From Halomonas sp. (GTDB lineage Bacteria; Pseudomonadota; Gammaproteobacteria; Pseudomonadales; Halomonadaceae), in assembly GCF_014859505.1 (NCBI RefSeq), contig NZ_JACUUD010000001.1, positions 26,110 through 90,109 of the forward strand: a DNA stretch of 64,000 nt. Direction: 5' to 3'. Of the stretch, positions 1 to 64,000 are shown piece by piece (position 1 is the stretch's first letter; every line of letters begins with the position of its first letter). The translations under genes and the position numbers were made by a program. The notes beneath the pieces were generated by a model, which ran no database searches, was not told the origin of the DNA, and saw only the letters and a list, made by a program, of their open reading frames with translations.

Positions 1-527
1 ACATGCAGATGCTCGACCGCGCCGTAGCGGCGATTCGCGCCGGCAAGACGCCCAACATCGAGGCCCCGCTGGACGAGGGGGTCGAGGTGAGCCTCAACCT
101 GCCTGCGCTGATCCCCGACGACTACCTGCATGACGTCCAGCAGCGCCTGGTGATGTACAAGCGCATCTCCAGCGCCGCCGACGAAGCGGCGCTCAAGGAG
201 CTGCGAGTGGAGATGATCGACCGCTTCGGCCTGCTGCCGGCACCGGTCAAGACCCTGCTGCGCCAGACGAAGCTGCGCCAGCGCGCCGAGCAGCTGGGCA
301 TCGTGAAGCTGGAGGCGGGCCCCGAGCGCGGCCGTGTGATCTTCGGCGGCCACACCCGGGTCGATCCGCTGACCCTGGTGGAACTGATCCAGCGCGAACC
401 CGCGCGCTATCGCCTCGACGGCGCCGACACCCTGCGCTTCGAGGCGACCATGGGCAACGAGGAGGCCCGCTTCCAGGCCCTGGAACAGCTGCTCGAGACT
501 CTCAACCGCAAGGCCGAAGCCGCCTGA
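1..527 (+). CDS. mfd: Transcription-repair coupling factor Mfd, C-terminal fragment
   Basis: Only the last ~174 codons are inside the window; the reading frame is open at the left edge, so the gene starts upstream. The visible part matches the C-terminal (TRCF, D7) domain of Mfd, including a stretch resembling 'LPALIPDDYLHDVQQRLVMYK' (shortened) and a typical 'ELRVEMIDRFG' segment. Mfd is a DNA translocase that displaces RNA polymerase stalled at lesions and recruits UvrA; in known members the D7 domain autoinhibits the UvrB-homology module. The helicase motifs cannot be checked here. The gene ends about 200 bp before the L,D-transpeptidase gene, with no obvious coupling. Confidence 0.9.
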   Translation, partial: MQMLDRAVAAIRAGKTPNIEAPLDEGVEVSLNLPALIPDDYLHDVQQRLVMYKRISSAADEAALKELRVEMIDRFGLLPAPVKTLLRQTKLRQRAEQLGIVKLEAGPERGRVIFGGHTRVDPLTLVELIQREPARYRLDGADTLRFEATMGNEEARFQALEQLLETLNRKAEAA

Positions 528-728
528 CCGTGCTGATGATCCCCGGGTCGCGATCCAGGGGTGCGCGCAGGGCTGGCGTACCGTGACGACTCGGGGCAAT
601 CTACACTGTCGGTTGAGCGTTTCATCGCACCCGATAACCGACGGCGACAGGCAGGGAGCGCCGGGCGCCCACGACGATGGTTGGCGTCGACCCCAGGGTC
701 GGCGCCCCACACGAGAAGAATGACGTTG

Positions 729-1754
729 ATGAACATCCCGATACTGGCAAGGCGCACGGTCCGCGGCGCCATTACTCTGGGCCTCTCCGCCCTGCTCACT
801 ACCGGCGCCCTGGCTGAGGAGCGCGACCGGCCCCGAGGCCATTTCCCGCTGCCGGAATCCGGCAATGTGATCGGCGAGAAATACACGATCACGGTCCAGG
901 AGGGGGACACCCTGGTCGATCTGGGCCGTACCCACAACGTGGGCTACGAGGCCATCCGCATGGCCAACCCGGACGTCAGCATCTGGGCGCCCTTCGAGGG
1001 CACCGAGGTCGTGATCCCCGACCAGCACATCCTCCCGGACGCCGAGCGTGAAGGCATCGTGATCAACCTCTCCGAGATGCGGCTCTACTATTATTCCGCT
1101 CCCGGGGTCGTGGAGACCTACCCGATCAGCGTGGGCCGCGACGGCTTCGGCACCCCGGTGGGCGTGACCCGCACCACCGTCAAGGTGAAGGACCCGGCCT
1201 GGTCGCCGCCCCGTTCCATGCGCGCCGAAGCCGCCGCCCGCGGAGAGCCGGTCCCCGCGGTGGTCCCCCCAGGCCCGGACAACCCGCTGGGCCGTCACGC
1301 CATCCTGCTGGGCATCCCCAGCTACCTGATCCACGGTACCAACCGTCCCGACGGCGTCGGCATGCGCGCCAGCCGCGGCTGCATCCGCATGTTCCCCGAG
1401 GACATCGAGTCGCTCTACGAGCGCGTGCCCAGCGGCACCCGGGTCAACATCATCGACCAGCCCTTCAAGGCCGGCTGGGCCCCGGATGGCACCCTCTATG
1501 CCCAGTCCTTCCCGCCGCTGGAGGAGAACGAGGGCAGCGTCGAACCGCTGCTCAACGCCATCGAGACCGTGGCCAGGGCCTTCGGCGACGAGAAGCCACC
1601 GGTGGACTACGCCCGGCTGCGCGAACTGGTGGAGCAGCCCGACGGGCTGATCGTCTCGCTGCTGCACACCGCCGACGAAGCCCCCACCCCCGCCACGCCC
1701 TCTCCCGAGGTGGAAAGCCTCTTCGGCGGCGAGCTGGAGCTCAGCGTGAGGTAA
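729..1754 (+). CDS. LysM-containing L,D-transpeptidase (ErfK/YbiS type)
   Basis: Periplasmic enzyme of the YkuD family, which cross-links peptidoglycan or attaches Braun-type lipoprotein to it. After an N-terminal signal peptide (hydrophobic segment ending 'TTGALA') comes a LysM-like module at about residues 47-100 ('YTITVQEGDTLVDLG') and a YkuD domain at about 107-250, with the catalytic signature 'HGTN...SRGCIRM' (His near 202, nucleophilic Cys near 218). The track ORF begins at 561; I chose ATG 729 because GAGAAG lies 10 nt upstream and the signal peptide follows directly. ATG 720 is the alternative. The tail after the catalytic domain is Pro/Glu-rich. It converges with the lpp-like gene across a strong terminator, and a second L,D-transpeptidase lies just beyond. 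Confidence 0.88.
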   Translation: MNIPILARRTVRGAITLGLSALLTTGALAEERDRPRGHFPLPESGNVIGEKYTITVQEGDTLVDLGRTHNVGYEAIRMANPDVSIWAPFEGTEVVIPDQHILPDAEREGIVINLSEMRLYYYSAPGVVETYPISVGRDGFGTPVGVTRTTVKVKDPAWSPPRSMRAEAAARGEPVPAVVPPGPDNPLGRHAILLGIPSYLIHGTNRPDGVGMRASRGCIRMFPEDIESLYERVPSGTRVNIIDQPFKAGWAPDGTLYAQSFPPLEENEGSVEPLLNAIETVARAFGDEKPPVDYARLRELVEQPDGLIVSLLHTADEAPTPATPSPEVESLFGGELELSVR

Positions 1755-1789
1755 CGGCCGACCCGATACCTTAAACAAGAACCTCGAAA

Positions 1790-1821
1790 CAAGAAGACCC
1801 CGCCGAGGCGGGGTCTTCTTG
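1790..1821. terminator. Bidirectional intrinsic terminator between L,D-transpeptidase and lpp
   Basis: A 15-bp perfect inverted repeat (CAAGAAGACCCCGCC / GGCGGGGTCTTCTTG) with a tiny loop sits between two convergent genes. The arms are A-rich on one side and T-rich on the other, so it can act on both strands. Confidence 0.85.
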
Positions 1822-1870
1822 TGGTGCAGAACCGCTATTGCCCGAGGGCAGCACCGGCACTCCGGCAGGA

Positions 1871-2134
1871 TTACTTCTGCATGGAGCGCTGGAACATGCG
1901 GTTCATTTCGTCGCGGTTCTGCTCGGACATCTGCAGGGCCGCCTGGGCGTCGCGCTGTGCCTGGTTGGCGGTGTTCTGAGCCTGGGTAGCGATGCTGCGA
2001 GCTTCTGCAGCGTCGGCCTGTGCGGACTCGGCGGTCTGGCGGACTTCTTCCAGGGCGCCACTAGAGGCACAGCCAGCCAGAATGGCCAGGGAGGCAGCGG
2101 CGGCGGTCAGCTTCAGGGTGGTCTTCAGAGTCAT
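1871..2134 (-). CDS. Lpp/OprI-type major outer-membrane lipoprotein
   Basis: An 87-residue lipoprotein with signal peptide and lipobox 'LAGC' (mature Cys near residue 22). The mature part is an alanine-rich heptad coiled coil, as in OprI and Lpp, which trimerise in the periplasm. The last residue is lysine ('RSMQK'), the residue that in Lpp is joined to the meso-DAP of peptidoglycan by L,D-transpeptidases. Two such enzymes flank this gene. A strong Shine-Dalgarno sequence (AAGGAGA) precedes the ATG, as expected for a very abundant protein. The family is clear; covalent attachment is inferred from the terminal Lys and the neighbours. Confidence 0.9.
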   Translation of the reverse strand: MTLKTTLKLTAAAASLAILAGCASSGALEEVRQTAESAQADAAEARSIATQAQNTANQAQRDAQAALQMSEQNRDEMNRMFQRSMQK

Positions 2135-2242
2135 GGTGTTCTCCTTGAGTCTTCCTTGGGTACTGCGTTGGTGATTGCCTGAGGTCAGGCTTCCTGCACG
2201 AGCAGGCCATCTTGCAGCGACTTGTGCTGCTTAGCACAGGAG

Positions 2243-2280
2243 TCAAACGCTGTTTTATTATAGACAAACGCGCTTGTCCA
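2243..2280 (-). promoter_or_regulatory. Promoter/operator region of the lpp-like gene
   Basis: Reading the minus strand, a perfect TATAAT (2257-2262) lies about 125 nt before the start codon. An inverted repeat GACAA-ACGCGC-TTGTC (2263-2278) sits just upstream of it, and a TCAAACGCTGTTTTATTA dyad (2243-2260) overlaps it downstream. No good -35 is spaced correctly (TGGACA is only 12 nt away), so the core assignment is tentative. Confidence 0.4.
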
Positions 2281-2312
2281 TAGCTTTGATCTTCCCTTAC
2301 GCAAGTAACAGC

Positions 2313-2927
2313 CTAGCGGATCACGACGCGGGTGCCAATGTCGATCAGCGCGGCGAGCCGTTCAATCTGTTCATCGGTCACCGCCACGCACCCCTGGGTC
2401 CAGTGGAACTGCTGGTGAATAGCGGGGTCGCCCTTGCCGATCCCGTGGATACCGATGAAGCCGCCCAGGGCAGTCTGCTGGGGTGGATACCCCTGGCGCC
2501 GGTAGTAGTCGTAGTAGTCGTCGTAATCCTGCTGGGTAAAGACCCCCTCCTCCAGTGCCATGCGCGCATGGGACGGCGTGGGGTAATCGATCCCGATGAA
2601 GATGTGCCAGTCGCTCTCGTGGTTGAAGCGATTGACCCGGAACTCACCCAGGGGCGTGACGTTGCTGCCACGCCGCCGCGCCGCGCTGGCGCCGCCACGG
2701 CCGAGCGAGATCGGGGCGAAACGGTCCAACTGGCGGTTGCCTCGGTAGAGGGTGAGAGTCGCCTCGCGGTCGTCTACCAGCACCCACACCTCGTCGTCAT
2801 GGCGGGGCACATGGGCACGAGACAGCACGGTCTCGATCAGGTTGGCGGAGGCCCCCTGGGTCCCGAGCAGCGCCACGGGTGCGCCCAGGGCCAGCAGGGT
2901 GAAACGGCGACGGGAAAGCGGAGTCAT
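2313..2927 (-). CDS. Second L,D-transpeptidase (YkuD family) with Tat-like signal
   Basis: A 204-residue periplasmic YkuD-family protein. The catalytic region reads 'GIHGIGKGD' followed by 'HWTQGCVAVTDEQ', giving the His and Cys of the family. The N-terminus has 'SRRRFTLLALG', a plausible twin-arginine motif, then a hydrophobic stretch ending 'GASA', so export through Tat is likely. I start at ATG 2927 (not track 2981), because the signal peptide begins there. There is a Tyr/Asp-rich insertion ('DYDDYYDYYRRQ'). Members of this subfamily include both transpeptidases and amidase-like L,D-enzymes, so exact specificity is open. It lies upstream of lpp on the same strand, with the lpp promoter between them. 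Confidence 0.85.
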   Translation of the reverse strand: MTPLSRRRFTLLALGAPVALLGTQGASANLIETVLSRAHVPRHDDEVWVLVDDREATLTLYRGNRQLDRFAPISLGRGGASAARRRGSNVTPLGEFRVNRFNHESDWHIFIGIDYPTPSHARMALEEGVFTQQDYDDYYDYYRRQGYPPQQTALGGFIGIHGIGKGDPAIHQQFHWTQGCVAVTDEQIERLAALIDIGTRVVIR

Positions 2928-3065
2928 CGATAGGTCGCTCGAGCCGGGAAGGTGAGTGAATCTCCAATGTTTATAGCGCACCCAGCCCCCTTCTGTCAGG
3001 TCCCGTGCTCAACGCGGCCGGCGCTGATCCAGAGCATGGCCACCCGGCGCGGCGCCATCTAGGCT

Positions 3066-3076
3066 GGGGGGGGGGG
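3066..3076 (+). repeat. 11-bp poly-G tract upstream of the phosphoketolase-family gene
   Basis: Eleven consecutive G residues lie about 60 bp before the ATG at 3136. Such tracts are prone to slippage and to sequencing error. It is in the leader, not in the coding frame. Confidence 0.8.
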
Positions 3077-3135
3077 AGACGGCGGCTCGACCCGCCTCCC
3101 GCGTCAGGCCTCGCGTTAACCCACCAGGAGCCCCC

Positions 3136-5538
3136 ATGACCCGAGCGAACCGCCCCGCCCTTCCCGCCGCCTTCGCCGACGATCCCGACTTCGCCACCTG
3201 GGCCGCGGGACACGGCGTGATCCAGCACGACGCGGTGACCATCGAGCGCATCGGCCAGCTGCTGACGCACCATGCCGCCGAGCCGGCGCGCCGCCGGGCC
3301 TGGCTCAAGCGCCTCGCCGCCGCCGATCGCCTCGCCTGCATGGGCATGTGGCTGGTGGCCCACATGACCTACGCCCGCCGGGTGCGCCTGGACGGCGAGC
3401 CGCTCACCACCGAGGACTTCAAGCCCACCCCCGAGGGGCACACCGGCGGCGCGCTCAACATGGTGCCCGCCTACGTGGGCTATCTCGCCGCCAACGCCAT
3501 GGGCGAGCTGACGCGCAGCTGGCTGATGGGGCAGGGGCACTGCGTGGCGGCCATCGACGCCGTCAACCTGCTGGTGGACAACATGGGCCCCGCCCACACC
3601 GCTCGCTACGCCCTGACTGGGGCCGGCCTGACGCAGCTGGTCAACGATTTCTACCGCTGCACCGTGGATCCCGACGGGCATCCCGTCTCGCCGCTGGGCA
3701 GCCACGTCAACGCCCACACCGCCGGCGGTGTGGGCGAGGGGGGCTATCTCGGCTTCGCCGGGCTCCAGTACGTGCACATGCCGCTGCCTGGCCAGCATCT
3801 GGTGGCCTTCCTCAGCGACGGCGCCTTCGAGGAGCAGCGCGGCAGCGACTGGGCCTCGCGCTGGTGGCGCGCCGAGGACTCGGGCCCGGTGGTGCCGGTG
3901 ATGATCGCCAACGGCCGGCGCATCGACCAGCGCACTACCATGAGCCAGTCCGGCGGCACCGACTGGTTCGAGGACCATCTGGTACTCAACGGCTTCGCCC
4001 CGTTGACCATCGACGGCCGCGACCCCGCCGCCTTCGTCTGGGGAATCCTCACCGCCGAGGCGGAACTGGCCGACCAGGCCGGGCAGGCCCGAAACGGTCG
4101 TGGCCGCTACCCGCTGCGCCTGCCCTACGTGATCGCCGAGACGGTCAAGGGCTTCGGCTTTCCCGGGGCCGGCACCAACGCCGCCCACAACCTGCCGCTG
4201 GGCGGCAACCCCTCGGCGGACGAGGCCGCCCGCGCCGCCTTCAATGAGGGCGCTCGGGCACTGCACGTACCCGAGGAGGAGCTGCGCGCCGCCATCACCA
4301 CCCTCAACAATCATGCCGAGAGCGGCCGCGTGCGCGAGCGCGACCACCCCCTGGCCGACCCTCACCCGGCCCTTCCCGTTCCTCCCGAGCTTCCCCACTG
4401 GCCCCTGGGTGAGGCCGTCTCCCCCATGGCCGCCATCGACGAGGCCTTCGTGGCCCTGGTGGACACCAACCCCGAGCTGCGGGTGCGGGTCGGCAACCCC
4501 GACGAGATGCGTTCGAACCGCCTCAACCACACACTGGACCGCCTGCAGCATAGGGTCACCGAGCCCGAGAAGGGCGTGGCCGAGGCGCTGGACGGCTGCG
4601 TGATCACGGCGCTGAACGAGGAGGCGGTGGTCAGCGCGGCGCTGGCCAACAAGCAGGGGCTGAACCTGGTGGCCAGCTACGAGGCCTTCGCCGTCAAGAT
4701 GCTCGGCGCCATGCGACAGGAGGCGATCTTCGCCCGCCACTGCCGAGAGGCGGGTCGACCGCCCGGCTGGCTGTCGCTGCCGGTGCTGGCCAGCTCCCAC
4801 ACCTGGGAGAACGGCAAGAACGAACAGTCTCACCAGGACCCGACCCTGTGCGAGGCGTGGCTCGGCGAGATGGATGACGTGGCGCCCACGCTCTTCCCAA
4901 TCGACGCCCCCAGCGCCGTCGCCGCCCTGCTCGAGCTCTATGCCAGCCGCGGGCGCATCGCGGTGATGGTGGTGCCCAAGAGCCCAGTACCGGTGCGGCT
5001 GACACCCGAACAGGCCGTGCGGCTCACCGAGGATGGTCTGATCTGTCTGCACGAAGCCGACGCCCCGCGCGTCCAGCTGTTCGCCGTGGGCGCCTACCAA
5101 CTGATCGAGATGCGCCATTCCCTCGCCCGTCTGGAGGCCGCCGGCATCGCCACCAGCCTCTACGTGATCCACGCGCCAGGCAGGCTGCGCGAGGCCCGCG
5201 ACGAGAACGAGGCGACGGCGGTGCTCAGCCAGTGCCGGCTCAGCACCCTGGTACCGGAGGTGCCCGCCCGGGTGTTTCTCGCCCACTGCCGCCCAGAGCC
5301 CCTGGCCGGCGTGCTGCGTCCGCTGGATACCGGCACGCGAACCCGCTTCCTGGGCTATCGCAACCGTGGGGGTACTCTGGATACCTTCGGCATGCTGTTT
5401 GCCAACCGCGCCACCTGGGCTCACGTGCTGGAGGCGGCGAGCGAGGTGGCCGGACTCGACCTCGAGGCCCTGCTCGGCGAAGCCGAGCGCGACGCCCTGG
5501 CCGGCGAGGGCGACCCGGAGGTGCTGCGTCACCCGTGA
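3136..5538 (+). CDS. Divergent phosphoketolase-family (XFP-like) ThDP enzyme
   Basis: An 800-residue protein, the length of D-xylulose-5-P/fructose-6-P phosphoketolases, which cleave sugar phosphates to acetyl phosphate. Landmarks fit the family: 'EGHTGGALN' and an 'EGGYLGF' block near the N-terminus, 'NEEAV...SYEAF' where XFP has 'SEH..SYEAF', 'NEQSHQDP' matching the N-x-x-S-H-Q-D-P signature, and a C-terminal 'GYRNRGGTLDTFGMLFANR'. The ThDP motif is unusual: 'LSDGAFEE' (about residue 226) replaces the usual GDG-E-x-E-T-G, although the later Asn ('MIANGR') is kept. It may be a distinct subgroup; related proteins are sometimes annotated as xylulose-5-phosphate 3-epimerase. AGGAG lies 5 nt before the ATG. 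No pentose-phosphate genes are adjacent. Confidence 0.75.
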   Translation: MTRANRPALPAAFADDPDFATWAAGHGVIQHDAVTIERIGQLLTHHAAEPARRRAWLKRLAAADRLACMGMWLVAHMTYARRVRLDGEPLTTEDFKPTPEGHTGGALNMVPAYVGYLAANAMGELTRSWLMGQGHCVAAIDAVNLLVDNMGPAHTARYALTGAGLTQLVNDFYRCTVDPDGHPVSPLGSHVNAHTAGGVGEGGYLGFAGLQYVHMPLPGQHLVAFLSDGAFEEQRGSDWASRWWRAEDSGPVVPVMIANGRRIDQRTTMSQSGGTDWFEDHLVLNGFAPLTIDGRDPAAFVWGILTAEAELADQAGQARNGRGRYPLRLPYVIAETVKGFGFPGAGTNAAHNLPLGGNPSADEAARAAFNEGARALHVPEEELRAAITTLNNHAESGRVRERDHPLADPHPALPVPPELPHWPLGEAVSPMAAIDEAFVALVDTNPELRVRVGNPDEMRSNRLNHTLDRLQHRVTEPEKGVAEALDGCVITALNEEAVVSAALANKQGLNLVASYEAFAVKMLGAMRQEAIFARHCREAGRPPGWLSLPVLASSHTWENGKNEQSHQDPTLCEAWLGEMDDVAPTLFPIDAPSAVAALLELYASRGRIAVMVVPKSPVPVRLTPEQAVRLTEDGLICLHEADAPRVQLFAVGAYQLIEMRHSLARLEAAGIATSLYVIHAPGRLREARDENEATAVLSQCRLSTLVPEVPARVFLAHCRPEPLAGVLRPLDTGTRTRFLGYRNRGGTLDTFGMLFANRATWAHVLEAASEVAGLDLEALLGEAERDALAGEGDPEVLRHP

Positions 5539-5602
5539 CGAGGAGCGAGGGAAGGACATCGATGAGGGCCTGTCCCGCAGCAACCCTTACCCCTTACCCC
5601 TT

Positions 5603-6856
5603 TCAAGCGGGCAGCAGAGCCCCCATGCGCAGCACCTCGCGCAGGCTGGTGATCCCCTGCTCGGCCTTGGTCAGGCCGTCCTTCAGCATCAGCGTCTCGC
5701 CGCGCTCCAGCAGGGCTCGGCGCAGCCGCGACTCATCGGCGTTGCGCAGGATCAGGCCGTGATCGGCGGCGGTGGGCTGCCACACCTCGAAGACCCCGGT
5801 CCGACCGCGAAAACCCAGGCCGTCGCAGCGATCGCAGCCGCCGGGCAGCCAGGCCTCCTCGGGCAGCGCCACCCCCATGGCCTCCAGCCACTCGGCCTCG
5901 CGCTCGGGCAGGGGCCCGCGCTCCCGGCAGTGCTCGCAGAGCCGGCGCACCAGGCGCTGGGCCACCACCAGCCCCAGGTTGGCACTGATCTCGGCGTCCC
6001 CCAGCCCCAGGTGGCGCAGGCTGGAGACCACCCCCACCGCATCGCGGCTGTGCAGGGTACCCATCAGCGAGCGGCCGCTGCCGGCCACGCTGAGGGCGGC
6101 CCGGGCGGAGTCGGGATCGCGGATCTCGCCGATCAGCACATAGTCCGGGTCGAGGCGCAGCAGCGAGCGGATACCGCTGGCGAAATCGAGGCCGCTGGCC
6201 TCGTCCACCTGGATCTGGTTGATCCCGGGGATCTCGTACTCCACGGGATCCTCCAGGGTGATCACGTGGCTATCGGTGAGGCGCAGCTGGTTGAGCAGCG
6301 TGTAGAGGGTCGTGGTCTTGCCCGAGCCGGTGGGGCCAGCCACCAGCAGCATGCCCCCGGTCGCGTCCATCCAGCGCAGGATCCCCCGGGCGCCCTGTTC
6401 GCCGATGCCCAGGGACAGGGTGTCCCGGAAGGTCTCAGGCGGCGCCAGGAAACGGATCGCCATCTTCTCGCCCGCCACGCAACTCACCGCGGTGACCCTC
6501 AGGAAGGTCTCCTCACTCCCCTCTTCGCCGGGTGGCCAGCTGAAGCTGCCCTCGGCAGCGGCCAGGGACGGCACCGGGTTGAGGCCCGCCAGCACCTTGA
6601 ACTGGTTGATGAGGCGAGCCCCCGTACCGGCATCGACGCGCAGCGCCTCGATGATCCGGCCATCGATGCGCAGGCGGATGCGCAGGTGCTCCTGGTGGGG
6701 GTCCAGATGGATATCGGTGGCCCTTGCATGCATGGCATCCTCGAGCAGGGCGTGGGCCTCCAGCACCTCGTCGCCGGCGGCAGGCGGAGTCTCCAGCAGC
6801 GGGCTCAGCCTGGGCAGCAGGCGGCGATTGGCGTGTCGGGTCGTCTCGTCGGCCAT
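5603..6856 (-). CDS. Orphan GspE/PilB-family secretion ATPase
   Basis: A 417-residue type II secretion/type IV pilus assembly ATPase. It shows 'DIHLDP' of the N2 domain, Walker A 'GPTGSGKTTT', 'LEDPVEYEI' (Asp box), Walker B 'YVLIGEIRD', the His-box region 'GTLHSRDA' and a two-CxxC zinc-binding motif ('CEHC...CDRC') before the C-terminal region. It is shorter than typical GspE or PilB (about 500-570 residues) because the N-terminal N1 domain that docks to GspL/PilM-type partners is missing. No pilus, pseudopilin or secretin gene is visible in this window, so its machine partners are unknown. An AGAGGA site precedes the ATG at 6856. It converges with the phosphoketolase-family gene. Confidence 0.85.
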   Translation of the reverse strand: MADETTRHANRRLLPRLSPLLETPPAAGDEVLEAHALLEDAMHARATDIHLDPHQEHLRIRLRIDGRIIEALRVDAGTGARLINQFKVLAGLNPVPSLAAAEGSFSWPPGEEGSEETFLRVTAVSCVAGEKMAIRFLAPPETFRDTLSLGIGEQGARGILRWMDATGGMLLVAGPTGSGKTTTLYTLLNQLRLTDSHVITLEDPVEYEIPGINQIQVDEASGLDFASGIRSLLRLDPDYVLIGEIRDPDSARAALSVAGSGRSLMGTLHSRDAVGVVSSLRHLGLGDAEISANLGLVVAQRLVRRLCEHCRERGPLPEREAEWLEAMGVALPEEAWLPGGCDRCDGLGFRGRTGVFEVWQPTAADHGLILRNADESRLRRALLERGETLMLKDGLTKAEQGITSLREVLRMGALLPA

Positions 6857-6907
6857 TGGAATCCTCTTCGGTCGGAGGCACCCGTCGCGGGTGCGGGCTC
6901 TCTCAGC

Positions 6908-9244
6908 CTAGGCGCGATCCCCGGGGCCTGCCCGCCCGGGGCCAGACGAGGCGAGTCGAGGCATGGATCGAGGAGCGGGGGCTTCGGGAGACCCGCCCAG
7001 CCCCAACCGAGCGGCGTTGCCCACCACCGAGAGCGAGCTGGTCACCATGGCCAGCACCGCCACCTGGGGCGGAATCACCATCCAGGCGGCGAGCCCCAGG
7101 GCCAGGGCATTGTAGAGCGCCGAGAGCGCGAGATTCTGGTGCATCACCCGGCGGGTGGCGCGGGCGATGGCGATGGCAGCCGGCACGCCCTGCACGCCAC
7201 CCCCCAGCAGCTGGATTGCCGCGGCGTCCCTGGCGGCCGCACTGGCCTCCGCGGTGGCCACCCCCACCGTCGCCGCGGCCAGGGCCGGGGCGTCGTTGAT
7301 GCCATCCCCCACGTAGAGCACCGGACCCGGCAGCGCCGACACCAGGTGGCGCTTGGCCTCCGGCGAGCGCCCACCGAAGCAGGCCTCGGGTTCGAGCCCC
7401 AGGCGCCCGCCCAGGCGGCGCACCAGCGCCGGGCGGTCGCCGCTGATCAGCGCCAGCGCCAGGCCCTGGCGGCGCAGCGCCGTCAGGGTCGCCGGGGCCG
7501 ATGGGTCGGGCTCGTCCTCGAGCCACAGGGTGGCCAGCCACGCCCCGTCACGGGAGAGCACGACCTCGCTGGCCCAGGGAGGACCCGCCTCGCGCTCGGG
7601 CGACGCCGTTCCCTGGTCTATAGACCCGCCGACCAGCCAGCCAAAGGAACCGATACGCAGCGTCCTGCCGTCGGCGTCCCGGACCTCACGCCCCTGTCCG
7701 GGGTGCTCGACAATCGCCACAGGCGCCTGCCCCGGAGCAATCCCCGCCTCGGCGGCGGCGGCACGGATCGCCAGCCCCAGGGGGTGCTCGCTGCCCCACT
7801 CGGCCCGGGCCGCGAGGGCCAGCAGACGCTCGTTGCTCCGGTGCTCGTCACTCGTGGCCGCGGCCGGTTGCAGGGCGGCGAGGCGCAGGGTGCCACGGGT
7901 CAGGGTGCCGGTCTTGTCGAAAGCCACGGCGCGAGCCTGGCCGGCGAGTTCCAGGGCCGCCGGGTCGCGAAACACCACGCCGGCCTCCAGCGCTCGAGCC
8001 GTGCCCGCCAGGCTGGCCATCGGCACCGCCAGGCCCACCGCGCAGGGACAGGCCACCACCAGCACCGACAGCGCCCGCACGGCGGCCTCCTCCGGTGCTA
8101 CCCCGGCCAGCAGCAGTGCGGCCAGGGTGACCAGGGAGAGGGCCAGAGCGACGGGGCTGAGCCAGGCGGCGAAGCGCTCGGCCAGACGGCGCAGCTCGCC
8201 CTTCCCCGCCTGCAGGGCCTGCACCTGGCGGTAGAGCCCATCCAGGCGGCGTGCCCCCACCCCGGCGGTCACCCGCAGGGTGAAGGGCTCGCCCAGGTTG
8301 CGACACCCCGCCGAGAGCCGTGCCCCTCGGGTCAGGATGCGCGGGCGGCTCTCACCGGTGAGCAGGGCGAGATCCAGCCGCGCCTCGGCGTCGAGCAGTT
8401 CGCCATCCAGCGCCAGCGTCTCCCCCGTCGCCACGCGAATCCGTTCGCCGGGTGCCACCTCGGCGAGGGGCACCGTCTCGCCCTCACCACCCGCCGGGAG
8501 GCGACAGGCCTTTTCGGGGAGCGGGGCCAGCCCCTCCAGGGCGCGCAGCCCGCGATAGCGCGCCAGGGTCTCCACCCAGCGCCCCGCCAGCAGCAGCACC
8601 ACCAGCATCACCGCGGTATCGAAGTAGACCTCCGCCGAGCCTCGCCCCAGCAGCCACAGGGAGACCGTCAGCGCCCCGATGACGCCCAGCGAGACCAGAG
8701 CATCCATGCCGGGCCGCCCGGCGCGCAGGGTGCGCCAGGCAGCGCGGTAGAAGGGCCAGGCGGCCAGGGTCACCACCGGCAGCGCGAAGGCGCCGGAGAC
8801 CCAGGCCAACACCCGCTCCAGGCGTACCTCGGGCAGGGCGCCCGCGTAGATCAGGAGTGACGCCAGCATGGTCCACATGCCGAACGCCGCGGCAAGCATC
8901 AGCCGCTTCGCCAGGTCACGGCTCTCCACGTCCAGGCGAGTGCGGGCATCCGGCGCCGACTCGAGCGCGCAGAGCCGATAGCCGAGCCGCCCCACCGCCG
9001 CGCCGATACGCTCAGGCGTCACGGCCGATGCCGCCCCCTCCACCATCAGGGTGGCGGAGAGGTAGTCCACCCCCACACGATTCACTCCAGGCAGGCGGCG
9101 CAGGCGGTGCTCCATGGCCAGGGCGCAGCTGGTGCACCACATGCCCTCCACCGAGCGCAGCAGCTGGGCCTCACCGGCCCGGGCAAGGTCGGCCTCGGTC
9201 AGGGAATCTCGTTCGACATCGAGAGAGGCGTCAGGAGCGGCCAT
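6908..9244 (-). CDS. Copper-translocating P-type ATPase (CtpA/CcoI-like)
   Basis: A P1B-type ATPase of about 778 residues. It has an N-terminal heavy-metal-associated domain with 'GMWCTSC', paired transmembrane helices, the 'LLTGES' actuator motif, the membrane metal site 'ACPCAVGLAVP', the phosphorylation motif 'DKTGTLTRG', and the hinge 'GDGINDAPAL'. I use ATG 9244, preceded by AGGGGAG, rather than the track start 9334. It is the last gene of the cytochrome oxidase operon, 10 nt after the small membrane protein. In known systems such pumps move Cu+ to the periplasm for assembly of the oxidase Cu centres, so that role is inferred here rather than general copper detoxification. Confidence 0.88.
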   Translation of the reverse strand: MAAPDASLDVERDSLTEADLARAGEAQLLRSVEGMWCTSCALAMEHRLRRLPGVNRVGVDYLSATLMVEGAASAVTPERIGAAVGRLGYRLCALESAPDARTRLDVESRDLAKRLMLAAAFGMWTMLASLLIYAGALPEVRLERVLAWVSGAFALPVVTLAAWPFYRAAWRTLRAGRPGMDALVSLGVIGALTVSLWLLGRGSAEVYFDTAVMLVVLLLAGRWVETLARYRGLRALEGLAPLPEKACRLPAGGEGETVPLAEVAPGERIRVATGETLALDGELLDAEARLDLALLTGESRPRILTRGARLSAGCRNLGEPFTLRVTAGVGARRLDGLYRQVQALQAGKGELRRLAERFAAWLSPVALALSLVTLAALLLAGVAPEEAAVRALSVLVVACPCAVGLAVPMASLAGTARALEAGVVFRDPAALELAGQARAVAFDKTGTLTRGTLRLAALQPAAATSDEHRSNERLLALAARAEWGSEHPLGLAIRAAAAEAGIAPGQAPVAIVEHPGQGREVRDADGRTLRIGSFGWLVGGSIDQGTASPEREAGPPWASEVVLSRDGAWLATLWLEDEPDPSAPATLTALRRQGLALALISGDRPALVRRLGGRLGLEPEACFGGRSPEAKRHLVSALPGPVLYVGDGINDAPALAAATVGVATAEASAAARDAAAIQLLGGGVQGVPAAIAIARATRRVMHQNLALSALYNALALGLAAWMVIPPQVAVLAMVTSSLSVVGNAARLGLGGSPEAPAPRSMPRLASSGPGRAGPGDRA

Positions 9245-9254
9245 GGGCACTCCC

Positions 9255-9611
9255 CTACAGGCAGGGCGGCAGGGCCACCAGGGGCAGCCCCACGAAGGCC
9301 ACTCCTGCCGCCGAATAGAGATGCAGCCCGGCACCCACCAGGGCGATAAAGCGCGGCCTGCCCACGCTGGCCCGGCCGACCGCCAGCCCCCGCCAGGCCA
9401 GCCAGCCGAGCAGTGCCAGGATGGCCAGGGTCAGCACAGCTAGCCAGGCGTTGATGCCAGTGAGTGCGCCCTGCCCCGGCGACGGTGGCGCCAGTTCACA
9501 GGCCACCGAGAGGCCGGCGTAGAGCAACACGAACCACAGGCTCCAGAGGGTCAGGCCCAGCAGCAGCTGGACGGGATGGCTCGGTGCCAGCCATCGGCGC
9601 AACGGCGTCAT
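9255..9611 (-). CDS. Small membrane protein of the oxidase operon, unknown function
   Basis: A 118-residue protein with about three hydrophobic helices ('LLLGLTLWSLWFVLLYAGL', 'WLAVLTLAILALLGWLAW', and a C-terminal one ending 'LVALPPCL'). I do not recognise a named family. The start is ATG 9611, overlapping the ctaD stop codon as ATGA, so it is translationally coupled to the oxidase subunit. It could be an accessory subunit (a subunit IV analogue) or an assembly factor; position is the only evidence. The track ORF from 9689 includes upstream coding sequence of ctaD in another frame. Confidence 0.75.
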   Translation of the reverse strand: MTPLRRWLAPSHPVQLLLGLTLWSLWFVLLYAGLSVACELAPPSPGQGALTGINAWLAVLTLAILALLGWLAWRGLAVGRASVGRPRFIALVGAGLHLYSAAGVAFVGLPLVALPPCL

Positions 9612-12136
9612 GGGCCGGCTCCCGTCAGTCGCGGCAGCAGGGCGATGGCCGCCACCAGGATCCAGTAGACGCCCACCTGGTAGCGCCACAGCAGCGCCAC
9701 CACGCCGGGCTCGAAGGGCAGCCGGGCGCCGACCAGACCCAGCCCCGCGCGCCAGGCCTGCAGCGCGGCCAGCACGGTAGCCAACCCGCCGTGGGCGAGC
9801 AGGTAGGCAAGTCCCACCAGCAGGGTGGCGTCGTGGGCCGTGGCGGTGGGCGACAGTCCCGCGACCATGAGCACCAGGACCAGCAGCGCCACATGCAGCC
9901 CGCCCAGCGCCGCGATGCCGCCAAGCGCCAGGGTCAGCCCCACCTCACGGCCGCGCCTCAGCGCCGCCACCCGCCGCTCCAGCCACAGACTGCCCAGGGT
10001 GAGGGCCGCCCCGGAGGCCAGCAGCAGCGGCAGCGAGAGAGGCGAGCGCGCCGGCATCTGCCATTCGGGCGAGACCGTCCACAGATAGAACCAGCCGAAC
10101 AGCAGCGACAGGAAGAAGGCGCCGTCGGCTAGCAGCGCCACCCCCATGGTCCAGCGCCCGGGGCCGTCGGCGGTACGCGAGTGCAGCGGCGGGTCCTCGG
10201 GTTCATCATGCCGAAGGGGGGCGGCCCGGGAGTGGCCACCGTTCTCCCAGGACCAGCGCAGCAGCAGCACCCCGGCGCCGGCCAGGCCCAGCAGCGCCAG
10301 TGGATAGAGACGCGTGAGCAGGCTCACGCAGACCACCGCCAGGCAGAGCGCGGCGTAGAGGGGCAGCAGGCTGTTGCCAGGCAAGTGGATCACCTGGCGC
10401 ACCCGACCGGTCAGGGCCTCGCTGCCGAACAGCTCGCGGCGGCCGTGGGCGGCACCGGGCCGGGCATGCTCACCCCGGGCGATCTCCTCCCCCAGGGAGG
10501 GGCTTTCCCACAGCGGATGGCGGCTCTCCACCCGCGGAAGACTGGCGAAGTTGTAGCTGGCCGGCGGCATCGCCAGGCTCCACTCCAGGGTATCGGCCCC
10601 CCAGGGGTTGGGCGGTGCGCGGCGCCCGTAGCGGCCGTGGAGCACGAGGTCCACCAGCACCGCGGCGATGCCCGCCGCCATCATGAACCCGCCGATGGAG
10701 GAGATCAGGTTGTAGAGGTCCCAGCCCATGGCACTGTCGTAGGTGTAGACGCGCCGCGGCATGCCAAGCAGGCCGGTCCAGTGCATGATCAGAAAGGTGA
10801 GGTTGAAGCCCAGGAAGGTGAGCCAGAAGCCGAGGCGGCCGAGGGGTTCCGAGGGCATGCGCCCGGTGACCAGCGGCAGCCAGTAGTAGGCCCCGGCCAG
10901 CAGCGGGAAGAACATGCCGCCCACCAGCACATAGTGCAGGTGGGCCACCACGAAGTGAGTGTCGTGGACCTGCCAGTTGAAGGGCACCAGCGCCAGCATC
11001 ACGCCGGTGAGCCCGCCGCAGACGAAAATCACCAGAAAGCCCGTGACCCACAGCATCGGCAGGGTCATGCGCGGCCGGCCCAGCCACAGCGTGGCCAGCC
11101 ACACGAAGACCTGGATGGCGGTGGGAACCGCCACCAGCATGCTGGCCGCCGAGAAGAAGGCCTGGGCGAGCTGGGGGATGCCCACGGTGAACATGTGGTG
11201 CACCCAGAGCCCGAAGCTGATGAAGCCGGTGATGACGATGGCTGCCACCACCCAGCCGTAGCCGACGATGGGGCGTCCCGCGAACACGGGGATCAGGGTC
11301 GAGACGATGCCCGCCGCCGGCAGGAAGATGATGTAGACCTCGGGGTGGCCGAACAGCCAGAAGAGGTGCTGCCAGAGGATGGGATCGCCGCCGCCGGCCA
11401 CCGTGAAGAAGGGCATCCCGGCGGCGCGCTCCAGCTCCAGCAGCACGCTGCCGAGTATCAAGGGTGGGAAGCCCACCACGATCATCAGCGCCATGGCCAG
11501 GATGTACCAGGCAAACAGGGGCATGCGATGCAGCGCCATGCCCGGCGCCCGGGTGCGCAGGATCGATACCGTGAGCTCCACCCCGGCGGAGAGCGCCGAG
11601 ATCTCCACGAAGGTGATGCCCAGCAGCCAGAAGTCGGAGCCCGGGCCGGGGGCGTACTCGCTGCTGCTCAGCGGGGTATACATGAACCAGCCGCTGTCCG
11701 GGGCCATCTCCAGCAGCAGGCTGGCGAAGAGGATGATCCCGCCGAACAGATAGCACCAGTAGCCGAAGGCGGTGAGCCGCGGACAGGCCAGGTCCCGGGC
11801 GCCGATCATCTTGGGGATCAGGTAGATCGCCAGCCCCTCCAGCATGGGGATGGCGAACAGGAACATCATCACCGTGCCGTGCATGGTGGTGACCTGGGCA
11901 TAGATCTCCGGCGACATGAAGGCCTGGTCGGGCAGCGCCAGCTGGGTGCGAATGAGCATCGCCAGCACCCCGCCGAGCAGGAAGAAGACCAGCCCCGTAA
12001 ACATGAAGCGCAGCCCCAGGGTGCTGTGGTTGACCACGCTGAGCCTGCCGCGCCAGCCGGGCGAGTTGCCCCAGACCGCCGAAAGTTCCTGGTGCAGGTG
12101 CTCGGCCTCGGGGGTCGGCCGCATCGATTCGCTCAT
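9608..12136 (-). CDS. ctaD: Cytochrome c oxidase subunit I with fused subunit III
   Basis: An 842-residue heme-copper oxidase protein. Residues ~1-560 are subunit I with 12 membrane helices; visible features are 'TMHGTVMMF' (low-spin heme ligand region), 'FGHPEVYI' (Cu-B His and the D-channel Glu), 'WVHHMFTVG' (two Cu-B His) and 'HDTHFVVAHLHYVL' (heme ligands). The rest is a subunit III-like multi-helix module, so this is a natural I+III fusion as seen in several caa3-type oxidases. It reduces O2 to water while pumping protons across the inner membrane. ATGA overlaps couple it to coxB upstream and to the small membrane gene downstream. Confidence 0.93.
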   Translation of the reverse strand: MSESMRPTPEAEHLHQELSAVWGNSPGWRGRLSVVNHSTLGLRFMFTGLVFFLLGGVLAMLIRTQLALPDQAFMSPEIYAQVTTMHGTVMMFLFAIPMLEGLAIYLIPKMIGARDLACPRLTAFGYWCYLFGGIILFASLLLEMAPDSGWFMYTPLSSSEYAPGPGSDFWLLGITFVEISALSAGVELTVSILRTRAPGMALHRMPLFAWYILAMALMIVVGFPPLILGSVLLELERAAGMPFFTVAGGGDPILWQHLFWLFGHPEVYIIFLPAAGIVSTLIPVFAGRPIVGYGWVVAAIVITGFISFGLWVHHMFTVGIPQLAQAFFSAASMLVAVPTAIQVFVWLATLWLGRPRMTLPMLWVTGFLVIFVCGGLTGVMLALVPFNWQVHDTHFVVAHLHYVLVGGMFFPLLAGAYYWLPLVTGRMPSEPLGRLGFWLTFLGFNLTFLIMHWTGLLGMPRRVYTYDSAMGWDLYNLISSIGGFMMAAGIAAVLVDLVLHGRYGRRAPPNPWGADTLEWSLAMPPASYNFASLPRVESRHPLWESPSLGEEIARGEHARPGAAHGRRELFGSEALTGRVRQVIHLPGNSLLPLYAALCLAVVCVSLLTRLYPLALLGLAGAGVLLLRWSWENGGHSRAAPLRHDEPEDPPLHSRTADGPGRWTMGVALLADGAFFLSLLFGWFYLWTVSPEWQMPARSPLSLPLLLASGAALTLGSLWLERRVAALRRGREVGLTLALGGIAALGGLHVALLVLVLMVAGLSPTATAHDATLLVGLAYLLAHGGLATVLAALQAWRAGLGLVGARLPFEPGVVALLWRYQVGVYWILVAAIALLPRLTGAGP

Positions 12137-13206
12137 GGGCGCAGGGTCTCCAGCCAGGCGCCCAGGGCCTCGAGTGCCTCGGGCGCGAGATGGTCATGGG
12201 CGGGCATGCGATTGCCGGGCTTGAGGCGCTGGTGCTCGGCAAGCCAGCGGGCAATGGCGCCCTTCTCCATGGCCAGGGTGCCGGCGCCGAGGGTGGCGCG
12301 GGCGCCGATGTCCGTGAGATCCGGCCCCACGTCGCCCTGGCTGAGCCCCGCCACCCGGTGGCAGCTGGCGCACTGTTCAGTGAAGGTGTCACGTGCCAGG
12401 GCATGCTCGTCGGCAGGCGCCGGCGGAGGCCCACGCCGGGCCGCCAGCCAGGCCTCGAAGTCCTCCGGCGGCACGGCCTCCAGGTGGAGCTGCATATGGG
12501 CGTGCTGGACACCGCAGTACTCGGCACACTGGGCGCCGAACACCCCCGGGGCGTCGGCCTCCAGGCGGATGCGGTTGATGCGCCCGGGAATCATGTCGAT
12601 CTTGCCGCCCAGGCGCGGCACCCAGAAGGCATGGATGACATCGGCGCCGATGACGTGGAAGTCCACCGGCTCGCCCGCCGGCATCACCAGGTGGTTGGCG
12701 GTGACCACCTCGCCCGCCTCGTCCGGGTAGCGCACCTCCCACCACCACTGGTGGCCGGTGACCTCGATCACCCTGGGTGCCTCTCCCCCGGGCAGCGGCA
12801 GGGGCAGCAGGCGCTGCCCGGTGGGCACCCCGAAGGCCAGCAGCACCAGGATGCTCACCCCCGGCAGCAGGATGCCACCACCCAGGATCCAGCCCAGCCC
12901 CAGGCGGCGCTCCTGGCCGGGGCCGGGCTCGGCGCGGTCACGCGGGCGGAAGGCGGCCAGCCACAGGCCCACCACCGCCAGGAACACCAGGCCGAAGCCG
13001 ATCAGCATGCCCCACCACAGCCAGGCCACGTCCCGGGCCGCGGGCCCGGCCGGGGCGAGGATCGAGTGGCTACCGCTGCAGCCGGCCAACCCCATGGTGA
13101 GCGCCACTGCCAGCGCCCCGCCCGCCCCTTCGAGCCGCGCCCGGCGCGGCGGACCCGGGTTGACCCGTCGGCCGCCGCGTCCTTCACTGAGGGGGACGCC
13201 ACCCAT
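12133..13206 (-). CDS. coxB: Cytochrome c oxidase subunit II with C-terminal cytochrome c domain
   Basis: A lipoprotein-type subunit II: lipobox 'LAGC', two membrane helices, then the cupredoxin domain with 'GHQWWWEVRYP' and the CuA site 'CAEYCGVQHAHM'. After a proline-rich linker a mono-heme cytochrome c domain follows ('CASCH', distal Met in 'GNRMPAHD'), making it caa3-like. It receives electrons from cytochrome c and passes them to subunit I. The track ORF runs to 14193, but that extension is antisense to two other genes. ATG 13206 is the only sensible start; it leaves a long n-region and a weak RBS, so the start is less certain than the gene. Its stop overlaps ctaD. Confidence 0.9.
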   Translation of the reverse strand: MGGVPLSEGRGGRRVNPGPPRRARLEGAGGALAVALTMGLAGCSGSHSILAPAGPAARDVAWLWWGMLIGFGLVFLAVVGLWLAAFRPRDRAEPGPGQERRLGLGWILGGGILLPGVSILVLLAFGVPTGQRLLPLPLPGGEAPRVIEVTGHQWWWEVRYPDEAGEVVTANHLVMPAGEPVDFHVIGADVIHAFWVPRLGGKIDMIPGRINRIRLEADAPGVFGAQCAEYCGVQHAHMQLHLEAVPPEDFEAWLAARRGPPPAPADEHALARDTFTEQCASCHRVAGLSQGDVGPDLTDIGARATLGAGTLAMEKGAIARWLAEHQRLKPGNRMPAHDHLAPEALEALGAWLETLRP

Positions 13207-13230
13207 GACGCCATCGACAGGGACGCCGCC

Positions 13231-13689
13231 ATGCCAACGCCCCCCCAGCGCTCCATCCACAGCCGCGCCGCCGTTGCGGGCCACCCGCTGCATCCCGTGA
13301 TGATTCACTTCCCGGTGGCCGCCCTGCTCGCCCTGGTCGCCAGCGACCTGGGCTATCTCTATACGGGGGACCCCTTCTGGACCCGCGCCTCGCTGTGGCT
13401 GGCCGGGGTGGGCGCCTTCGGCGGCTGGATCGCCAGCCTGGCCGGCCTCATCGATCTGGTGACGGTCAAGCGCATTCGCCGCCTGATCACCGCCTGGAGC
13501 CACGCCATGGTGGCGGTGGTGTTGCTCTCGCTGGCCTCCCTGAACTGGTTGTGGCGCTTCGCGGGGGAGGCCCTGCTGCCCTGGGGGCTGGTATTGAGCC
13601 TGGCCTCTGCGGCGCTTATCGCCCTGGCCGGTTTTCTTGGCGGACAGCTGGTCTACGAACACGCGGTGGGCGTGGATCTGGACGACTGA
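13231..13689 (+). CDS. DUF2231 membrane protein
   Basis: A 152-residue inner-membrane protein with four predicted helices and the family-like opening 'GHPLHPVMIHFPVA', which carries conserved His residues. DUF2231 proteins often lie near heme-copper oxidases and other redox genes; their function is not established. The start is ATG 13231, with AGGGA 8 nt upstream; the long track ORF from 12190 is otherwise a shadow of coxB. It is divergent from coxB with only 24 bp between start codons, so the two promoters must overlap the neighbouring coding or leader sequence. Confidence 0.82.
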   Translation: MPTPPQRSIHSRAAVAGHPLHPVMIHFPVAALLALVASDLGYLYTGDPFWTRASLWLAGVGAFGGWIASLAGLIDLVTVKRIRRLITAWSHAMVAVVLLSLASLNWLWRFAGEALLPWGLVLSLASAALIALAGFLGGQLVYEHAVGVDLDD

Positions 13690-13724
13690 CGGCAGACGAC
13701 TCGACATTCGCTCTTCTCCCGGGC

Positions 13725-14147
13725 TCAGAGTTCCGGCTTGGCCAGCACCAGGCCGACTACCGCCAGCATGGCGAGCCCGGCAACGCCGCCAGTCAGCATG
13801 GCGCCGGCGGCCACCCACCTTGGCTGACCATGCTCCAGGCGCAGCAGCAGCCAGCCGCACAGCCCGTGAGCCAGCACCATGGCACTCACCGCCAGCAGCT
13901 TGAGCACCAGCCAGGGGCCGGCCAGGTCGTGGAGCAGGAACAGCAGGGTGCCTGAGGCAATGGTGAGCAGCGCGGCAGGGCTCGCCAGGCTGTTGTAGAG
14001 CAGGCGTGGCAGCGGCGGCGCGGCGGGCGAAAAGCCCTGGGCCACTCGCTCCGGCCGGGCCAGCTGACAGAGCAGCGCCGGCAGGTAGAGCAGCAGCCCG
14101 CACCAGCTCACCAGGGCGATGATATGCAGGAACTTGATCCAGGGCAT
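13725..14147 (-). CDS. HemJ/CopD-like small membrane protein
   Basis: A 140-residue protein with four hydrophobic helices. It opens 'MPWIKFLHIIALVSWCGLLLYLP', like HemJ (oxygen-independent protoporphyrinogen oxidase, UPF0093) and CopD-family proteins, and keeps the His of the first helix and a Lys in the third ('LVLKLLAV'). HemJ would supply heme for the adjacent oxidase, while CopD would concern copper; the sequence alone does not decide. AAGGA precedes ATG 14147. It is convergent with the DUF2231 gene and located between the oxidase cluster and ybiT. Confidence 0.75.
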   Translation of the reverse strand: MPWIKFLHIIALVSWCGLLLYLPALLCQLARPERVAQGFSPAAPPLPRLLYNSLASPAALLTIASGTLLFLLHDLAGPWLVLKLLAVSAMVLAHGLCGWLLLRLEHGQPRWVAAGAMLTGGVAGLAMLAVVGLVLAKPEL

Positions 14148-14245
14148 GGGCGTCCTTGCGACGACGCCGGCCCGCGGCCGGCAACACCCTCACCCTAGTC
14201 CAGCGGCGCCGAAGCCACCAAATGCCACCTCAACGCCGTGGCCGA

Positions 14246-15838
14246 TCAGCCGAACAGGCCCTGGCTTCTCAGGTAGTCATCGTAGCTGCCACTGAAGTCG
14301 GTGATCCCCGACTCGTTCATGTCGAGGATGCGGGTGGCCAGGGAGGCGACGAACTCGCGGTCGTGGCTGACGAAGATCAGGGTGCCCGGGTAATTCTCCA
14401 GGGCCAGGTTGAGCGCCTCGATGGACTCCATGTCCAGGTGGTTGGTGGGCTCGTCCATCAGCAGCACGTTGGGACGGGTCAGGATCAGCTTGCCGAACAG
14501 CATGCGCCCCTGCTCGCCGCCGGAGATCACCTTGACCGACTTGCCGATATCGTCGCTGGAGAAGAGCATCCGCCCCAGGGCGCCGCGGATCACCTGCTCC
14601 CCGCCGTCGGTCCACTGGGCCATCCACTCGAACAGGGTCGCGTCGTTGGCGAAGTCGTCGGCGTGGTCCTGGGCGAAGATGCCCAGGTCGGCGCTGTCGG
14701 TCCATTTCACGCTGCCGGACAGCGGCGCAAGCTCGCCGGCCAGGGTGCGCAGCAGCGTGGTCTTGCCGATGCCGTTGGGGCCGATGATGGCGATGCGCTC
14801 GCCGGCTTCCACGGTCATGCCGAAGCGCTCGATCAGCGGCGCCTCGCCGGGGTAACCCTGGGTGAGCCCCTCCACGTTGACCGCATTGCGATGGATCTTG
14901 CGCGCCTGCTCGAAGCGGATGAAGGGGCTGACACGGCTGGAGGGCTTGATCTCCTCGAGCTTGATCTTGTCGATCTGGCGCGCCCGGGAAGTGGCCTGCT
15001 TGGCCTTGGAGGCGTTGGCCGAGAAGCGGCTGACGAAGGCCTGCAGATCGGCGATCTGCGCCTTCTTCTTGGCGTTGTCGGCATGCTGGCGCTCGCGGGC
15101 GGCGGTGGCCGCGGTCATGTACTCGTCGTAGTTGCCCGGGAACAGACGGATCTCGCCGTAGTCCAGGTCTGCCATATGGGTACAGACGCTGTTGAGGAAG
15201 TGGCGGTCATGGGAAATGATGATCATGGTGCTGTTGCGCGCCTTCAGCATCCCTTCCAGCCAGCGAATGGTATTGATATCCAGGTGGTTGGTGGGTTCGT
15301 CGAGCAGCAGCACGTCGGGGTCGGCGAACAGCGCCTGGGCCAGCAGCACGCGCAGCTTCCAGCCCGGGGCCACCTCGCTCATGGGCCCCGTGTGCTGCTC
15401 GAGGGGAATGCCGAGCCCCAGCAGCAGCTCACCGGCCCGGGCCTCGGCGGTATAGCCGTCGAGTTCGGCGAAGCGAACCTCCAGGTCGGCCACCGCCATG
15501 CCGTCTTCCTCGCTCATTTCGGGCAGCGAGTAGATGCGCTCGCGCTCGGCGGCCACCCGGGAAAGCTCGGCATTGCCCATGATCACGGTGTCGATGACCC
15601 GCTCGTCCTCGTAGGCGAACTGGTCCTGACGCAGCTTGCCGAGCCGGGCGCCGTTCTCGACCATCACCTGGCCCGAGGAGGGCTCCAGGTCGCCACCGAG
15701 GATCTTCATGAAGGTGGACTTGCCGCAGCCGTTGGCCCCGATCAGGCCGTAGCGGTGGCCGTTGCCGAACTTGATGGAGACGTTCTCGAACAGGGGCTTG
15801 GCCCCGAACTGCATGGTGATGTTGGCGGTGGAGATCAA
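14246..15838 (-). CDS. ybiT: ABC-F family ATPase YbiT
   Basis: A 530-residue cytosolic protein with two ABC nucleotide-binding domains and no membrane helices. The first has 'GANGCGKST', and the second 'GPNGIGKTT'; each has a 'DEPTNHLD' Walker B. The linker '[31 protein letters not shown]' region (shortened: '[16 protein letters not shown]') is nearly the same as in E. coli YbiT. ABC-F proteins bind the ribosomal E site and adjust translation; for YbiT the exact task is not settled. The upstream region on this strand contains copy 1 of the structured repeat described below. Confidence 0.93.
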
Positions 15839-15950
15839 GGAGAGGGTCCGGTCGGTGCATGGAAGGGGCGCGATTGTACCGGTTCTAGGCGCGCGTCACA
15901 CCGTGGAGGGACCCGAAAGGGCCATTGAAGATGGCTGAATCGCTCGGGGC

Positions 15951-16059
15951 TGTTCCGGCGACAAGCCTGCGGGGAGGCGCTGTGAATACCTCCTTGTACG
16001 CTACCGACGCCATCCCTGGCGTAGGACCTCCCCTTCGGCTTGTCCCCGGCGCCCCTCGC
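15951..16059 (+). repeat. Structured intergenic repeat, copy 1
   Basis: About 109 nt that fold into an outer stem (GACAAGCC/GGCTTGTC), a G-rich stem (GGGGAGG/CCTCCCC) and two inner hairpins: TAC-CTCCTT-GTA (15987-15998) and ACGCCA-TCCC-TGGCGT (16007-16022). The flanks CCGG / CCCCGGCGCCCCTCGC are shared with the other copies. It lies between two minus-strand genes and points the opposite way. Stem sequences differ from copies 2 and 3 but still pair. Confidence 0.85.
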
Positions 16060-16129
16060 TATAGATAACGGCGCTAGCCCTGGCCGGCCCGAAACGCCGG
16101 GGCCGCGCATCATGCCGCAGGAGGGTGAC

Positions 16130-16561
16130 TCAGTCCTGACGCTCCACGTTGAAGATGCTCTGCAGCTTGTGCTTCTTGCCGTAGATATGCACCGTGGTCT
16201 CGTCGAAGGGAAAGCGCTCCAGGTAGGGACTCTTGGCATTGAAGCGCGGCTTGTGGGCGTTGATCATCGCCGCGGCCAGGCGCTCGCGGTTGGCGCTGCC
16301 GCAGAGGCCCACGGCATACCAGATCTCCTCGTCGGGCTGCGGGAAGGCGTGCCACGTCTCCCGCATCTCGTCGTGCTGGATGCCGTACCGGGCGCTGCGA
16401 TGCTCGCCCACGTAGAGCAGCTCCTGAACGTCCATCTCCTCGGTCTCGGGGTCCTTCGCCGCACGGAACACGCAGTAGATGCCGGATTCGTCCGGCGCCT
16501 CCCCGAGGGTCTCCTCGGTCCAGTAGCCCAGCATCTTGGGGGATAGCATCTGATCGGTCAT
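16130..16561 (-). CDS. GIY-YIG-like protein in an Anr-box operon
   Basis: A 143-residue protein with a GIY-YIG-like core: 'SGIYCVF' (residues ~26-32), 'ELLYVGEH' (~48-55), and a later 'RERLAAAMINAHKPRFN' that carries Glu and Asn where GIY-YIG nucleases have the metal-binding Glu and terminal Asn. Whether it cuts DNA is unknown; many short GIY-YIG proteins are uncharacterised. The start is ATG 16561 with GAGGAGG just upstream; the track extension to 16696 reads through the neighbouring gene. It follows the helical-bundle gene by 10 nt, in one operon. Confidence 0.7.
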   Translation of the reverse strand: MTDQMLSPKMLGYWTEETLGEAPDESGIYCVFRAAKDPETEEMDVQELLYVGEHRSARYGIQHDEMRETWHAFPQPDEEIWYAVGLCGSANRERLAAAMINAHKPRFNAKSPYLERFPFDETTVHIYGKKHKLQSIFNVERQD

Positions 16562-16571
16562 GATGGCCTCC

Positions 16572-17036
16572 TCAGTAGTCCTCGAGTCGTTGCATATCCC
16601 TGGCGATGCGACGCACCTCGGCCTCGTGCCCCTTGGAGAGCGCCTCGAAGAAGGCCGTCTCCTCGCTGCCGGCGGCCAGTTCGGCACGATGGGCATAGAG
16701 GTCCTGAAGGGTCCGATGAGCCGTCAGCGCCGTGGAGAGCACGCTCTGGACGGTCTCGCAGTCGATGCAGTCGGGCAGGCGTTCGAGCACCGGCGGGTGG
16801 GGGAAATCGGCGGGGTCGTCGAACCAGGTCTCCAGTACCTGGCTGTGGTCGGTGCCGTCCTCCAGATACCCGGTCAGGTCGTTCTCCATCTTGCGCTCAT
16901 GCTCCGCCAGATACTCCAGCGCCATGCGCACGCGCTCCTCCACGCCACCCCCGGCCAGCGCCGTGAACCGCTCGGCAAGTCGTCGATGGTAGCCGGCGGC
17001 CCAGGTGACCAACTCCTTTACCTGATGAAAACGCAT
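16572..17036 (-). CDS. Helical-bundle protein, possibly ferritin-like, unknown function
   Basis: A 154-residue cytosolic, mostly helical acidic protein. I do not recognise a named family. Four likely helices carry repeated His/Glu pairs ('YLAEHERKM', 'SKGHEAEV', 'LTAHRTLQ'), which suggests but does not prove a metal-binding four-helix bundle of ferritin/rubrerythrin type; canonical ExxH motifs are not seen. There is one Cys pair, 'CIDCE'. It is the first gene of a two-gene operon with the GIY-YIG-like gene, preceded by GAGGAGGAG and by a well-placed Anr/FNR-type box, so expression under low oxygen is inferred. Confidence 0.65.
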   Translation of the reverse strand: MRFHQVKELVTWAAGYHRRLAERFTALAGGGVEERVRMALEYLAEHERKMENDLTGYLEDGTDHSQVLETWFDDPADFPHPPVLERLPDCIDCETVQSVLSTALTAHRTLQDLYAHRAELAAGSEETAFFEALSKGHEAEVRRIARDMQRLEDY

Positions 17037-17096
17037 GACTGCTCCTCCTCATCGTTGTCGTCATCGCGGCCGCTCTGCCGCCCTGCTCCTGTCTTT

Positions 17097-17137
17097 ATCC
17101 TAGCCAAGGCGGGCGGCGCCTGCTTGACGTATATCAA
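17097..17137 (-). promoter_or_regulatory. Anr/FNR box and -10 element
   Basis: On the minus strand, TTGAT-ATAC-GTCAA (17124-17137) matches the Anr/FNR consensus TTGAT-N4-(A/G)TCAA. A -10-like TAGGAT (17097-17102) follows. With a start near 17090 the box would be centred at about -41, the class II activation position. It controls the helical-bundle/GIY-YIG operon. Confidence 0.65.
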
Positions 17138-17180
17138 CGACAGGCAATGAAGGGTGCTGATGTCGGAACTCATGGCTGCA

Positions 17181-17654
17181 CTAGCGCAGCAGGGAGGCCT
17201 CGACGGCCACGAAATCGTTGGCGGCGCGCACCAGGGAATCGGCGGTGAGACGCGCCACCCCGACCACAGTCACCCGGATGCCGAAGCGCTCGCGCAGGCG
17301 GTCCACCAGCAGGTCGAAGTCGCCGTCGCCGGAGACCAGTACCAGGTGGTCGACAAGCGGCCCCGCCTCCATGGCGTCCAGGGCGATGCCGACGTCCCAG
17401 TCACCCTTGGCGGAGCCGTCGCGGCGCTGGATGAAGGGCTTGAGCCTGACGTCGAAACCGATGCCGCGCAGGATATCCTGGAACTGTCGCTGGCGGGGGT
17501 CGCCGCGATCCACCGCGTAGGCGTTGGCCACCACCACCTCGCGACCGGCGGCGAAGCGCGCCCAGAAGGCGTGGTAGTCGAAGTGCCGGCCAAAGGCCTC
17601 GCGGGTGGTGTAGTAGACGTTCTGCACGTCGACGAAGAGGGCGACACGCTCCAT
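17181..17654 (-). CDS. NYN-domain protein (LabA/PIN-like)
   Basis: A 157-residue protein of the NYN family (PIN-like RNase fold). Acidic residues expected for metal binding are present: 'FVDVQNVYY' at the start, 'GDWDVGIALDA' in the middle and 'LVSGDGDFDLLVDRL' near residues 107-121. Members are putative RNases or RNA-processing factors. I start at ATG 17654; the long track ORF to 18692 is a shadow of the RND gene. It lies 74 bp downstream of the RND permease stop, and on the same strand, but no coupling is apparent. Confidence 0.85.
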   Translation of the reverse strand: MERVALFVDVQNVYYTTREAFGRHFDYHAFWARFAAGREVVVANAYAVDRGDPRQRQFQDILRGIGFDVRLKPFIQRRDGSAKGDWDVGIALDAMEAGPLVDHLVLVSGDGDFDLLVDRLRERFGIRVTVVGVARLTADSLVRAANDFVAVEASLLR

Positions 17655-17728
17655 GGGGCTGGCCTCGACCGGGAAGGAGGCCCTCAGCGTGACACAGTCG
17701 CCGCCTCGCCGTCGCGATCCGCGTCCCG

Positions 17729-20700
17729 CTAGCGCCTCTCCGGCTCGGCGCCATCGAAGGGTATCCGCATCAGCAGCGAGTAGAGCACCGGCACCACGCA
17801 GAGGGTGATCAGCGCCGCGGCCAGCAGGCCGGAGATGATGGTGATCGCCATGGGCGCCCAGAGCAGCCCCCCGCCCATCCACAGCGGCAGCAGGCCGCCG
17901 CTGGTGGTCAGGGTCGACATCAGCACCGGGCGCAGGCGCCGCCGCCCCGCCTCGAGGATCGCCTCCCGGGGGGAGTGCTCCTCGCGCTCCAGATCGATGC
18001 GGTCGATCAGCACGATAGCATTGTTGATGACGATGCCGGCGAGCGACACCACGCCCAGGAAGGTCATGATGCCGAAGTGGGAGCCGGTGATGGTCAGGCC
18101 GAAGACCACCCCGATCAGCGACAGCGGGATGGTGGCCAGGATGATCAGCGGCCGGCGCAGGGAGTTGAACTGCACCACCAGCAGCAGCAGGATCGCCATG
18201 GCGCCGATGGGCAGCTTCTCGGCGATGGAGGCCGTGGCGATGCGCGACGACTCCACCTCGCCGCCGAACTCGAAGAAGACGCCGTCGGGCCAGGTCGCCT
18301 GCTCGGCTTCCAGCCAGGGACGCAGCTCGCCCGCCACCCCGGCGGCGGTGATCCCCGGCGCCAGCTCCGCCTCCACGGCGATGGTGCGGAAACGGTCCCG
18401 GCGCAGGATACGCGCCGGCCCCCAGTCGAGCTCGACCTCGGCCACCTGGGCCAGGGGCAATCCCACTCCGCCGCCGGCGGGCAGCACGGTGACGCCCTCC
18501 AGGTCGTCCGGCGTGCGCGCCTCGCCGCGCTCGTTGCGCAGCTGGATCGGCACCAGGGTGTCGCCGTCGCGGAAGGTGCCCACGGTCATGCCGGAGAGCG
18601 CCGTCTGCAGGCTCAGCGCCACGTCGCGCTCGGTGACGCCGGCGCGCAGCGCCCGGGCCGGGTCGACCTCGATGCGCAGGCGCTTGATCCACTCCCCCCA
18701 GTCGTCTCGCACGTTGCGGGTGCCGGGCTCCTCGGCTACCCGCTGGCGCACCTGTTCGGCGATGCGCCGCAGGGTCGCCTCGTCGTCACCGGAGATCCGC
18801 ACCGCCAGCGGCACCGTCACCGGCGGGCCGAAGCTGGTGGCGGCCACCGTCGCCTGCAGGTCCGGGAAGCGTTCGGTGAGCCAGGTATCGAGGCGTTCGA
18901 TCACCCCGTCCACCGCCTGCCAGCGGTTGGCCTGCAGCAGCAGGAAGGCGTACTCGGGGCTCGGCGGCTCCGGCGCATGGTTGATGATGTAGCGGTCGCC
19001 GCCGAAGCCGATGAAGCTGCCCCAGCGGTCGACCCCGTCGCGGACCCACTCGCCCGCCGCGTCGCGCTCGGCGGCCAGTTCCTCGGCCAGGAAGGCCTCG
19101 ACCTCCTCCACCACTGCCCGGGTGCGCTCGATGGGCGCCGAGAAGGGCAGGCGCAGCTCCACGGTCACGAGGGTGCGCTCCGCCTGGGGGAAGAAGATCT
19201 TGGGCAGCGGCCCGAAGCCCAGCCAGGCAAGCACAAGCAGGCCGCCCACCGCAGCCAGGGTCAGGGTGCGGTGGCGCAGCAGGGCCAGCAGCAGGCGGCG
19301 ATAGCCGGCGTAGACCCGCTCGGCCAGGCGCGCCGAGAGCCCCGGGCGCGACTCGCGCTCATCCTCGCCCTCCTTGCCTCCGTTCTCGTGGTCCTGGCGC
19401 GGGTTGTCCTCGTCCTTCGGCGTCACCTTGATAAAGGCCACGCAGAGCAGCGGGATCATGGTCAGCGACAGCAGCCAGGAGGAGAGCAGCGTGATGGTCA
19501 CCACCTGGAACAGCGAGCGGGTGTACTCCCCCACGTCGGAGACCGCCAGGAACTGGGGCAGGAAGGCCGCCGCCGTGGTCAGCGAGGCGGTAAGCAGCGG
19601 GAAGCGCAGCTGGCGAGCCGAGTCCAGCGCCGCCTCGCGCACGGTGCGCCCTTCCCTGGCCGACACCTGGATCGACTCCACCATGACGATGGCGTTGTCC
19701 ACCAGCATGCCCAGCGCGATGATCAATGCCCCGAGCGACACCTGGTCCAGGCCGATGTCGAACAGCCCCATGAAGGCCAGGCAGGCGAGAATCGCCGAGG
19801 GCACCAGGCTCGCCACGATCAGCCCGGTGCGCAGCCCCAGGAACAGCAGCATCACCAGGCAGACCAGGGCCACCGCCTGCAGCAGGTTGACCAGGAACTC
19901 GTTGATACGCTCCTCGACCCGGTCCGGCTGGTTTGCCAGCACCTCGAATTCCAGGCCCACCGGAAGCTCCCGCTCGAGGCGCTCGATGGCGCCCTGGACC
20001 TGCTCGCCCAGGTCGAGGATATTGCCCCCCTCGCGCATGGCGATGGCCATGGCCAGGCCCTGGACGCCGTTGGCGTGGTAGCGGGTCATGGGCGGCTCGG
20101 CATAGCCGTGGCGCACCTCCATCAGCAAGTCCAGGGGCACCAGGGTGCCATCGGGCAGCGGCAGCAGCGCCCGGCGTATGTCATCGATGTGGGTGAAGTT
20201 GCCGGTGGGCTCAAGGATCATGCGCTCGTCGCCGGTGCGGATCGCCCCGCCGGGCAGCACGATGTTGCGGGCCGCCAGCAGCTGGGCGAGGCCCTGGGGC
20301 GAGACGCCGAGATCCGCCAGGCGAGCCTCGCTGTATTCCAGGAAGATGCGCTCCTCGGCGTAGCCGTGGAGATTGACCTTGGCCACGTCGTCGAGCATCA
20401 GCAGCCGGTCGCGGACGTCGTCGGCCACCGCCTTGAGCTCCGCCTGCTCATAGCCCTCGCCGGTGAGCGAGAGCATGATGCCGAAGACGTCGCCGAACTC
20501 GTCGTTGATGATGGGCGGCAGGGCCTCGTCGGGCAGCCGGCCCCGGGCATCGCCCACCTTGCGGCGCAGCTTGTCCCAGCCGGCCCGGACATCACTGACG
20601 TCGGGGCGCAGCTCCACGCGGATGATGGAGACCCCGGCCCGGGAGGTGCTCTCCACGTGGTCGAGCTCCGGCATCTCCATGATAGCGGTCTCCAGCGGGT

Positions 20701-20893
20701 CGGTGACCAGCTGCTCGACCCGCTCCGGGGTGGCCCCGGGCAGGTAGGTGACCACCTGGGCCACGCGCACCGTCACCGCCGGGTCCTCGGCCTGGGAAAT
20801 GGAGAGGTAGCTGATCACCGCCCCCAGCAGGACGACCAGCAGCCCGGCGATGGTCACCCGGTTGTAGCGCAGCGCGGCCTCGGTGAGGGTCAC
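17729..20893 (-). CDS. RND efflux permease (HAE-1/AcrB-like)
   Basis: A 1054-residue inner-membrane proton antiporter with the twofold RND layout: one N-terminal helix, a large periplasmic loop, a block of helices, a second loop and a second block. The TM4 region contains 'LGMLVDNAIVMVES', with an Asp of the proton relay (AcrB has two Asp; here the second is Asn, as in many HAE subfamilies). A charged, Glu/Asp-rich stretch (about residues 480-505) joins the halves. It forms a tripartite pump with the next two genes; the three genes are joined by ATGA overlaps. Substrate cannot be told from sequence. Confidence 0.92.
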   Translation of the reverse strand: MTLTEAALRYNRVTIAGLLVVLLGAVISYLSISQAEDPAVTVRVAQVVTYLPGATPERVEQLVTDPLETAIMEMPELDHVESTSRAGVSIIRVELRPDVSDVRAGWDKLRRKVGDARGRLPDEALPPIINDEFGDVFGIMLSLTGEGYEQAELKAVADDVRDRLLMLDDVAKVNLHGYAEERIFLEYSEARLADLGVSPQGLAQLLAARNIVLPGGAIRTGDERMILEPTGNFTHIDDIRRALLPLPDGTLVPLDLLMEVRHGYAEPPMTRYHANGVQGLAMAIAMREGGNILDLGEQVQGAIERLERELPVGLEFEVLANQPDRVEERINEFLVNLLQAVALVCLVMLLFLGLRTGLIVASLVPSAILACLAFMGLFDIGLDQVSLGALIIALGMLVDNAIVMVESIQVSAREGRTVREAALDSARQLRFPLLTASLTTAAAFLPQFLAVSDVGEYTRSLFQVVTITLLSSWLLSLTMIPLLCVAFIKVTPKDEDNPRQDHENGGKEGEDERESRPGLSARLAERVYAGYRRLLLALLRHRTLTLAAVGGLLVLAWLGFGPLPKIFFPQAERTLVTVELRLPFSAPIERTRAVVEEVEAFLAEELAAERDAAGEWVRDGVDRWGSFIGFGGDRYIINHAPEPPSPEYAFLLLQANRWQAVDGVIERLDTWLTERFPDLQATVAATSFGPPVTVPLAVRISGDDEATLRRIAEQVRQRVAEEPGTRNVRDDWGEWIKRLRIEVDPARALRAGVTERDVALSLQTALSGMTVGTFRDGDTLVPIQLRNERGEARTPDDLEGVTVLPAGGGVGLPLAQVAEVELDWGPARILRRDRFRTIAVEAELAPGITAAGVAGELRPWLEAEQATWPDGVFFEFGGEVESSRIATASIAEKLPIGAMAILLLLVVQFNSLRRPLIILATIPLSLIGVVFGLTITGSHFGIMTFLGVVSLAGIVINNAIVLIDRIDLEREEHSPREAILEAGRRRLRPVLMSTLTTSGGLLPLWMGGGLLWAPMAITIISGLLAAALITLCVVPVLYSLLMRIPFDGAEPERR

Positions 20894-22023
20894 GGCGAGG
20901 CCTCCGCATCGACGCGATGGTCATCGATCAGCCGTGCCCGCATGCCGTCATGCAGCCGGCTCATGCCCGCCACGATCAGCGACTCGCCGGGGGCGAGGCC
21001 GGCCACCACCTCCAGGCGCTCGCCGTGGCGCCTGCCCAGGGTCACGTTGCGGCGCCGCACCGTCGCCTCGCGACCGTTATTGACAGCGTGACCCACCGAT
21101 TCATCGGACTCGGCGACGTAGACATAGTGGCCGTCGATGTCCTGCTGCACCGCCACCATGGGCACCCAGAGGCCGCTGCCGGGACCGCCCAGCGGCAGCG
21201 TCAGCTCCGCTGCCATGCCGGGACGCAGCCGCTCGCGCTCGTCATCGGAAAGGTTGATCAGCCTGACCCGCAGCGGCCAGGTGGCCTGGCGCGGGTCCAC
21301 CGGCAGGCCGATCTCGGTGACCTCGCCGGCCAGAGCGAGGTCGGCCAGGGGCAGGTGCACCCGCACCGGCGCCCCGACCACCAGCGCACCGAGCAGGTCC
21401 TCGGAAAGGGCAGCACGCACCTCCAGGTCATCGCCGCAGGCCAGCACCAGCACCGGCTGGCCCGCGGCGACGTTCTCGCCGGTCTCGGCCAGGCGGGTGG
21501 CCACCCGGCAGTCGCCGGGGGCCGCCAGCCGCGTGAAGGAGAGCTGGCGGTCCGCGAGGGCCAGGGCGTCGCGGGCGCCGTCGCGCTGGGCGCGGGCTGC
21601 CTCCACCTGGGCCTGGGCGGCGTCCAGGTCACGGGCCGGAGCGCTGCCGGCCTCATAGAGGCGCCTCGCGCGCTGCCACTCGGCCTCGGCGTTGGCCGCC
21701 GCCGCCTCGGCGCCGGCCAGGGCCGAGTGGGCGCGGTCGCGCTGCAGGCGCAGGTCGGTGGCCTCGAGGCTGGCCAGCGGCTGGCCGGTCTCGACGGCAT
21801 CACCCACGGACACCTCGTGCGACGCGAGTTGACCTGCCACCCGGAAGCTGAGGCGTCGGTTGGCGGCGGCCTCCAGGCGGCCCGGCAGCTCTCGCTCGGC
21901 CTCGACTCCGCTGGTCTCCAGGATCAGGGTGCGTACCGGACGCATCGGTGGCTCCTCCACCGCCTCCTCGGCGCAGCCGGCCAACAGCAGCAGTCCCGCC
22001 AGCAGGGTGGTACGGATGATCAT
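20890..22023 (-). CDS. RND periplasmic adaptor lipoprotein (MFP family)
   Basis: A 377-residue membrane-fusion protein. The signal peptide ends in lipobox 'LLAGC'. Then come the lipoyl half-motifs and an alpha-helical coiled-coil hairpin (Ala/Glu/Arg-rich, about residues 90-150), the second lipoyl half, and beta-barrel and membrane-proximal domains ending near 'VVAGLAPGESLIVAGMSRL'. It bridges the RND permease and the TolC-like protein. It overlaps both neighbours by 4 nt. Confidence 0.92.
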   Translation of the reverse strand: MIIRTTLLAGLLLLAGCAEEAVEEPPMRPVRTLILETSGVEAERELPGRLEAAANRRLSFRVAGQLASHEVSVGDAVETGQPLASLEATDLRLQRDRAHSALAGAEAAAANAEAEWQRARRLYEAGSAPARDLDAAQAQVEAARAQRDGARDALALADRQLSFTRLAAPGDCRVATRLAETGENVAAGQPVLVLACGDDLEVRAALSEDLLGALVVGAPVRVHLPLADLALAGEVTEIGLPVDPRQATWPLRVRLINLSDDERERLRPGMAAELTLPLGGPGSGLWVPMVAVQQDIDGHYVYVAESDESVGHAVNNGREATVRRRNVTLGRRHGERLEVVAGLAPGESLIVAGMSRLHDGMRARLIDDHRVDAEASP

Positions 22024-24251
22024 CGCCCCTCTCCTCTTTTCGTCCCTGCACGCGTCGCCCCATGAGCCCCCGCCAGCAGCCGGTCGCGCGCCTCGGCCGC
22101 CATGGGGCCGGGGGTCATCCCCAGCGCCCGCTGCAGATGCACCAGCGCCTGCAGCGCCTGCCAGCGCGCCTCGGCGGCGGCGAGACCCGTCTGGCGGGCG
22201 CTGGTGCGGGCGTCGATAAGCCCAACCTGGGGCAATGCCCCCTCGCGCCAGGCCACCTCGGCGAGCTTGAGCGCCTCCTCGGCATGGCCCTGGGCCTCCT
22301 CACGCAGCGTGATACGACGCCAGGCGGCCACCAGTTCGACGCTGGCCCCACGCAGGCGGGCCTCCAGTCCGAGGCGCGCGTCGGCGTCCTCCAGCGCCAC
22401 CCGCTCCAGGCGCGCCGCGGCCTGGTCACGCTGGATGCTGCGCCGACCACCGGCATAGAGCGGCAGCCGCGCCGAGACGCCGACGCTCCACTGGTCGCGA
22501 CCGGTCTCGGGCAGCGACACGCCCGCGCCCTCCAGGGCTCCGACGCCGGCCTGGACCAGCGGGTTCGGGGACTCCCAGGGGGCCCGCTCGCCCTCCCCGC
22601 TGCGGGAGAGCTCGATGGTATAGCGGGCTTCGAGGCCCACCTCGGGCAGCCAGAAGGCCCGGCGGCGGGAGGTCAGCTCGCGGCGTGCCGCCTCGCGCAG
22701 CTCGCCGATCGCCTCGAGTTCGGCCGAATCGCGCAGCGCCGCGGTCACCAGGCGGTCCTGCCAGGCGGCGAGGCTCGCCGGGGAATCGAGCACCGCCAGG
22801 AAGCGGCCATCGCCGCCGAGCCAGCCGGGGCGGGTGAGGTCCGGTTCGGTCGGGGACAGCGGCGCGGCCGAGTCGCGCCCGAGCCGGCGGTTGAGGGCGA
22901 TCCTCAGCCGCTCGCGATCGGCCACAGCCTGCTCCAGGCGCTCCCGGGCCTGGAGGAGCTCTGCCTCGAAGCGGGCCACCTCGCCTCGCCCCACGGCACC
23001 GGCGGCCTCGCCGCGCACCGCCCGGTCGCGCTGGGCGCGGGCCAGCTCGAGGTCGGCCTGGAGCACCTCGCGGCTGGCGTCGAGCCGCAGCAGGTCGAGG
23101 AACTCCCGCGCGACGTCCAGGGCCAGGTCGAGGCTCTCCACCTCGAGCTCGGCGCGCCGGGCGCGGTCGAGGCTGCCGGCGACGGCGATGGCAGCCAGCG
23201 CCGGCTCGGAGAAGAGCAGCTGCTCCAGCACCGCCCCGCCGCTGGCCAGGCGCTCGGGCTCCTGGCCCAGGGCCGCGCGGGCGCGGGTCTCGTCGATCAT
23301 TCGCCCGGTGGCCTCCAGGTAGAGACTGGGGCGATAGCGCGAGGCCGCCAGGTCGCGTTCGAAGGCTTCCACCTCGACGCCCTGGCGGGCGGCGGCCAGG
23401 CCCAGGTTGTCGACGAGCGCGAGGGCCACCGCCTGTCCGAGATCGAGCCGTTCACCGCCGGGGACGACTGCCTCGCCCACCAGACGCGCCTGGCTGAGCA
23501 GCCCGAAGCTGGGCGACCAGCCGAGGCGGTCGGCGGTCTCGAGGTTGAGCCAGGCACGCCCCAGGGCGGGACGCGAGTCGAGGGGTTCGGGTGGGCGGCC
23601 GGCAACGAGATCATCCAGGCGCAGCGCCACCCGGCGCAGCCAGGCATCGACATCCAGGGCCCCGGGCGAGGAGAGCAGCACGCCGCGCTCCACCTGGCGG
23701 GCATCGGTCAGCGCCACGCTGGGCACACCGGCCTCGGTCAATCTGGCGAAGAGCCGGCGCTCGTCGGCCTCATCGAGCTCGGGCAGGGCCAGCACCAGGG
23801 CGGCATCGGCGCCCTGGAGGTCGGCGTCAGAAGGAGATCCGGCGGGGGTGACGCCCAGGGGGGCCAGCGCGATGCCGCGGGCCCCGGCCTGGGCGGCCAG
23901 GGCCTCGCCGGCGGTCTCGATCGACCAGACAGGGCCAAGCAGCAGTACCCGGGAGGCGCCGTCGAGGGGCTCCAGGGCGAAGGGGTCCGTGGCGGTGAGA
24001 AACGCGGGGATTTCCAGGCGCGCAAGACCCGGCAGCCGAACGCCGGTGCCGGGCGCTGCCGGCACGACCACAGGTGTGGCGCGTCCGGCGGAGAGGCGAT
24101 CGAGCTCGCGCTGCAGGGCCGGCAGATCGGCATGGCCGCCCGGCAGCAGGCGCGGATCGAAGGCAGCGTCGGCCGCCGAGACGGCGACCGGCGCCAGCAG
24201 CGGCGCACACACCAGGGCAATGAACAGGCGCTTCCATGCGGTGACGTTCAT
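22020..24251 (-). CDS. TolC-family outer-membrane protein with N-terminal periplasmic-binding-like domain
   Basis: A 743-residue protein, well above the usual ~450-480 of TolC proteins. After a signal peptide, residues ~30-290 resemble the ABC substrate-binding family PF04392: 'ERRLFARLTEAGVPSVALTD', 'ARQVERGVL' and a 'TADRLGWSPSFGLLSQARLV' segment correspond to its typical second lobe. From about 295 on it is a regular outer-membrane factor with two coiled-coil repeats ('LGQAVALALVDNLGLAAARQ' and the C-terminal 'REGALPQVGLIDARTS'). It is the first gene of the efflux operon. I start at ATG 24251, just before the signal peptide. The fused domain may sense a ligand, but this is inference. Confidence 0.88.
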   Translation of the reverse strand: MNVTAWKRLFIALVCAPLLAPVAVSAADAAFDPRLLPGGHADLPALQRELDRLSAGRATPVVVPAAPGTGVRLPGLARLEIPAFLTATDPFALEPLDGASRVLLLGPVWSIETAGEALAAQAGARGIALAPLGVTPAGSPSDADLQGADAALVLALPELDEADERRLFARLTEAGVPSVALTDARQVERGVLLSSPGALDVDAWLRRVALRLDDLVAGRPPEPLDSRPALGRAWLNLETADRLGWSPSFGLLSQARLVGEAVVPGGERLDLGQAVALALVDNLGLAAARQGVEVEAFERDLAASRYRPSLYLEATGRMIDETRARAALGQEPERLASGGAVLEQLLFSEPALAAIAVAGSLDRARRAELEVESLDLALDVAREFLDLLRLDASREVLQADLELARAQRDRAVRGEAAGAVGRGEVARFEAELLQARERLEQAVADRERLRIALNRRLGRDSAAPLSPTEPDLTRPGWLGGDGRFLAVLDSPASLAAWQDRLVTAALRDSAELEAIGELREAARRELTSRRRAFWLPEVGLEARYTIELSRSGEGERAPWESPNPLVQAGVGALEGAGVSLPETGRDQWSVGVSARLPLYAGGRRSIQRDQAAARLERVALEDADARLGLEARLRGASVELVAAWRRITLREEAQGHAEEALKLAEVAWREGALPQVGLIDARTSARQTGLAAAEARWQALQALVHLQRALGMTPGPMAAEARDRLLAGAHGATRAGTKRGEGR

Positions 24252-24283
24252 GTCGATCAGCCGGTGGGTGGGAGATGGCACCG

Positions 24284-24312
24284 AGTATAAACAACTGTTT
24301 GAAAGTTGCCAG
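24284..24312 (-). promoter_or_regulatory. RND operon promoter with PsrA-like dyad
   Basis: On the minus strand: -35 CTGGCA (24307-24312), 17-bp spacer, -10 TATACT (24284-24289), about 33 nt before the start codon. The dyad TCAAACAGTTGTTTATAC (24285-24302) covers the spacer and -10, where a repressor would act. The same 18-mer with two changes occurs upstream of accB. Confidence 0.55.
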
Positions 24313-24334
24313 GTTCAACGCTGACTCGGGCCAA

Positions 24335-24442
24335 GGGAGCGCCGGGGACAGGTCGTAGAGGGGGTCCTATGCCAGGGATGGCATCGGTAGCGCCCAGGGA
24401 GGGGTTTACAGCGCCCCCTCGCAGACCTGTTGCCGGATCAGC
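24335..24442 (-). repeat. Structured intergenic repeat, copy 2
   Basis: Read on the minus strand, the element has outer stem ACAGGTC/GACCTGT, G-rich stem GAGGGGG/CCCCCTC, hairpin CCC-CTCCCT-GGG and hairpin ATGCCA-TCCC-TGGCAT (24369-24384). Compared with copies 1 and 3, one pair in the last hairpin has changed from C-G to T-A. It lies between the DUF6586 gene and the TolC-like gene, in the same direction as both. Confidence 0.85.
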
Positions 24443-24503
24443 TCCCGACGAAGGAACTTGAAATTGGCAGATAGGGCAGACTGGGGGCCTTTGTCGCTCG
24501 CCC

Positions 24504-24968
24504 CTACCACTCCTGACTGGTTTCACGCAGGGCGGCGAGTTCAGCCTTGGCCTCGGCGAGGCACCAGCGCAGTTCGTCGCCCAGCGCCGCGCCGCTGCCC
24601 ACGGCGATCAGGCCGGCCGCGGCCCCGCTACGGCGGCGAGCCACGCCCTCGCTTGAGTGCAGCGTCTCGAGCCTGCCGACCAGCCAGGCTAGCCAGCTGT
24701 CGGGTCGCGCGGCCAGCTCGCGCAGGCGGTGCAGCTCGGCGATGCCGGCCCCCTCGGCCCCCAGCAGCTCGCGCCAGGCGTGGCGCTCGAGGCGAGCATG
24801 CTCGGTCACCTCGCGCAACAGCGACTCCAGGGCCAGCTCGGCCAGCGCCAGGGCGCCCTCCTCCGCCGCCATGCGTCGCGCCTCAGCGTGCTCGTCGCCG
24901 CCTTCGGGGGTGTCGAGCAGTAGCTCGGCCTGGTAGAGCAGCTGGTTGGTACGGGCTCTCGGGGTCAC
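24504..24968 (-). CDS. DUF6586 family protein coupled to topA
   Basis: A 154-residue, helical, Leu/Ala/Glu-rich cytosolic protein opening '[19 protein letters not shown]'. Similar small genes accompany topA in Pseudomonas; function is unknown. The GTG start at 24968 overlaps the topA stop (GTGA), so translation is coupled. The track start at 25019 lies inside topA and is unlikely. Confidence 0.75.
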
Positions 24969-27604
24969 TTGCGCTTGTCCTCCACCTGCCAGCGGTGGCC
25001 GTCGAAGGTGGCCTTCCATCCGGTGGTCTTGCCCTCCTCGTCGGTCATCACGAACTGCTCCTTGGCCTTGCGCGAGAAGCGGATCTGCGCCGGGCGGCCA
25101 TCCGGATCCTCGCTGGGCGCGTCGAGCAGGTAGCGATACTTCTCGGGAAGCTCCTCGGCGTGGGCCTTGAGCTCGCGGACCAGCGGCGGGCGGGTCTCGC
25201 GGTTCTTGGGGAACTTGCTCGCCGCCAGGAACAGGCCGCTGGCCCCGTCGCGCAGCACATAGTGGTCATCGACCTTCTGGCACTCGAGCTCCGGCATGTC
25301 GATGGGGTCCATCTTGGGCGGCGCCACCTCGCCGCTGCGCAGCAGCTTGCGGGTGTTCTTGCACTCGCTGCTGGTGCAGCCGAAGTACTTGCCGAAGCGC
25401 CCGGACTTGAGCTGCATCTCGCTGCCGCACTTGTCGCACTCGATGGTCGGGCCGTCATAGCCCTTGATGCGGAACCTGCCCTGCTCGATCTCGTAGCCGT
25501 CGCAGTCCGGGCTGTTGCCGCAGATATGCAGCTTGCGGGTCTCATCGATCAGGTAGCTGTCCATGGCGGTGCCGCACTTTGGGCAGCGGTGCTTGGCCCG
25601 CAGGGCATCGGTCTCGGCCTCCTCGTCGGCGTCGGCGGCCACCGCCTCCTCGCCGGGCAGCAGGTCGATGGTGGTCTTGCAGCGCTCCTTGGGCGGCAGG
25701 TTGTAGCCTGAGCAGCCCAGGAAGACCCCGGTGGAGGCGGTGCGGATCTGCATCTTGCGCCCGCAGCTGGGGCAGTCGATGTCGGTGGGCACCGGCTGGT
25801 TGGGGCGCATGCCCGCCTCGCTCTCGGCCTCCGCGAGCTCCTTCCTGAACTCGGCATAGAAGGCGTCGAGCAGCGCGCGCCAGTTGCGCTCGCCCTCCGC
25901 CACCTCGTCGAGGCCATCCTCCATGCGCGCCGTGAAGGAGTAGTCCATCAGGTCGGGGAAGGACTCCTTGAGGCGCTCGGTGACGATGTCGCCGAGCTTC
26001 TCGGCATAGAAGCGCCGGTTCTCCAGCTTGACGTAGCCGCGGTCCTGGATGGTGGAGATGATCGAGGCATAGGTGGAGGGCCGACCGATGCCGCGCTTCT
26101 CCAGCTCCTTGACCAGGCTCGCCTCGGTGTAGCGGGCCGGGGGCTTGGTGAAGTGCTGCAGCGGGTCAAGGGACGCCAGGGTCATGGGAGTGCCCTCGGC
26201 GAGATCCGGCAGCGACTGGTCCTCGTTCTTGCCGGCCGGCTTCATCACGCGGGTGTAGCCGTCGAACTTGAGCACGCGGCCCTTGGCCTTGAGCTCGTAG
26301 CCGTCCACCTCCACGGTCAGGGTACTGGAGAGATACTCGGCCGGGGTCATCTGGCAGGCCACGAACTGGCGCCAGATCAGCTCGTAGAGCCGCTCGGCGT
26401 CGCGCTCCATGCCGGCGAGCTCGGTGGCACGCCGCCCCACGTCGGAGGGACGGATCGCCTCGTGGGCCTCCTGGGCGCCCTCCTTGCTGGAGTAGCGGTT
26501 GGGCCCCTCCGGCAGGTAGCGCGGTCCGAACTCCTCGCCGATGAACTCGCGCACTGTCTCCACCGCATCCTTCGACAGGTTGGTGGAGTCGGTACGCATG
26601 TAGGTGATATAGCCCGCCTCGTAGAGGCGCTGGGCCAGGGTCATGGTCTTCTTCACCGAGAAGCCCAGCCGGCCGCTGGCGGCCTGCTGCAGGGTCGAGG
26701 TGATGAAGGGCGCGTTCGGCTTCGACCGCGTGGGCTTGTCTTCCCGCGCGCTGATGGCGAGTGACGCCTGCCTCAGCGCGGCGATGCGCTCCAGGGTCTC
26801 GGCCTCGGAGGTGGGCCGGAAGGCCTTGCCGTCCTGGCGCACCAGCTCGAAGCGCACCGGCTCGCCGTCGGCCCCCTCGGCCCGCGGGACCAGGTCGGCA
26901 TGGACGTCCCAGAACTCCTCGGGCACGAAGGCGCGGATCTCGCGCTCGCGCTCGACGATCAGACGCATGGCCACCGACTGGACGCGGCCGGCCGAGAGGC
27001 CCCGGGCGATCTTGGCCCACAGCAGCGGCGAGAGCATGAAGCCGACCACCCGGTCCAGGAAGCGCCGCGCCTGTTGGGCCTCGACCCGCGGGATGTTGAG
27101 GGTGCCGGGGTCCTTGAACGCCTCCTGGATGGCGTTCCTGGTGATCTCGTTGAAGACCACGCGCTTGTAGCGCGCGTCGTCGCCGCCGATGGTCTCGCGA
27201 AGGTGCCAGGCGATGGCCTCTCCCTCGCGGTCGAGATCGGTGGCGAGATAGACGGTGTCGGCCTTCTGGGCCAGTTTCTGGAGTTCGGCGACCACCTTCT
27301 CCTTGCCCGGCAGGATCTCGTAGTGGGCCTCCCAGCCGTGCTCGGGGTCGATGCCCATGCGCCGGATCAGTTGCTCCCGGGACTTGCGCTTCTTGTACTC
27401 GACTTTCTCGTCCGGCGACATCTTGCGGGTCAGCGCGGCCTGACGCGCGCGCTCCTTGGGATCCGAGGCCGCCTTGCCCGCGCCGCTGGTCGGCAGATCA
27501 CGGATGTGACCCACGCTCGACTTCACGATGAAGTCGTTGCCGAGATACTTGTTGATCGTCTTGGCCTTGGCGGGCGACTCGACGATGACCAGTGACTTTC
27601 CCAT
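24965..27604 (-). CDS. topA: DNA topoisomerase I
   Basis: A type IA topoisomerase of 879 residues that relaxes negative supercoils. The Toprim domain opens '[19 protein letters not shown]'; the active-site Tyr is in '[14 protein letters not shown]' (about residue 320). The C-terminal region has three four-Cys zinc ribbons ('CPSCGRKM', 'CPKCGTAM', 'CDKCGSEM') and a further basic domain, the Pseudomonas/Halomonas arrangement. I start at ATG 27604, preceded by GGAG, since the protein begins '[10 protein letters not shown]'; the track adds seven spurious residues. It is followed by the coupled DUF6586 gene. Confidence 0.95.
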
Positions 27605-27794
27605 AGTGCTCCACTGAAAGTGCACGGCGTGGACCTCGAGTCCTCGCCTGACAATGCCATACCGCCCTGATTCGGCGGGCGAAAAATGCGCCTACCCTAC
27701 CCCAGCGTCCCTTGTCGCGCCAGTGGGAGCCTCGGGTTGGCGCTTACTGACCCTAGACCGCACTCTTGCGACAGGGCAAGCCTGACGTCAATGA

Positions 27795-27828
27795 CAGCGC
27801 CCCCGCCACCGGAGTGGCAGGGGCGCTG
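27795..27828. terminator. Hairpin downstream of the DUF3141 gene
   Basis: Inverted repeat CAGCGCCCCCGCCAC / GTGGCAGGGGCGCTG with one mismatch and a 4-nt loop, just past the DUF3141 stop codon. There is no clear U-tract, so factor-independent action is uncertain. The rest of the 246-bp gap up to topA holds the topA leader; nothing else is evident. Confidence 0.5.
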
Positions 27829-27850
27829 CTGGGGTCGTGCCGGGCCTGGA

Positions 27851-30310
27851 TCAGCGCTTGCTGCCACCCGGCTTGCGACGCGGGGCCGGCGTCCGGCGGC
27901 GCGGTGCCGCGGCCTTGGCGGCAGGTTCCTCGGCCTTGGCGGCGGGCTGCTCGGCCTTGGCGACGGGTTCCTCGACCTTGGCGACGGGCGCCTCGGCATT
28001 CGCCGCCGGCTGGGACTCCATCAGGCCCTCCAGGTCGCTCAGGGCCAGGCGCTGGGCCTCGGCCTGGCTGCCGACCCATTCCTGGGCCTCGGCACGCGCC
28101 TGGGCCTCGAGGATCGGCGCCTGGTCGATGGCCTGCTCGAAGAGCCCCCGCACCCGGGCCAGGCGCTCGGTAGAGTGCTCGGAGAGCTCACCGCTGGCCG
28201 CCAGCACGTGCTCGATGTGCCAGAGGTGGCCAGCGATCTGCTCCGCCGTCTGCCCCTTGAGCAGTTCGGGCAGTGCCTCTACGGCCGCCTCCCGGTCGAG
28301 CTTGAGGATGAAGAACTGTTCGCGCATCAGCCGCTTGAAGTCCCCCACGGTGAGCTGAGGCTCCAGCTCGGCATGAGTGGCTCGCAGGCGCTTGAAGTTG
28401 CGCTCGTCGGTGGAGGGCGCCCCCCCCAGCACGAAGATCAGCGCACGGATCACCGCCTCGTGGCTGCCACCTTCGGCGACCTGCTCGCTCAGTTCGGCCT
28501 GGCGACGCGCGATGAAACGGCGATGCTCAGGCTCTGACCCCGGACGGCGACGATGCACGTGGGCATCACCGCCCAGGCCCACCAGGGACTGCAGGAGTGG
28601 CTGGCCGTAGACATCCAGGAAGAGCCGTTCGGTGGCACCGTCGCGCAGGTCACGCCAGGCGTTGAGGCTGCCGGTGACCTGGCTGGAGGCGATCGACTCC
28701 AGTACCCGGAAGAGGTTGTCCTCGTCCACCGGGTGACGATCGGCGCGAATCTTGTCGGCCAGCACCGGGATCGCATTCATCAGCGGGTTGCGGTCGGAGA
28801 AGAGGCGATAGCCCATCCGGTTGGGATGCATGCGACGCATCCAGTGAGCCGATTCGGGTGTGGCCATACCGCGCACCCAGGGCTGCAGGAAGAGCCGATA
28901 GAGGCCCAGGTTGATCTCGGACAGCCGCGCCACGGTGGCGAAGCGGGTATCGTCCTCGGGGCTGTGCTGCACCACCTGGTCGAGCTCCTCGATGCTGCGC
29001 GAGGTGAACTCCAGCAGGTAGTCCCGCTCGATCAGCTCGGCGTCATCGCGCTGGGCGGCATCGGACACGGTGGTCTCGTAGAGCCCCGGGGGCAGCACGT
29101 CGATATAGTCCATGTTGGCCGTGAACTCGGCGTGCTCCTTGCGGGAGACGCTGCCCGACACGAAGATGCCCAGATGCCCGGTGGTGTCATGCACGCAGTA
29201 GACGATGGTCTGCTCGCTGGCCACGATGTCATCGACGTCTTCATAGAGGTCGCGCACCCAGCCCAGCGCCTGGGGCGGCGGGGTGATGTCATCGCCCTTG
29301 GAGCAGAACACCACTACCGGCGAGCGCAGGTTGCGCAGGTCGATGCGCCGACCATCGGAAGTCACCAGCTGGGCGGTGGAGAGACGGTTGCCGACGAAGA
29401 GGTTGTCGACGATGTACTGGATCTCGTTGCCGCCGAGCACCACGTGGCCGCCCCACCAGCGCTCGAACTCCAGGTAGCGGCTGGCCTCGGTGTCGATGTT
29501 GGCATAGAGGCGATACTGCTTGGTCCAGAAGGTGTTGGCCGGATTGAGGTTCTCGAAATTCTGCACCAGCCAGGCGCCGTCGAACTGACCATCTCCCAGG
29601 TCGCTGAACAGGGAGGTCATCCAGCTGCCGCCGCTCATGCCCCCGGCGTAGCGCATCGGGGCATTGCCGCGCTGGCCGGCCCAGTAGGAGAGCGGCGCAC
29701 CGGCGATCAGGATCGGCCCGAACAGGTCGGGCTCCAGTGACGCCGCCATCATGATCTGCCAGCCGGCCTGGCAATTGCCCACCACCATGGGTTTCTCGGC
29801 CCCGCGCTCGCTGTGGAGGCGATTCACATGGCGCAGGAAGGCGATCTCCGCCTCCACCACGTCTTCCACGCTCTGACCCGGCTCCGGGTAGGGCAGAAAG
29901 CCGATGAAGTAGCAGGGGTGGCCGGCACGCAGGGCCACGCCCAGCTCGCTGTCGGGTTTGAAGCCGCCGATGCCCGGGCCATGACCGGCGCGGGGATCGA
30001 CCACCACGAAGGGGCGCATCTGCGGGTCGGTGGGGTATCCCGCGGGAGGCAGGATACGCAGCAGTTCATAGTTGACCGGACGCGACAGGTCGCGGCCGTC
30101 GATCAATACCTCGGCATCGAAGCCCAGCACGCTGGGCTTGGTCTGCTCGATGTGTTCGAGGTACTGGTTGCCACGCTGGCGCATCACATCCATGTAGAGC
30201 ACGCTGCGCTCGAAGGCATCCAACCAGTAGCGGCCCGCCGCGCGTCCGAACCCGAAGGGGTCGAGCAGCGTCACCACGGGGGCCGGGGGAGTCGGCATCG
30301 GAAGATTCAT
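27851..30310 (-). CDS. DUF3141 protein (PhaC-like alpha/beta hydrolase) with phasin/histone-like tail
   Basis: An 819-residue DUF3141 protein, related to polyhydroxyalkanoate synthases. The nucleophile-elbow region reads 'VGNCQAGWQ' (about residue 175), with Cys where PhaC has G-x-C-x-G-G; further PhaC-like parts are 'GAPLSYWAGQRG' and 'FCSKGDDITPP' and 'HDTTGHLGIFVSG' (candidate acid and His). The C-terminal ~60 residues are low complexity: four 7-residue repeats of the type 'AKAEEPA' and a very basic end ('PRRRTPAPRRKPGGSKR'), like the tails of PhaF phasins. A role at PHA granules or in PHA mobilisation is inferred. No phaC, phaA or phaB gene is adjacent. Confidence 0.85.
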   Translation of the reverse strand: MNLPMPTPPAPVVTLLDPFGFGRAAGRYWLDAFERSVLYMDVMRQRGNQYLEHIEQTKPSVLGFDAEVLIDGRDLSRPVNYELLRILPPAGYPTDPQMRPFVVVDPRAGHGPGIGGFKPDSELGVALRAGHPCYFIGFLPYPEPGQSVEDVVEAEIAFLRHVNRLHSERGAEKPMVVGNCQAGWQIMMAASLEPDLFGPILIAGAPLSYWAGQRGNAPMRYAGGMSGGSWMTSLFSDLGDGQFDGAWLVQNFENLNPANTFWTKQYRLYANIDTEASRYLEFERWWGGHVVLGGNEIQYIVDNLFVGNRLSTAQLVTSDGRRIDLRNLRSPVVVFCSKGDDITPPPQALGWVRDLYEDVDDIVASEQTIVYCVHDTTGHLGIFVSGSVSRKEHAEFTANMDYIDVLPPGLYETTVSDAAQRDDAELIERDYLLEFTSRSIEELDQVVQHSPEDDTRFATVARLSEINLGLYRLFLQPWVRGMATPESAHWMRRMHPNRMGYRLFSDRNPLMNAIPVLADKIRADRHPVDEDNLFRVLESIASSQVTGSLNAWRDLRDGATERLFLDVYGQPLLQSLVGLGGDAHVHRRRPGSEPEHRRFIARRQAELSEQVAEGGSHEAVIRALIFVLGGAPSTDERNFKRLRATHAELEPQLTVGDFKRLMREQFFILKLDREAAVEALPELLKGQTAEQIAGHLWHIEHVLAASGELSEHSTERLARVRGLFEQAIDQAPILEAQARAEAQEWVGSQAEAQRLALSDLEGLMESQPAANAEAPVAKVEEPVAKAEQPAAKAEEPAAKAAAPRRRTPAPRRKPGGSKR
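27913..27996 (-). repeat. Four 21-bp tandem repeats in the DUF3141 tail
   Basis: Plus-strand units of the form CCTTGGCGGCAGGTTCCTCGG, four in a row, in frame, encoding the 7-residue Ala-Lys-Glu-Pro repeats. Copy number could vary between strains by slippage. Confidence 0.85.
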
Positions 30311-30373
30311 CGCGAGCTCCTGGCATTGCGGTCAGAGGAAAGGGGACATCAGGCCGTGGAAAATCCACGGCTT

Positions 30374-30391
30374 TTGCTGCATCGCAATATA
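30374..30391 (-). promoter_or_regulatory. Dyad and possible -10 upstream of the DUF3141 gene
   Basis: TTGC-TGCATC-GCAA (30374-30387) overlaps a minus-strand TATATT (30386-30391), about 75 nt before the DUF3141 start codon. It is the only AT-rich patch of this gap. No convincing -35 was found. The TGC/GCA dyad loosely recalls PhaR-type sites, which is inference. Confidence 0.3.
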
Positions 30392-30437
30392 ACGCAATTT
30401 CGACACCTCTGCGAGTGAAAACTCCGTGACAGGGGCG

Positions 30438-31385
30438 CTATTCGTCGCTCGGCGGACCCATCAGCGAGACGGCTTTTTCCACGCCGAGCAGTTCCTCCAG
30501 GCCCCGCCGGCCCCGCCGCCAGGCCTCCTCGGGGGTGCGCCCCCAGGCCGTGAGTCGCACCTCGCCCCCCGTCTCGGGAGCGCGATCCAGGCGCAGGCCG
30601 GGCCCGCCGCTGATGCCGGCCGCCGTCTCGGGAACGCAGCGCCACTGCAGGGCATGCCCGCGGGGGGCCAGGGCCGCCTGGCGATCCCGCAGCCGGTCGC
30701 CGGCGGCCAAGCGCAGCTGGACCACCACCGGATCCAGGCCGGTGAGCACTTCGTCAAGCGACTCGCGACCGGTCAGCCCGGGGCGCATCTCGCAGAATCC
30801 CAGTTGATTCTCCTGCAGCGCAAATCGCAGGGTCACAAGCCCGATCAGCTCAAGCCCGGCCAGCCCCTGCACCGCGAGCTGGCCGAGGTAGGCGCGCCGC
30901 TCGGGCGTCAGCCAGGTTACCGGGGCTCGCACCTGAGCGCTGCCGAGTGGCTCCCTTACCGCCAGCCAGCGCACCCGGGCGAGCCGGTCGCCGAGCACCG
31001 CCAGCTCGACCTGCCGCCCGGGCACGCCCTCCTCGGCCAGGGGGACACCCGCCTCGCGCAGCAGGGCCCGGGCCGCGGCACCATCCTGCATGGCCTCGAT
31101 CAGCGCCAGCCGAGGCCCCACGAAGGGAAGCCCGCCGGCCAGGCAGGCCCTGGCCAGGGCGAGCTGACGCCGGGTGTCGGCTTCACCGGGATGCAGCGCC
31201 GTGCAGCCGGCACTCAGAGCGCGCGCCACCAGGGCCTCGGCGGGCTCGTCGGGGGTGGTGGCGCCCAGGCAGGCCAGACCCAGCTCGGCGGCGGCCTGGC
31301 GTACCCGCAGGCCGGCCAGCCCCACGGCGGCCAGGGCGATCCGCGGCGGCGGCTGGCCCGCCCCGGGAAGGGTGAAGGTGCTCAT
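30438..31385 (-). CDS. Degenerate, lid-less biotin carboxylase-like protein
   Basis: A 315-residue AccC paralogue that can be aligned directly to the intact AccC at 58.3 kb. The N-terminal Rossmann-like part ('RIALAAVGLAGLRVRQAAAE'), the 'ALHPG' and 'FVGPR' motifs, and the 'GRQVELAVLGD' and 'CEMRPG' regions correspond to AccC. The whole ATP-grasp B subdomain (AccC about 130-205, with its Gly-rich loop and Lys159 equivalent) is absent, Lys116 is replaced ('MQDGAAA' for 'MGDKVCA'), and '[12 protein letters not shown]' has become 'CEMRPGLTGRES'. It cannot be a normal carboxylase. AAGGAGG precedes the ATG and the frame is intact, so it is probably a functional pseudoenzyme rather than a dead gene. 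It is divergent from a LysR gene. Confidence 0.72.
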   Translation of the reverse strand: MSTFTLPGAGQPPPRIALAAVGLAGLRVRQAAAELGLACLGATTPDEPAEALVARALSAGCTALHPGEADTRRQLALARACLAGGLPFVGPRLALIEAMQDGAAARALLREAGVPLAEEGVPGRQVELAVLGDRLARVRWLAVREPLGSAQVRAPVTWLTPERRAYLGQLAVQGLAGLELIGLVTLRFALQENQLGFCEMRPGLTGRESLDEVLTGLDPVVVQLRLAAGDRLRDRQAALAPRGHALQWRCVPETAAGISGGPGLRLDRAPETGGEVRLTAWGRTPEEAWRRGRRGLEELLGVEKAVSLMGPPSDE

Positions 31386-31485
31386 GGCACGGTTGCCTCC
31401 TTGGCGATGGCCCCGGCGGGGCCGGCAGTGCTAGCATGGATCACAGACCGACAGGAGGCCGACGGCGCCCATCCGGCAAGTGATC

Positions 31486-32469
31486 ATGACCACTCCCAAG
31501 CTGCTCAACAAGCTGACCTTTCGCCAGCTGCAGGTGTTTCAGGCGGTACACGACCAGCACTCCTACTCCCGGGCGGCCGAACAGCTGGGCCTGACCCAGC
31601 CCGCAGTCAGCGCCCAGGTCCGCCAGCTGGAACAGGCGCTGGGCCAGCCGCTGTTCAAGTATGCCGGCAAGACCCTCCACGTGCTGCCGGCAGCGGATGC
31701 CCTGGCGGCCTCGGTCCGCGCCATCTTCGGCCAGGTCTCGCGGTTGCAGATGGCGCTCTCGGACATGTCCGGCACCATCCGCGGCGAGCTCAACCTGGCG
31801 GCGGTCTCCACCGCCCAGTACGTCGTGCCCCACCTGCTGGCGCGCTTCCGCGCCCACTACCCCAACGTCCAGGTTCGGCTCAAGGTGTGCAACCGCAGCC
31901 AGGCGCTGGAGCGCCTGGCCGAGTGCCGCGACGACCTGGTGATCATGGCCCGGGTGCCGGAGGATCGCGACCTGGTCTTCATGCCGATCCTCGACAACGA
32001 GATGATCCCGCTGGTGTGGCCCGGTCACCCGCTGCTCCAGGCGAGCTCGCCCACCCTGGAGGACTTCGCCCGCCACTACGTGCTGATGCGCGAGCCCGGC
32101 TCCGGCGTGCGCAGCGCCTTCGAGGAGCTGGCCGCCGCCCAGGACGTGAGCCTGGCCCACCGCATCGAGCTGGGCACCAACGAGGCCGTCAAGCAGGGGG
32201 TGATGGCCCAGCTGGGGGTGGCCGTGCTGCCGCGCCTGGCGGTGCGCCTGGAGCTTGCGGCCGGGCTGCTGGAGGAGCTCGCCCTGCCCGGGTTTCCGCT
32301 GCGCCACTCCTGGTGCACCGTCTATCCACGGGAGCGCTTCCCCACCCCGGTCACCGAGCTGTTCCTGCGCTTCGTGCGCGAGCACCTGGCGGAGTTCCAC
32401 GCCCACTTCCAGGCCCCGCCCCGCCCGCTGCCCAACCACGATGTGGTCTGCCTGCCGCTGTCGAACTGA
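31486..32469 (+). CDS. LysR-family transcriptional regulator (CbbR/CysB-like)
   Basis: A 327-residue LysR-type regulator. The N-terminal winged helix-turn-helix contains 'FQAVHDQHSYSRAAEQLGLTQPAVSAQVRQLE' (short core 'SRAAEQLGLTQPAVSAQV'); the C-terminal part is a two-lobed ligand-binding domain. Proteins opening 'LTFRQLQVF' are close to CbbR/RbcR and related carbon-metabolism regulators; the ligand is unknown. GTG 31480 (track) and ATG 31486 are both possible; neither has a strong RBS. It is divergent from the lid-less biotin carboxylase gene, which is a likely target because LysR proteins usually control a divergent neighbour. Confidence 0.85.
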   Translation: MTTPKLLNKLTFRQLQVFQAVHDQHSYSRAAEQLGLTQPAVSAQVRQLEQALGQPLFKYAGKTLHVLPAADALAASVRAIFGQVSRLQMALSDMSGTIRGELNLAAVSTAQYVVPHLLARFRAHYPNVQVRLKVCNRSQALERLAECRDDLVIMARVPEDRDLVFMPILDNEMIPLVWPGHPLLQASSPTLEDFARHYVLMREPGSGVRSAFEELAAAQDVSLAHRIELGTNEAVKQGVMAQLGVAVLPRLAVRLELAAGLLEELALPGFPLRHSWCTVYPRERFPTPVTELFLRFVREHLAEFHAHFQAPPRPLPNHDVVCLPLSN

Positions 32470-32667
32470 ACACGACCTTCTCCCGGGTCATGGCGGAAGC
32501 CGGCATCACCCACGCGGCGATGCCCAGGCTCCGCAACTATGGTAAATTATCGGGCCGATACCCAGTAACCATCAGCGCGCCCCGCGGCTCTGACCCCTTG
32601 CCGGCAAGCCTGTCTGCAAGGAGCGTACAGGATCTCCGAGGCGGGCCGAGCGAAGGGGCTCACACCC

Positions 32668-33723
32668 ATGAGCGACAGCACCTCGAAACACGTCCCCAGC
32701 GGCGAGAAGTTCCGCACCCAGCACGGCTTTGCCGCCATCAAGGACGGCATCAAACAGCGCCGAGAACCGGAGGAGCAGGCCGCCGACCCGGGCCGCAAGC
32801 CCAGGTGGCTGCGCGCCCAGATTCCTGGCGGCGAGCGCTTCGAGGCCGTCAAGCGCAACGTCAGCGAGCATCGCCTGAGCACCGTGTGCGCCGAGTCACA
32901 CTGCCCCAACATGGGCGAGTGCTGGAGCAACGGCACCGCCACCATCATGCTGATGGGCTCGGTGTGTACCCGCGCCTGCCGCTTCTGCGCCGTGGACACC
33001 GGCAACCCCGGCGGCTGGCTGGACGCCGAGGAGCCGGCCAACACCGCCAGGTCGGTGGAGCTGATGGGGCTGCGCTACGTAGTGCTCACCTCGGTGGACC
33101 GCGACGACCTGGACGACGGCGGCGCCGCCCACTACGCGGCCTGCATCCGCGCCATCAAGGCCAACACCCCCGAGGTGGTGGTGGAGGCGCTGACCCCGGA
33201 CTTCGACGGCGTCCACGCCGCCATCGAGCAGGTGGTGGACTCCGGCCTGGAGGTGTTCGCCCAGAACGTCGAGACCGTGGAGCGCCTCACCCGTCGGGTG
33301 CGCGACCCCCGCGCCGGCTACCGCAAGACCCTGGACGTGCTGGCCCACGCCAAGCGGCACAAGCCGGGAGTGCTCACCAAGACCAGCCTGATGCTGGGCC
33401 TCGGCGAGAGCGATGAGGAGATACTCGCCACCTTCGACGACCTGCGCGAGATCGGCGTGGATATCGTCACCCTGGGTCAGTACCTGCGCCCCACCCGCAA
33501 CCACCTTGCGGTGGAGCGCTGGGTCTCCCCCGAGGAGTTCGAGCGCTACCGCCAGATCGGCCTGGAGAAGGGCTTCATGGAGGTGGCCGCCGGGCCGCTG
33601 GTGCGCTCCAGCTACCGCGCCGACCGGGTGTTCGAGAAGAACAACCTGGGCCTGGCCGCACCGGCCGCGGTGCCCGGCCAGGCGCACGACCCGGACCGCA
33701 TCGATGCAGTCAACGTGGGATAA
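32668..33723 (+). CDS. lipA: Lipoyl synthase
   Basis: A 351-residue radical SAM enzyme that inserts two sulfurs into octanoyl chains on lipoyl domains. Both iron-sulfur sites are present: the auxiliary-cluster Cys ('[12 protein letters not shown]', about residues 75-86) and the radical SAM CxxxCxxC ('CTRACRFC', about 101-108). The N-terminus is long and basic, as in gammaproteobacterial LipA. It converges with lipB, rather than following it as in E. coli or Pseudomonas. The 198-bp gap before it has an AT-rich patch GGTAAATTATC that may hold the promoter. Confidence 0.95.
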
Positions 33724-33735
33724 CAGGCACAAGGG

Positions 33736-33773
33736 GCGAGGAAGCGAGGAAACCCTAGTCCCTCGTTCCTCGC
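33736..33773. terminator. Bidirectional hairpin between lipA and lipB
   Basis: GCGAGGAA-G-CGAGG pairs with CCTCG-TTCCTCGC (13 bp with one bulge). It contains the lipB stop codon, so the last lipB codons are part of the stem. Confidence 0.6.
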
Positions 33774-34450
33774 GCCTCGTTACTGACTATTTCGCGCCCC
33801 AACTCCCATGCCAGGCATTCGGCCAGGCGCTCCCCCACCACCACCACGTCCGGGCACTCCTCCACCAGGTCCGCCAGGCGAGTCATCGCCATGCCGGCAT
33901 AGCCGCAGGGGTTGATGCGCTGGAAGGGTGAGAGGTCGCCGTCTACGTTGAGCGCCACCCCGTGGAAGCTGCCGCCCCGACGGATGCGCAGCCCCAGCGA
34001 GGCGATCTTGGCCTCGCCCATACCCGTCTTCACGTAGACACCTGGCGCATCGGGGCGCGCCCGGGCCGCGACGCCATACTCCGCCAGCAGCGCGATCACC
34101 GCGTTCTCGAGCCCGCTCACCAGGTCACGCACGCCGAGGCGCGCACGGCGCACGTCGATCAGCGGATAGAGCACCACCTGGCCGGGCCCATGGTAGGTCA
34201 CCTGGCCGCCGCGGTCGGTCTGCACCACCGGGATATCACCGGGCATCAGCAGGTGCTCGGGCTTGCCCGCCTGCCCCTGGGTGAAGACCGGGTCGTGCTC
34301 CACCAGCCAGAACTGATCCGGCGTGTCGGCATCGCGAGTGTCGGTGAGCTCCCGCATCGCCTGCCAGACGGGGCTATAGGGACGACGCCCCAGGCGGTGC
34401 AGTTCGATGGGTGGCAGCGGCGCAGGCAGCTCGGAGGGGGCGGTGGCCAT
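33755..34450 (-). CDS. lipB: Octanoyl-[ACP]:protein N-octanoyltransferase
   Basis: A 231-residue enzyme moving octanoate from acyl carrier protein to lipoyl domains, the step before LipA. Family motifs '[18 protein letters not shown]' (about 80-97), '[23 protein letters not shown]' (core '[12 protein letters not shown]', catalytic Lys) and '[11 protein letters not shown]' (catalytic Cys in 'NPCG') are visible. ATG 34450 overlaps the ybeD stop codon. The last residues ('NEARGTRD') are encoded in the terminator hairpin and may be a species-specific extension. Confidence 0.94.
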
Positions 34451-34761
34451 CACACCACCATGTGCACGCGGCCGGTGGCCTTGAGCTCCACGAACAGTGC
34501 CCGGAGCTGGGCCTCGCCGGTGGCGCGGATGGTCAGGCGTACCGACTGGAAGCGGGCGTTGCGGCTCTCCACTACCCGCAGGTCGATGGCGTCGAAGTGC
34601 GGATCGTGGCGACTCACCACCTGACAGACCATGGCGGCGAAATCCTCGGCGGCGTCACCCACCACCTTGAGGGAGTAGCGGCAGGGAAAGGTGATCCTGG
34701 GGGGCTTGCCGGCGACCGGCCGGCTCGGCACGCGCAGGTCGCGCAGGGAGTTGTCGTTCAT
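34450..34761 (-). CDS. ybeD: YbeD/DUF493 family protein
   Basis: A 103-residue cytosolic protein with an ACT-like ferredoxin fold in known members; it sits between the D,D-carboxypeptidase gene and lipB in many gammaproteobacteria. '[16 protein letters not shown]' and '[18 protein letters not shown]' match the family. Function is not established; a regulatory role is suspected from the fold. I start at ATG 34761 ('MNDNSLRDL'); the track start at 34842 includes the intergenic region. It overlaps lipB. Confidence 0.85.
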
Positions 34762-34822
34762 GGAGGTTCCAGCGGGTCGTGGATATGCCAGCATTTTACG
34801 CAACCCGCCGGAGAGAGACCAC

Positions 34823-36046
34823 CTAGCCGAACCAGCCGCCAACCAGGTTGGAGAAGAAGCGTCGGACCTGATCGACCAGCTTCTTGACGAGGCCGCCCTC
34901 CTCCACCGACTCCAGGGCCAGCAGCGGCTGCTCGCCTACCACCTCCTCGCCCAGGCGCACCTCCAGGGTGCCGACGCGCTGGCCTGCCTCGATGGGGGCG
35001 GCCAGGTCGCCCTGGATGTCCAGGCGGGCGGTCAGCTCCTCGTTGCGGGCACGCGGCACCGTCATCATCACGTCGCTGTCGATGCCCACTGGCAGCTCGT
35101 TGCTCTCCCCGCCCCACACCCGCGAGGTGTTGAGCACCGAGCCGGCGTCGTAGAGCTTGACGGTCTCGAAGTAGCGGAAACCGTAGCTGAGCAGCTTCTG
35201 GGTCTCCTGGGCCCGGGACTCCTCGGAGCTGGTGCCCATCACCACGGAGATCAGCCGCATGTCGTCACGCTTGGCGGAGGCCACCAGGCCATAGCCCGCC
35301 TCGGTGGTCCAGCCGGTCTTCAGGCCGTCCACGGTGGGATCGCGCCACAGCAGCCGATTGCGGTTGGGCTGGCGGATGTCGTTGAAGGTGAAGTACTTCT
35401 CGGCGTAGATCGCGTAGTGCTCGGGGTAGTCGTTGATGATGTACTGGGAGAGCAGCGCCATGTCGCGGGCCGAGGAGTACTGCTCCGGATGCGGCAGGCC
35501 GGTGGCGTTGGCGAAGCTGGTGTTGTGCAGGCCCAGGCGGGTGGCGTGCTGGTTCATCAGGTCGGCGAAGGGCACCTCGCCGCCGGCCAGGTGCTCGGCC
35601 ACCGCCACGCTGGCGTCGTTACCGGAGGCGATGATGATGCCGTAGAGCAGGTCGCGGATGGAGACCTGGGTGTCCACCTCGATGAACATCTTGGAGCCCC
35701 CGGTGCGCCAGGCATTCTCGCTGACCCTCACCATGTCGTTCATGGTGATGTTGCCGCGGTCCAGTTCGCGCTCCACCAGGTAGGCGGTCATCAACTTGGT
35801 CAGGCTCGCCGGCGGCAGGCGCTCGTCGGCATTGTGCTCCACCAGCACCCGGCCGCTGTCGGCATCCATCAGGAACCACGACTTGGCAGCGAGCTGGGGC
35901 GGCGAGGGAATCATGACCTGCGGCTGGGGCACCGGCACGCTCTGGGCCGAAGCCAGTGTCGATACCATCAGCAGACAGGCCAGAAGCGCCGGGATCAGCC
36001 GGAGGCGGCGAAGGGATAACAACTCTCTCATGGGGTCAAGTCTCAT
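34823..36046 (-). CDS. dacA: D-alanyl-D-alanine carboxypeptidase (PBP5/6 family)
   Basis: A 407-residue low-molecular-weight PBP that removes the terminal D-Ala of pentapeptides. It has a signal peptide ending 'TLASAQ', the three active-site motifs 'SLTK' (about residue 80), 'SGN' (about 142) and 'KTG' ('GLKTGWT'), a C-terminal beta domain, and an amphipathic C-terminal anchor ('VRRFFSNLVGGWFG'). It is called dacA by locus; dacC is possible. Two ATG codons (36046, 36031) are available and neither has a clear RBS. It belongs to the cell-wall cluster with rlpA and mltB. Confidence 0.92.
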   Translation of the reverse strand: MRLDPMRELLSLRRLRLIPALLACLLMVSTLASAQSVPVPQPQVMIPSPPQLAAKSWFLMDADSGRVLVEHNADERLPPASLTKLMTAYLVERELDRGNITMNDMVRVSENAWRTGGSKMFIEVDTQVSIRDLLYGIIIASGNDASVAVAEHLAGGEVPFADLMNQHATRLGLHNTSFANATGLPHPEQYSSARDMALLSQYIINDYPEHYAIYAEKYFTFNDIRQPNRNRLLWRDPTVDGLKTGWTTEAGYGLVASAKRDDMRLISVVMGTSSEESRAQETQKLLSYGFRYFETVKLYDAGSVLNTSRVWGGESNELPVGIDSDVMMTVPRARNEELTARLDIQGDLAAPIEAGQRVGTLEVRLGEEVVGEQPLLALESVEEGGLVKKLVDQVRRFFSNLVGGWFG

Positions 36047-36079
36047 GGAACACTCAGGGGGAAGGGAGTGGGGCGCCGG

Positions 36080-37063
36080 TCAGTCGGCGCCGTTGACGAT
36101 AAAGCTCTGATCGAAACCGGCACGGCGCAGCTCGCCGCGCACTGGCTCCACCTGGTCGGCGCTGGCCAGCGGACCGACCTGCACCCGATGTACGCCCGTC
36201 GAGACGGCCACCCGCACCGGGCGAGAAAGCTCGGCCTGGAGCCTGGCCTGCAGCGCCTGGGCGCTCTCGGCGGAACCCAGGGCGGCAATCTGCAGGAAGA
36301 TGGGGGGCTCGGTGGAACCCCGGCTGGCGCTGCTGGCGACCGTCGACGAGGTATCGGCCGCCGGAGCGGGGGCGGACGCCACCTGGCGGCCGGGGGGCGC
36401 GACCGCGCCGGCGCCGTTGCGCGTGCTGCCCCCGGGCGTCCCGCCACCGTTATCGGCCAGCCACTGCTCCACGTCGATGGCCTCCACCTTCACCCGGCCG
36501 GTGCCACGATCCAGGATCTCCAGCCGCGCCGCGGCGGCGTAGGAGAGATCGATCTCGCGGTCGTTGTGGAAGGGGCCACGGTCGTTGACCCGCACGATGG
36601 CCGAGCGGCCATTGTCCTGGTTGGTGACCCGCACGTAGCTGGGCAGCGGCAGCGAGCGGTGGGCGGCGCTCATCTTGTACATGTCATAGATTTCGCCGTT
36701 GGAGGTGGCGTAGCCGTGGAACTTCTCGCCATACCAAGACGCCGTGCCCTGGCGGGCATAGCCTCGAGCATCGGGCAGCACCCGATAGGTCTTGCCCCAC
36801 ACATCATAGGTCGACCGATTGCCGCCCCGGGAGGGCGCCTCGAGGCGCGGCACCGCATCGGGGATGCGGCTGACGTCCGGGGGATCCATGGGATAGGCGT
36901 CGCCGGACATAGCGTAGCGCTCGCCCCCACCGGACGGCGCCGCCGAGGAGACAGTCCGAGACTCGCCGGGCTCCGAAGACGGCGCCTGACCGCCGCCCCC
37001 GGCACAGCCCGCCAGCGCCATGGACGCCGCGGCCACCGCCAGCCACCACCGCCGGGCGCTCAT
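36080..37063 (-). CDS. rlpA: Septal ring lytic transglycosylase RlpA
   Basis: A 327-residue outer-membrane lipoprotein (lipobox 'ALAGC'). A double-psi beta-barrel domain follows at about 100-190 ('GTASWYGEKFHGYATSNGE', 'VRVNDRGPF' with the catalytic-region Asp). A Pro/Ser-rich linker leads to a C-terminal SPOR domain (about 250-325) which binds denuded septal glycan. RlpA cuts glycan strands that lack stem peptides. It starts at an ATGA overlap with mltB. Confidence 0.93.
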   Translation of the reverse strand: MSARRWWLAVAAASMALAGCAGGGGQAPSSEPGESRTVSSAAPSGGGERYAMSGDAYPMDPPDVSRIPDAVPRLEAPSRGGNRSTYDVWGKTYRVLPDARGYARQGTASWYGEKFHGYATSNGEIYDMYKMSAAHRSLPLPSYVRVTNQDNGRSAIVRVNDRGPFHNDREIDLSYAAAARLEILDRGTGRVKVEAIDVEQWLADNGGGTPGGSTRNGAGAVAPPGRQVASAPAPAADTSSTVASSASRGSTEPPIFLQIAALGSAESAQALQARLQAELSRPVRVAVSTGVHRVQVGPLASADQVEPVRGELRRAGFDQSFIVNGAD

Positions 37064-38118
37064 GGGCGCTCCTCCCCGTCGGCATGCACGGCATCCAGCC
37101 AGTGGGCATCCAGCGCCCGGGCCGCGGCGATGGCCTCGGCCAGCTCGGTGACCGCCATGGCGTATAGATGGCTGTGGTTGTAGCGGGTGATCACGTAGAA
37201 GTTGTGGTCGCCCAGCACGAAGCGCCAGTGGCCCTCGCCGTCCTCCAGGGAGACCGGCAGCAGCGACCGATCCGCGTCGATGTCGTCGGGCACCGTGATG
37301 CCGGCCTCGGCAACGCTACTCGCCGGGACGGCCGGCGGGCGCGCCGCACGGTTGAAGTCGATGCCCTCCGGCGGCGTCGCGGGCCCCTCGGCGTCGTGAT
37401 AGATCACCTCGCCGGCGCGCCAGCCATGCTCGGCAAAGTAGTTGCCCACGCTGCCGATGGCGTCCACCGGGTTGGTCCAGAGATCGCGAAGGCCGTCATC
37501 GTCGAAGTCCACGGCGTAGGCGCGATAGCTGGTGGGAATGAACTGCGGGTAGCCCATGGCGCCGGCGTAGGAGCCGGTGAGCTCGCCGGGGTCGACGCCC
37601 TGCTCGTGGGTGATCTCGAGGAAGGCGGCCAGCTCGCCGCGGAAGAAGCCGCCGCGGGTCGGGTGGTGGAAGGCCAGGGTGGCCAGGGAGTCGATCACCC
37701 GGTGACGGCCAGTGAAACGGCCATAGCTGGTCTCGACACCGATGATGGCGGCGACCACTTCGGGGGGCACGCCATACAGCGACTCGGCGCGCTCGAAGGC
37801 ATCGCGATGCACCTCGAGAAAGGTGACACCGCGGTGGATGCGCTCCGGCTGCAGGAAGATGGCGCGGTATTCGTCCCAGCGCAGGCGACGCTCGGCGGCA
37901 CCGGCCATGGCATCCAGCACGCCCTGCTGGAAGTCGGCGGAGGCCATGGCGGCCTCGAGCCAGTCGCGCTCGATCCCCTTGGCGGCCAGTTCCTCGACCA
38001 GTTCGCGCGTCTCGGCGTGGCGGCGCGGATCGAAGTCCGCCGCCAGGGGACTCATCGACACGCCCAGGGCGGCCATCGCGACCAGCGCCCTCACGCCATG
38101 GTTTCGAATCCGTAACAT
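37060..38118 (-). CDS. mltB: Membrane-bound lytic murein transglycosylase B
   Basis: A 352-residue periplasmic lytic transglycosylase (GH103). The signal peptide ends around 'SPLAA', without a lipobox, so it may be soluble rather than lipid-anchored. The catalytic Glu is in 'AIIGVETSYGRFTGRHRV', and 'MGYPQFIPTSYRAYAVDFD' is typical of the family. It cleaves MurNAc-GlcNAc bonds, forming 1,6-anhydro ends. I use ATG 38118, preceded by GGGAGAGAG. The next gene, rlpA, overlaps by 4 nt. Confidence 0.93.
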   Translation of the reverse strand: MLRIRNHGVRALVAMAALGVSMSPLAADFDPRRHAETRELVEELAAKGIERDWLEAAMASADFQQGVLDAMAGAAERRLRWDEYRAIFLQPERIHRGVTFLEVHRDAFERAESLYGVPPEVVAAIIGVETSYGRFTGRHRVIDSLATLAFHHPTRGGFFRGELAAFLEITHEQGVDPGELTGSYAGAMGYPQFIPTSYRAYAVDFDDDGLRDLWTNPVDAIGSVGNYFAEHGWRAGEVIYHDAEGPATPPEGIDFNRAARPPAVPASSVAEAGITVPDDIDADRSLLPVSLEDGEGHWRFVLGDHNFYVITRYNHSHLYAMAVTELAEAIAAARALDAHWLDAVHADGEERP

Positions 38119-38161
38119 GCAGCTCTCTCCCTGATTCGGCACCCTGATACCCGCAGCGGCC

Positions 38162-39322
38162 CTAGCGCGGGAGCAGGCGGCGATGCGCGTGAATGGCCAT
38201 GAGAATACCGAAACCCGCCATCAAGGTCACGCTGGAGGTGCCGCCGTAGCTGACCAGTGGCAGCGGCACGCCGACCACCGGCAGAATGCCGCTGACCATG
38301 CCCACGTTGACGAAGACATAAATGAAGAAGGTCAGGATGATGCTGCCCGCCACCAGGCGCCCGAAAGTGTCCTGGGCGCCGGCAGCCAGCCACAGGCCAC
38401 GGCTGATGATCAGCAGGTAGAGCAGCAGGATGGCGACGATGCCCACCAGGCCGAACTCCTCGCCGAGCACGGCGACGATGAAGTCGGTATGGCGCTCGGG
38501 CAGGAACTCCAGCTGGGACTGGGTGCCCTGCAGCCAGCCCTTGCCGAACACCCCGCCGCTGCCGATGGCGGTGGTGGACTGAATGATGTTCCAGCCCGAC
38601 CCCAGGGGGTCGCTGTTGGGATCGAGGAAGGTCAGCACCCGCTGGCGCTGGTAGTTGTGCAGGTTCATCCACAGCAGCGGCAGCGCCGCGGCGGCGATCA
38701 CCGCCAGGGCGGCGATGAAACGCCAGGAGAGCCCTGCCAGCAGCACCACGAAGACCGCCGCCGACGTCACCAGCAGCGAGGTGCCCAGATCGGGCTGCCT
38801 GGCGATCAGCACCACCGGTACGGCGATCAATACCACGCACACCGCGATATCACGCAGGCGCGGGGGAAGCTCCTGGCGGCTCAGGTAGGCGGCCACCATC
38901 AGCGGCACCGCCAGCTTCATCATCTCCGACGGCTGGAAGCGAATGACCCCCGGGATCACCAGCCAGCGCTGGGCGCCCATGCCGACGTCGCCGAAGAGTT
39001 CCACGGCCACCAGCAGCAGCACGCCGAGCAGATAGACCGCCAGCGCCCAGCGCAGCAGGGTCGACGGCGTCAGCTGGGCGAGAAAAAACATCACCGCAAG
39101 CGCCACCCCGAAGCGGATGCCCTGGGCGATCACTGCCTCGAGGCGCTGACCGCTGGCGCTGTAGAGCACCACCAGGCCCGACGCCATCAGCAGCAACAGC
39201 ATGCCCAGCAGCCAGGGGTCCAGATGGATTCGCTCCCAGAGGCTGCGGCGCCGGGAGATCCCGCTGGCCGGGGCGCGTACCGGGTGGGGTCGCAGCACCC
39301 GGGTGAGGTCGATCATGCCCAT
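38162..39322 (-). CDS. rodA: Rod-shape peptidoglycan glycosyltransferase RodA
   Basis: A 386-residue SEDS-family polytopic protein with about ten membrane helices. Characteristic pieces are 'QPDLGTSLLV' and 'LPERHTDFI' in the extracellular loop that carries the catalytic Asp, and a C-terminal 'LPLVSYGGTSS'. It polymerises lipid II together with PBP2 during elongation. ATG 39322 lies 3 nt after the mrdA stop; ATG 39316 is also possible. Confidence 0.95.
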   Translation of the reverse strand: MGMIDLTRVLRPHPVRAPASGISRRRSLWERIHLDPWLLGMLLLLMASGLVVLYSASGQRLEAVIAQGIRFGVALAVMFFLAQLTPSTLLRWALAVYLLGVLLLVAVELFGDVGMGAQRWLVIPGVIRFQPSEMMKLAVPLMVAAYLSRQELPPRLRDIAVCVVLIAVPVVLIARQPDLGTSLLVTSAAVFVVLLAGLSWRFIAALAVIAAAALPLLWMNLHNYQRQRVLTFLDPNSDPLGSGWNIIQSTTAIGSGGVFGKGWLQGTQSQLEFLPERHTDFIVAVLGEEFGLVGIVAILLLYLLIISRGLWLAAGAQDTFGRLVAGSIILTFFIYVFVNVGMVSGILPVVGVPLPLVSYGGTSSVTLMAGFGILMAIHAHRRLLPR

Positions 39323-39325
39323 GGG

Positions 39326-41233
39326 TCAGTTCCCCGCGACTCGGCCATCGTCATCCTCCATTGCCTCGCGCAGCTCCTCCACGTCGGGTTCGCGATCCCT
39401 TAGCAGCCACGCGTCGGTCATGGCCCGGGCCAGGTGGGCAGCGTGGGTACTGCCACCGCCGGCGTTCTCGACGATCACCGATACCGCGATCTGGGGGTCA
39501 TCGGTGGGGGCGAAGGCCATGAACAGCGCGTGGTCGCGCAGCCGCTCGGCCAGCTCCTCGGCGTTGTAACGCTGGTCCTGGCCCAGCGAAAAGACCTGGG
39601 CGGTGCCGGACTTGCCGGCCATGCGGTACTCGAGCCCCACCCCGGTGCGCCGCGCCGTGCCCTCGTGGCCGGTCATCACCTTCTCCATGCCGGAGAAGAT
39701 CCGGTCCCACCAGGCGTCATTGGGAATCTCGATGTCCGGCGGGGTCTCGGGTACCCGCTCGGGCACCGGCGAGTCACCGATGCGGCTGGCCAGGCGCGGC
39801 TTGACCCACTGGCCTCGGTTGGCCAGCACCGCCGTGGCGGTGGCCAGCTGAAGCGGCGTGACCTGCCAGTAGCCCTGGCCGATGCCCACCGAGAGGGTCT
39901 CACCCGGGTACCAGGGCTGGTTGAAGCGACCCCGTTTCCAATCCCGCGACGGCATCAGGGCCGTGCTCTCGCCAAAGATGTCGTGGCCCACCCGTTGCCC
40001 GAAACCGAAGGCACTCATGTTGTCGTGGAGCCGGTCGATGCCCAGTTCGTGGGCCAGTGAGTAATAGTAGGTGTTATTGGAGACGGCGATGGAGCGCTCC
40101 ATGTCCACTCGGCCGTGTCCCCAGCGCAGCCAGTTACGGTAACGCCGGGAGTCGTTGGGCAGCTGGTAGAAGCCGGGGTCGTGGATCGCCCGGTCCGGGG
40201 TGATCACCCCTTCCGCCAGGCCGGCGAATGCCAGGAAAGGCTTGATGGTGGAGCCAGGCGGGTAGTGGCCGCGAATCGCCCGGTTGTAGAGCGGCAGGTC
40301 GAGGTTCTCCTGCAGCGCCCGGTAGGAGGCTACGTCGATGCCGGTGACGAACTGGTTGCTGTCGAACCCCGGCGCCGAGACCATCGCCAGGATCTCGCCG
40401 GTCTGTGGCGCGACGGCCACGATGGAGCCGCGGCGGCCATCCATGAGCTCGTAGGCCAGCTTCTGCATCTTACGGTCTATAGTCAGGGTCAGGTGCTGGC
40501 CCGGCACCGGGTCGGTACGCCCCAGTTCGCGCAGCACCCGTCCACGAGCGTTGGTCTCCACCTTGCGCAACCCCGCCTGCCCGTGCAGCTCGTCCTCGTA
40601 GAAGCGCTCGACGCCGGTCTTACCCATGAAGTGGGTGCCGGCGTAGCGGCCAGTATCCAGGGTCGCCAGCTCCTCGGCGTTGATACGGCCCACATAGCCC
40701 AGGGCGTGGGCCATGACCTCGGCATCCGGGTAGAAGCGCAGCAGCTGCGCCTCCACCTCGACGCCGGGCAGCAGGTGACGGTTCACCGACACCCGAGCGA
40801 TCTGATCCTCGTCGAGGTCGCTCATCAGCAGCGCCGGCTGGAAGGGACGCTGGCGCTGGCGGGAGCGCAGCCGGAACGCCTCGGCCTCCTCGTCGGAGAG
40901 CTCGAGCAGCTCCACCAGCAGCGCCAGGGTGGCGTCCAGGTCGTCGACCCGCTCGCGCACCAGGGTGAGGTTGTAGGTGGGTCGGTTCTCGGCCAGCAGC
41001 ACGCCGTTGCGGTCGTAGATCAGCCCGCGAGTAGGCGGCAGCGGCTCGACCCGCACGCGATTCTTCTCGGAGCGGGTGCTGTAGACCTCGTGCTGGACCA
41101 CCTGCAGGTAGGCCAGCCGCCCCATCAGCAGGCCGGTCATGGCGAACACCAGCACGACGGCTAGCAGCGCCCGCACCCGGAAGATGCGCAGCGCCTGCTC
41201 GGGGCTCTTGAGGTTGTCGCGATTCTTGCGCAT
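39326..41233 (-). CDS. mrdA: Penicillin-binding protein 2
   Basis: A 635-residue class B PBP: one N-terminal membrane anchor ('LAVVLVFAMTGLLMGRLAY'), a pedestal domain, and a transpeptidase domain with 'GSTIKP' (Ser near residue 330), 'SNN' and 'KSGTAQV'. It cross-links side-wall glycan made by RodA. The gene follows rlmH by 24 bp and precedes rodA by 3 bp, the usual elongasome order. Confidence 0.95.
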   Translation of the reverse strand: MRKNRDNLKSPEQALRIFRVRALLAVVLVFAMTGLLMGRLAYLQVVQHEVYSTRSEKNRVRVEPLPPTRGLIYDRNGVLLAENRPTYNLTLVRERVDDLDATLALLVELLELSDEEAEAFRLRSRQRQRPFQPALLMSDLDEDQIARVSVNRHLLPGVEVEAQLLRFYPDAEVMAHALGYVGRINAEELATLDTGRYAGTHFMGKTGVERFYEDELHGQAGLRKVETNARGRVLRELGRTDPVPGQHLTLTIDRKMQKLAYELMDGRRGSIVAVAPQTGEILAMVSAPGFDSNQFVTGIDVASYRALQENLDLPLYNRAIRGHYPPGSTIKPFLAFAGLAEGVITPDRAIHDPGFYQLPNDSRRYRNWLRWGHGRVDMERSIAVSNNTYYYSLAHELGIDRLHDNMSAFGFGQRVGHDIFGESTALMPSRDWKRGRFNQPWYPGETLSVGIGQGYWQVTPLQLATATAVLANRGQWVKPRLASRIGDSPVPERVPETPPDIEIPNDAWWDRIFSGMEKVMTGHEGTARRTGVGLEYRMAGKSGTAQVFSLGQDQRYNAEELAERLRDHALFMAFAPTDDPQIAVSVIVENAGGGSTHAAHLARAMTDAWLLRDREPDVEELREAMEDDDGRVAGN

Positions 41234-41257
41234 CGCACTCTCGGCCGGGCGGCTCGG

Positions 41258-41725
41258 TCAGCGGTGGTAGGGGTGCCCCACCATCAGGGTCCAGGCGCGG
41301 TAAAGCTGCTCGGCGAGCAGGATCCGCACCAGCGGGTGGGGCAGGGTCAGCGGCGACAGCGACCAACGCTGGTCGGCGGCGGCGGAGAGTCCCGGCTCGA
41401 GGCCGTCGGGACCGCCCACCAGCAGCGCCACGTCGCGCCCGGCGAGGCGCCAGGCATCGGCCTGGGCGGCGAGCTGCTCGGTGCTCCAGGGCTTTCCCCC
41501 CACCTCCAGGACCACCACATGCTCGTCACCGCGCAAGCGGGAGCGCAGGCGCTCTGCCTCCATAGCCATGGCGCGGGGAATGTCGGCATTCTTGCCGCGC
41601 TGGCCGGGGGCGATCTCCTCCACCTCGAGGCTGAAGTCCCGCGGCAGGCGCTTTCGGTACTCCTCGACGCCCTCGTTGACCCAGGCGGGCATGCGGGTGC
41701 CCACCGCCAGCAGGCGGACCTTCAT
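41258..41725 (-). CDS. rlmH: 23S rRNA pseudouridine-1915 N3-methyltransferase
   Basis: A 155-residue SPOUT methyltransferase. The knot region is seen as '[13 protein letters not shown]' and '[18 protein letters not shown]' with terminal 'GHPYHR', all typical of RlmH. It modifies helix 69 of 23S rRNA in the 70S ribosome. The ATG overlaps the rsfS stop codon (ATGA). The track start at 41779 lies within rsfS. Confidence 0.95.
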
Positions 41726-42087
41726 GCGCCGGAGGCCTCGCCCTCGCTGCGCTCGGCGTCGCTGGGCAGATCGGCCCACAGGCGCTCGAGGTCGTAGAGC
41801 TGGCGGGTTTCCGGCAGCATCACGTGAACCACCACGTCCCCCAGGTCCACCAGCACCCAGTCGGCGCCGTTCTCGCCCTCGACGCCCAACGGCTGGAGGC
41901 CGGCCTCCTTGGCCTTCTGAACCACATTATTGGCCAGGGCCGAGACGTGACGGGTGGAGGTGCCGCTGGCGATGACCATCAGGTCCGTCACGCTGGTCAG
42001 GTGCGAGACATCCAGCAGGGCGATGTCCTTGGCCTTGAGGTCCTCCAGCGCGTCAATCGCCAGAGTCTTGAGTGCGTCAGTATGCAT
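41722..42087 (-). CDS. rsfS: Ribosomal silencing factor RsfS
   Basis: A 121-residue protein that binds L14 and blocks joining of ribosomal subunits in poor conditions. Family features '[28 protein letters not shown]' (short core 'SGTSTRHV') and '[14 protein letters not shown]' are clear. It has a short acidic C-terminal tail. It lies between nadD and rlmH and overlaps the latter by 4 nt. Confidence 0.95.
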
Positions 42088-42161
42088 AGGGTCTTCTGTC
42101 TGAATGTCGTTGATCGACCATTGTACCGGGTTGACCGCACGCTGGCAGCGCCCGTTCCCGG

Positions 42162-42857
42162 TCAGTGCCGATAGAGGCCGTGCTCGAGCAGGTGGCGCTC
42201 CACCGCCTCGGGGAGCAGATAGCGAACGCTTCTGCCCTCGGCCAGGCGGCGGCGCACCTCGGTGGCCGAGATCGCCATGCGCGAGGGCAGCGCCAGGCGC
42301 AGCAGGCCACCGGCGGGGCTCGCCATCAGCGCCTCCACCCCGTCCACCTCGCGGCCCCCGATCAGCGCGGTCAGGGCCGCCGGCAGCGGCGCCTCGAAGT
42401 CGGGGCGGTCGATCACCACCAGGTGGGCCAGGGCGAAGAGCCGCTCGGGCTCGTGCCAGTCGGCCAGGCGCAGGAAGGCGTCATGGCCCAGCGCCATCAC
42501 CAGGCGCGCCCCGGGGCCGACCTCCTCGCGCAGCGAGGCCAGGGTATCGGCGCTGAAGGAGGGGCCTGCACGATACAGCTCCCGGGGATCGGCCACCAGA
42601 CCGGGAGTGTCGCCGATGCCGAGGCGCAGCAGCGCCAGGCGCTGCTGCGGGGCGACCCGCGGCTCGCCGCGCAGCGGGGGCACGCTGGCCGGGATCATGT
42701 GGACCCGGTCCAGCTCGAGCGCCTCGCGGAGCTCCACGGCGCTGCGCAGGTGGCCCAGGTGCACCGGGTCGAAGGTGCCGCCGAGCATGGCGAGGCGCGC
42801 CGGCCTGGGCGGGTCGACCTCCCCCGCCGGCAGCGGCAGGTGTGCACCCTGGCTCAC
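42162..42857 (-). CDS. nadD: Nicotinate-nucleotide adenylyltransferase
   Basis: A 231-residue nucleotidyltransferase of NAD synthesis. '[14 protein letters not shown]' is the ATP-binding signature, and '[21 protein letters not shown]' is the C-terminal ISSTxIR-type motif. The start is chosen as GTG 42857, overlapping the proA stop (GTGA): the ATG at 42788 would remove the first beta strand ('[10 protein letters not shown]'). This leaves an unusually long N-terminal extension of about 20 residues. It is translationally coupled to proA. Confidence 0.92.
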
Positions 42858-44146
42858 TGGCGGATCTGGCCGTCGCCCAGCACCACGTACTTGCGGGTGG
42901 TGAGCCCCTCGAGGCCCACCGGCCCACGGGCGTGCAACTTGTCGGTGGAGATGCCGATCTCGGCACCCAGGCCATACTCGAAGCCATCGGCAAAGCGGGT
43001 GGAGGCATTGACCATCACCGAGCTGGAGTCCACCTCGGCCAGGAAGCGCCGGGCCAGGCCGTAGTCGCTGGTGACGATGGCATCGGTGTGATGGGAACCG
43101 TGGCGCTCGATGTGCTCGATGGCGGCCTCGATGCCGTCCATCACGCGCACCGCCAGCACTGGCGCCAGGTACTCCGTGTCCCAGTCCGCTTCGCTGGCGG
43201 CGGCGGCCTGGGGCAGGATCGCCCGGGTGCGTTCGCAGCCGCGCAACTCCACCCCATGCTCGGCATAGGCCGCGGCGAGACGGGGCAGCAGGGTCGCGGC
43301 CACCGGCGCATCCACCAGCAGGGTCTCCATGGTGTTGCAGGTGCCGTAGCGGTGGGTCTTGGCGTTGACGGCGATGGCGAAGGCCTTGTCGAGGTCCGCC
43401 GTGGCGTCCACGTAGACATGACAGATGCCATCGAGATGCTTGATCACAGGCACCCGGGCCTCGCGGGAGATCCGCTCGATCAGCGACTTGCCGCCGCGGG
43501 GGATGATCACGTCGACATACTCGGGCATGGCGATCAGGCGACCCACGGCAGCGCGGTCGGTGGTGGCCACCACCTGAACGGCGCCCTCGGGCAGGCCGGC
43601 GTCGGCCAGGCCATCGCGCAGGCACTCGGCGATGGCAGTGTTAGAGTCACGCGCTTCGCTGCCGCCGCGCAGGATCGCCGCGTTGCCCGACTTGAGGCAC
43701 AGGCTGGCCGCCTCGACGGTGACGTTGGGCCGTGACTCGTAGATGATGCCGATCACCCCCAGCGGCACGCGCATCTGCCCCACCTGGATGCCGCTCGGCC
43801 GAAAACGCAGGCCGTCGATCTCGCCGACCGGATCGGGCAGGGCCGCCACCTGGTGGAGCCCCTCGATCATGGCGTCGATGCGCGCCGGAGTGAGTTCCAG
43901 ACGGTCGAGCAGCGCGGCATCGAGCCCCCCGGCCCGGCCGCGGGCCATGTCATCGGCGTTGGCCGCGGCAATCGCCTCGCGGCGTGCCTCCAGGCGCGCC
44001 GCAATGGCCAGCAGGGCGGCGTTCTTGGCACCGCTGGAGGCGCGGCGCATGGCCGCCGCGGCCTGGCGGGCCGCCTGGCCGAGGCCGGTCATGTAGGCTT
44101 CGACGTCCCGGATCGCCTCGTCCGTGGAGATGACTTGTGCTGACAT
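42854..44146 (-). CDS. proA: Gamma-glutamyl phosphate reductase
   Basis: A 430-residue aldehyde-dehydrogenase-fold enzyme, the second step of proline synthesis. The catalytic Cys lies in '[15 protein letters not shown]'; '[16 protein letters not shown]' is the NADPH-side signature, and it ends with '[16 protein letters not shown]'. It heads the minus-strand cluster down to lipB. Proline is a compatible solute precursor in halophiles, though this enzyme is universal. Confidence 0.95.
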
Positions 44147-44251
44147 GCCGAAAGGGGTCTCCTGTGGGCGTGGCCAGACGGACCGGCCACGGCGTTATAC
44201 TGGCGCGGCCAGGCCACGCGAATTCGGGAAAGGGAGACATAGTAAGTCACC

Positions 44252-45121
44252 ATGCAGAGCAAGTACAAAGTCGGCCTGCTGCGCCTCAACCTGGTGCTGG
44301 CGGCCCTGCTGCCGGCGCTGATGGCGCCGGCCTCGACGAATGTGACCGAGGCCCTGCTGCTGTGGATGGCCGCCGGCTGGCTGGCCGTCTCGGCCGCGCT
44401 GGTGGAATTCAGCCACCGCCGCCCGGCCCTGGTGCCCTGGCAGCTGCTGCCCAGCCTGCTGCTGACCGCCCTGCTGTTTACCGCCCCCGAGCGCTTCCCG
44501 CTATGGCTGTGGGCCTGGGGGGCGCTGGTCATGCTACCCCAGCCGGCCTGGATGTCGGGACTCAACCTGCTGCTGGCCACGCTCTCCTGGGGGGGGCTCG
44601 CCCGCGCCATGCCGCCGGAACAGGCGGCATTCGCCGGCGCCGTGCTGGCGGCACTGCTGCTGCTGGGACTCTCCCGCTCCCGGGATCTGGCGCCGCTGCG
44701 CGGCGTGGCCCGCCAACGCGCTCACCTGGCGCCGGGTCTGCGTCTTTGGCCCCGCGCCCAGCTGAGCCGCGACCTCACCCGGGAGCGGGCCCGGGTGCAC
44801 CGCGACGGGGTCCATGGCGAACTCCTGCTGCTGCGCACCGGACGGCCGCGCTTCTGGTCCCAGGCCCAGCGGCTCTGCGCCCTGACCCGCAGCTTCGAGC
44901 ACTGCTACCGACTCGATGGTCATACCCTGGCCGCCCTGCTGCTCTCTCCAGATGCCGAACAGGCCGAACGACGTCGTGCCGATCTGCTGGCCCAGTTGGG
45001 GCCCATCCAGCGACTTCGCGCCACGCCACTGGCCCGTGTCGTCTCGCTGGCGGAAGAGTGTCGAGCGCTGGAACGCCAGACCGGCGCGGCGGACGTGAAC
45101 AAGGGAGCGGGACATGGCTGA
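44252..45121 (+). CDS. Membrane protein with degenerate GGDEF-like domain (tandem copy 1)
   Basis: A 289-residue protein: about five hydrophobic helices in residues 1-150, then a cytosolic part. The latter has the spacing of a GGDEF domain, with a 'LLLLRTGRPRFWSQAQRL' segment where the first nucleotide-binding strand is expected and 'CYRLDGHTLAALLLSPDAEQA' in place of 'R-x-GGDEF-x-x-LLP'. The active-site residues are lost, so it should not make cyclic di-GMP. I do not recognise a characterised family. It overlaps the next gene by 8 nt, and the two are alike in layout. Confidence 0.65.
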   Translation: MQSKYKVGLLRLNLVLAALLPALMAPASTNVTEALLLWMAAGWLAVSAALVEFSHRRPALVPWQLLPSLLLTALLFTAPERFPLWLWAWGALVMLPQPAWMSGLNLLLATLSWGGLARAMPPEQAAFAGAVLAALLLLGLSRSRDLAPLRGVARQRAHLAPGLRLWPRAQLSRDLTRERARVHRDGVHGELLLLRTGRPRFWSQAQRLCALTRSFEHCYRLDGHTLAALLLSPDAEQAERRRADLLAQLGPIQRLRATPLARVVSLAEECRALERQTGAADVNKGAGHG

Positions 45122-46040
45122 ACTCCAGCACGCCAGGCTCCACGCCAGCCTCTACGCCCTCACCGCCCTTCTGCTGGCCGGCCAGGCCGCCTGGTTCTAT
45201 CTGGTCGGCGACTACGGCCGCATCCTGCTGCCGGCACTGCTCGCCCCGCTGCTGATCACGGCCGCCCTGATGCGCCTGGGCCAGCCCGAGACCGCCCGGC
45301 TATCGGCCTACCTGGTGCTGGTGTGCGGCTACCTGCTGGTCGCCATGGAGCTGCCTGTGCAGTCGTCCCTGGCACCCTTCTGGCTGGGCCTGCCACCCGT
45401 GCTGACCCTGCTGCTGTTGCCGCTGGGGCCGGCCATGCTGCTCAACCTCACCCTGACGCCGGTCTGGCTGCTGCTGGGCGAGAGCCTGCTCGACCTTGAC
45501 CTGGCGCTCGGCTACCTGAGCCTGGTGATGGTGGCCGGCCTGGCCCCCTGGGAGATCCTCCATCAGCGGGCCCTGCTGCAGGCGACTGACCCCCTCGACG
45601 AGGAATGCGATGCTATACGGCGCAGCGCCCTCCACGAGCGCCTGCACAGCGAATGCGAGCGCGCCGAGCTGCTCGACCAGCGCCTGGCGGTGATGGTCAT
45701 CCACCTGCCTCAGCTGGAGATGGCAGGCGAGCAGTTCGGCCCCGGGGCCAGAAGAGCCCTGCTCAAGTCCCTGTGCGACACGGTGGTCGGCTGCAGCCGC
45801 GACCACGACCTGCTCGGGCGCGAGGGGGATGCCGACTTCTGGCTGGTGCTGCCGGACACCTCCGAGAACGGCGCCCTGCTGGTTCGCCAGCGCCTCGAGG
45901 AGGCGCTGCATCGCAAGGTGCTGCTGGACACCGGCCCGGTGGAGTCACGCCTGACCGATTGCCATCTGGGCCGGGGCGAGTCGCCGCTACGCTTCATCCA
46001 GCGACTGCAGGCCACCGCCCAGCGACACGCCGAGTCCTGA
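45114..46040 (+). CDS. Membrane protein with degenerate GGDEF-like domain (tandem copy 2)
   Basis: A 308-residue protein with about five N-terminal membrane helices and a cytosolic GGDEF-like domain starting 'ATDPLDEECDAIRRSALHERLHSE', compared with 'ATTDPLTGLYNRRYF' in active enzymes. The signature position is 'LLGREGDADFWLVLPDTS': the residues around GDADF keep the fold but lose GG(D/E)EF. No catalysis is expected; it could bind nucleotide or act as a dimer partner. AAGGGAGCGGGAC precedes the ATG. It is probably a product of duplication with the gene upstream. Confidence 0.7.
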   Translation: MAELQHARLHASLYALTALLLAGQAAWFYLVGDYGRILLPALLAPLLITAALMRLGQPETARLSAYLVLVCGYLLVAMELPVQSSLAPFWLGLPPVLTLLLLPLGPAMLLNLTLTPVWLLLGESLLDLDLALGYLSLVMVAGLAPWEILHQRALLQATDPLDEECDAIRRSALHERLHSECERAELLDQRLAVMVIHLPQLEMAGEQFGPGARRALLKSLCDTVVGCSRDHDLLGREGDADFWLVLPDTSENGALLVRQRLEEALHRKVLLDTGPVESRLTDCHLGRGESPLRFIQRLQATAQRHAES

Positions 46041-46076
46041 TCCCGACCCCCAGGCCAGACCGACACGGAGTCTTAC

Positions 46077-47486
46077 TTGTACCTTGCCGACGCCCTCTAC
46101 CAGCTGACGCCTTCTCCTACCCTGCTGCTGCTGATCATCGCTGCCATCGCACTGGTCGAATCCCTGGCGCTGGTCGGCCTGCTGGTGCCCGGAGTGGTGC
46201 TGATCACCGCCGCTGCTTCCCTGGCGGGCCACCAGGAGCTGGCGCTGCCCGCCATCATGCTGGCCGCCTTCATCGGGGCGGTCCTCGGCGACTGGGCCAG
46301 CTTCTGGCTGGGCTATACCCAGCATCAGCGGGTGACACGGCTGTGGCCGTTGTCACGCCACCCGGAATGGCTGGCCCGGGGGGCGCGCTTCTTCCAGCGC
46401 TACGGCACCCTGTCGGTCTTCTTCGGGCGTTTCGTCGGCCCGGTGCGCCCGATGGTGCCGCTGATCGCCGGCATGCTCAGGATGTCACCGCGAGCCTTCA
46501 CCTGGGCCAACCTCGCCTCGGCGGCGCTGTGGGCACCCGCCTACGTGCTTCCGGGCTATCTGCTGGGGCGCACCTGGCAGCAGCTGCTCGACATCCCCGA
46601 GGGCGCTCGGCCGCTGCTGGTGGCCATGGCCGCCATCCTGGTAGCGCTGGCGGTGGTGTTCTCCTGGCTGCGCCAGCAGGTCGGCCGTAGCGGACGGCTC
46701 TACCGGCTGCTCGCCGTCGGCGCCCGTCGCCACCCGGTGATGCGCCGGCTGTGGCTGTCACAGAGCGCCCGCTCCAGGGGCGAGGTACCCCTGGCCAGCT
46801 GGCTGCTGCTGATCCTGTCGGTGGGCGGCGTCTCGGGTTGGACGCTGATGGTGATGCACCACGGTGCCGATGGCCCGCTGGTGATGGATGCGCGCCTGAA
46901 CGCCCTCTTCGCCTACCTGGCCACCCCCTGGCTGGAGACGGCAAGCCAGGCCCTGGCGCGGGTGGGCGACACCTATGGCGTGCTGGCCCTGGTGCTGCCC
47001 TGGGGGGGCTGGCTGCTGTGGCGACGGCGCCTGGACGCCTTCGCGCACATCGCCGGCGGGCTCGGCCTGATCGCCCTGCTCAACACCTGGGGCAAGGCCT
47101 TCTTCGACCGCCCGCGCCCGGGCACGCCGGACTACCTGACCGGCTCCATGGCCTACCCCAGCGCCCACACCTCCACGGCAGTGGTGCTGGCCGGGCTCGC
47201 CGCTGCCTTCATCGCCCGGGAGCTGCCCCACCACCTGCGCCACTGGGTCTACTGGGGCGCCCTGCTGTTCGCCGTGGTCATGGCGCTGTCGCGGCTCGCG
47301 ATCGGCGTGCACTGGTTCAGCGACCTGGTGGGCGGCGCCCTGCTGGGCCTGGTGGTCTGTGCGCTGGTCCAGCTCGCCTGGCAGGCCCGACCCCGCGCCC
47401 CGCTCGCCCCCTGCCCCTGGGCGTGGCTGGGCGTGGGGTCGCTGGCGCTGGTGGCGGCGCGCATCGCCTGGCTACCGCCGATCTAG
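46077..47486 (+). CDS. DedA - PAP2 phosphatase fusion membrane protein
   Basis: A 469-residue polytopic protein. Residues ~10-200 are a DedA/SNARE-associated domain ('FFGRFVGPVRPMVPLIAGM' with the two conserved Arg). Residues ~240-450 are a PAP2 phosphatase with 'KAFFDRPRP', 'YPSAHTS' and 'SRLAIGVHWFSDL', the three motifs complete. DedA proteins flip polyprenyl or other phospholipids, and PAP2 enzymes dephosphorylate such lipids, so a coupled undecaprenyl-phosphate or lipid function is inferred. The start is TTG 46077, with CGGAG 6 nt upstream; there is no suitable ATG. Confidence 0.88.
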   Translation: MYLADALYQLTPSPTLLLLIIAAIALVESLALVGLLVPGVVLITAAASLAGHQELALPAIMLAAFIGAVLGDWASFWLGYTQHQRVTRLWPLSRHPEWLARGARFFQRYGTLSVFFGRFVGPVRPMVPLIAGMLRMSPRAFTWANLASAALWAPAYVLPGYLLGRTWQQLLDIPEGARPLLVAMAAILVALAVVFSWLRQQVGRSGRLYRLLAVGARRHPVMRRLWLSQSARSRGEVPLASWLLLILSVGGVSGWTLMVMHHGADGPLVMDARLNALFAYLATPWLETASQALARVGDTYGVLALVLPWGGWLLWRRRLDAFAHIAGGLGLIALLNTWGKAFFDRPRPGTPDYLTGSMAYPSAHTSTAVVLAGLAAAFIARELPHHLRHWVYWGALLFAVVMALSRLAIGVHWFSDLVGGALLGLVVCALVQLAWQARPRAPLAPCPWAWLGVGSLALVAARIAWLPPI

Positions 47487-47496
47487 GCCCGTGGCG

Positions 47497-48120
47497 TCAG
47501 CCCAGCGCGAGCCACAGGCCGACGCCCACCATCAGCGCGCCGGCGATACGGTTGAGCAGACGCACATTGCCATCCTGACCAAGCAGACGCCGCAGCCGGC
47601 TGCCGCCGGCCGCATAGAGGGTCAGGCAGGCGAACTCGATGATGAGGATCATGGCGATCAATACGACGAGCTGACCGCCCAGCGGGCGCGAGGCATCGAG
47701 GAACGGCGGCAGCAGGGCCACGAAGAAGGCCCAGCCCTTGGGATTGGCCACCGCCGTCACGAACCCCTGAAGGGCCAGCTGGCCGCGGCTCGCCGGCGCG
47801 AGCTCGAGCTCCTCCAGCGGAATCGCCATGCGCCCCCGGGAGCGCCACATCATCACCCCCAGGTAGACCAGGTAGGCGCCGCCCAGCCACTTGAAGAGCG
47901 CGAAGAGCTCCGGCTGGCGAAGCATCAGGGCGGCCACCCCGGCCCCGGCGGCGGCGGCCACCAGGCCCACCCCCACCAGCTCCCCGGCCATCATCCACAG
48001 GGTGCGCCGTACCCCCTGGGTCATGCCCAGCACCATGGCCAGGGTCATGCACATGCCCGGAGTGATGGAGACGAACAGGAAGGTCGGCACGAACACCGAC
48101 AGCAGCTTGAGGCTGATCAC
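47497..48120 (-). CDS. LysE/RhtB-family amino-acid exporter
   Basis: A 207-residue inner-membrane protein with about six helices. The opening '[14 protein letters not shown]' and '[14 protein letters not shown]'-like '[19 protein letters not shown]' (core 'NPKGWAFF') match LysE/RhtB exporters of amino acids or homoserine lactones. The GTG start at 48120 overlaps the ubiX stop (GTGA). The substrate is unknown. It converges with the DedA-PAP2 gene with a 10-bp gap. Confidence 0.88.
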
Positions 48121-48746
48121 GGCTCTCCCCAGCGCGGCATCAGGTGGTGCTCGATGCCGAGCTGGTTGAGGATCCGCGCCACGATGAAGTCGACCAGGTC
48201 ATCGATGGTGGTGGGCTGATGATAGAAGCCCGGCGCCGCGGGCAGCATCACCGCGCCGAGCCGGGTGAGATTCAGCATGTGCTCCAGATGAATGGCCGAG
48301 AGGGGCGTCTCGCGCAGCACCAGCACCAGCTGGCGGCGCTCCTTGAGGGCCACATCGGCGGCGCGCTCGATCAGGTTGTTGCTGGCCCCCGTGGCCACCG
48401 CCGAGAGGGTGCCGGTGGAGCAGGGACAGATCACCATGGAAGACGGGGCCCCGGAGCCCGAGGCCACCGGGGCCATCCAGTCCTCGCGACCGAAGCAGCG
48501 GATCTGCCCGGACCGGGCGCCGCTGCGCGCGACGAGCACCTCGGCCAGCCGCTCGGGCCGCGCCGGCAGCTCGATATCGGTCTCGGTGGCGATCACCAGA
48601 TGCGCCGCCTTGGAGATCATCACCCACACCTCGCGCTCGGCGGCCACAAGCGCCTCGATCAGCCGCAGGCCGTACTGGGCGCCGGAGGCGCCGGTCAGCG
48701 CCACCGTCACCGGCGGGCCGAAGGTGCCCTGCTGCCGCTCACCCAT
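48117..48746 (-). CDS. ubiX: Flavin prenyltransferase UbiX
   Basis: A 209-residue flavoprotein that makes prenylated FMN for UbiD in ubiquinone synthesis. '[17 protein letters not shown]' (residues ~15-31) and '[24 protein letters not shown]' (core '[15 protein letters not shown]') are diagnostic; '[15 protein letters not shown]' follows. I start at ATG 48746, overlapping the end of mpl by 8 nt. The track start at 48788 is inside mpl. Confidence 0.94.
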
Positions 48747-50130
48747 GAGCCACCTCCAGCGCGGCCAGCAGCTTCTCGTGGATGCCACCGAAGCCGCCGT
48801 TGGACATCACCACGATGCGATCGTAGGGCCGCGCCTCGGCCACCAGTGCCGCCACCAGGGCATCGATGTCCTCTTCCAGATGCGCCGGCACCGGGCTCGC
48901 CGCGAGCACTGGGGCAAGCGACCAGTCCAGCCCCGAGGGCTGGTACCAGAAGGCCGCATCGGCGGCGGCCACGCAGTCCGCCAGGCGGTCGCGCAGGTTG
49001 CCCAGGCGCATGGTGTTGGAACGCGGCTCGATCACCGCCAGCAGCCGCCCCCGGGCGGTGGCGGCACGCAGCCCCACGAGGGTAGCGGCAATGGCCGTGG
49101 GGTGATGGGCGAAGTCATCGATCACCTGGATGCCGCCCACCTCGCCGCGCAGCTCCTGCCGCCGCCGCGGGGTCTCGAAACGCGCCAGGGCCGCCGCCCC
49201 CCGGGCGAGATCGACCCCGCAGGCATGCACGGCGGCCAGCGCCGCCAGGGCGTTGCGGGCGTTGTAGGCGCCGGTAAGCGGCCAGTCCACCACGGCGTCC
49301 TCGTCGATCCTGTCGCCGCCCTCCCCCTGCTGGTGGATCACCCGGAAGCGCGAGGCGTCCTCGCGCTCGAGCTCGTAGCGCCAGGGGCTCTCGGCGGCGC
49401 TGCCGAAGCGCGCCACCGGTGTCCAGGCCCCCATCGCGAGCACACGGTCGAGCGCCGGCTCGCCGTCGGCCACCAGCAGCCGTCCCCGACCAGGCACGGT
49501 GCGTACCAGATGGTGGAACTGCCGCTCGATGGCGGCGAGGTCCTCGAAGATGTCAGCGTGGTCGAACTCCAAGTTGCCCAGCACCGCAATCTCGGGGCGG
49601 TAGTGGACGAACTTGGAGCGCTTGTCGAAGAAGGCGGTGTCGTACTCATCGGCCTCCACCACGAAGGGGGCGTCATGGGCACCGAGGCGCGCCGAGAGGC
49701 CGAAGTTGCGGGGCACCCCGCCGATCAGAAAGCCCGGTGAAAGCCCCGCGGACTCCAGCAGCCAGGCGACGAGGCTCGCCGTGGTGGTCTTGCCGTGGGT
49801 GCCGGCCACGGCGATCACCCGCCGCCCGGGCAGCACCTGCTCGGCCAGCCACTGGGGGCCGGAGACGTAGGGCAGGCCCTGGTCGAGCACCGCCTCCACC
49901 TCGGGGTTGCCCCGGGAGAGCGCGTTGCCGATCACCACCAGATCGGGGCGCGGCGCGAGGTTGGCCGGGGCATAGCCCTCGCGCAGCGCGATGCCCGCCT
50001 CCTCGAGCTGGGTGCTCATGGGTGGATAGACCCCCGCATCCGAGCCGCTGACCGTATGGCCCAGTTCCCGGGCCAACAGCGCCAGGCTGCCCATGAAGGT
50101 GCCGCAGATACCGAGGATATGGACGTGCAT
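48739..50130 (-). CDS. mpl: UDP-MurNAc:L-Ala-gamma-D-Glu-meso-DAP ligase (murein recycling)
   Basis: A 463-residue Mur ligase. It opens '[22 protein letters not shown]', with the ATP-binding loop '[15 protein letters not shown]', '[10 protein letters not shown]' and '[10 protein letters not shown]', all specific to Mpl. It reattaches recycled tripeptide to UDP-MurNAc. ATG 50130 with AGGAGAG upstream is chosen instead of track 50226. It is the first gene of mpl-ubiX-lysE, all overlapping. Confidence 0.94.
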
Positions 50131-50347
50131 GCGCTCTCCTGACTGCCGGCTTGCGCCGCGGCATCCCACCGCGGCAAGGTGAGGCGAGACTAGCATGGCG
50201 CCAGGTGCCCCTCCAGCGCCCAACATGAGGCAATCAGGCCAACCAATGGCGAGGGGGCCGGATGCAGCCTCGGCCGCTTTCGGCTAGAATCCTCCGACTT
50301 TCGTCACCCATCCACGAACAGCAGCGACCAGGAGCAGGAACAGCCCC

Positions 50348-51604
50348 ATGGCCCACAATGCCTTCTACGCCCAGTCCGGCGGCGTCACCGCCGTGATCAA
50401 TGCCAGCGCCTGCGGCGTGATCGAGGCCTGCCGCCGTCACCCGGACCGGATCGGCAAGGTCTTCGCTGGCCACAACGGCATCATCGGCGCCCTCACCGAG
50501 GACCTGATCGACGTGAGCCGGGAATCCGACGAGGCGATCGCCGCGCTGCGCCACACCCCGGGCGGCGCCTTCGGCTCCTGCCGCTACAAGCTCAAGGACA
50601 TCGAGAGCCACCGCGCCCAGTACGAGCGGCTGATCGAGGTGTTCCGCGCCCACGACATCCGCTACTTCTTCTACAACGGCGGCGGCGACAGCGCCGACAC
50701 CTGCCTCAAGGTCTCCCAGCTCTCCGAGAAGCTCGGCTACCCGCTCACCGCCATCCACGTGCCCAAGACCGTGGACAACGACCTGCCGATCACCGACAAC
50801 TCCCCCGGCTTCGGTAGCGTGGCCAAGTACATCGCCACCTCCACCCTGGAGGCCTCGCTGGATATCGCCTCCATGTGCGCCACCTCCACCAAGGTGTTCG
50901 TGCTCGAGGTGATGGGCCGCCACGCCGGCTGGATCGCCGCCGCCGGGGGACTCGCCGGGCAGGGCGAGAGCGAGCCACCCCACTTGATCATCTTCCCCGA
51001 GGTAGCCTTCAACCGCGAAGCGGTGATGGCCAGGGTCGACGAAGCGGTCAAGACCTACGGCTACTGCGTGATCGTGGTGTCCGAGGGCGCCCGCTACCAG
51101 GACGGCACCTTCCTGGCCGACTCCGGCAACACCGATGCCTTCGGCCATCGACAGCTCGGCGGCGTGGCCCCGACGCTCGCCGGCATGGTCAAGCAGGACC
51201 TGGGCTACAAGTACCACTGGGCGGTGGCCGACTACCTGCAGCGCGCCGCCCGCCACCTGGCCTCCAGGACCGACGTGGAGCAGGCCTACGCGGTGGGCGA
51301 GAAGGCAGTGGAGCTGGCGCTGGCCGGCAAGAACTCGATGATGCCGGCCATCAGGCGGGTATCCGAGACCCCCTACGCCTGGACCATCGAGCCCGCCCCG
51401 CTGGCGGAGGTCGCCAATCGCGAGAAGTTCATGCCCAGGGAGTACATCCGCGAGGACGGTTTCGGTATCACCGAGGCGTGCCGCCAGTACCTGTCGCCGC
51501 TGATCCAGGGAGAGGACTTCCCGCCCTTCGAGAACGGCCTGCCCAAGGTCGCGAAGCTTGCCCTCCACCGGGTCGAGCGCAAGCTGCCGACGTTCACGAT
51601 CTAG
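50348..51604 (+). CDS. pfp: Pyrophosphate-dependent 6-phosphofructokinase
   Basis: A 418-residue PfkA-fold enzyme. The PPi type is indicated by 'VPKTVDNDLP' (Lys in place of Gly of ATP enzymes) and 'GGGDSADT' in place of GGDGS; 'GRHAGWIAAAGGLA' and 'SEGARYQDG' support the family. It interconverts fructose-6-P and fructose-1,6-bisP reversibly using PPi. Halomonads lack or make little use of ATP-PFK, so this may serve gluconeogenesis. A -10-like TAGAAT lies at 50285-50290. It is divergent from mpl, and near ppa, which uses the same pool. Confidence 0.9.
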   Translation: MAHNAFYAQSGGVTAVINASACGVIEACRRHPDRIGKVFAGHNGIIGALTEDLIDVSRESDEAIAALRHTPGGAFGSCRYKLKDIESHRAQYERLIEVFRAHDIRYFFYNGGGDSADTCLKVSQLSEKLGYPLTAIHVPKTVDNDLPITDNSPGFGSVAKYIATSTLEASLDIASMCATSTKVFVLEVMGRHAGWIAAAGGLAGQGESEPPHLIIFPEVAFNREAVMARVDEAVKTYGYCVIVVSEGARYQDGTFLADSGNTDAFGHRQLGGVAPTLAGMVKQDLGYKYHWAVADYLQRAARHLASRTDVEQAYAVGEKAVELALAGKNSMMPAIRRVSETPYAWTIEPAPLAEVANREKFMPREYIREDGFGITEACRQYLSPLIQGEDFPPFENGLPKVAKLALHRVERKLPTFTI

Positions 51605-51629
51605 GCGGCAAGCCTCCCTCATCAACCAC

Positions 51630-51668
51630 AAGACGCAAGCCAAGGGTTCCCCTGGTGGCTTGCGCCTT
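51630..51668. terminator. Bidirectional hairpin between pfp and the pseudokinase gene
   Basis: CGCAAGCCA pairs with TGGCTTGCG, flanked by AAG/CTT and with an inner AGGG/CCCT stem. It lies between two convergent genes, with T-rich sequence beyond on the plus strand. Confidence 0.65.
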
Positions 51669-51706
51669 GTCGCTTGTGCCTTGTTATTGATCGCTAGCCG
51701 AAGGGC

Positions 51707-53440
51707 CTACTTCAACAGCCAGGTGAGGATCAGCAACAGCAGCAGGATGCCCGCCACGCCCTGCCAGAAGTGGCCAGGGTCGCGGAAGAATCGCCGGCCG
51801 CTGGGCGGAGAGGCGTCACGGCGATCCGAGGCAAGGGGCAGACGCAGCTCGCGCCGGAACTCCGACATGCGCCGGTAGCGCAGCGAGCGCTGGGGATCCA
51901 GCGCACGCCGCAGCGCCTCGTCCAGCGCCGGCGGCACCTCGGGGTTGCGGGTCCGCGCGCTGCGATAGGCCAGCTGTTCCAGGTCGGTGTGGCTACGCAG
52001 CCGGTTGGGCGCGAGCTCGTAGGGCAGCTCCCCGGTGAGCAACCAGTAGACGGTGGAGGCGCAGGAGTACTGGTCGCTGCGCCGGCCGACCGTGTCGTCC
52101 AGGGCATACTCGGGGGCGCTGTGCTCGGTCAACCCCACCTGGCGCAACAGCTCCCGGGCTTCTCGGTGCCTGCCTCCCTCACGGGCCCGGCAGGCGCTGA
52201 GGTCAGTCAGCACCACCTGGCCGTGGCGGTCGATCATCACGTTACCGGGGTGCACCTGCTGGTGCAGGATGTCGCGGTGGTGCAGCGCCTGAATCGCCTT
52301 GCCGAGCTGGTTGGCGATATCCAGGCGCTGCATCAGGCTCGCCTGGGGATGGCGCCGGGCCCACTCGGTCAAGGTCTCCCCGTCCACATAGGCCATCAGG
52401 TAGTAGAGGTAGCGACGCGGCCGCGAGGACTCCATGATCCGCACCACGAAGGGCGACTTGACCCGTTCCACCACCCACTGCTGAAGCAGGAAATGCTCCA
52501 GGTAGACATTACGGTTGGAGAGTTCCGGGCTGGGTGCCTTCATCACCATGTCCCGCTCGGTACTAATATCGCGGACCCGATAGACCCGCGACTGGGCGGT
52601 TCGCGACAGCACCGCCTTGATCTCCAGGCCGTCCAGGCGATCCCCCGGCGAGAGCTCGGGGGGGATCGGCAGATCGCCATAGGCACGGCCTGGGTGGTCC
52701 GGCTGCTCGTCGGGCAGATCATCGATGCGCACCAGCTGGAAGCAAAACTGCTCGGCGCCGTAGCCTCGGGCCTGGGCCCGCTGCACCGCCGCCTCGGCCA
52801 GGCGATCGCAGGCGGCGTTGAGGTCACTGGCATCCTGGCGAATCAGCTGAACATACTCCGACGGCATCAGGGTGCCCAGCACCGCCTGGGTGGTGAAAAG
52901 GAAGATGTCACCCTGCTTGATGGGAAACTGGGCGTAGTCGATGTCGATGCTGCCATCCATGCCGAGCGCCCGGGAGGGATAGCGGTAGCCGCCCAGGTCG
53001 GTGACGTGGTCGCGGCTGAGCTGCTCGAACTCGGCGCCGCGCAGACGAAACACCAGGGTATCGCCAAGGTGGAACAGGTGGGCGGTGCGGCCACGGTAAA
53101 TCATGGCAGACAGCGACGAGACATAGCTGCCCTCGGTGACGCACTGGCTCTGGCTGTAGCACCAGCCGTTGAGGGCGCGCAGCACCCGGGTGGCGGAGGT
53201 CTTGACGTCCCAGTGATCCGGTGTGGAATAGTAGTCGGCCAGGAAGCCGCGCACGCTGAGATCGCCGGCCTGCTTGGCCATGGAGTTGCGCTGGGTGGAG
53301 TCGCTGATCACCGCACAGGCGCCCTTGGCATTGAGCTGCCCGATCTGGGGCAGGCGCATCGACATGGAGCTGCGGTGGTGGCGCCGGTCCGGCGCCACAA
53401 AGGCCTGGCCATAACTCAATGACAGCTGCGCAGATCCCAA
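51707..53440 (-). CDS. PP2C-like/kinase-like fusion with both active sites degenerate, membrane-anchored
   Basis: A 577-residue protein: PP2C-like domain (~1-250), Ser/Thr-kinase-like domain (~275-540) and a C-terminal membrane helix ('GILLLLLILTWLLK'). It belongs to the bacterial bifunctional phosphatase/kinase family, but catalytic residues are lost. In the phosphatase part the metal-binding motifs are replaced: 'ISDSTQRN' for ADG-type, 'FTTQAVLG' for TDGV-type, 'GAEQFCFQ' for DN-type. In the kinase part the HRD loop is 'HQQVHPGN' (Asp to Gln, Lys to His) and DFG is 'DLS'; the ATP Lys ('MVMKAPS') is kept. A signalling scaffold is inferred. The start is TTG 53440, 7 nt after AAGGAG; the track extends it to 53533. 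Confidence 0.78.
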   Translation of the reverse strand: MGSAQLSLSYGQAFVAPDRRHHRSSMSMRLPQIGQLNAKGACAVISDSTQRNSMAKQAGDLSVRGFLADYYSTPDHWDVKTSATRVLRALNGWCYSQSQCVTEGSYVSSLSAMIYRGRTAHLFHLGDTLVFRLRGAEFEQLSRDHVTDLGGYRYPSRALGMDGSIDIDYAQFPIKQGDIFLFTTQAVLGTLMPSEYVQLIRQDASDLNAACDRLAEAAVQRAQARGYGAEQFCFQLVRIDDLPDEQPDHPGRAYGDLPIPPELSPGDRLDGLEIKAVLSRTAQSRVYRVRDISTERDMVMKAPSPELSNRNVYLEHFLLQQWVVERVKSPFVVRIMESSRPRRYLYYLMAYVDGETLTEWARRHPQASLMQRLDIANQLGKAIQALHHRDILHQQVHPGNVMIDRHGQVVLTDLSACRAREGGRHREARELLRQVGLTEHSAPEYALDDTVGRRSDQYSCASTVYWLLTGELPYELAPNRLRSHTDLEQLAYRSARTRNPEVPPALDEALRRALDPQRSLRYRRMSEFRRELRLPLASDRRDASPPSGRRFFRDPGHFWQGVAGILLLLLILTWLLK

Positions 53441-53615
53441 GAGGCTTCTCCTTGACCGCCGGGTCGATCTTACTTGGGGTCGCCGGCCACCCTGGTTGGC
53501 AGCCGGCGAACCCCGCCGGGGCCCATGATACACTTCCGTCGTCTCCGCGTGGTGTCAACCAAAGCCGCAGCGCTTTCCCGGGGGTAGGCACCCAGGTCGC
53601 GACACCTATGTCGCA

Positions 53616-53645
53616 TTGGTAATCCCTGCGCCCGCTCCGTATACT
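53616..53645 (+). promoter_or_regulatory. Probable ppa promoter
   Basis: TTGGTA, an 18-bp spacer and TATACT, about 60 nt before the ppa start codon. It is the best sigma-70-like pair in this 264-bp divergent gap. The other half of the gap holds the leader of the pseudokinase gene with a TTGACA on the minus strand but no well-spaced -10. Confidence 0.5.
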
Positions 53646-53704
53646 TCCGCAGATTTTTTCGCTCAGCGATGTGCCAAGCTGATTTCCAACCCAAGGAAGC
53701 GACG

Positions 53705-54235
53705 ATGAACTTCGACAACATCCCCGCCGGCAAGGACCTCCCCAACGACGTCTACGTGGCGATCGAGATACCGGCCAACCATGCCCCGATCAAGTACGAG
53801 ATCGACAAGGACATGGGGACCCTGCTGGTCGACCGCTTCATGGCCACGCCGATGTTCTATCCGGCCAACTACGGCTTCATCCCGCACACCCTGGCCGACG
53901 ATGGCGACGCCCTGGACGCCCTGGTGGTGACCCCCTACCCGGTCCAGCCTGGCTGCATCATCCGTGCCCGTCCGGTCGGCATCCTCAACATGACCGATGA
54001 GGCAGGCGAAGACGCCAAGCTGGTCTGCGTGCCCCACGCCAAGCTCACCAGCCTGTACGACGACGTCCAGGAAGTCACCGATCTGCCCGAACTGCTGCGC
54101 CAGCAGATCGCCCACTTCTTCGAGAACTACAAGGATCTCGAGAAGGGGAAATGGGTCAAGGTCGAGTCCTGGGAAGGCGTCGAGGCCGCCCGCAAGGCCA
54201 TCGAGAAGGCCGTGGTCGCCTACGAGAAGGCTTGA
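53705..54235 (+). CDS. ppa: Inorganic pyrophosphatase
   Basis: A 176-residue family I soluble pyrophosphatase. The metal-site signature '[11 protein letters not shown]' (about residues 66-76), 'KYEIDKDMG' and '[12 protein letters not shown]' are typical. It hydrolyses PPi and so drives biosynthesis. ATG 53705 has AAGGAAG upstream; the track start is 36 nt earlier. It is close to pfp, which needs PPi, so the two compete for substrate. Confidence 0.96.
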
Positions 54236-54291
54236 CCCTCTCGCCGGCCACAATCAGTTGGCCGGCATGCCATACCCCGGCATAACAGACA

Positions 54292-54329
54292 ACACAGCAG
54301 GGCCGCCCCATGGGGCGGCCCTGCTGTGT
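54292..54329. terminator. Bidirectional terminator after ppa (38-nt perfect palindrome)
   Basis: ACACAGCAGGGCCGCCCCA followed directly by its exact reverse complement, between two convergent genes. No mismatch and no spacer. Confidence 0.8.
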
Positions 54330-54359
54330 GGAAGAGACATGCCGGGAGAGCGGTGGCGG

Positions 54360-55523
54360 CTACTCGGGCTGACCCGCTTCCGCCGGCTCCATGTCCTCTT
54401 CCGGCTCGGGAGCGGCCAGCACCTCGGGGGCCGGCGGCGCCGGCGCCTCCTCGATCGTCTCGACCTCGACCACCGGGGGCTCCACGGGGGCCTCGGCGGG
54501 AGGATGCGGTGACGCCAGCCCCAGTGGCGGCTCGACGAGGCGCTCGGCCAGGAGGGCGGCGAGATCTCGCGCCCGGGTCATGTGCAGCGCCATTACCAGT
54601 GAGTGGTTCGCGAAGAGCCCGAACCCGGAACCGTTGAGGACTACCGGGCTCCACAGCCGGCGCTGAGTCATCCCCAGTTCCGCCAGCAGGCGCTCCCACT
54701 CGGCGACAACACCCGCCTCGTGCAGCACATCGGCCTGGTCGCGCTGCACGCCCTGGAGCAGCTGCGACAATGCCCAGCCGGTACCACGGGCCTCGAAGAA
54801 GATGTCATCGACTTGGTGCCAGGGGGTGCGCGGCGGCAGAGACTCGGCATCCACCGCAAGCTCGATCAGCGCCTCGTGGCTACCGACGCTCGCCGCCAGC
54901 CGCAGGGCGAGGTCATCCAGCCGGACGACCAGCGAATGCAGCCAGGCGGACAGGCCCTGCCCGGGCACGAAGCCCGCCTCCTCATCACCCAGGGCGGCAA
55001 GCTGACGGTCGAGGGCCTCCAGCGCCTCGGCCAGACGCTGCTCGGTGGCGGGATAGAACCAGTCGCGGTCATCTCCCAGCAGCGCCTCGCGGGCCTCCTC
55101 GAGATCCGCACTATCGCCGCCGGCCATCTGAGGCAGCGCCCGGGCCAGGTCCCGGGAGGATGCCAGCACCCCAAGTTCCCAGTTGGGCATGTTATCGAGC
55201 CACACGCCCGGCGGGGCGATGTCGTTGCGCAGGTAGCCTCCCGGTTTCTCCAGCAGCGTGGCCACACTGGTGGCCAGGGTCGCCACGGTCACCGTGCCCC
55301 GCGCGCCCGGCGTGTAGGCGGCCTCGCCACGCCTCTCGAGGGTCGCCTGCTCCACGTCGAAGGGCGCCGGCGGCTGACTCCACCAGATGCCCAGGGCGAC
55401 GCTGACCAGCAGGTAGAGCCCTGCCAGCGCCAGGAGAGGCTTCCAGATCCAGCCATACTGGGGGCGCTCCAGCGCCTCCTCCTTCCTGCGACGCCGGGAG
55501 GCGCGCCAGCTTTTCCAGGCCAT
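54360..55523 (-). CDS. DUF2333 family membrane-anchored protein
   Basis: A 387-residue protein with a basic N-terminus, one membrane helix ('LLALAGLYLLVSVALGIWW', residues ~25-43) and a large periplasmic helical domain; the tail is a Pro/Glu-rich low-complexity segment (~335-387). 'PGGYLRNDIAPPGVWLDNMP' (core 'GGYLRNDIAPP') and 'DDIFFEARGTGWAL' match DUF2333. Function is unknown. I use ATG 55523; the track's first 95 residues are upstream noise. It is divergent from dsbD and terminates against ppa. Confidence 0.82.
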   Translation of the reverse strand: MAWKSWRASRRRRKEEALERPQYGWIWKPLLALAGLYLLVSVALGIWWSQPPAPFDVEQATLERRGEAAYTPGARGTVTVATLATSVATLLEKPGGYLRNDIAPPGVWLDNMPNWELGVLASSRDLARALPQMAGGDSADLEEAREALLGDDRDWFYPATEQRLAEALEALDRQLAALGDEEAGFVPGQGLSAWLHSLVVRLDDLALRLAASVGSHEALIELAVDAESLPPRTPWHQVDDIFFEARGTGWALSQLLQGVQRDQADVLHEAGVVAEWERLLAELGMTQRRLWSPVVLNGSGFGLFANHSLVMALHMTRARDLAALLAERLVEPPLGLASPHPPAEAPVEPPVVEVETIEEAPAPPAPEVLAAPEPEEDMEPAEAGQPE

Positions 55524-55733
55524 GTCGTGATAATCCCTGAGTGATGAACTTGAACCGCTGCGATGCGACAATGGGGCGCAGCGCAGAGGGACGCGGCAGG
55601 CTAACAACCGACTGCTTCTGCGATATCCTAGCATCGACCGCAGGCTCCAGCGCCCTGGCAGCCAGACGGGGAACCGCGCCTCCGGCCACGGGTCTGATGT
55701 CCGAGCCCGCCCTGACCACCCGCAAGGATTAGG

Positions 55734-57584
55734 ATGCCCAACTTGATCGCCCGACGCCTGCCCCTGCTGCTTGTGCTGATGCTGCTGCCGCTTGCCACCC
55801 AGGCGCAATGGTTCTCGTCATCCAACTCCCGGGATTTCCTGCCGGTCCTCGAGGCCTTCCAGCCCCAGGCCTGGCACGATGGTGAGACACTCTACGTCGG
55901 GATGGAGGTCACGCCCGAACATTATCTCTATCGCCACCAGTTCGCGGTGGAATCCGACGCAGTGACCCTCGGCGAGCCCGAGGTTCCCGGGGGGGAATTC
56001 ACCAGCGACGAATTCCTGGGCGACGTCTATGTCTTCCGCGACGACATGGTATTCGAGGTACCCCTCGAGGAGCGCGCCAGCGGCGTCTTTCCGCTTACCG
56101 TCACCTTCCAGGGCTGCGCCGACGCCGGTCTATGCTATCCGCCGGAGCGGGTTGACCTGGAGGCGCCGGAACGCGAAGCGCCGCGGGCCTTCGCCGCCCT
56201 GGTCGGTGGCAACGGCAACACCTCGGCCGGTTCGGGCGATGGGGGCAGCACCGCGGCGGCACCCGCCGCTCTTCAGAGTGACGACGGCCGTTTCCAGCGC
56301 CTGATGAGTGATGCCAGCTTACCGTTTGTGCTGGGGCTGTTCTTCCTGGCCGGTCTGGGGCTGACCTTCACGCCCTGCGTGCTGCCCATGGTGCCGATCC
56401 TCTCCTCGATCATCGTCGGCCAGAATCCCGGCCGCCGCCGGGCCTTCGCGCTCTCCGCCAGCTACGTGGCCGGCATGGCGCTGACCTATGCGGCAGTGGG
56501 CGTGCTGATGGGCCTGTTCGGCGCCGGACTCAATCTCCAGGCACGACTGCAGTCGACGCCGGTGCTGATCACCTTCGCCGTGCTCTTCGCCCTCTTCGCC
56601 CTGGCCATGTTCGGCGCCTTCCAACTGCGCCTGTCGCCGGGCCTGGCCGGGCGCATCGATGGCTGGCAGACCCGGGCCCAGCAGAGCGGTCCGGCCGGGC
56701 TGGCGATGGCCGGGTCGCTGTCGGTGCTGGTGGTCTCGCCCTGCGTCTCCGCCCCCCTGGCCGGCGCTCTGGTGTTCATCTCCACCACCGGCGATGCCCT
56801 CATGGGCGGCGCCGCCCTGCTCGCCCTCGGGCTCGGCATGGGCGTACCGCTGCTGCTGGTGGGTACCTTCGGCACCACCCTGCTGCCGCGCAGCGGCGCC
56901 TGGATGAACGGGGTGAAGATCGCCTTCGGCATTCTGCTGCTCGGGGTGGCCATCTGGCTGGTAGAGCGCCTGCTGCCCTCGGCGGTGGCACTGCTGATGT
57001 GGGCGGCACTCGCCATTGGCAGCGCCCTGGCGCTGGGTGCCATGTCGGTCAATCTGCCCCAGGGCTGGCCCCGGGCTCGCCAGGCCGCCGGCCTGCTGCT
57101 GCTGGCGTGGGGCCTGGCCCTGACGCTGGGGGCCGCCAGCGGCGCCCACGACCCCCTGCGTCCACTGGCCAATCTTGGCGGCAGCGCTGCTGGCGGGGTG
57201 GTGCCCGCCGAGGTTACCACCGTCGAAGGACTCGACGAGTTGCAGCGGGCGCTGGCCGCGGTGGACGATGGCCGCCCCGCCTTCGTCCACTTCACCGCCG
57301 ACTGGTGCATCTCCTGCAAGCAGATGGAGCGCCAGGTCTATCCCGACCCGCGGGTGGCCGCCCCCCTCTCGGCCTTCGCTCGCATCAACGTGGATGTGAC
57401 CGACACGGGCGGCGCCAGCCGCGAACTGCTCGACCACTTCGGCCTGTTCGGGCCGCCCAGCCTGCTCTTCTTCCATGGCGAGGAGGAACTCCGCGAGGCA
57501 CGCATCCAGGGCGAGGTGCGCGCCCCGGGGCTGGCCACCCATCTCGAGGGGGTGCTCGACTGGCTGAACGGCCAGGCGAGCTGA
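55734..57584 (+). CDS. dsbD: Thiol:disulfide interchange protein DsbD
   Basis: A 616-residue inner-membrane reductase that carries electrons from cytosolic thioredoxin to the periplasm (DsbC, cytochrome c maturation). It has a signal peptide, an N-terminal domain with 'CADAGLCYPPERV', eight membrane helices with the Cys of 'TPCVLPMVP' and 'SPCVSAPLAG', and a C-terminal thioredoxin-like domain with 'DWCISCKQME' (Cys near 525 and 528). AAGGATTAGG precedes the ATG. The gene ends in a hairpin before accB. Confidence 0.95.
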   Translation: MPNLIARRLPLLLVLMLLPLATQAQWFSSSNSRDFLPVLEAFQPQAWHDGETLYVGMEVTPEHYLYRHQFAVESDAVTLGEPEVPGGEFTSDEFLGDVYVFRDDMVFEVPLEERASGVFPLTVTFQGCADAGLCYPPERVDLEAPEREAPRAFAALVGGNGNTSAGSGDGGSTAAAPAALQSDDGRFQRLMSDASLPFVLGLFFLAGLGLTFTPCVLPMVPILSSIIVGQNPGRRRAFALSASYVAGMALTYAAVGVLMGLFGAGLNLQARLQSTPVLITFAVLFALFALAMFGAFQLRLSPGLAGRIDGWQTRAQQSGPAGLAMAGSLSVLVVSPCVSAPLAGALVFISTTGDALMGGAALLALGLGMGVPLLLVGTFGTTLLPRSGAWMNGVKIAFGILLLGVAIWLVERLLPSAVALLMWAALAIGSALALGAMSVNLPQGWPRARQAAGLLLLAWGLALTLGAASGAHDPLRPLANLGGSAAGGVVPAEVTTVEGLDELQRALAAVDDGRPAFVHFTADWCISCKQMERQVYPDPRVAAPLSAFARINVDVTDTGGASRELLDHFGLFGPPSLLFFHGEEELREARIQGEVRAPGLATHLEGVLDWLNGQAS

Positions 57585-57617
57585 ACCCCACCGCCAGCGG
57601 CGCGGGCGCGAACGTCG

Positions 57618-57635
57618 TCAAACAGTCGTTTAAAC
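57618..57635. promoter_or_regulatory. PsrA-like dyad upstream of accBC
   Basis: TCAAACAGTCGTTTAAAC: AAAC and GTTT arms separated by four bases, matching 16 of 18 bases in the dyad of the RND promoter at 24285-24302. It lies 34 bp past dsbD and about 195 bp before accB. PsrA of Pseudomonas, a fatty-acid-responsive TetR protein, binds CAAAC-N2-4-GTTTG-type sites. Confidence 0.4.
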
Positions 57636-57724
57636 CCCCGCTTCGAACGGTGTTCTGCGCCCTACTGGACTTCCCTGCGGATTTTGGGCAAACTCCGACG
57701 TTATCCTTTTTTCACTGCCATTAG

Positions 57725-57751
57725 AGCGGCAAGAGGCGCCATCTTGCCGCT
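57725..57751 (+). terminator. Hairpin between dsbD and accB
   Basis: AGCGGCAAGA pairs perfectly with TCTTGCCGCT around a 7-nt loop (GGCGCCA). It lies about 140 bp after dsbD; it could end dsbD transcripts or attenuate read-through into accBC. There is no long U-tract. Confidence 0.5.
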
Positions 57752-57773
57752 ATCTAGGGCAAGTTGGTCCGAG

Positions 57774-57803
57774 TTGACAGCGCCGCCGGGCCAGCCTTAT
57801 TCA
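57774..57803 (+). promoter_or_regulatory. Possible accBC promoter
   Basis: A perfect -35 TTGACA (57774-57779) is followed after 18 bp by a weak -10, TATTCA. It would start transcription about 20 nt before accB. The weak -10 suggests dependence on an activator. Confidence 0.35.
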
Positions 57804-57829
57804 CTGCACCAAGCGATCGAGACAACGTC

Positions 57830-58288
57830 ATGGATATCCGCAAGGTCAAGAAGCTGATCGAGCTGCTCGAAGAGTCCAACATCAGCGAAATCGAGATCCA
57901 GGAGGGCGAGGAGTCGGTGCGCATCAGCCGCCATCCCAACGGCGCGAGCTGGCAGCCCGTCATGCCCCAGGGCTATGCCCCCCCGACCCAGCCCGCCCCC
58001 CAGGCACCGGCACCCCCCGCCCACACCGAGGCCGATGAGGGCCCGACCTACCAGGGCCAGGCCGTGACTTCGCCCATGGTGGGAACCTTCTATCGCAGCC
58101 CGGCACCCGGCGGCAAGCCCTTCATCGAGGTGGGCTCCAGCGTCAAGAAGGGCGACACCGTGTGCATCGTCGAGGCCATGAAGATGATGAACCAGATCGA
58201 GGCCGACCGCGACGGTGTAGTCGAGGCGATCCTTGTCGAAGACGGCGAACCGGTGGAATTCGATCAGCCGCTTCTCGTGCTCGGCTGA
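57830..58288 (+). CDS. accB: Biotin carboxyl carrier protein of acetyl-CoA carboxylase
   Basis: A 152-residue BCCP. '[16 protein letters not shown]' opens the protein, a Pro/Ala-rich linker follows (~45-75), and the biotinyl domain carries 'EAMKMMNQI' with the biotinylated Lys at about 118. It shuttles carboxybiotin between AccC and AccAD. I start at ATG 57830; the track ORF adds 22 leader residues. It is followed 43 bp later by accC. Confidence 0.96.
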
Positions 58289-58331
58289 CAGCGCAGCGCT
58301 TCTTCATTCACCTGACACTGGCGGATTCCTC

Positions 58332-59675
58332 ATGCTGGACAAGGTACTCATCGCCAATCGTGGCGAGATAGCCCTGCGCATACTGCGCGCCTGCAAGGAA
58401 CTGGGCATCAAGACGGTGGCGGTCCACTCCAAGGCCGACCGTGAGCTGATGCACGTGCGTCTGGCCGACGAGGCCGTCTGCATCGGCCCGGCCTCCTCGG
58501 CCCAGTCCTACCTCAATATTCCGGCGCTGATCAGCGCCGCGGAGGTCACCGATTCCAGCGCCATCCACCCCGGCTACGGTTTCCTCTCCGAGAACGCCAA
58601 CTTCGCCGAGCAGGTCGAGCGCTCCGGTTTCACCTTCATCGGTCCGCGGGCGGAGACCATTCGCCTGATGGGCGACAAGGTCTGTGCCATCGAATCGATG
58701 AAGAAGGCCGGCGTGCCCACAGTCCCCGGCTCCGACGGCCCACTGCCCGAGGACGACGAGGGCGGGATCATGGCCACCGCCCGGCGCATCGGCTACCCGG
58801 TGATCATCAAGGCGGCGGCCGGCGGCGGCGGTCGCGGCATGCGCGTGGTGCATACCGAGGCGCACCTGCTCTCCGCGGTCAACGTGACCCGCACCGAGGC
58901 CCTCTCGGCCTTTGGCGACGGCACCGTCTACATGGAGAAGTTCCTCGAGAACCCCCGTCACGTGGAGGTGCAGGTGCTGGCCGACGGCCAGGGCAACGCC
59001 ATCCACCTCTATGACCGGGACTGCTCCCTGCAGCGCCGCCACCAGAAGGTGATCGAGGAGGCGCCCGCACCGGGCATCGACGAGGCCGCCCGCGCAGAAG
59101 TGCTCGAGGCGTGTCGCCAGGCGTGCATCACCATCAATTATCGTGGCGCCGGCACCTTCGAGTTTCTCTATGAGGACGGCAAGTTCTTCTTCATCGAGAT
59201 GAACACCCGCGTTCAGGTGGAGCACCCGGTCACCGAGATGGTGACCGGCGTGGATATCGTCCGTGAACAACTGCGCATCGCCTCCGGCCTGCCGCTGTCG
59301 ATCTCCCAGGAGGAGGTCAAGCTCACCGGCCACGCCTTCGAGTGCCGCATCAACGCCGAGGACGCGCGTACCTTCATGCCCTCCCCCGGCAAGGTGACCC
59401 TCTACCATCCGCCGGGTGGCCTCGGGGTCCGCGTGGACTCGCACATCTACACCGGTTACACGGTGCCGCCCCACTACGACTCCCTGATCGGCAAGCTGAT
59501 CACCTGGGGTGCCGACCGCGAGACCGCGCTGACTCGCATGCGCGTGGCTCTGGACGAACTGCTGGTGGAGGGCATCAAGACCAACACCGACCTGCACAAG
59601 GACCTGGTGCGCGACGGCTACTTCCGACAGGGTGGGGTCAATATCCACTACCTGGAGAAGAAGCTGGGGCTGTAG
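58332..59675 (+). CDS. accC: Biotin carboxylase of acetyl-CoA carboxylase
   Basis: A 447-residue ATP-grasp enzyme that carboxylates biotin on BCCP. All key elements are present: 'MGDKVCA' (Lys116-type), the Gly-rich lid '[12 protein letters not shown]', '[10 protein letters not shown]', and '[16 protein letters not shown]' with Glu288/Arg292 equivalents. It is a good internal reference for the degenerate paralogue at 30.4 kb. ATG 58332 opens '[14 protein letters not shown]'; the track adds 33 residues from the accB end. Confidence 0.97.
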
Positions 59676-59725
59676 CCCGCGATCGCCGGTACTGGTCGGC
59701 CCGGAGTGCCGCATGGCTCGTGGCT

Positions 59726-59833
59726 GATCCGGCGGCAGGCTTGTTCGGGGGCGCTGTGAACCCCTCCCTGGGCGCTACCGACGCCATCCCTGGCGTAGGA
59801 CCCCCTCCAAGCCTGCCCCCGGCGCCCCTCGCC
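59726..59833 (+). repeat. Structured intergenic repeat, copy 3
   Basis: Outer stem GGCAGGCTTG/CAAGCCTGCC, G-rich stem GGGGG/CCCCC, hairpins CCC-CTCCCT-GGG and ACGCCA-TCCC-TGGCGT (59781-59796). It has the same CCGG / CCCCGGCGCCCCTCGC flanks as copy 1. It lies between accC and prmA in the sense direction. Confidence 0.85.
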
Positions 59834-59854
59834 GCCGAACCGAGCCATTATTCC

Positions 59855-59885
59855 AGGCCGTATCGACACCGCCGTGCGGCCTTTT
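59855..59885 (+). terminator. Intrinsic terminator after accBC
   Basis: AGGCCG pairs with CGGCCT, with an inner CAC/GTG stem, followed by TTT. It sits just after repeat copy 3 and 28 bp before prmA. Confidence 0.6.
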
Positions 59886-59912
59886 CATTCCTGAGCCACC
59901 ACGGGAACCCTT

Positions 59913-60833
59913 ATGCCCTGGCTGCAACTCAAGGCCCGAATCGCCCCGGAACAGGCCGAAACCCTCGAGGAGCTGCTGCTCGCCGAGGGCGCCACCGCCA
60001 TCACCCTGCAGGACGCCCACGACGACCCGGTGTTCGAACCGGAGCGCGGCAGCACCCCGCTGTGGAACGAAACGGTACTTACCGGCCTCTACGATGACCT
60101 GGAAGGCGTCGATGCCATGCTCGAGCGGGTCCGACAGGCCTGGGCCGCCGAACTGCCGGGCGATCCCTGCCCCGAGATCGAGGTGGAACTGCTGGCCGAC
60201 CGCGACTGGGAACGCGAGTGGATGGACGACTTCCACCCCATGCAGATGGGCGAGCGGCTATGGATCGTGCCGAGCTGGCACGAGCCGCCGGAACCCGGCG
60301 CCGTCAACCTGCACCTGGACCCGGGCCTGGCCTTCGGCACCGGTACCCACCCCACCACGGCCCTCTGCCTGGCCTGGCTCGACGGTCTGGCAGTGACCGA
60401 GACCCTCGACAATGAACCGGTTCTCGACATCGGCACCGGTTCCGGCATCCTGGCCATCGCCGCCCTGAAGCTCGGTGCCGCCCGCGCCGTGGGCACCGAC
60501 ATCGACCCCCAGGCGCTGCAGGCCAGCCGCGACAACGCCGAGCGCAACGGCATCCGTGAGCCCGACCTTCGGCTCTGCTACCCCGAGCAGCTCGACGATG
60601 CCGAGACCTTCCCCATCGTGGTGGCCAACATCCTCGCCGGACCGCTGGTCGAGCTGGCGCCCATGATCGCCGGCCACCTCGCCCCCGGCGGGCGCCTGGC
60701 GCTCTCCGGCATCCTCGCCGCCCAGGCCGAGGAGGTGCTCGACGCCTACCGCAACCAGGGGCTTGCCATGGATGAGCCGGTGGCAAGTGAAGGCTGGGTG
60801 CGCCTTACCGGGCGGCGTTCCGTCGGCCGATAA
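59913..60833 (+). CDS. prmA: Ribosomal protein L11 methyltransferase
   Basis: A 306-residue SAM-dependent enzyme that trimethylates L11. It has an N-terminal L11-recognition domain, then 'FGTGTHPTTALCL' and the SAM-binding 'VLDIGTGSGILAIAALKLGA' (core 'DIGTGSGILAIAA'), and 'VVANILAGPL' (the NxLxxPL-type motif). It sits between accC and dusB, the standard order. Confidence 0.95.
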   Translation: MPWLQLKARIAPEQAETLEELLLAEGATAITLQDAHDDPVFEPERGSTPLWNETVLTGLYDDLEGVDAMLERVRQAWAAELPGDPCPEIEVELLADRDWEREWMDDFHPMQMGERLWIVPSWHEPPEPGAVNLHLDPGLAFGTGTHPTTALCLAWLDGLAVTETLDNEPVLDIGTGSGILAIAALKLGAARAVGTDIDPQALQASRDNAERNGIREPDLRLCYPEQLDDAETFPIVVANILAGPLVELAPMIAGHLAPGGRLALSGILAAQAEEVLDAYRNQGLAMDEPVASEGWVRLTGRRSVGR

Positions 60834-60864
60834 CCACCCCCGGCCAGGGCGCGAAGCTGGCCAC

Positions 60865-60893
60865 TTCACCCCACCCGGCCGGGGGCGTATAAT
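60865..60893 (+). promoter_or_regulatory. dusB-fis promoter
   Basis: TTCACC (60865-60870), a 17-bp spacer and a perfect TATAAT (60888-60893), within the GC-rich prmA-dusB gap. A start around 60900 would fall in a run of C, giving a short leader of about 26 nt. In E. coli, fis also starts with C and is tightly growth-rate controlled. Confidence 0.75.
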
Positions 60894-60925
60894 ATGTCCC
60901 CCCATTGCCACCACCGTGCGCCATC

Positions 60926-61987
60926 ATGCCCGAGACCCGCTCACCCCTGCCTCGAATCGGTGACCACCAGTTGCCCAACCGGGTGATCCTGGCGCCGATG
61001 GCCGGCGTTACCGATCGCCCCTTCCGCCAGCTCTGCCGGCGGCTGGGTGCGGGCCTGGTGGTGGGCGAGATGGTCACCTCGGACCCCAGCCTATGGCATA
61101 CCCGCAAGTCGCGGCTGCGCATGGACCACCGGGGCGAGCCCGGCCCCCGGGCGGTGCAGATCGCCGGCGGCGACGCGGAGATGCTCGCCGAGGCGGCACG
61201 CCTCAATGCGGCCCAGGGCGCCGAGATCATCGATATCAACATGGGCTGCCCGGCCAAGAAGGTGTGCAACAAGGCCGCGGGCTCCGCGCTGCTTCGCGAC
61301 GAGGCCCTGGTGGCCGAGATACTCGAGGCGGTGGTGGCCGCGGTGAAGGTACCGGTGACGCTCAAGATCCGCACCGGCTGGTGCGCGGACAGCAACAACG
61401 GCGTGCGCATCGCCCGCCTGGCCGAGGGCGCCGGCATCCGGGCCCTGGCGGTGCACGGCCGCCACCGCCAGCAGCGCTACACCGGCCAGGCCGAATACGA
61501 CACCATCGCCGCGATCAAGGCCGCAGTGGGCATCCCGGTGTTCGCCAACGGCGATATCGACTCGCCGGAGAAGGCCGCTGCCGTACTCGACTATACTGGG
61601 GCAGATGCGGTGATGGTGGGCCGCGGCGCCCAGGGCAACCCCTGGATCTTCCGCGAGATCGACCACTACCTGCGTCACGGGGAACGCCTGGCGCCCCCGG
61701 CCGACGAGGAGCGCGCCGCCGTGCTGCGCGATCACCTCGGGGCCCTTCATGACTTTTATGGCGAGCACATGGGCGTGCGCATCGCGCGCAAGCACCTCGG
61801 CTGGTACCTGGCCGGCGACAGCCGCCTGTCGGCGAAGAGACAGCACGAGTTCAAGGCCACCTTCAACGGCCTGGAGGACGCTGCCGCCCAGCACCGCTTC
61901 ATCGACGACTGCTGTCGTCACGCCTCCCAGCCGGCCGCCGCGCCGCCTCAGGAGCACGTGACGTCTCAAGGAACACGAGCCGCATGA
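60926..61987 (+). CDS. dusB: tRNA-dihydrouridine synthase B
   Basis: A 353-residue FMN-dependent TIM-barrel enzyme that reduces U17 of tRNA. '[17 protein letters not shown]' (FMN site), '[21 protein letters not shown]' (core 'NMGCPAKKV', catalytic Cys in 'KKVCNK' region), '[12 protein letters not shown]' and '[11 protein letters not shown]' identify DusB. I use ATG 60926 (track 60905 is in the leader). Its stop overlaps the fis start, as in E. coli, where dusB supports fis translation. Confidence 0.95.
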
Positions 61988-62316
61988 CCAGCCAAGCCTT
62001 TCCCCCGAACCCCGAGCTGTCTGGAGATCGCCAGGAACTCGCCGGGCTGGACGGCGAACGCCCCCAGGCGCTCGACGAATCCGTCGGCCAGCGCCCCCTG
62101 CGCGAGGCGGTGGACCTCGCCATGCGCCGCTACTTCGCCCACCTGGACGGCGGCGAGGTCACCGGGCTCTTCAACATGGTGATGGCCGAGGTCGAGGCAC
62201 CGCTGCTCGCCGCCGTGCTCGACCACACCCAGGGCAACCAGACCCGCGCCGCCGAGATGCTCGGCCTCAACCGCGGCACCCTGCGCAAGAAGCTCAAGCA
62301 GTACGACCTGATCTGA
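61984..62316 (+). CDS. fis: DNA-binding protein Fis
   Basis: A 110-residue nucleoid protein. The C-terminal half is highly conserved: '[44 protein letters not shown]' (core '[20 protein letters not shown]', the helix-turn-helix). The N-terminal ~35 residues are variable and acidic. It bends DNA and activates rRNA promoters in fast growth. ATG overlaps the dusB stop (ATGA). Confidence 0.96.
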
Positions 62317-62325
62317 ACGCTCAAG

Positions 62326-62347
62326 AGGGGAGCCCCCGGGCTCCCTT
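62326..62347 (+). terminator. Terminator after fis
   Basis: GGGAGCC pairs with GGCTCCC around a 4-nt loop, extended by G-T and A-T pairs. It separates dusB-fis from purH. There is only a short T run. Confidence 0.55.
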
Positions 62348-62412
62348 CGGCATGTCAGTCATGCGCATGCCAACCCGATTCTTCGTCCCACCCGTCAGCA
62401 GAGAGTGACCCC

Positions 62413-63993
62413 ATGGCCCAAGCCTCCCCCACTCCGGTCCGCCGCGCCCTGATCAGCGTCTCGGACAAGACCGGCATCGTCGACTTCGCCCGCGGCCTGT
62501 CCGAGCGCGGCGTCGAGCTGCTCTCCACCGGCGGCACCTTCCGCCTGCTCCAGGAGAACGGCATTGCCGTCACCGAGGTGTCCGAGCACACCGGCTTCCC
62601 CGAGATCATGGACGGCCGGGTCAAGACCCTGCACCCGAAGATCCACGGCGGCATCCTCGGTCGCCGCGGCCAGGACGATGCGGTGATGGCCGAACACGAC
62701 ATCACGCCCATCGACATGGTGGTGGTCAACCTCTACCCCTTCGCCCAGACCGTGGCCAGGCCGGACTGCACCCTCACGGATGCCATCGAGAACATCGATA
62801 TCGGTGGCCCCACCATGGTGCGTGCCTGCGCCAAGAACCACGCCCACACCACCATCGTGGTGGACGCCGGCGACTACGCCCGGGTGCTGGCCGAGATCGC
62901 CTCCCAGGACGGCGCGGTGAGTGATGCCACCCGCTTCGACCTGGCCGTGAAGGCCTTCGAGCACACCGCCGGCTACGACGCCGCCATCGCCGACTACCTG
63001 GGCAGCCGGGTGCCCGGCGGCGAGGATGGCTTCCCGCGCACCTACAACCTGCAGTTCGAGAAGAAGCAGGCCATGCGCTACGGCGAGAACCCGCACCAGA
63101 ATGCGGCCTTCTACGTCGAGGCCGGCGCCAGCGAGGCCAGCGTGGCCACCGCTACCCAGTTGCAGGGCAAGGCGCTCTCCTTCAACAACGTCGCCGATAC
63201 CGATGCGGCCTTCGAGTGCGTCAAGGCCTTCACCGACACCGCTTGCGTGATCGTCAAGCACGCCAACCCCTGCGGCGTGGCAGTAGGCGCCACGGCAATG
63301 GAGGCCTACGACAAGGCCTTCGCCACCGACCCCACCAGCGCCTTCGGCGGCATCATTGCCTTCAACGTGCCGCTGGACGCCGAGACCGCTCGCGCCATCA
63401 TCGACCGCCAGTTCGTCGAGGTGATCATCGCCCCCGGGGTCGCCGAGGATGCCCTGCCGATCATCGCCGAGAAGCAGAACGTGCGCCTGCTCGACGTCGG
63501 CGCCCACTGGCCCGGCGAGCGCCAGCACGCCCACGACTTCAAGCGCGTCACCGGCGGCCTGCTGGTGCAGGATCGCGACCTGGGCATGGTCGGTCGCGAC
63601 GAGCTCACCGTCGTCAGCGAGCGGGTCCCCACCGAACAGGAGCTGCGCGACCTGGCCTTCGCCTGGAAGGTGGCCAAGTACGTCAAGTCCAACGCCATCG
63701 TCTACGCCAAGGATGGCCAGACCATCGGCGTAGGCGCCGGCCAGATGAGCCGCGTCTACTCGGCGAAGATCGCCGGCATCAAGGCCGCCGACGAAGGCCT
63801 CTCGGTGCCCGGCTCGGTGATGGCCAGTGACGCCTTCTTCCCCTTCCGTGACGGCATCGACGCCGCCGCCGCCGCCGGCATCGCCGCGGTGATCCAGCCC
63901 GGCGGCTCCATGCGCGACCAGGAGGTGATCGACGCCGCCAACGAGGCCGGCATCGCCATGGTCTTTACCGGCATGCGCCACTTCCGCCACTGA
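62413..63993 (+). CDS. purH: Bifunctional AICAR formyltransferase/IMP cyclohydrolase
   Basis: A 526-residue enzyme for the last two steps of IMP synthesis. The N-terminal MGS-like cyclohydrolase domain opens '[20 protein letters not shown]' (core '[11 protein letters not shown]'); the C-terminal transformylase has '[13 protein letters not shown]', '[11 protein letters not shown]' (His-region) and '[14 protein letters not shown]'. It follows fis, and purD usually comes next but lies outside the window. GAGAG is found 8 nt before the ATG. Confidence 0.96.
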
Positions 63994-64000
63994 CGCCTGC

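Follow-up and report, generated by a model that had tools for sequence, protein, structure and literature searches.

The window, a stretch of 64,000 nucleotides of Halomonas sp. DNA, carries on its minus strand a gene for a predicted double pseudoenzyme in which a PP2C-like phosphatase domain is fused to a kinase domain (positions 51707-53440). The open reading frame, read from 53440 to 51707, begins with TTG and is uninterrupted over 577 amino acids. A Shine-Dalgarno sequence, AAGGAG (53448-53453, minus strand), lies 7 nt 5' of the TTG, and most orthologues have a Shine-Dalgarno-like purine run 5' of a TTG or GTG start. A promoter and terminator scan returned one match of each, near the level of shuffled sequence. 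Upstream and divergent is ppa, encoding inorganic pyrophosphatase (53669-54235, plus strand; Pfam PF00719, Pyrophosphatase); downstream and convergent is pfp, encoding phosphofructokinase (50348-51604, plus strand; Pfam PF00365, PFK), followed by the Mur-ligase family gene mpl (48739-50226, minus strand) and then ubiX. The first-pass annotation had placed an intact gene with a good Shine-Dalgarno sequence and a membrane anchor between pfp and ppa, and its coordinates and each of these features proved correct, the strand being minus.

This gene order is largely maintained in the family. Among 40 Halomonadaceae loci, ppa is the most persistent neighbour, lying divergently within 450 bp in 38, while pfp is downstream in 31 and mpl is a neighbour in 31. 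Searches of the flanks with NarK and FNT queries found neither beside the pseudoenzyme gene in any of the 40. The stability of the ppa position led to its consideration as a functional partner, but this adjacency is weak evidence because the entire accB-ubiX block is likewise largely conserved; as the most persistent neighbour, ppa makes pyrophosphate/phosphate metabolism the first thing to test, and no more than that. Elsewhere in the window, adjoining the lysE-ubiX-mpl block, an open reading frame at 46077-47486 (plus strand) resembles, by eye, a DedA-type membrane protein with a PAP2 phosphatase-like part.

The protein has three parts. Residues 5-243 form a PP2C-like domain (52712-53428, minus strand) with fold matches to 2pk0, 2j86 and 1txo (Z 24-25), residues 265-536 a kinase-fold domain (51833-52648, minus strand) with a fold match to PknB (Z 23), and residues 556-576 a hydrophobic C-terminal membrane anchor (51713-51775, minus strand), modelled as a helix over residues 555-576. 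A hydrophobic segment of this kind is found in 53 of 54 orthologues and also in most active relatives. The Pfam Pkinase match is above the cut-off (8.8e-25); that to PP2C_2 is below it (0.05). Forty-eight family sequences went into the AlphaFold model, whose confidence is middling (mean pLDDT 72.6, pTM 0.48) because the alignment, at 73% identity or above, is shallow. Compared with solved structures, and with Foldseek also run on it, the model assigns residues 3-241 to the PP2C/PPM fold (Z 25) and residues 261-536 to the protein kinase fold of PknB (Z 23), so that both folds are predicted. The fold-marker motifs quoted in the first-pass annotation are all present.

Catalytic residues of the Halomonadaceae proteins

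Motif states were read in 138 Halomonadaceae sequences covering nearly all genera, with some species represented from two collections, and were compared with those of 101 relatives from the order that lie outside this clade, among them intact paralogues carried by Halomonadaceae. Four catalytic positions are replaced in all 138 family sequences and intact in all 101 relatives. In the PP2C domain, the motif-1 Asp at residue 24 (53369-53371, minus strand) is Ser here, the family having Ser in 137 and Ala in 1, and the Asp of the TDG motif at residue 185 (52886-52888, minus strand) is Gln here, the family having Gln in 126, Arg in 10 and His in 2. In the kinase domain, the alphaC Glu at residue 320 (52481-52483, minus strand) is Gln in 138/138, and the catalytic Asp of the HRD motif (here HQD) at residue 395 (52256-52258, minus strand) is Gln in this protein and drifts across the clade among nine different residues (Gln, Arg, Leu, Gly, Asn, Lys, His, Ala and Ser). 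No state intermediate between intact and dead was seen among the 101 relatives, and no orthologue with intact motifs among the 138 family sequences.

Other residues of both centres remain. The PP2C metal ligands Asp47 (ADG) and Asp127 (GDS) are kept here and in nearly all family sequences. At the fifth motif the family varies, with Asp230 in 84/138, and the Glu of this protein is a conservative substitution. It is possible that the PP2C domain retains some metal binding through Asp47, Asp127 and often position 230. In the kinase domain, the beta3 Lys301 and the DFG Asp413 are each kept in 137/138 and the catalytic-loop Asn400 in 134/138. Hence no family member has the full complement of an active protein kinase (beta3 Lys, alphaC Glu, HRD Asp and DFG Asp) or that of an active PP2C (Asp24, Asp47, Asp185 and Asp230), and the protein is a pseudokinase by the sequence definition of at least one canonical catalytic residue lost. 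The absence of the HRD Asp from the kinase had been recognised in the first-pass annotation, whose motif list was correct in substance. It missed the change of Glu320 to Gln, and its claim that PP2C Asp residues are lost at three motifs was generous by about one: the losses at residues 24 and 185 stand, while the fifth motif has only changed to Glu and the Asp residues at 47 and 127 are kept.

Pseudokinases and pseudophosphatases are known separately. PHLPP2 and TAB1 are animal PP2C pseudophosphatases, the activity of PHLPP2 having been lost in a metazoan ancestor (PMC12002173). They resemble the Halomonadaceae protein in that the PP2C fold has been inactive since the ancestor of the clade and is retained, with part of the metal site remaining; they differ in their domain partners and kingdom, and in that the inactivity and single zinc of PHLPP2 were measured whereas the present protein is judged from its sequence (PMC12002173). 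For bacterial Ser/Thr pseudokinases, a 2025 review describes the ActPs1-3, GLW, CP1, DYD and DLHK families and makes no mention of PP2C (PMC12599244). MviN (ActPs3), EssB/YukC, GLW, CP1, DYD and DLHK all share with the present protein a kinase fold with degraded catalytic motifs (PMC12599244). In that review, GLW replaces the lysine and HRD and MviN loses all three motifs, while the Halomonadaceae protein keeps the Lys, Asn and DFG Asp (PMC12599244); with Lys301 and Asp413 present, it falls outside the GLW and ActPs3 pseudokinases as these are defined (PMC12599244). No double pseudoenzyme of this kind from bacteria was found in a search of the open-access literature, such absence being weak evidence, and none of the papers naming both Halomonas and pseudokinase was on topic as judged by title and abstract.

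Distribution, selection and origin

An orthologue is present in all 254 good Halomonadaceae genomes, spanning 24/24 genera, and in all 81 good genomes of the source genus. Named records with an orthologue include Halomonas, Billgrantia, Vreelandella, Aidingimonas and other Halomonadaceae, and the best matches outside the family have 39% identity or less. Among good assemblies, decay shows only in the complete, single-contig genome G005, in which the orthologue (G005:C1:3478494-3480225) is split by a frameshift near residue 420, reflecting either true loss or an assembly error; split matches are also found in two draft genomes, G069 and G056. The genome from which the window was taken encodes one further kinase-fold protein (L222, positions 250-2286 of G000:C34; Pkinase 3.3e-17), whose catalytic loop reads HGDIKPSN and whose C-terminal region is long; this is apparently the genome's sole other strong Ser/Thr kinase match.

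The protein is under strong purifying selection, with pairwise dN/dS of 0.035-0.165 between members of the dead clade, at or below most active pairs. The two domains differ in conservation. Among pairs with kinase identity of 0.4-0.5, the PP2C domain of the dead clade averages 0.61 identity and the kinase 0.46, in contrast to near parity in the active clades (PP2C 0.53-0.55, kinase 0.48-0.49). At 41 positions the dead clade has fixed a residue that the active clades almost never have, and 28 of these positions are in the PP2C domain. Fifteen fixed-different sites lie within 6 residues of the PP2C catalytic motifs (P = 1.2e-5), with distance taken along the sequence from the motif positions and not from 3D coordinates; there is no such enrichment at the kinase motifs. 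The fixed new residues include Arg23, Ser24, Met26, Arg51, Asn52, Gly151-Tyr152-Arg153, Pro155, Gln185, Gly189, Cys233 and Phe234, and an inserted Arg225-Gly226-Tyr227 (RGY, 225-227) is likewise fixed. The earlier proposal that the gene is retained for a non-catalytic role is thus supported by the four losses, common to all 138 orthologues, the low dN/dS and the universal presence in the family; the sensor or scaffold function that it suggested is putative.

In a 73-protein tree, a single branch with 100/100 support separates the dead sequences, read as a monophyletic clade, from all others. This tree is unrooted, as the dead clade is a long branch for which rooting with outside kinases would be unreliable. 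Intact relatives are of two main types. The type with the motif NQD follows a formate/nitrite transporter in most loci, often with nitrate/nitrite reductase genes. The second type, in which NED predominates, lies behind a NarK-like MFS transporter, and most of its loci have nirB on the far side of that transporter. These nitrate/nitrite-linked fusions are like the pseudoenzyme in length, domain order and C-terminal hydrophobic anchor, and align with it over the full length (38% identity; hhalign probability 100 over 564 columns). They differ in having every catalytic residue in 101/101 checked, in sitting with nitrate/nitrite genes, and in lacking both the RGY insertion and the pocket residues fixed in the dead clade. 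The Halomonadaceae protein thus shares the domain order and full-length homology of the nitrate-linked family but has no adjacent nitrate/nitrite transporter in the flanks searched at the 40 loci.

Four active relatives outside the Halomonadaceae, on the second branch of the tree (L074, L075, L078 and L088), have mpl downstream on the same strand as in Halomonadaceae, and two of them also have ubiX. The simplest reading of this shared gene order is that the dead gene occupies the former site of an active nitrate-linked gene, the transporter side having been replaced by ppa. Given the nitrate/nitrite transporters beside the active relatives and the mpl(-ubiX) flank in these four, the dead protein probably descends from an active, nitrate-linked kinase/phosphatase; its descent from the NarK-linked branch in particular rests on gene order, since the tree is unrooted. 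In many genomes of the order, an intact fusion lies directly behind a formate/nitrite transporter (L055-L057, L061-L072 and others). It seems likely that the intact transporter-linked fusions, of both the formate/nitrite and the NarK type, regulate nitrate or nitrite uptake; no paper describing a nitrate-linked kinase-PP2C fusion was found. In one member of the Halomonadaceae, a lone PP2C-like part matching residues 6-243 at 33% identity adjoins an intact kinase-PP2C paralogue, L056 (G160:C1:413484-417807).

A putative non-catalytic signalling protein

Because both enzymes have lost catalytic residues and yet remain under strong selection, the protein would most likely work by binding and not by catalysis, and we infer that enzymatic activity has been lost. 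It is rather probable that an active, nitrate-linked ancestor lost both centres in the ancestor of the Halomonadaceae and was kept as a tail-anchored, non-catalytic signalling protein with a rebuilt PP2C site. The ancestor would have resembled the membrane-anchored Ser/Thr kinase-PP2C phosphatases now tied to nitrate/nitrite transporters; after the loss of both catalytic centres in the common ancestor of the family, the protein would have been kept as a signalling component on the cytoplasmic face of the inner membrane, anchored there by its tail. A receptor or scaffold is the best explanation for a cytoplasmic protein that is tail-anchored, has a conserved pocket and lacks any plausible means of two-metal catalysis. 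The fixed changes at the PP2C motifs, set against the free HRD-Asp position, point to a former PP2C active site rebuilt into a new, strongly conserved putative binding site, which may bind a ligand, and to a kinase domain relieved of phosphotransfer. That domain still has its nucleotide- and metal-holding Lys, Asn and Asp and may bind nucleotide, but phosphate transfer by the normal route would be impossible; it is probably an allosteric or scaffold module, with output by protein contact. With arginines newly placed at the former metal site, the putative pocket ligand may be an anion or a phosphoprotein.

A kinase fold lacking canonical residues need not be without chemistry of its own: some such proteins, including SelO and SidJ, are active or carry out other reactions, and AMPylators and glutamylases occur among bacterial kinase-fold proteins that lack the HRD Asp (PMC12599244). 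The near-universal Lys301, Asn400 and Asp413 (134-137 of 138) would suit a new nucleotide-dependent reaction, such as AMP transfer as in SelO, which would make the protein an enzyme after all; we consider this unlikely, as the kinase domain is the faster evolving of the two and shows no enrichment of fixed changes at its catalytic motifs, and the HRD-Asp site is not fixed to any new residue. A slow but genuine kinase or phosphatase with merely unusual motifs is less credible still. Asp47 and Asp127 do remain, as does Asp230 in many members, but two PP2C Asp residues and both the alphaC Glu and HRD Asp are gone from every sequence, and in the PP2C relative PHLPP2 an incomplete metal site accompanies measured inactivity (PMC12002173).

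As a decoy or allosteric partner, the protein might instead regulate either an active paralogous kinase/phosphatase or some other kinase of the cell. Regulation of active relatives is common among pseudoenzymes, and the window's genome does have the one other kinase-fold protein with its HGD motif. However, that genome has neither an active paralogue of the fusion nor a PP2C_2 match, which sets aside a partner of the former kind there, and an intact paralogue, about 35% identical, occurs in only 12 of 90 genomes of the genus whereas the dead protein occurs in nearly all, so the latter cannot generally depend on the paralogue. Such a regulatory role is improbable. That the gene is a decaying relic or a product of sequence error is the least credible of these accounts: the G005 frameshift and the split draft matches speak for it, but the frame is open, and universal retention, low dN/dS and the family-wide pattern of motif loss rule out both local decay and sequencing error as an account of the whole family.

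The favoured account, of a retained, tail-anchored signalling protein, can be extended, speculatively and with a good deal more doubt than belief, to a kinase and phosphatase pair that died together in the family ancestor and became a fixed membrane receptor. Its arginine-bearing former PP2C pocket would accept a new anionic ligand or phosphoprotein, the pseudokinase would report nucleotide state, and the output would bear on central phosphate/pyrophosphate metabolism (ppa) or the cell wall (mpl).

What appears to be new is a bacterial fusion protein dead in both of its partners and fixed across a whole family, no earlier report having been found. Automatic annotation may well label it an active kinase or phosphatase. 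The active relatives and the dead locus, joined by a common flank, offer a matched before-and-after view of an enzyme becoming a non-catalytic signalling protein. The dead phosphatase, seemingly the most expendable part, is the more conserved domain and points to a site worth testing, and since the carriers are culturable salt-loving bacteria used in biotechnology, deletion and binding tests would be practical.
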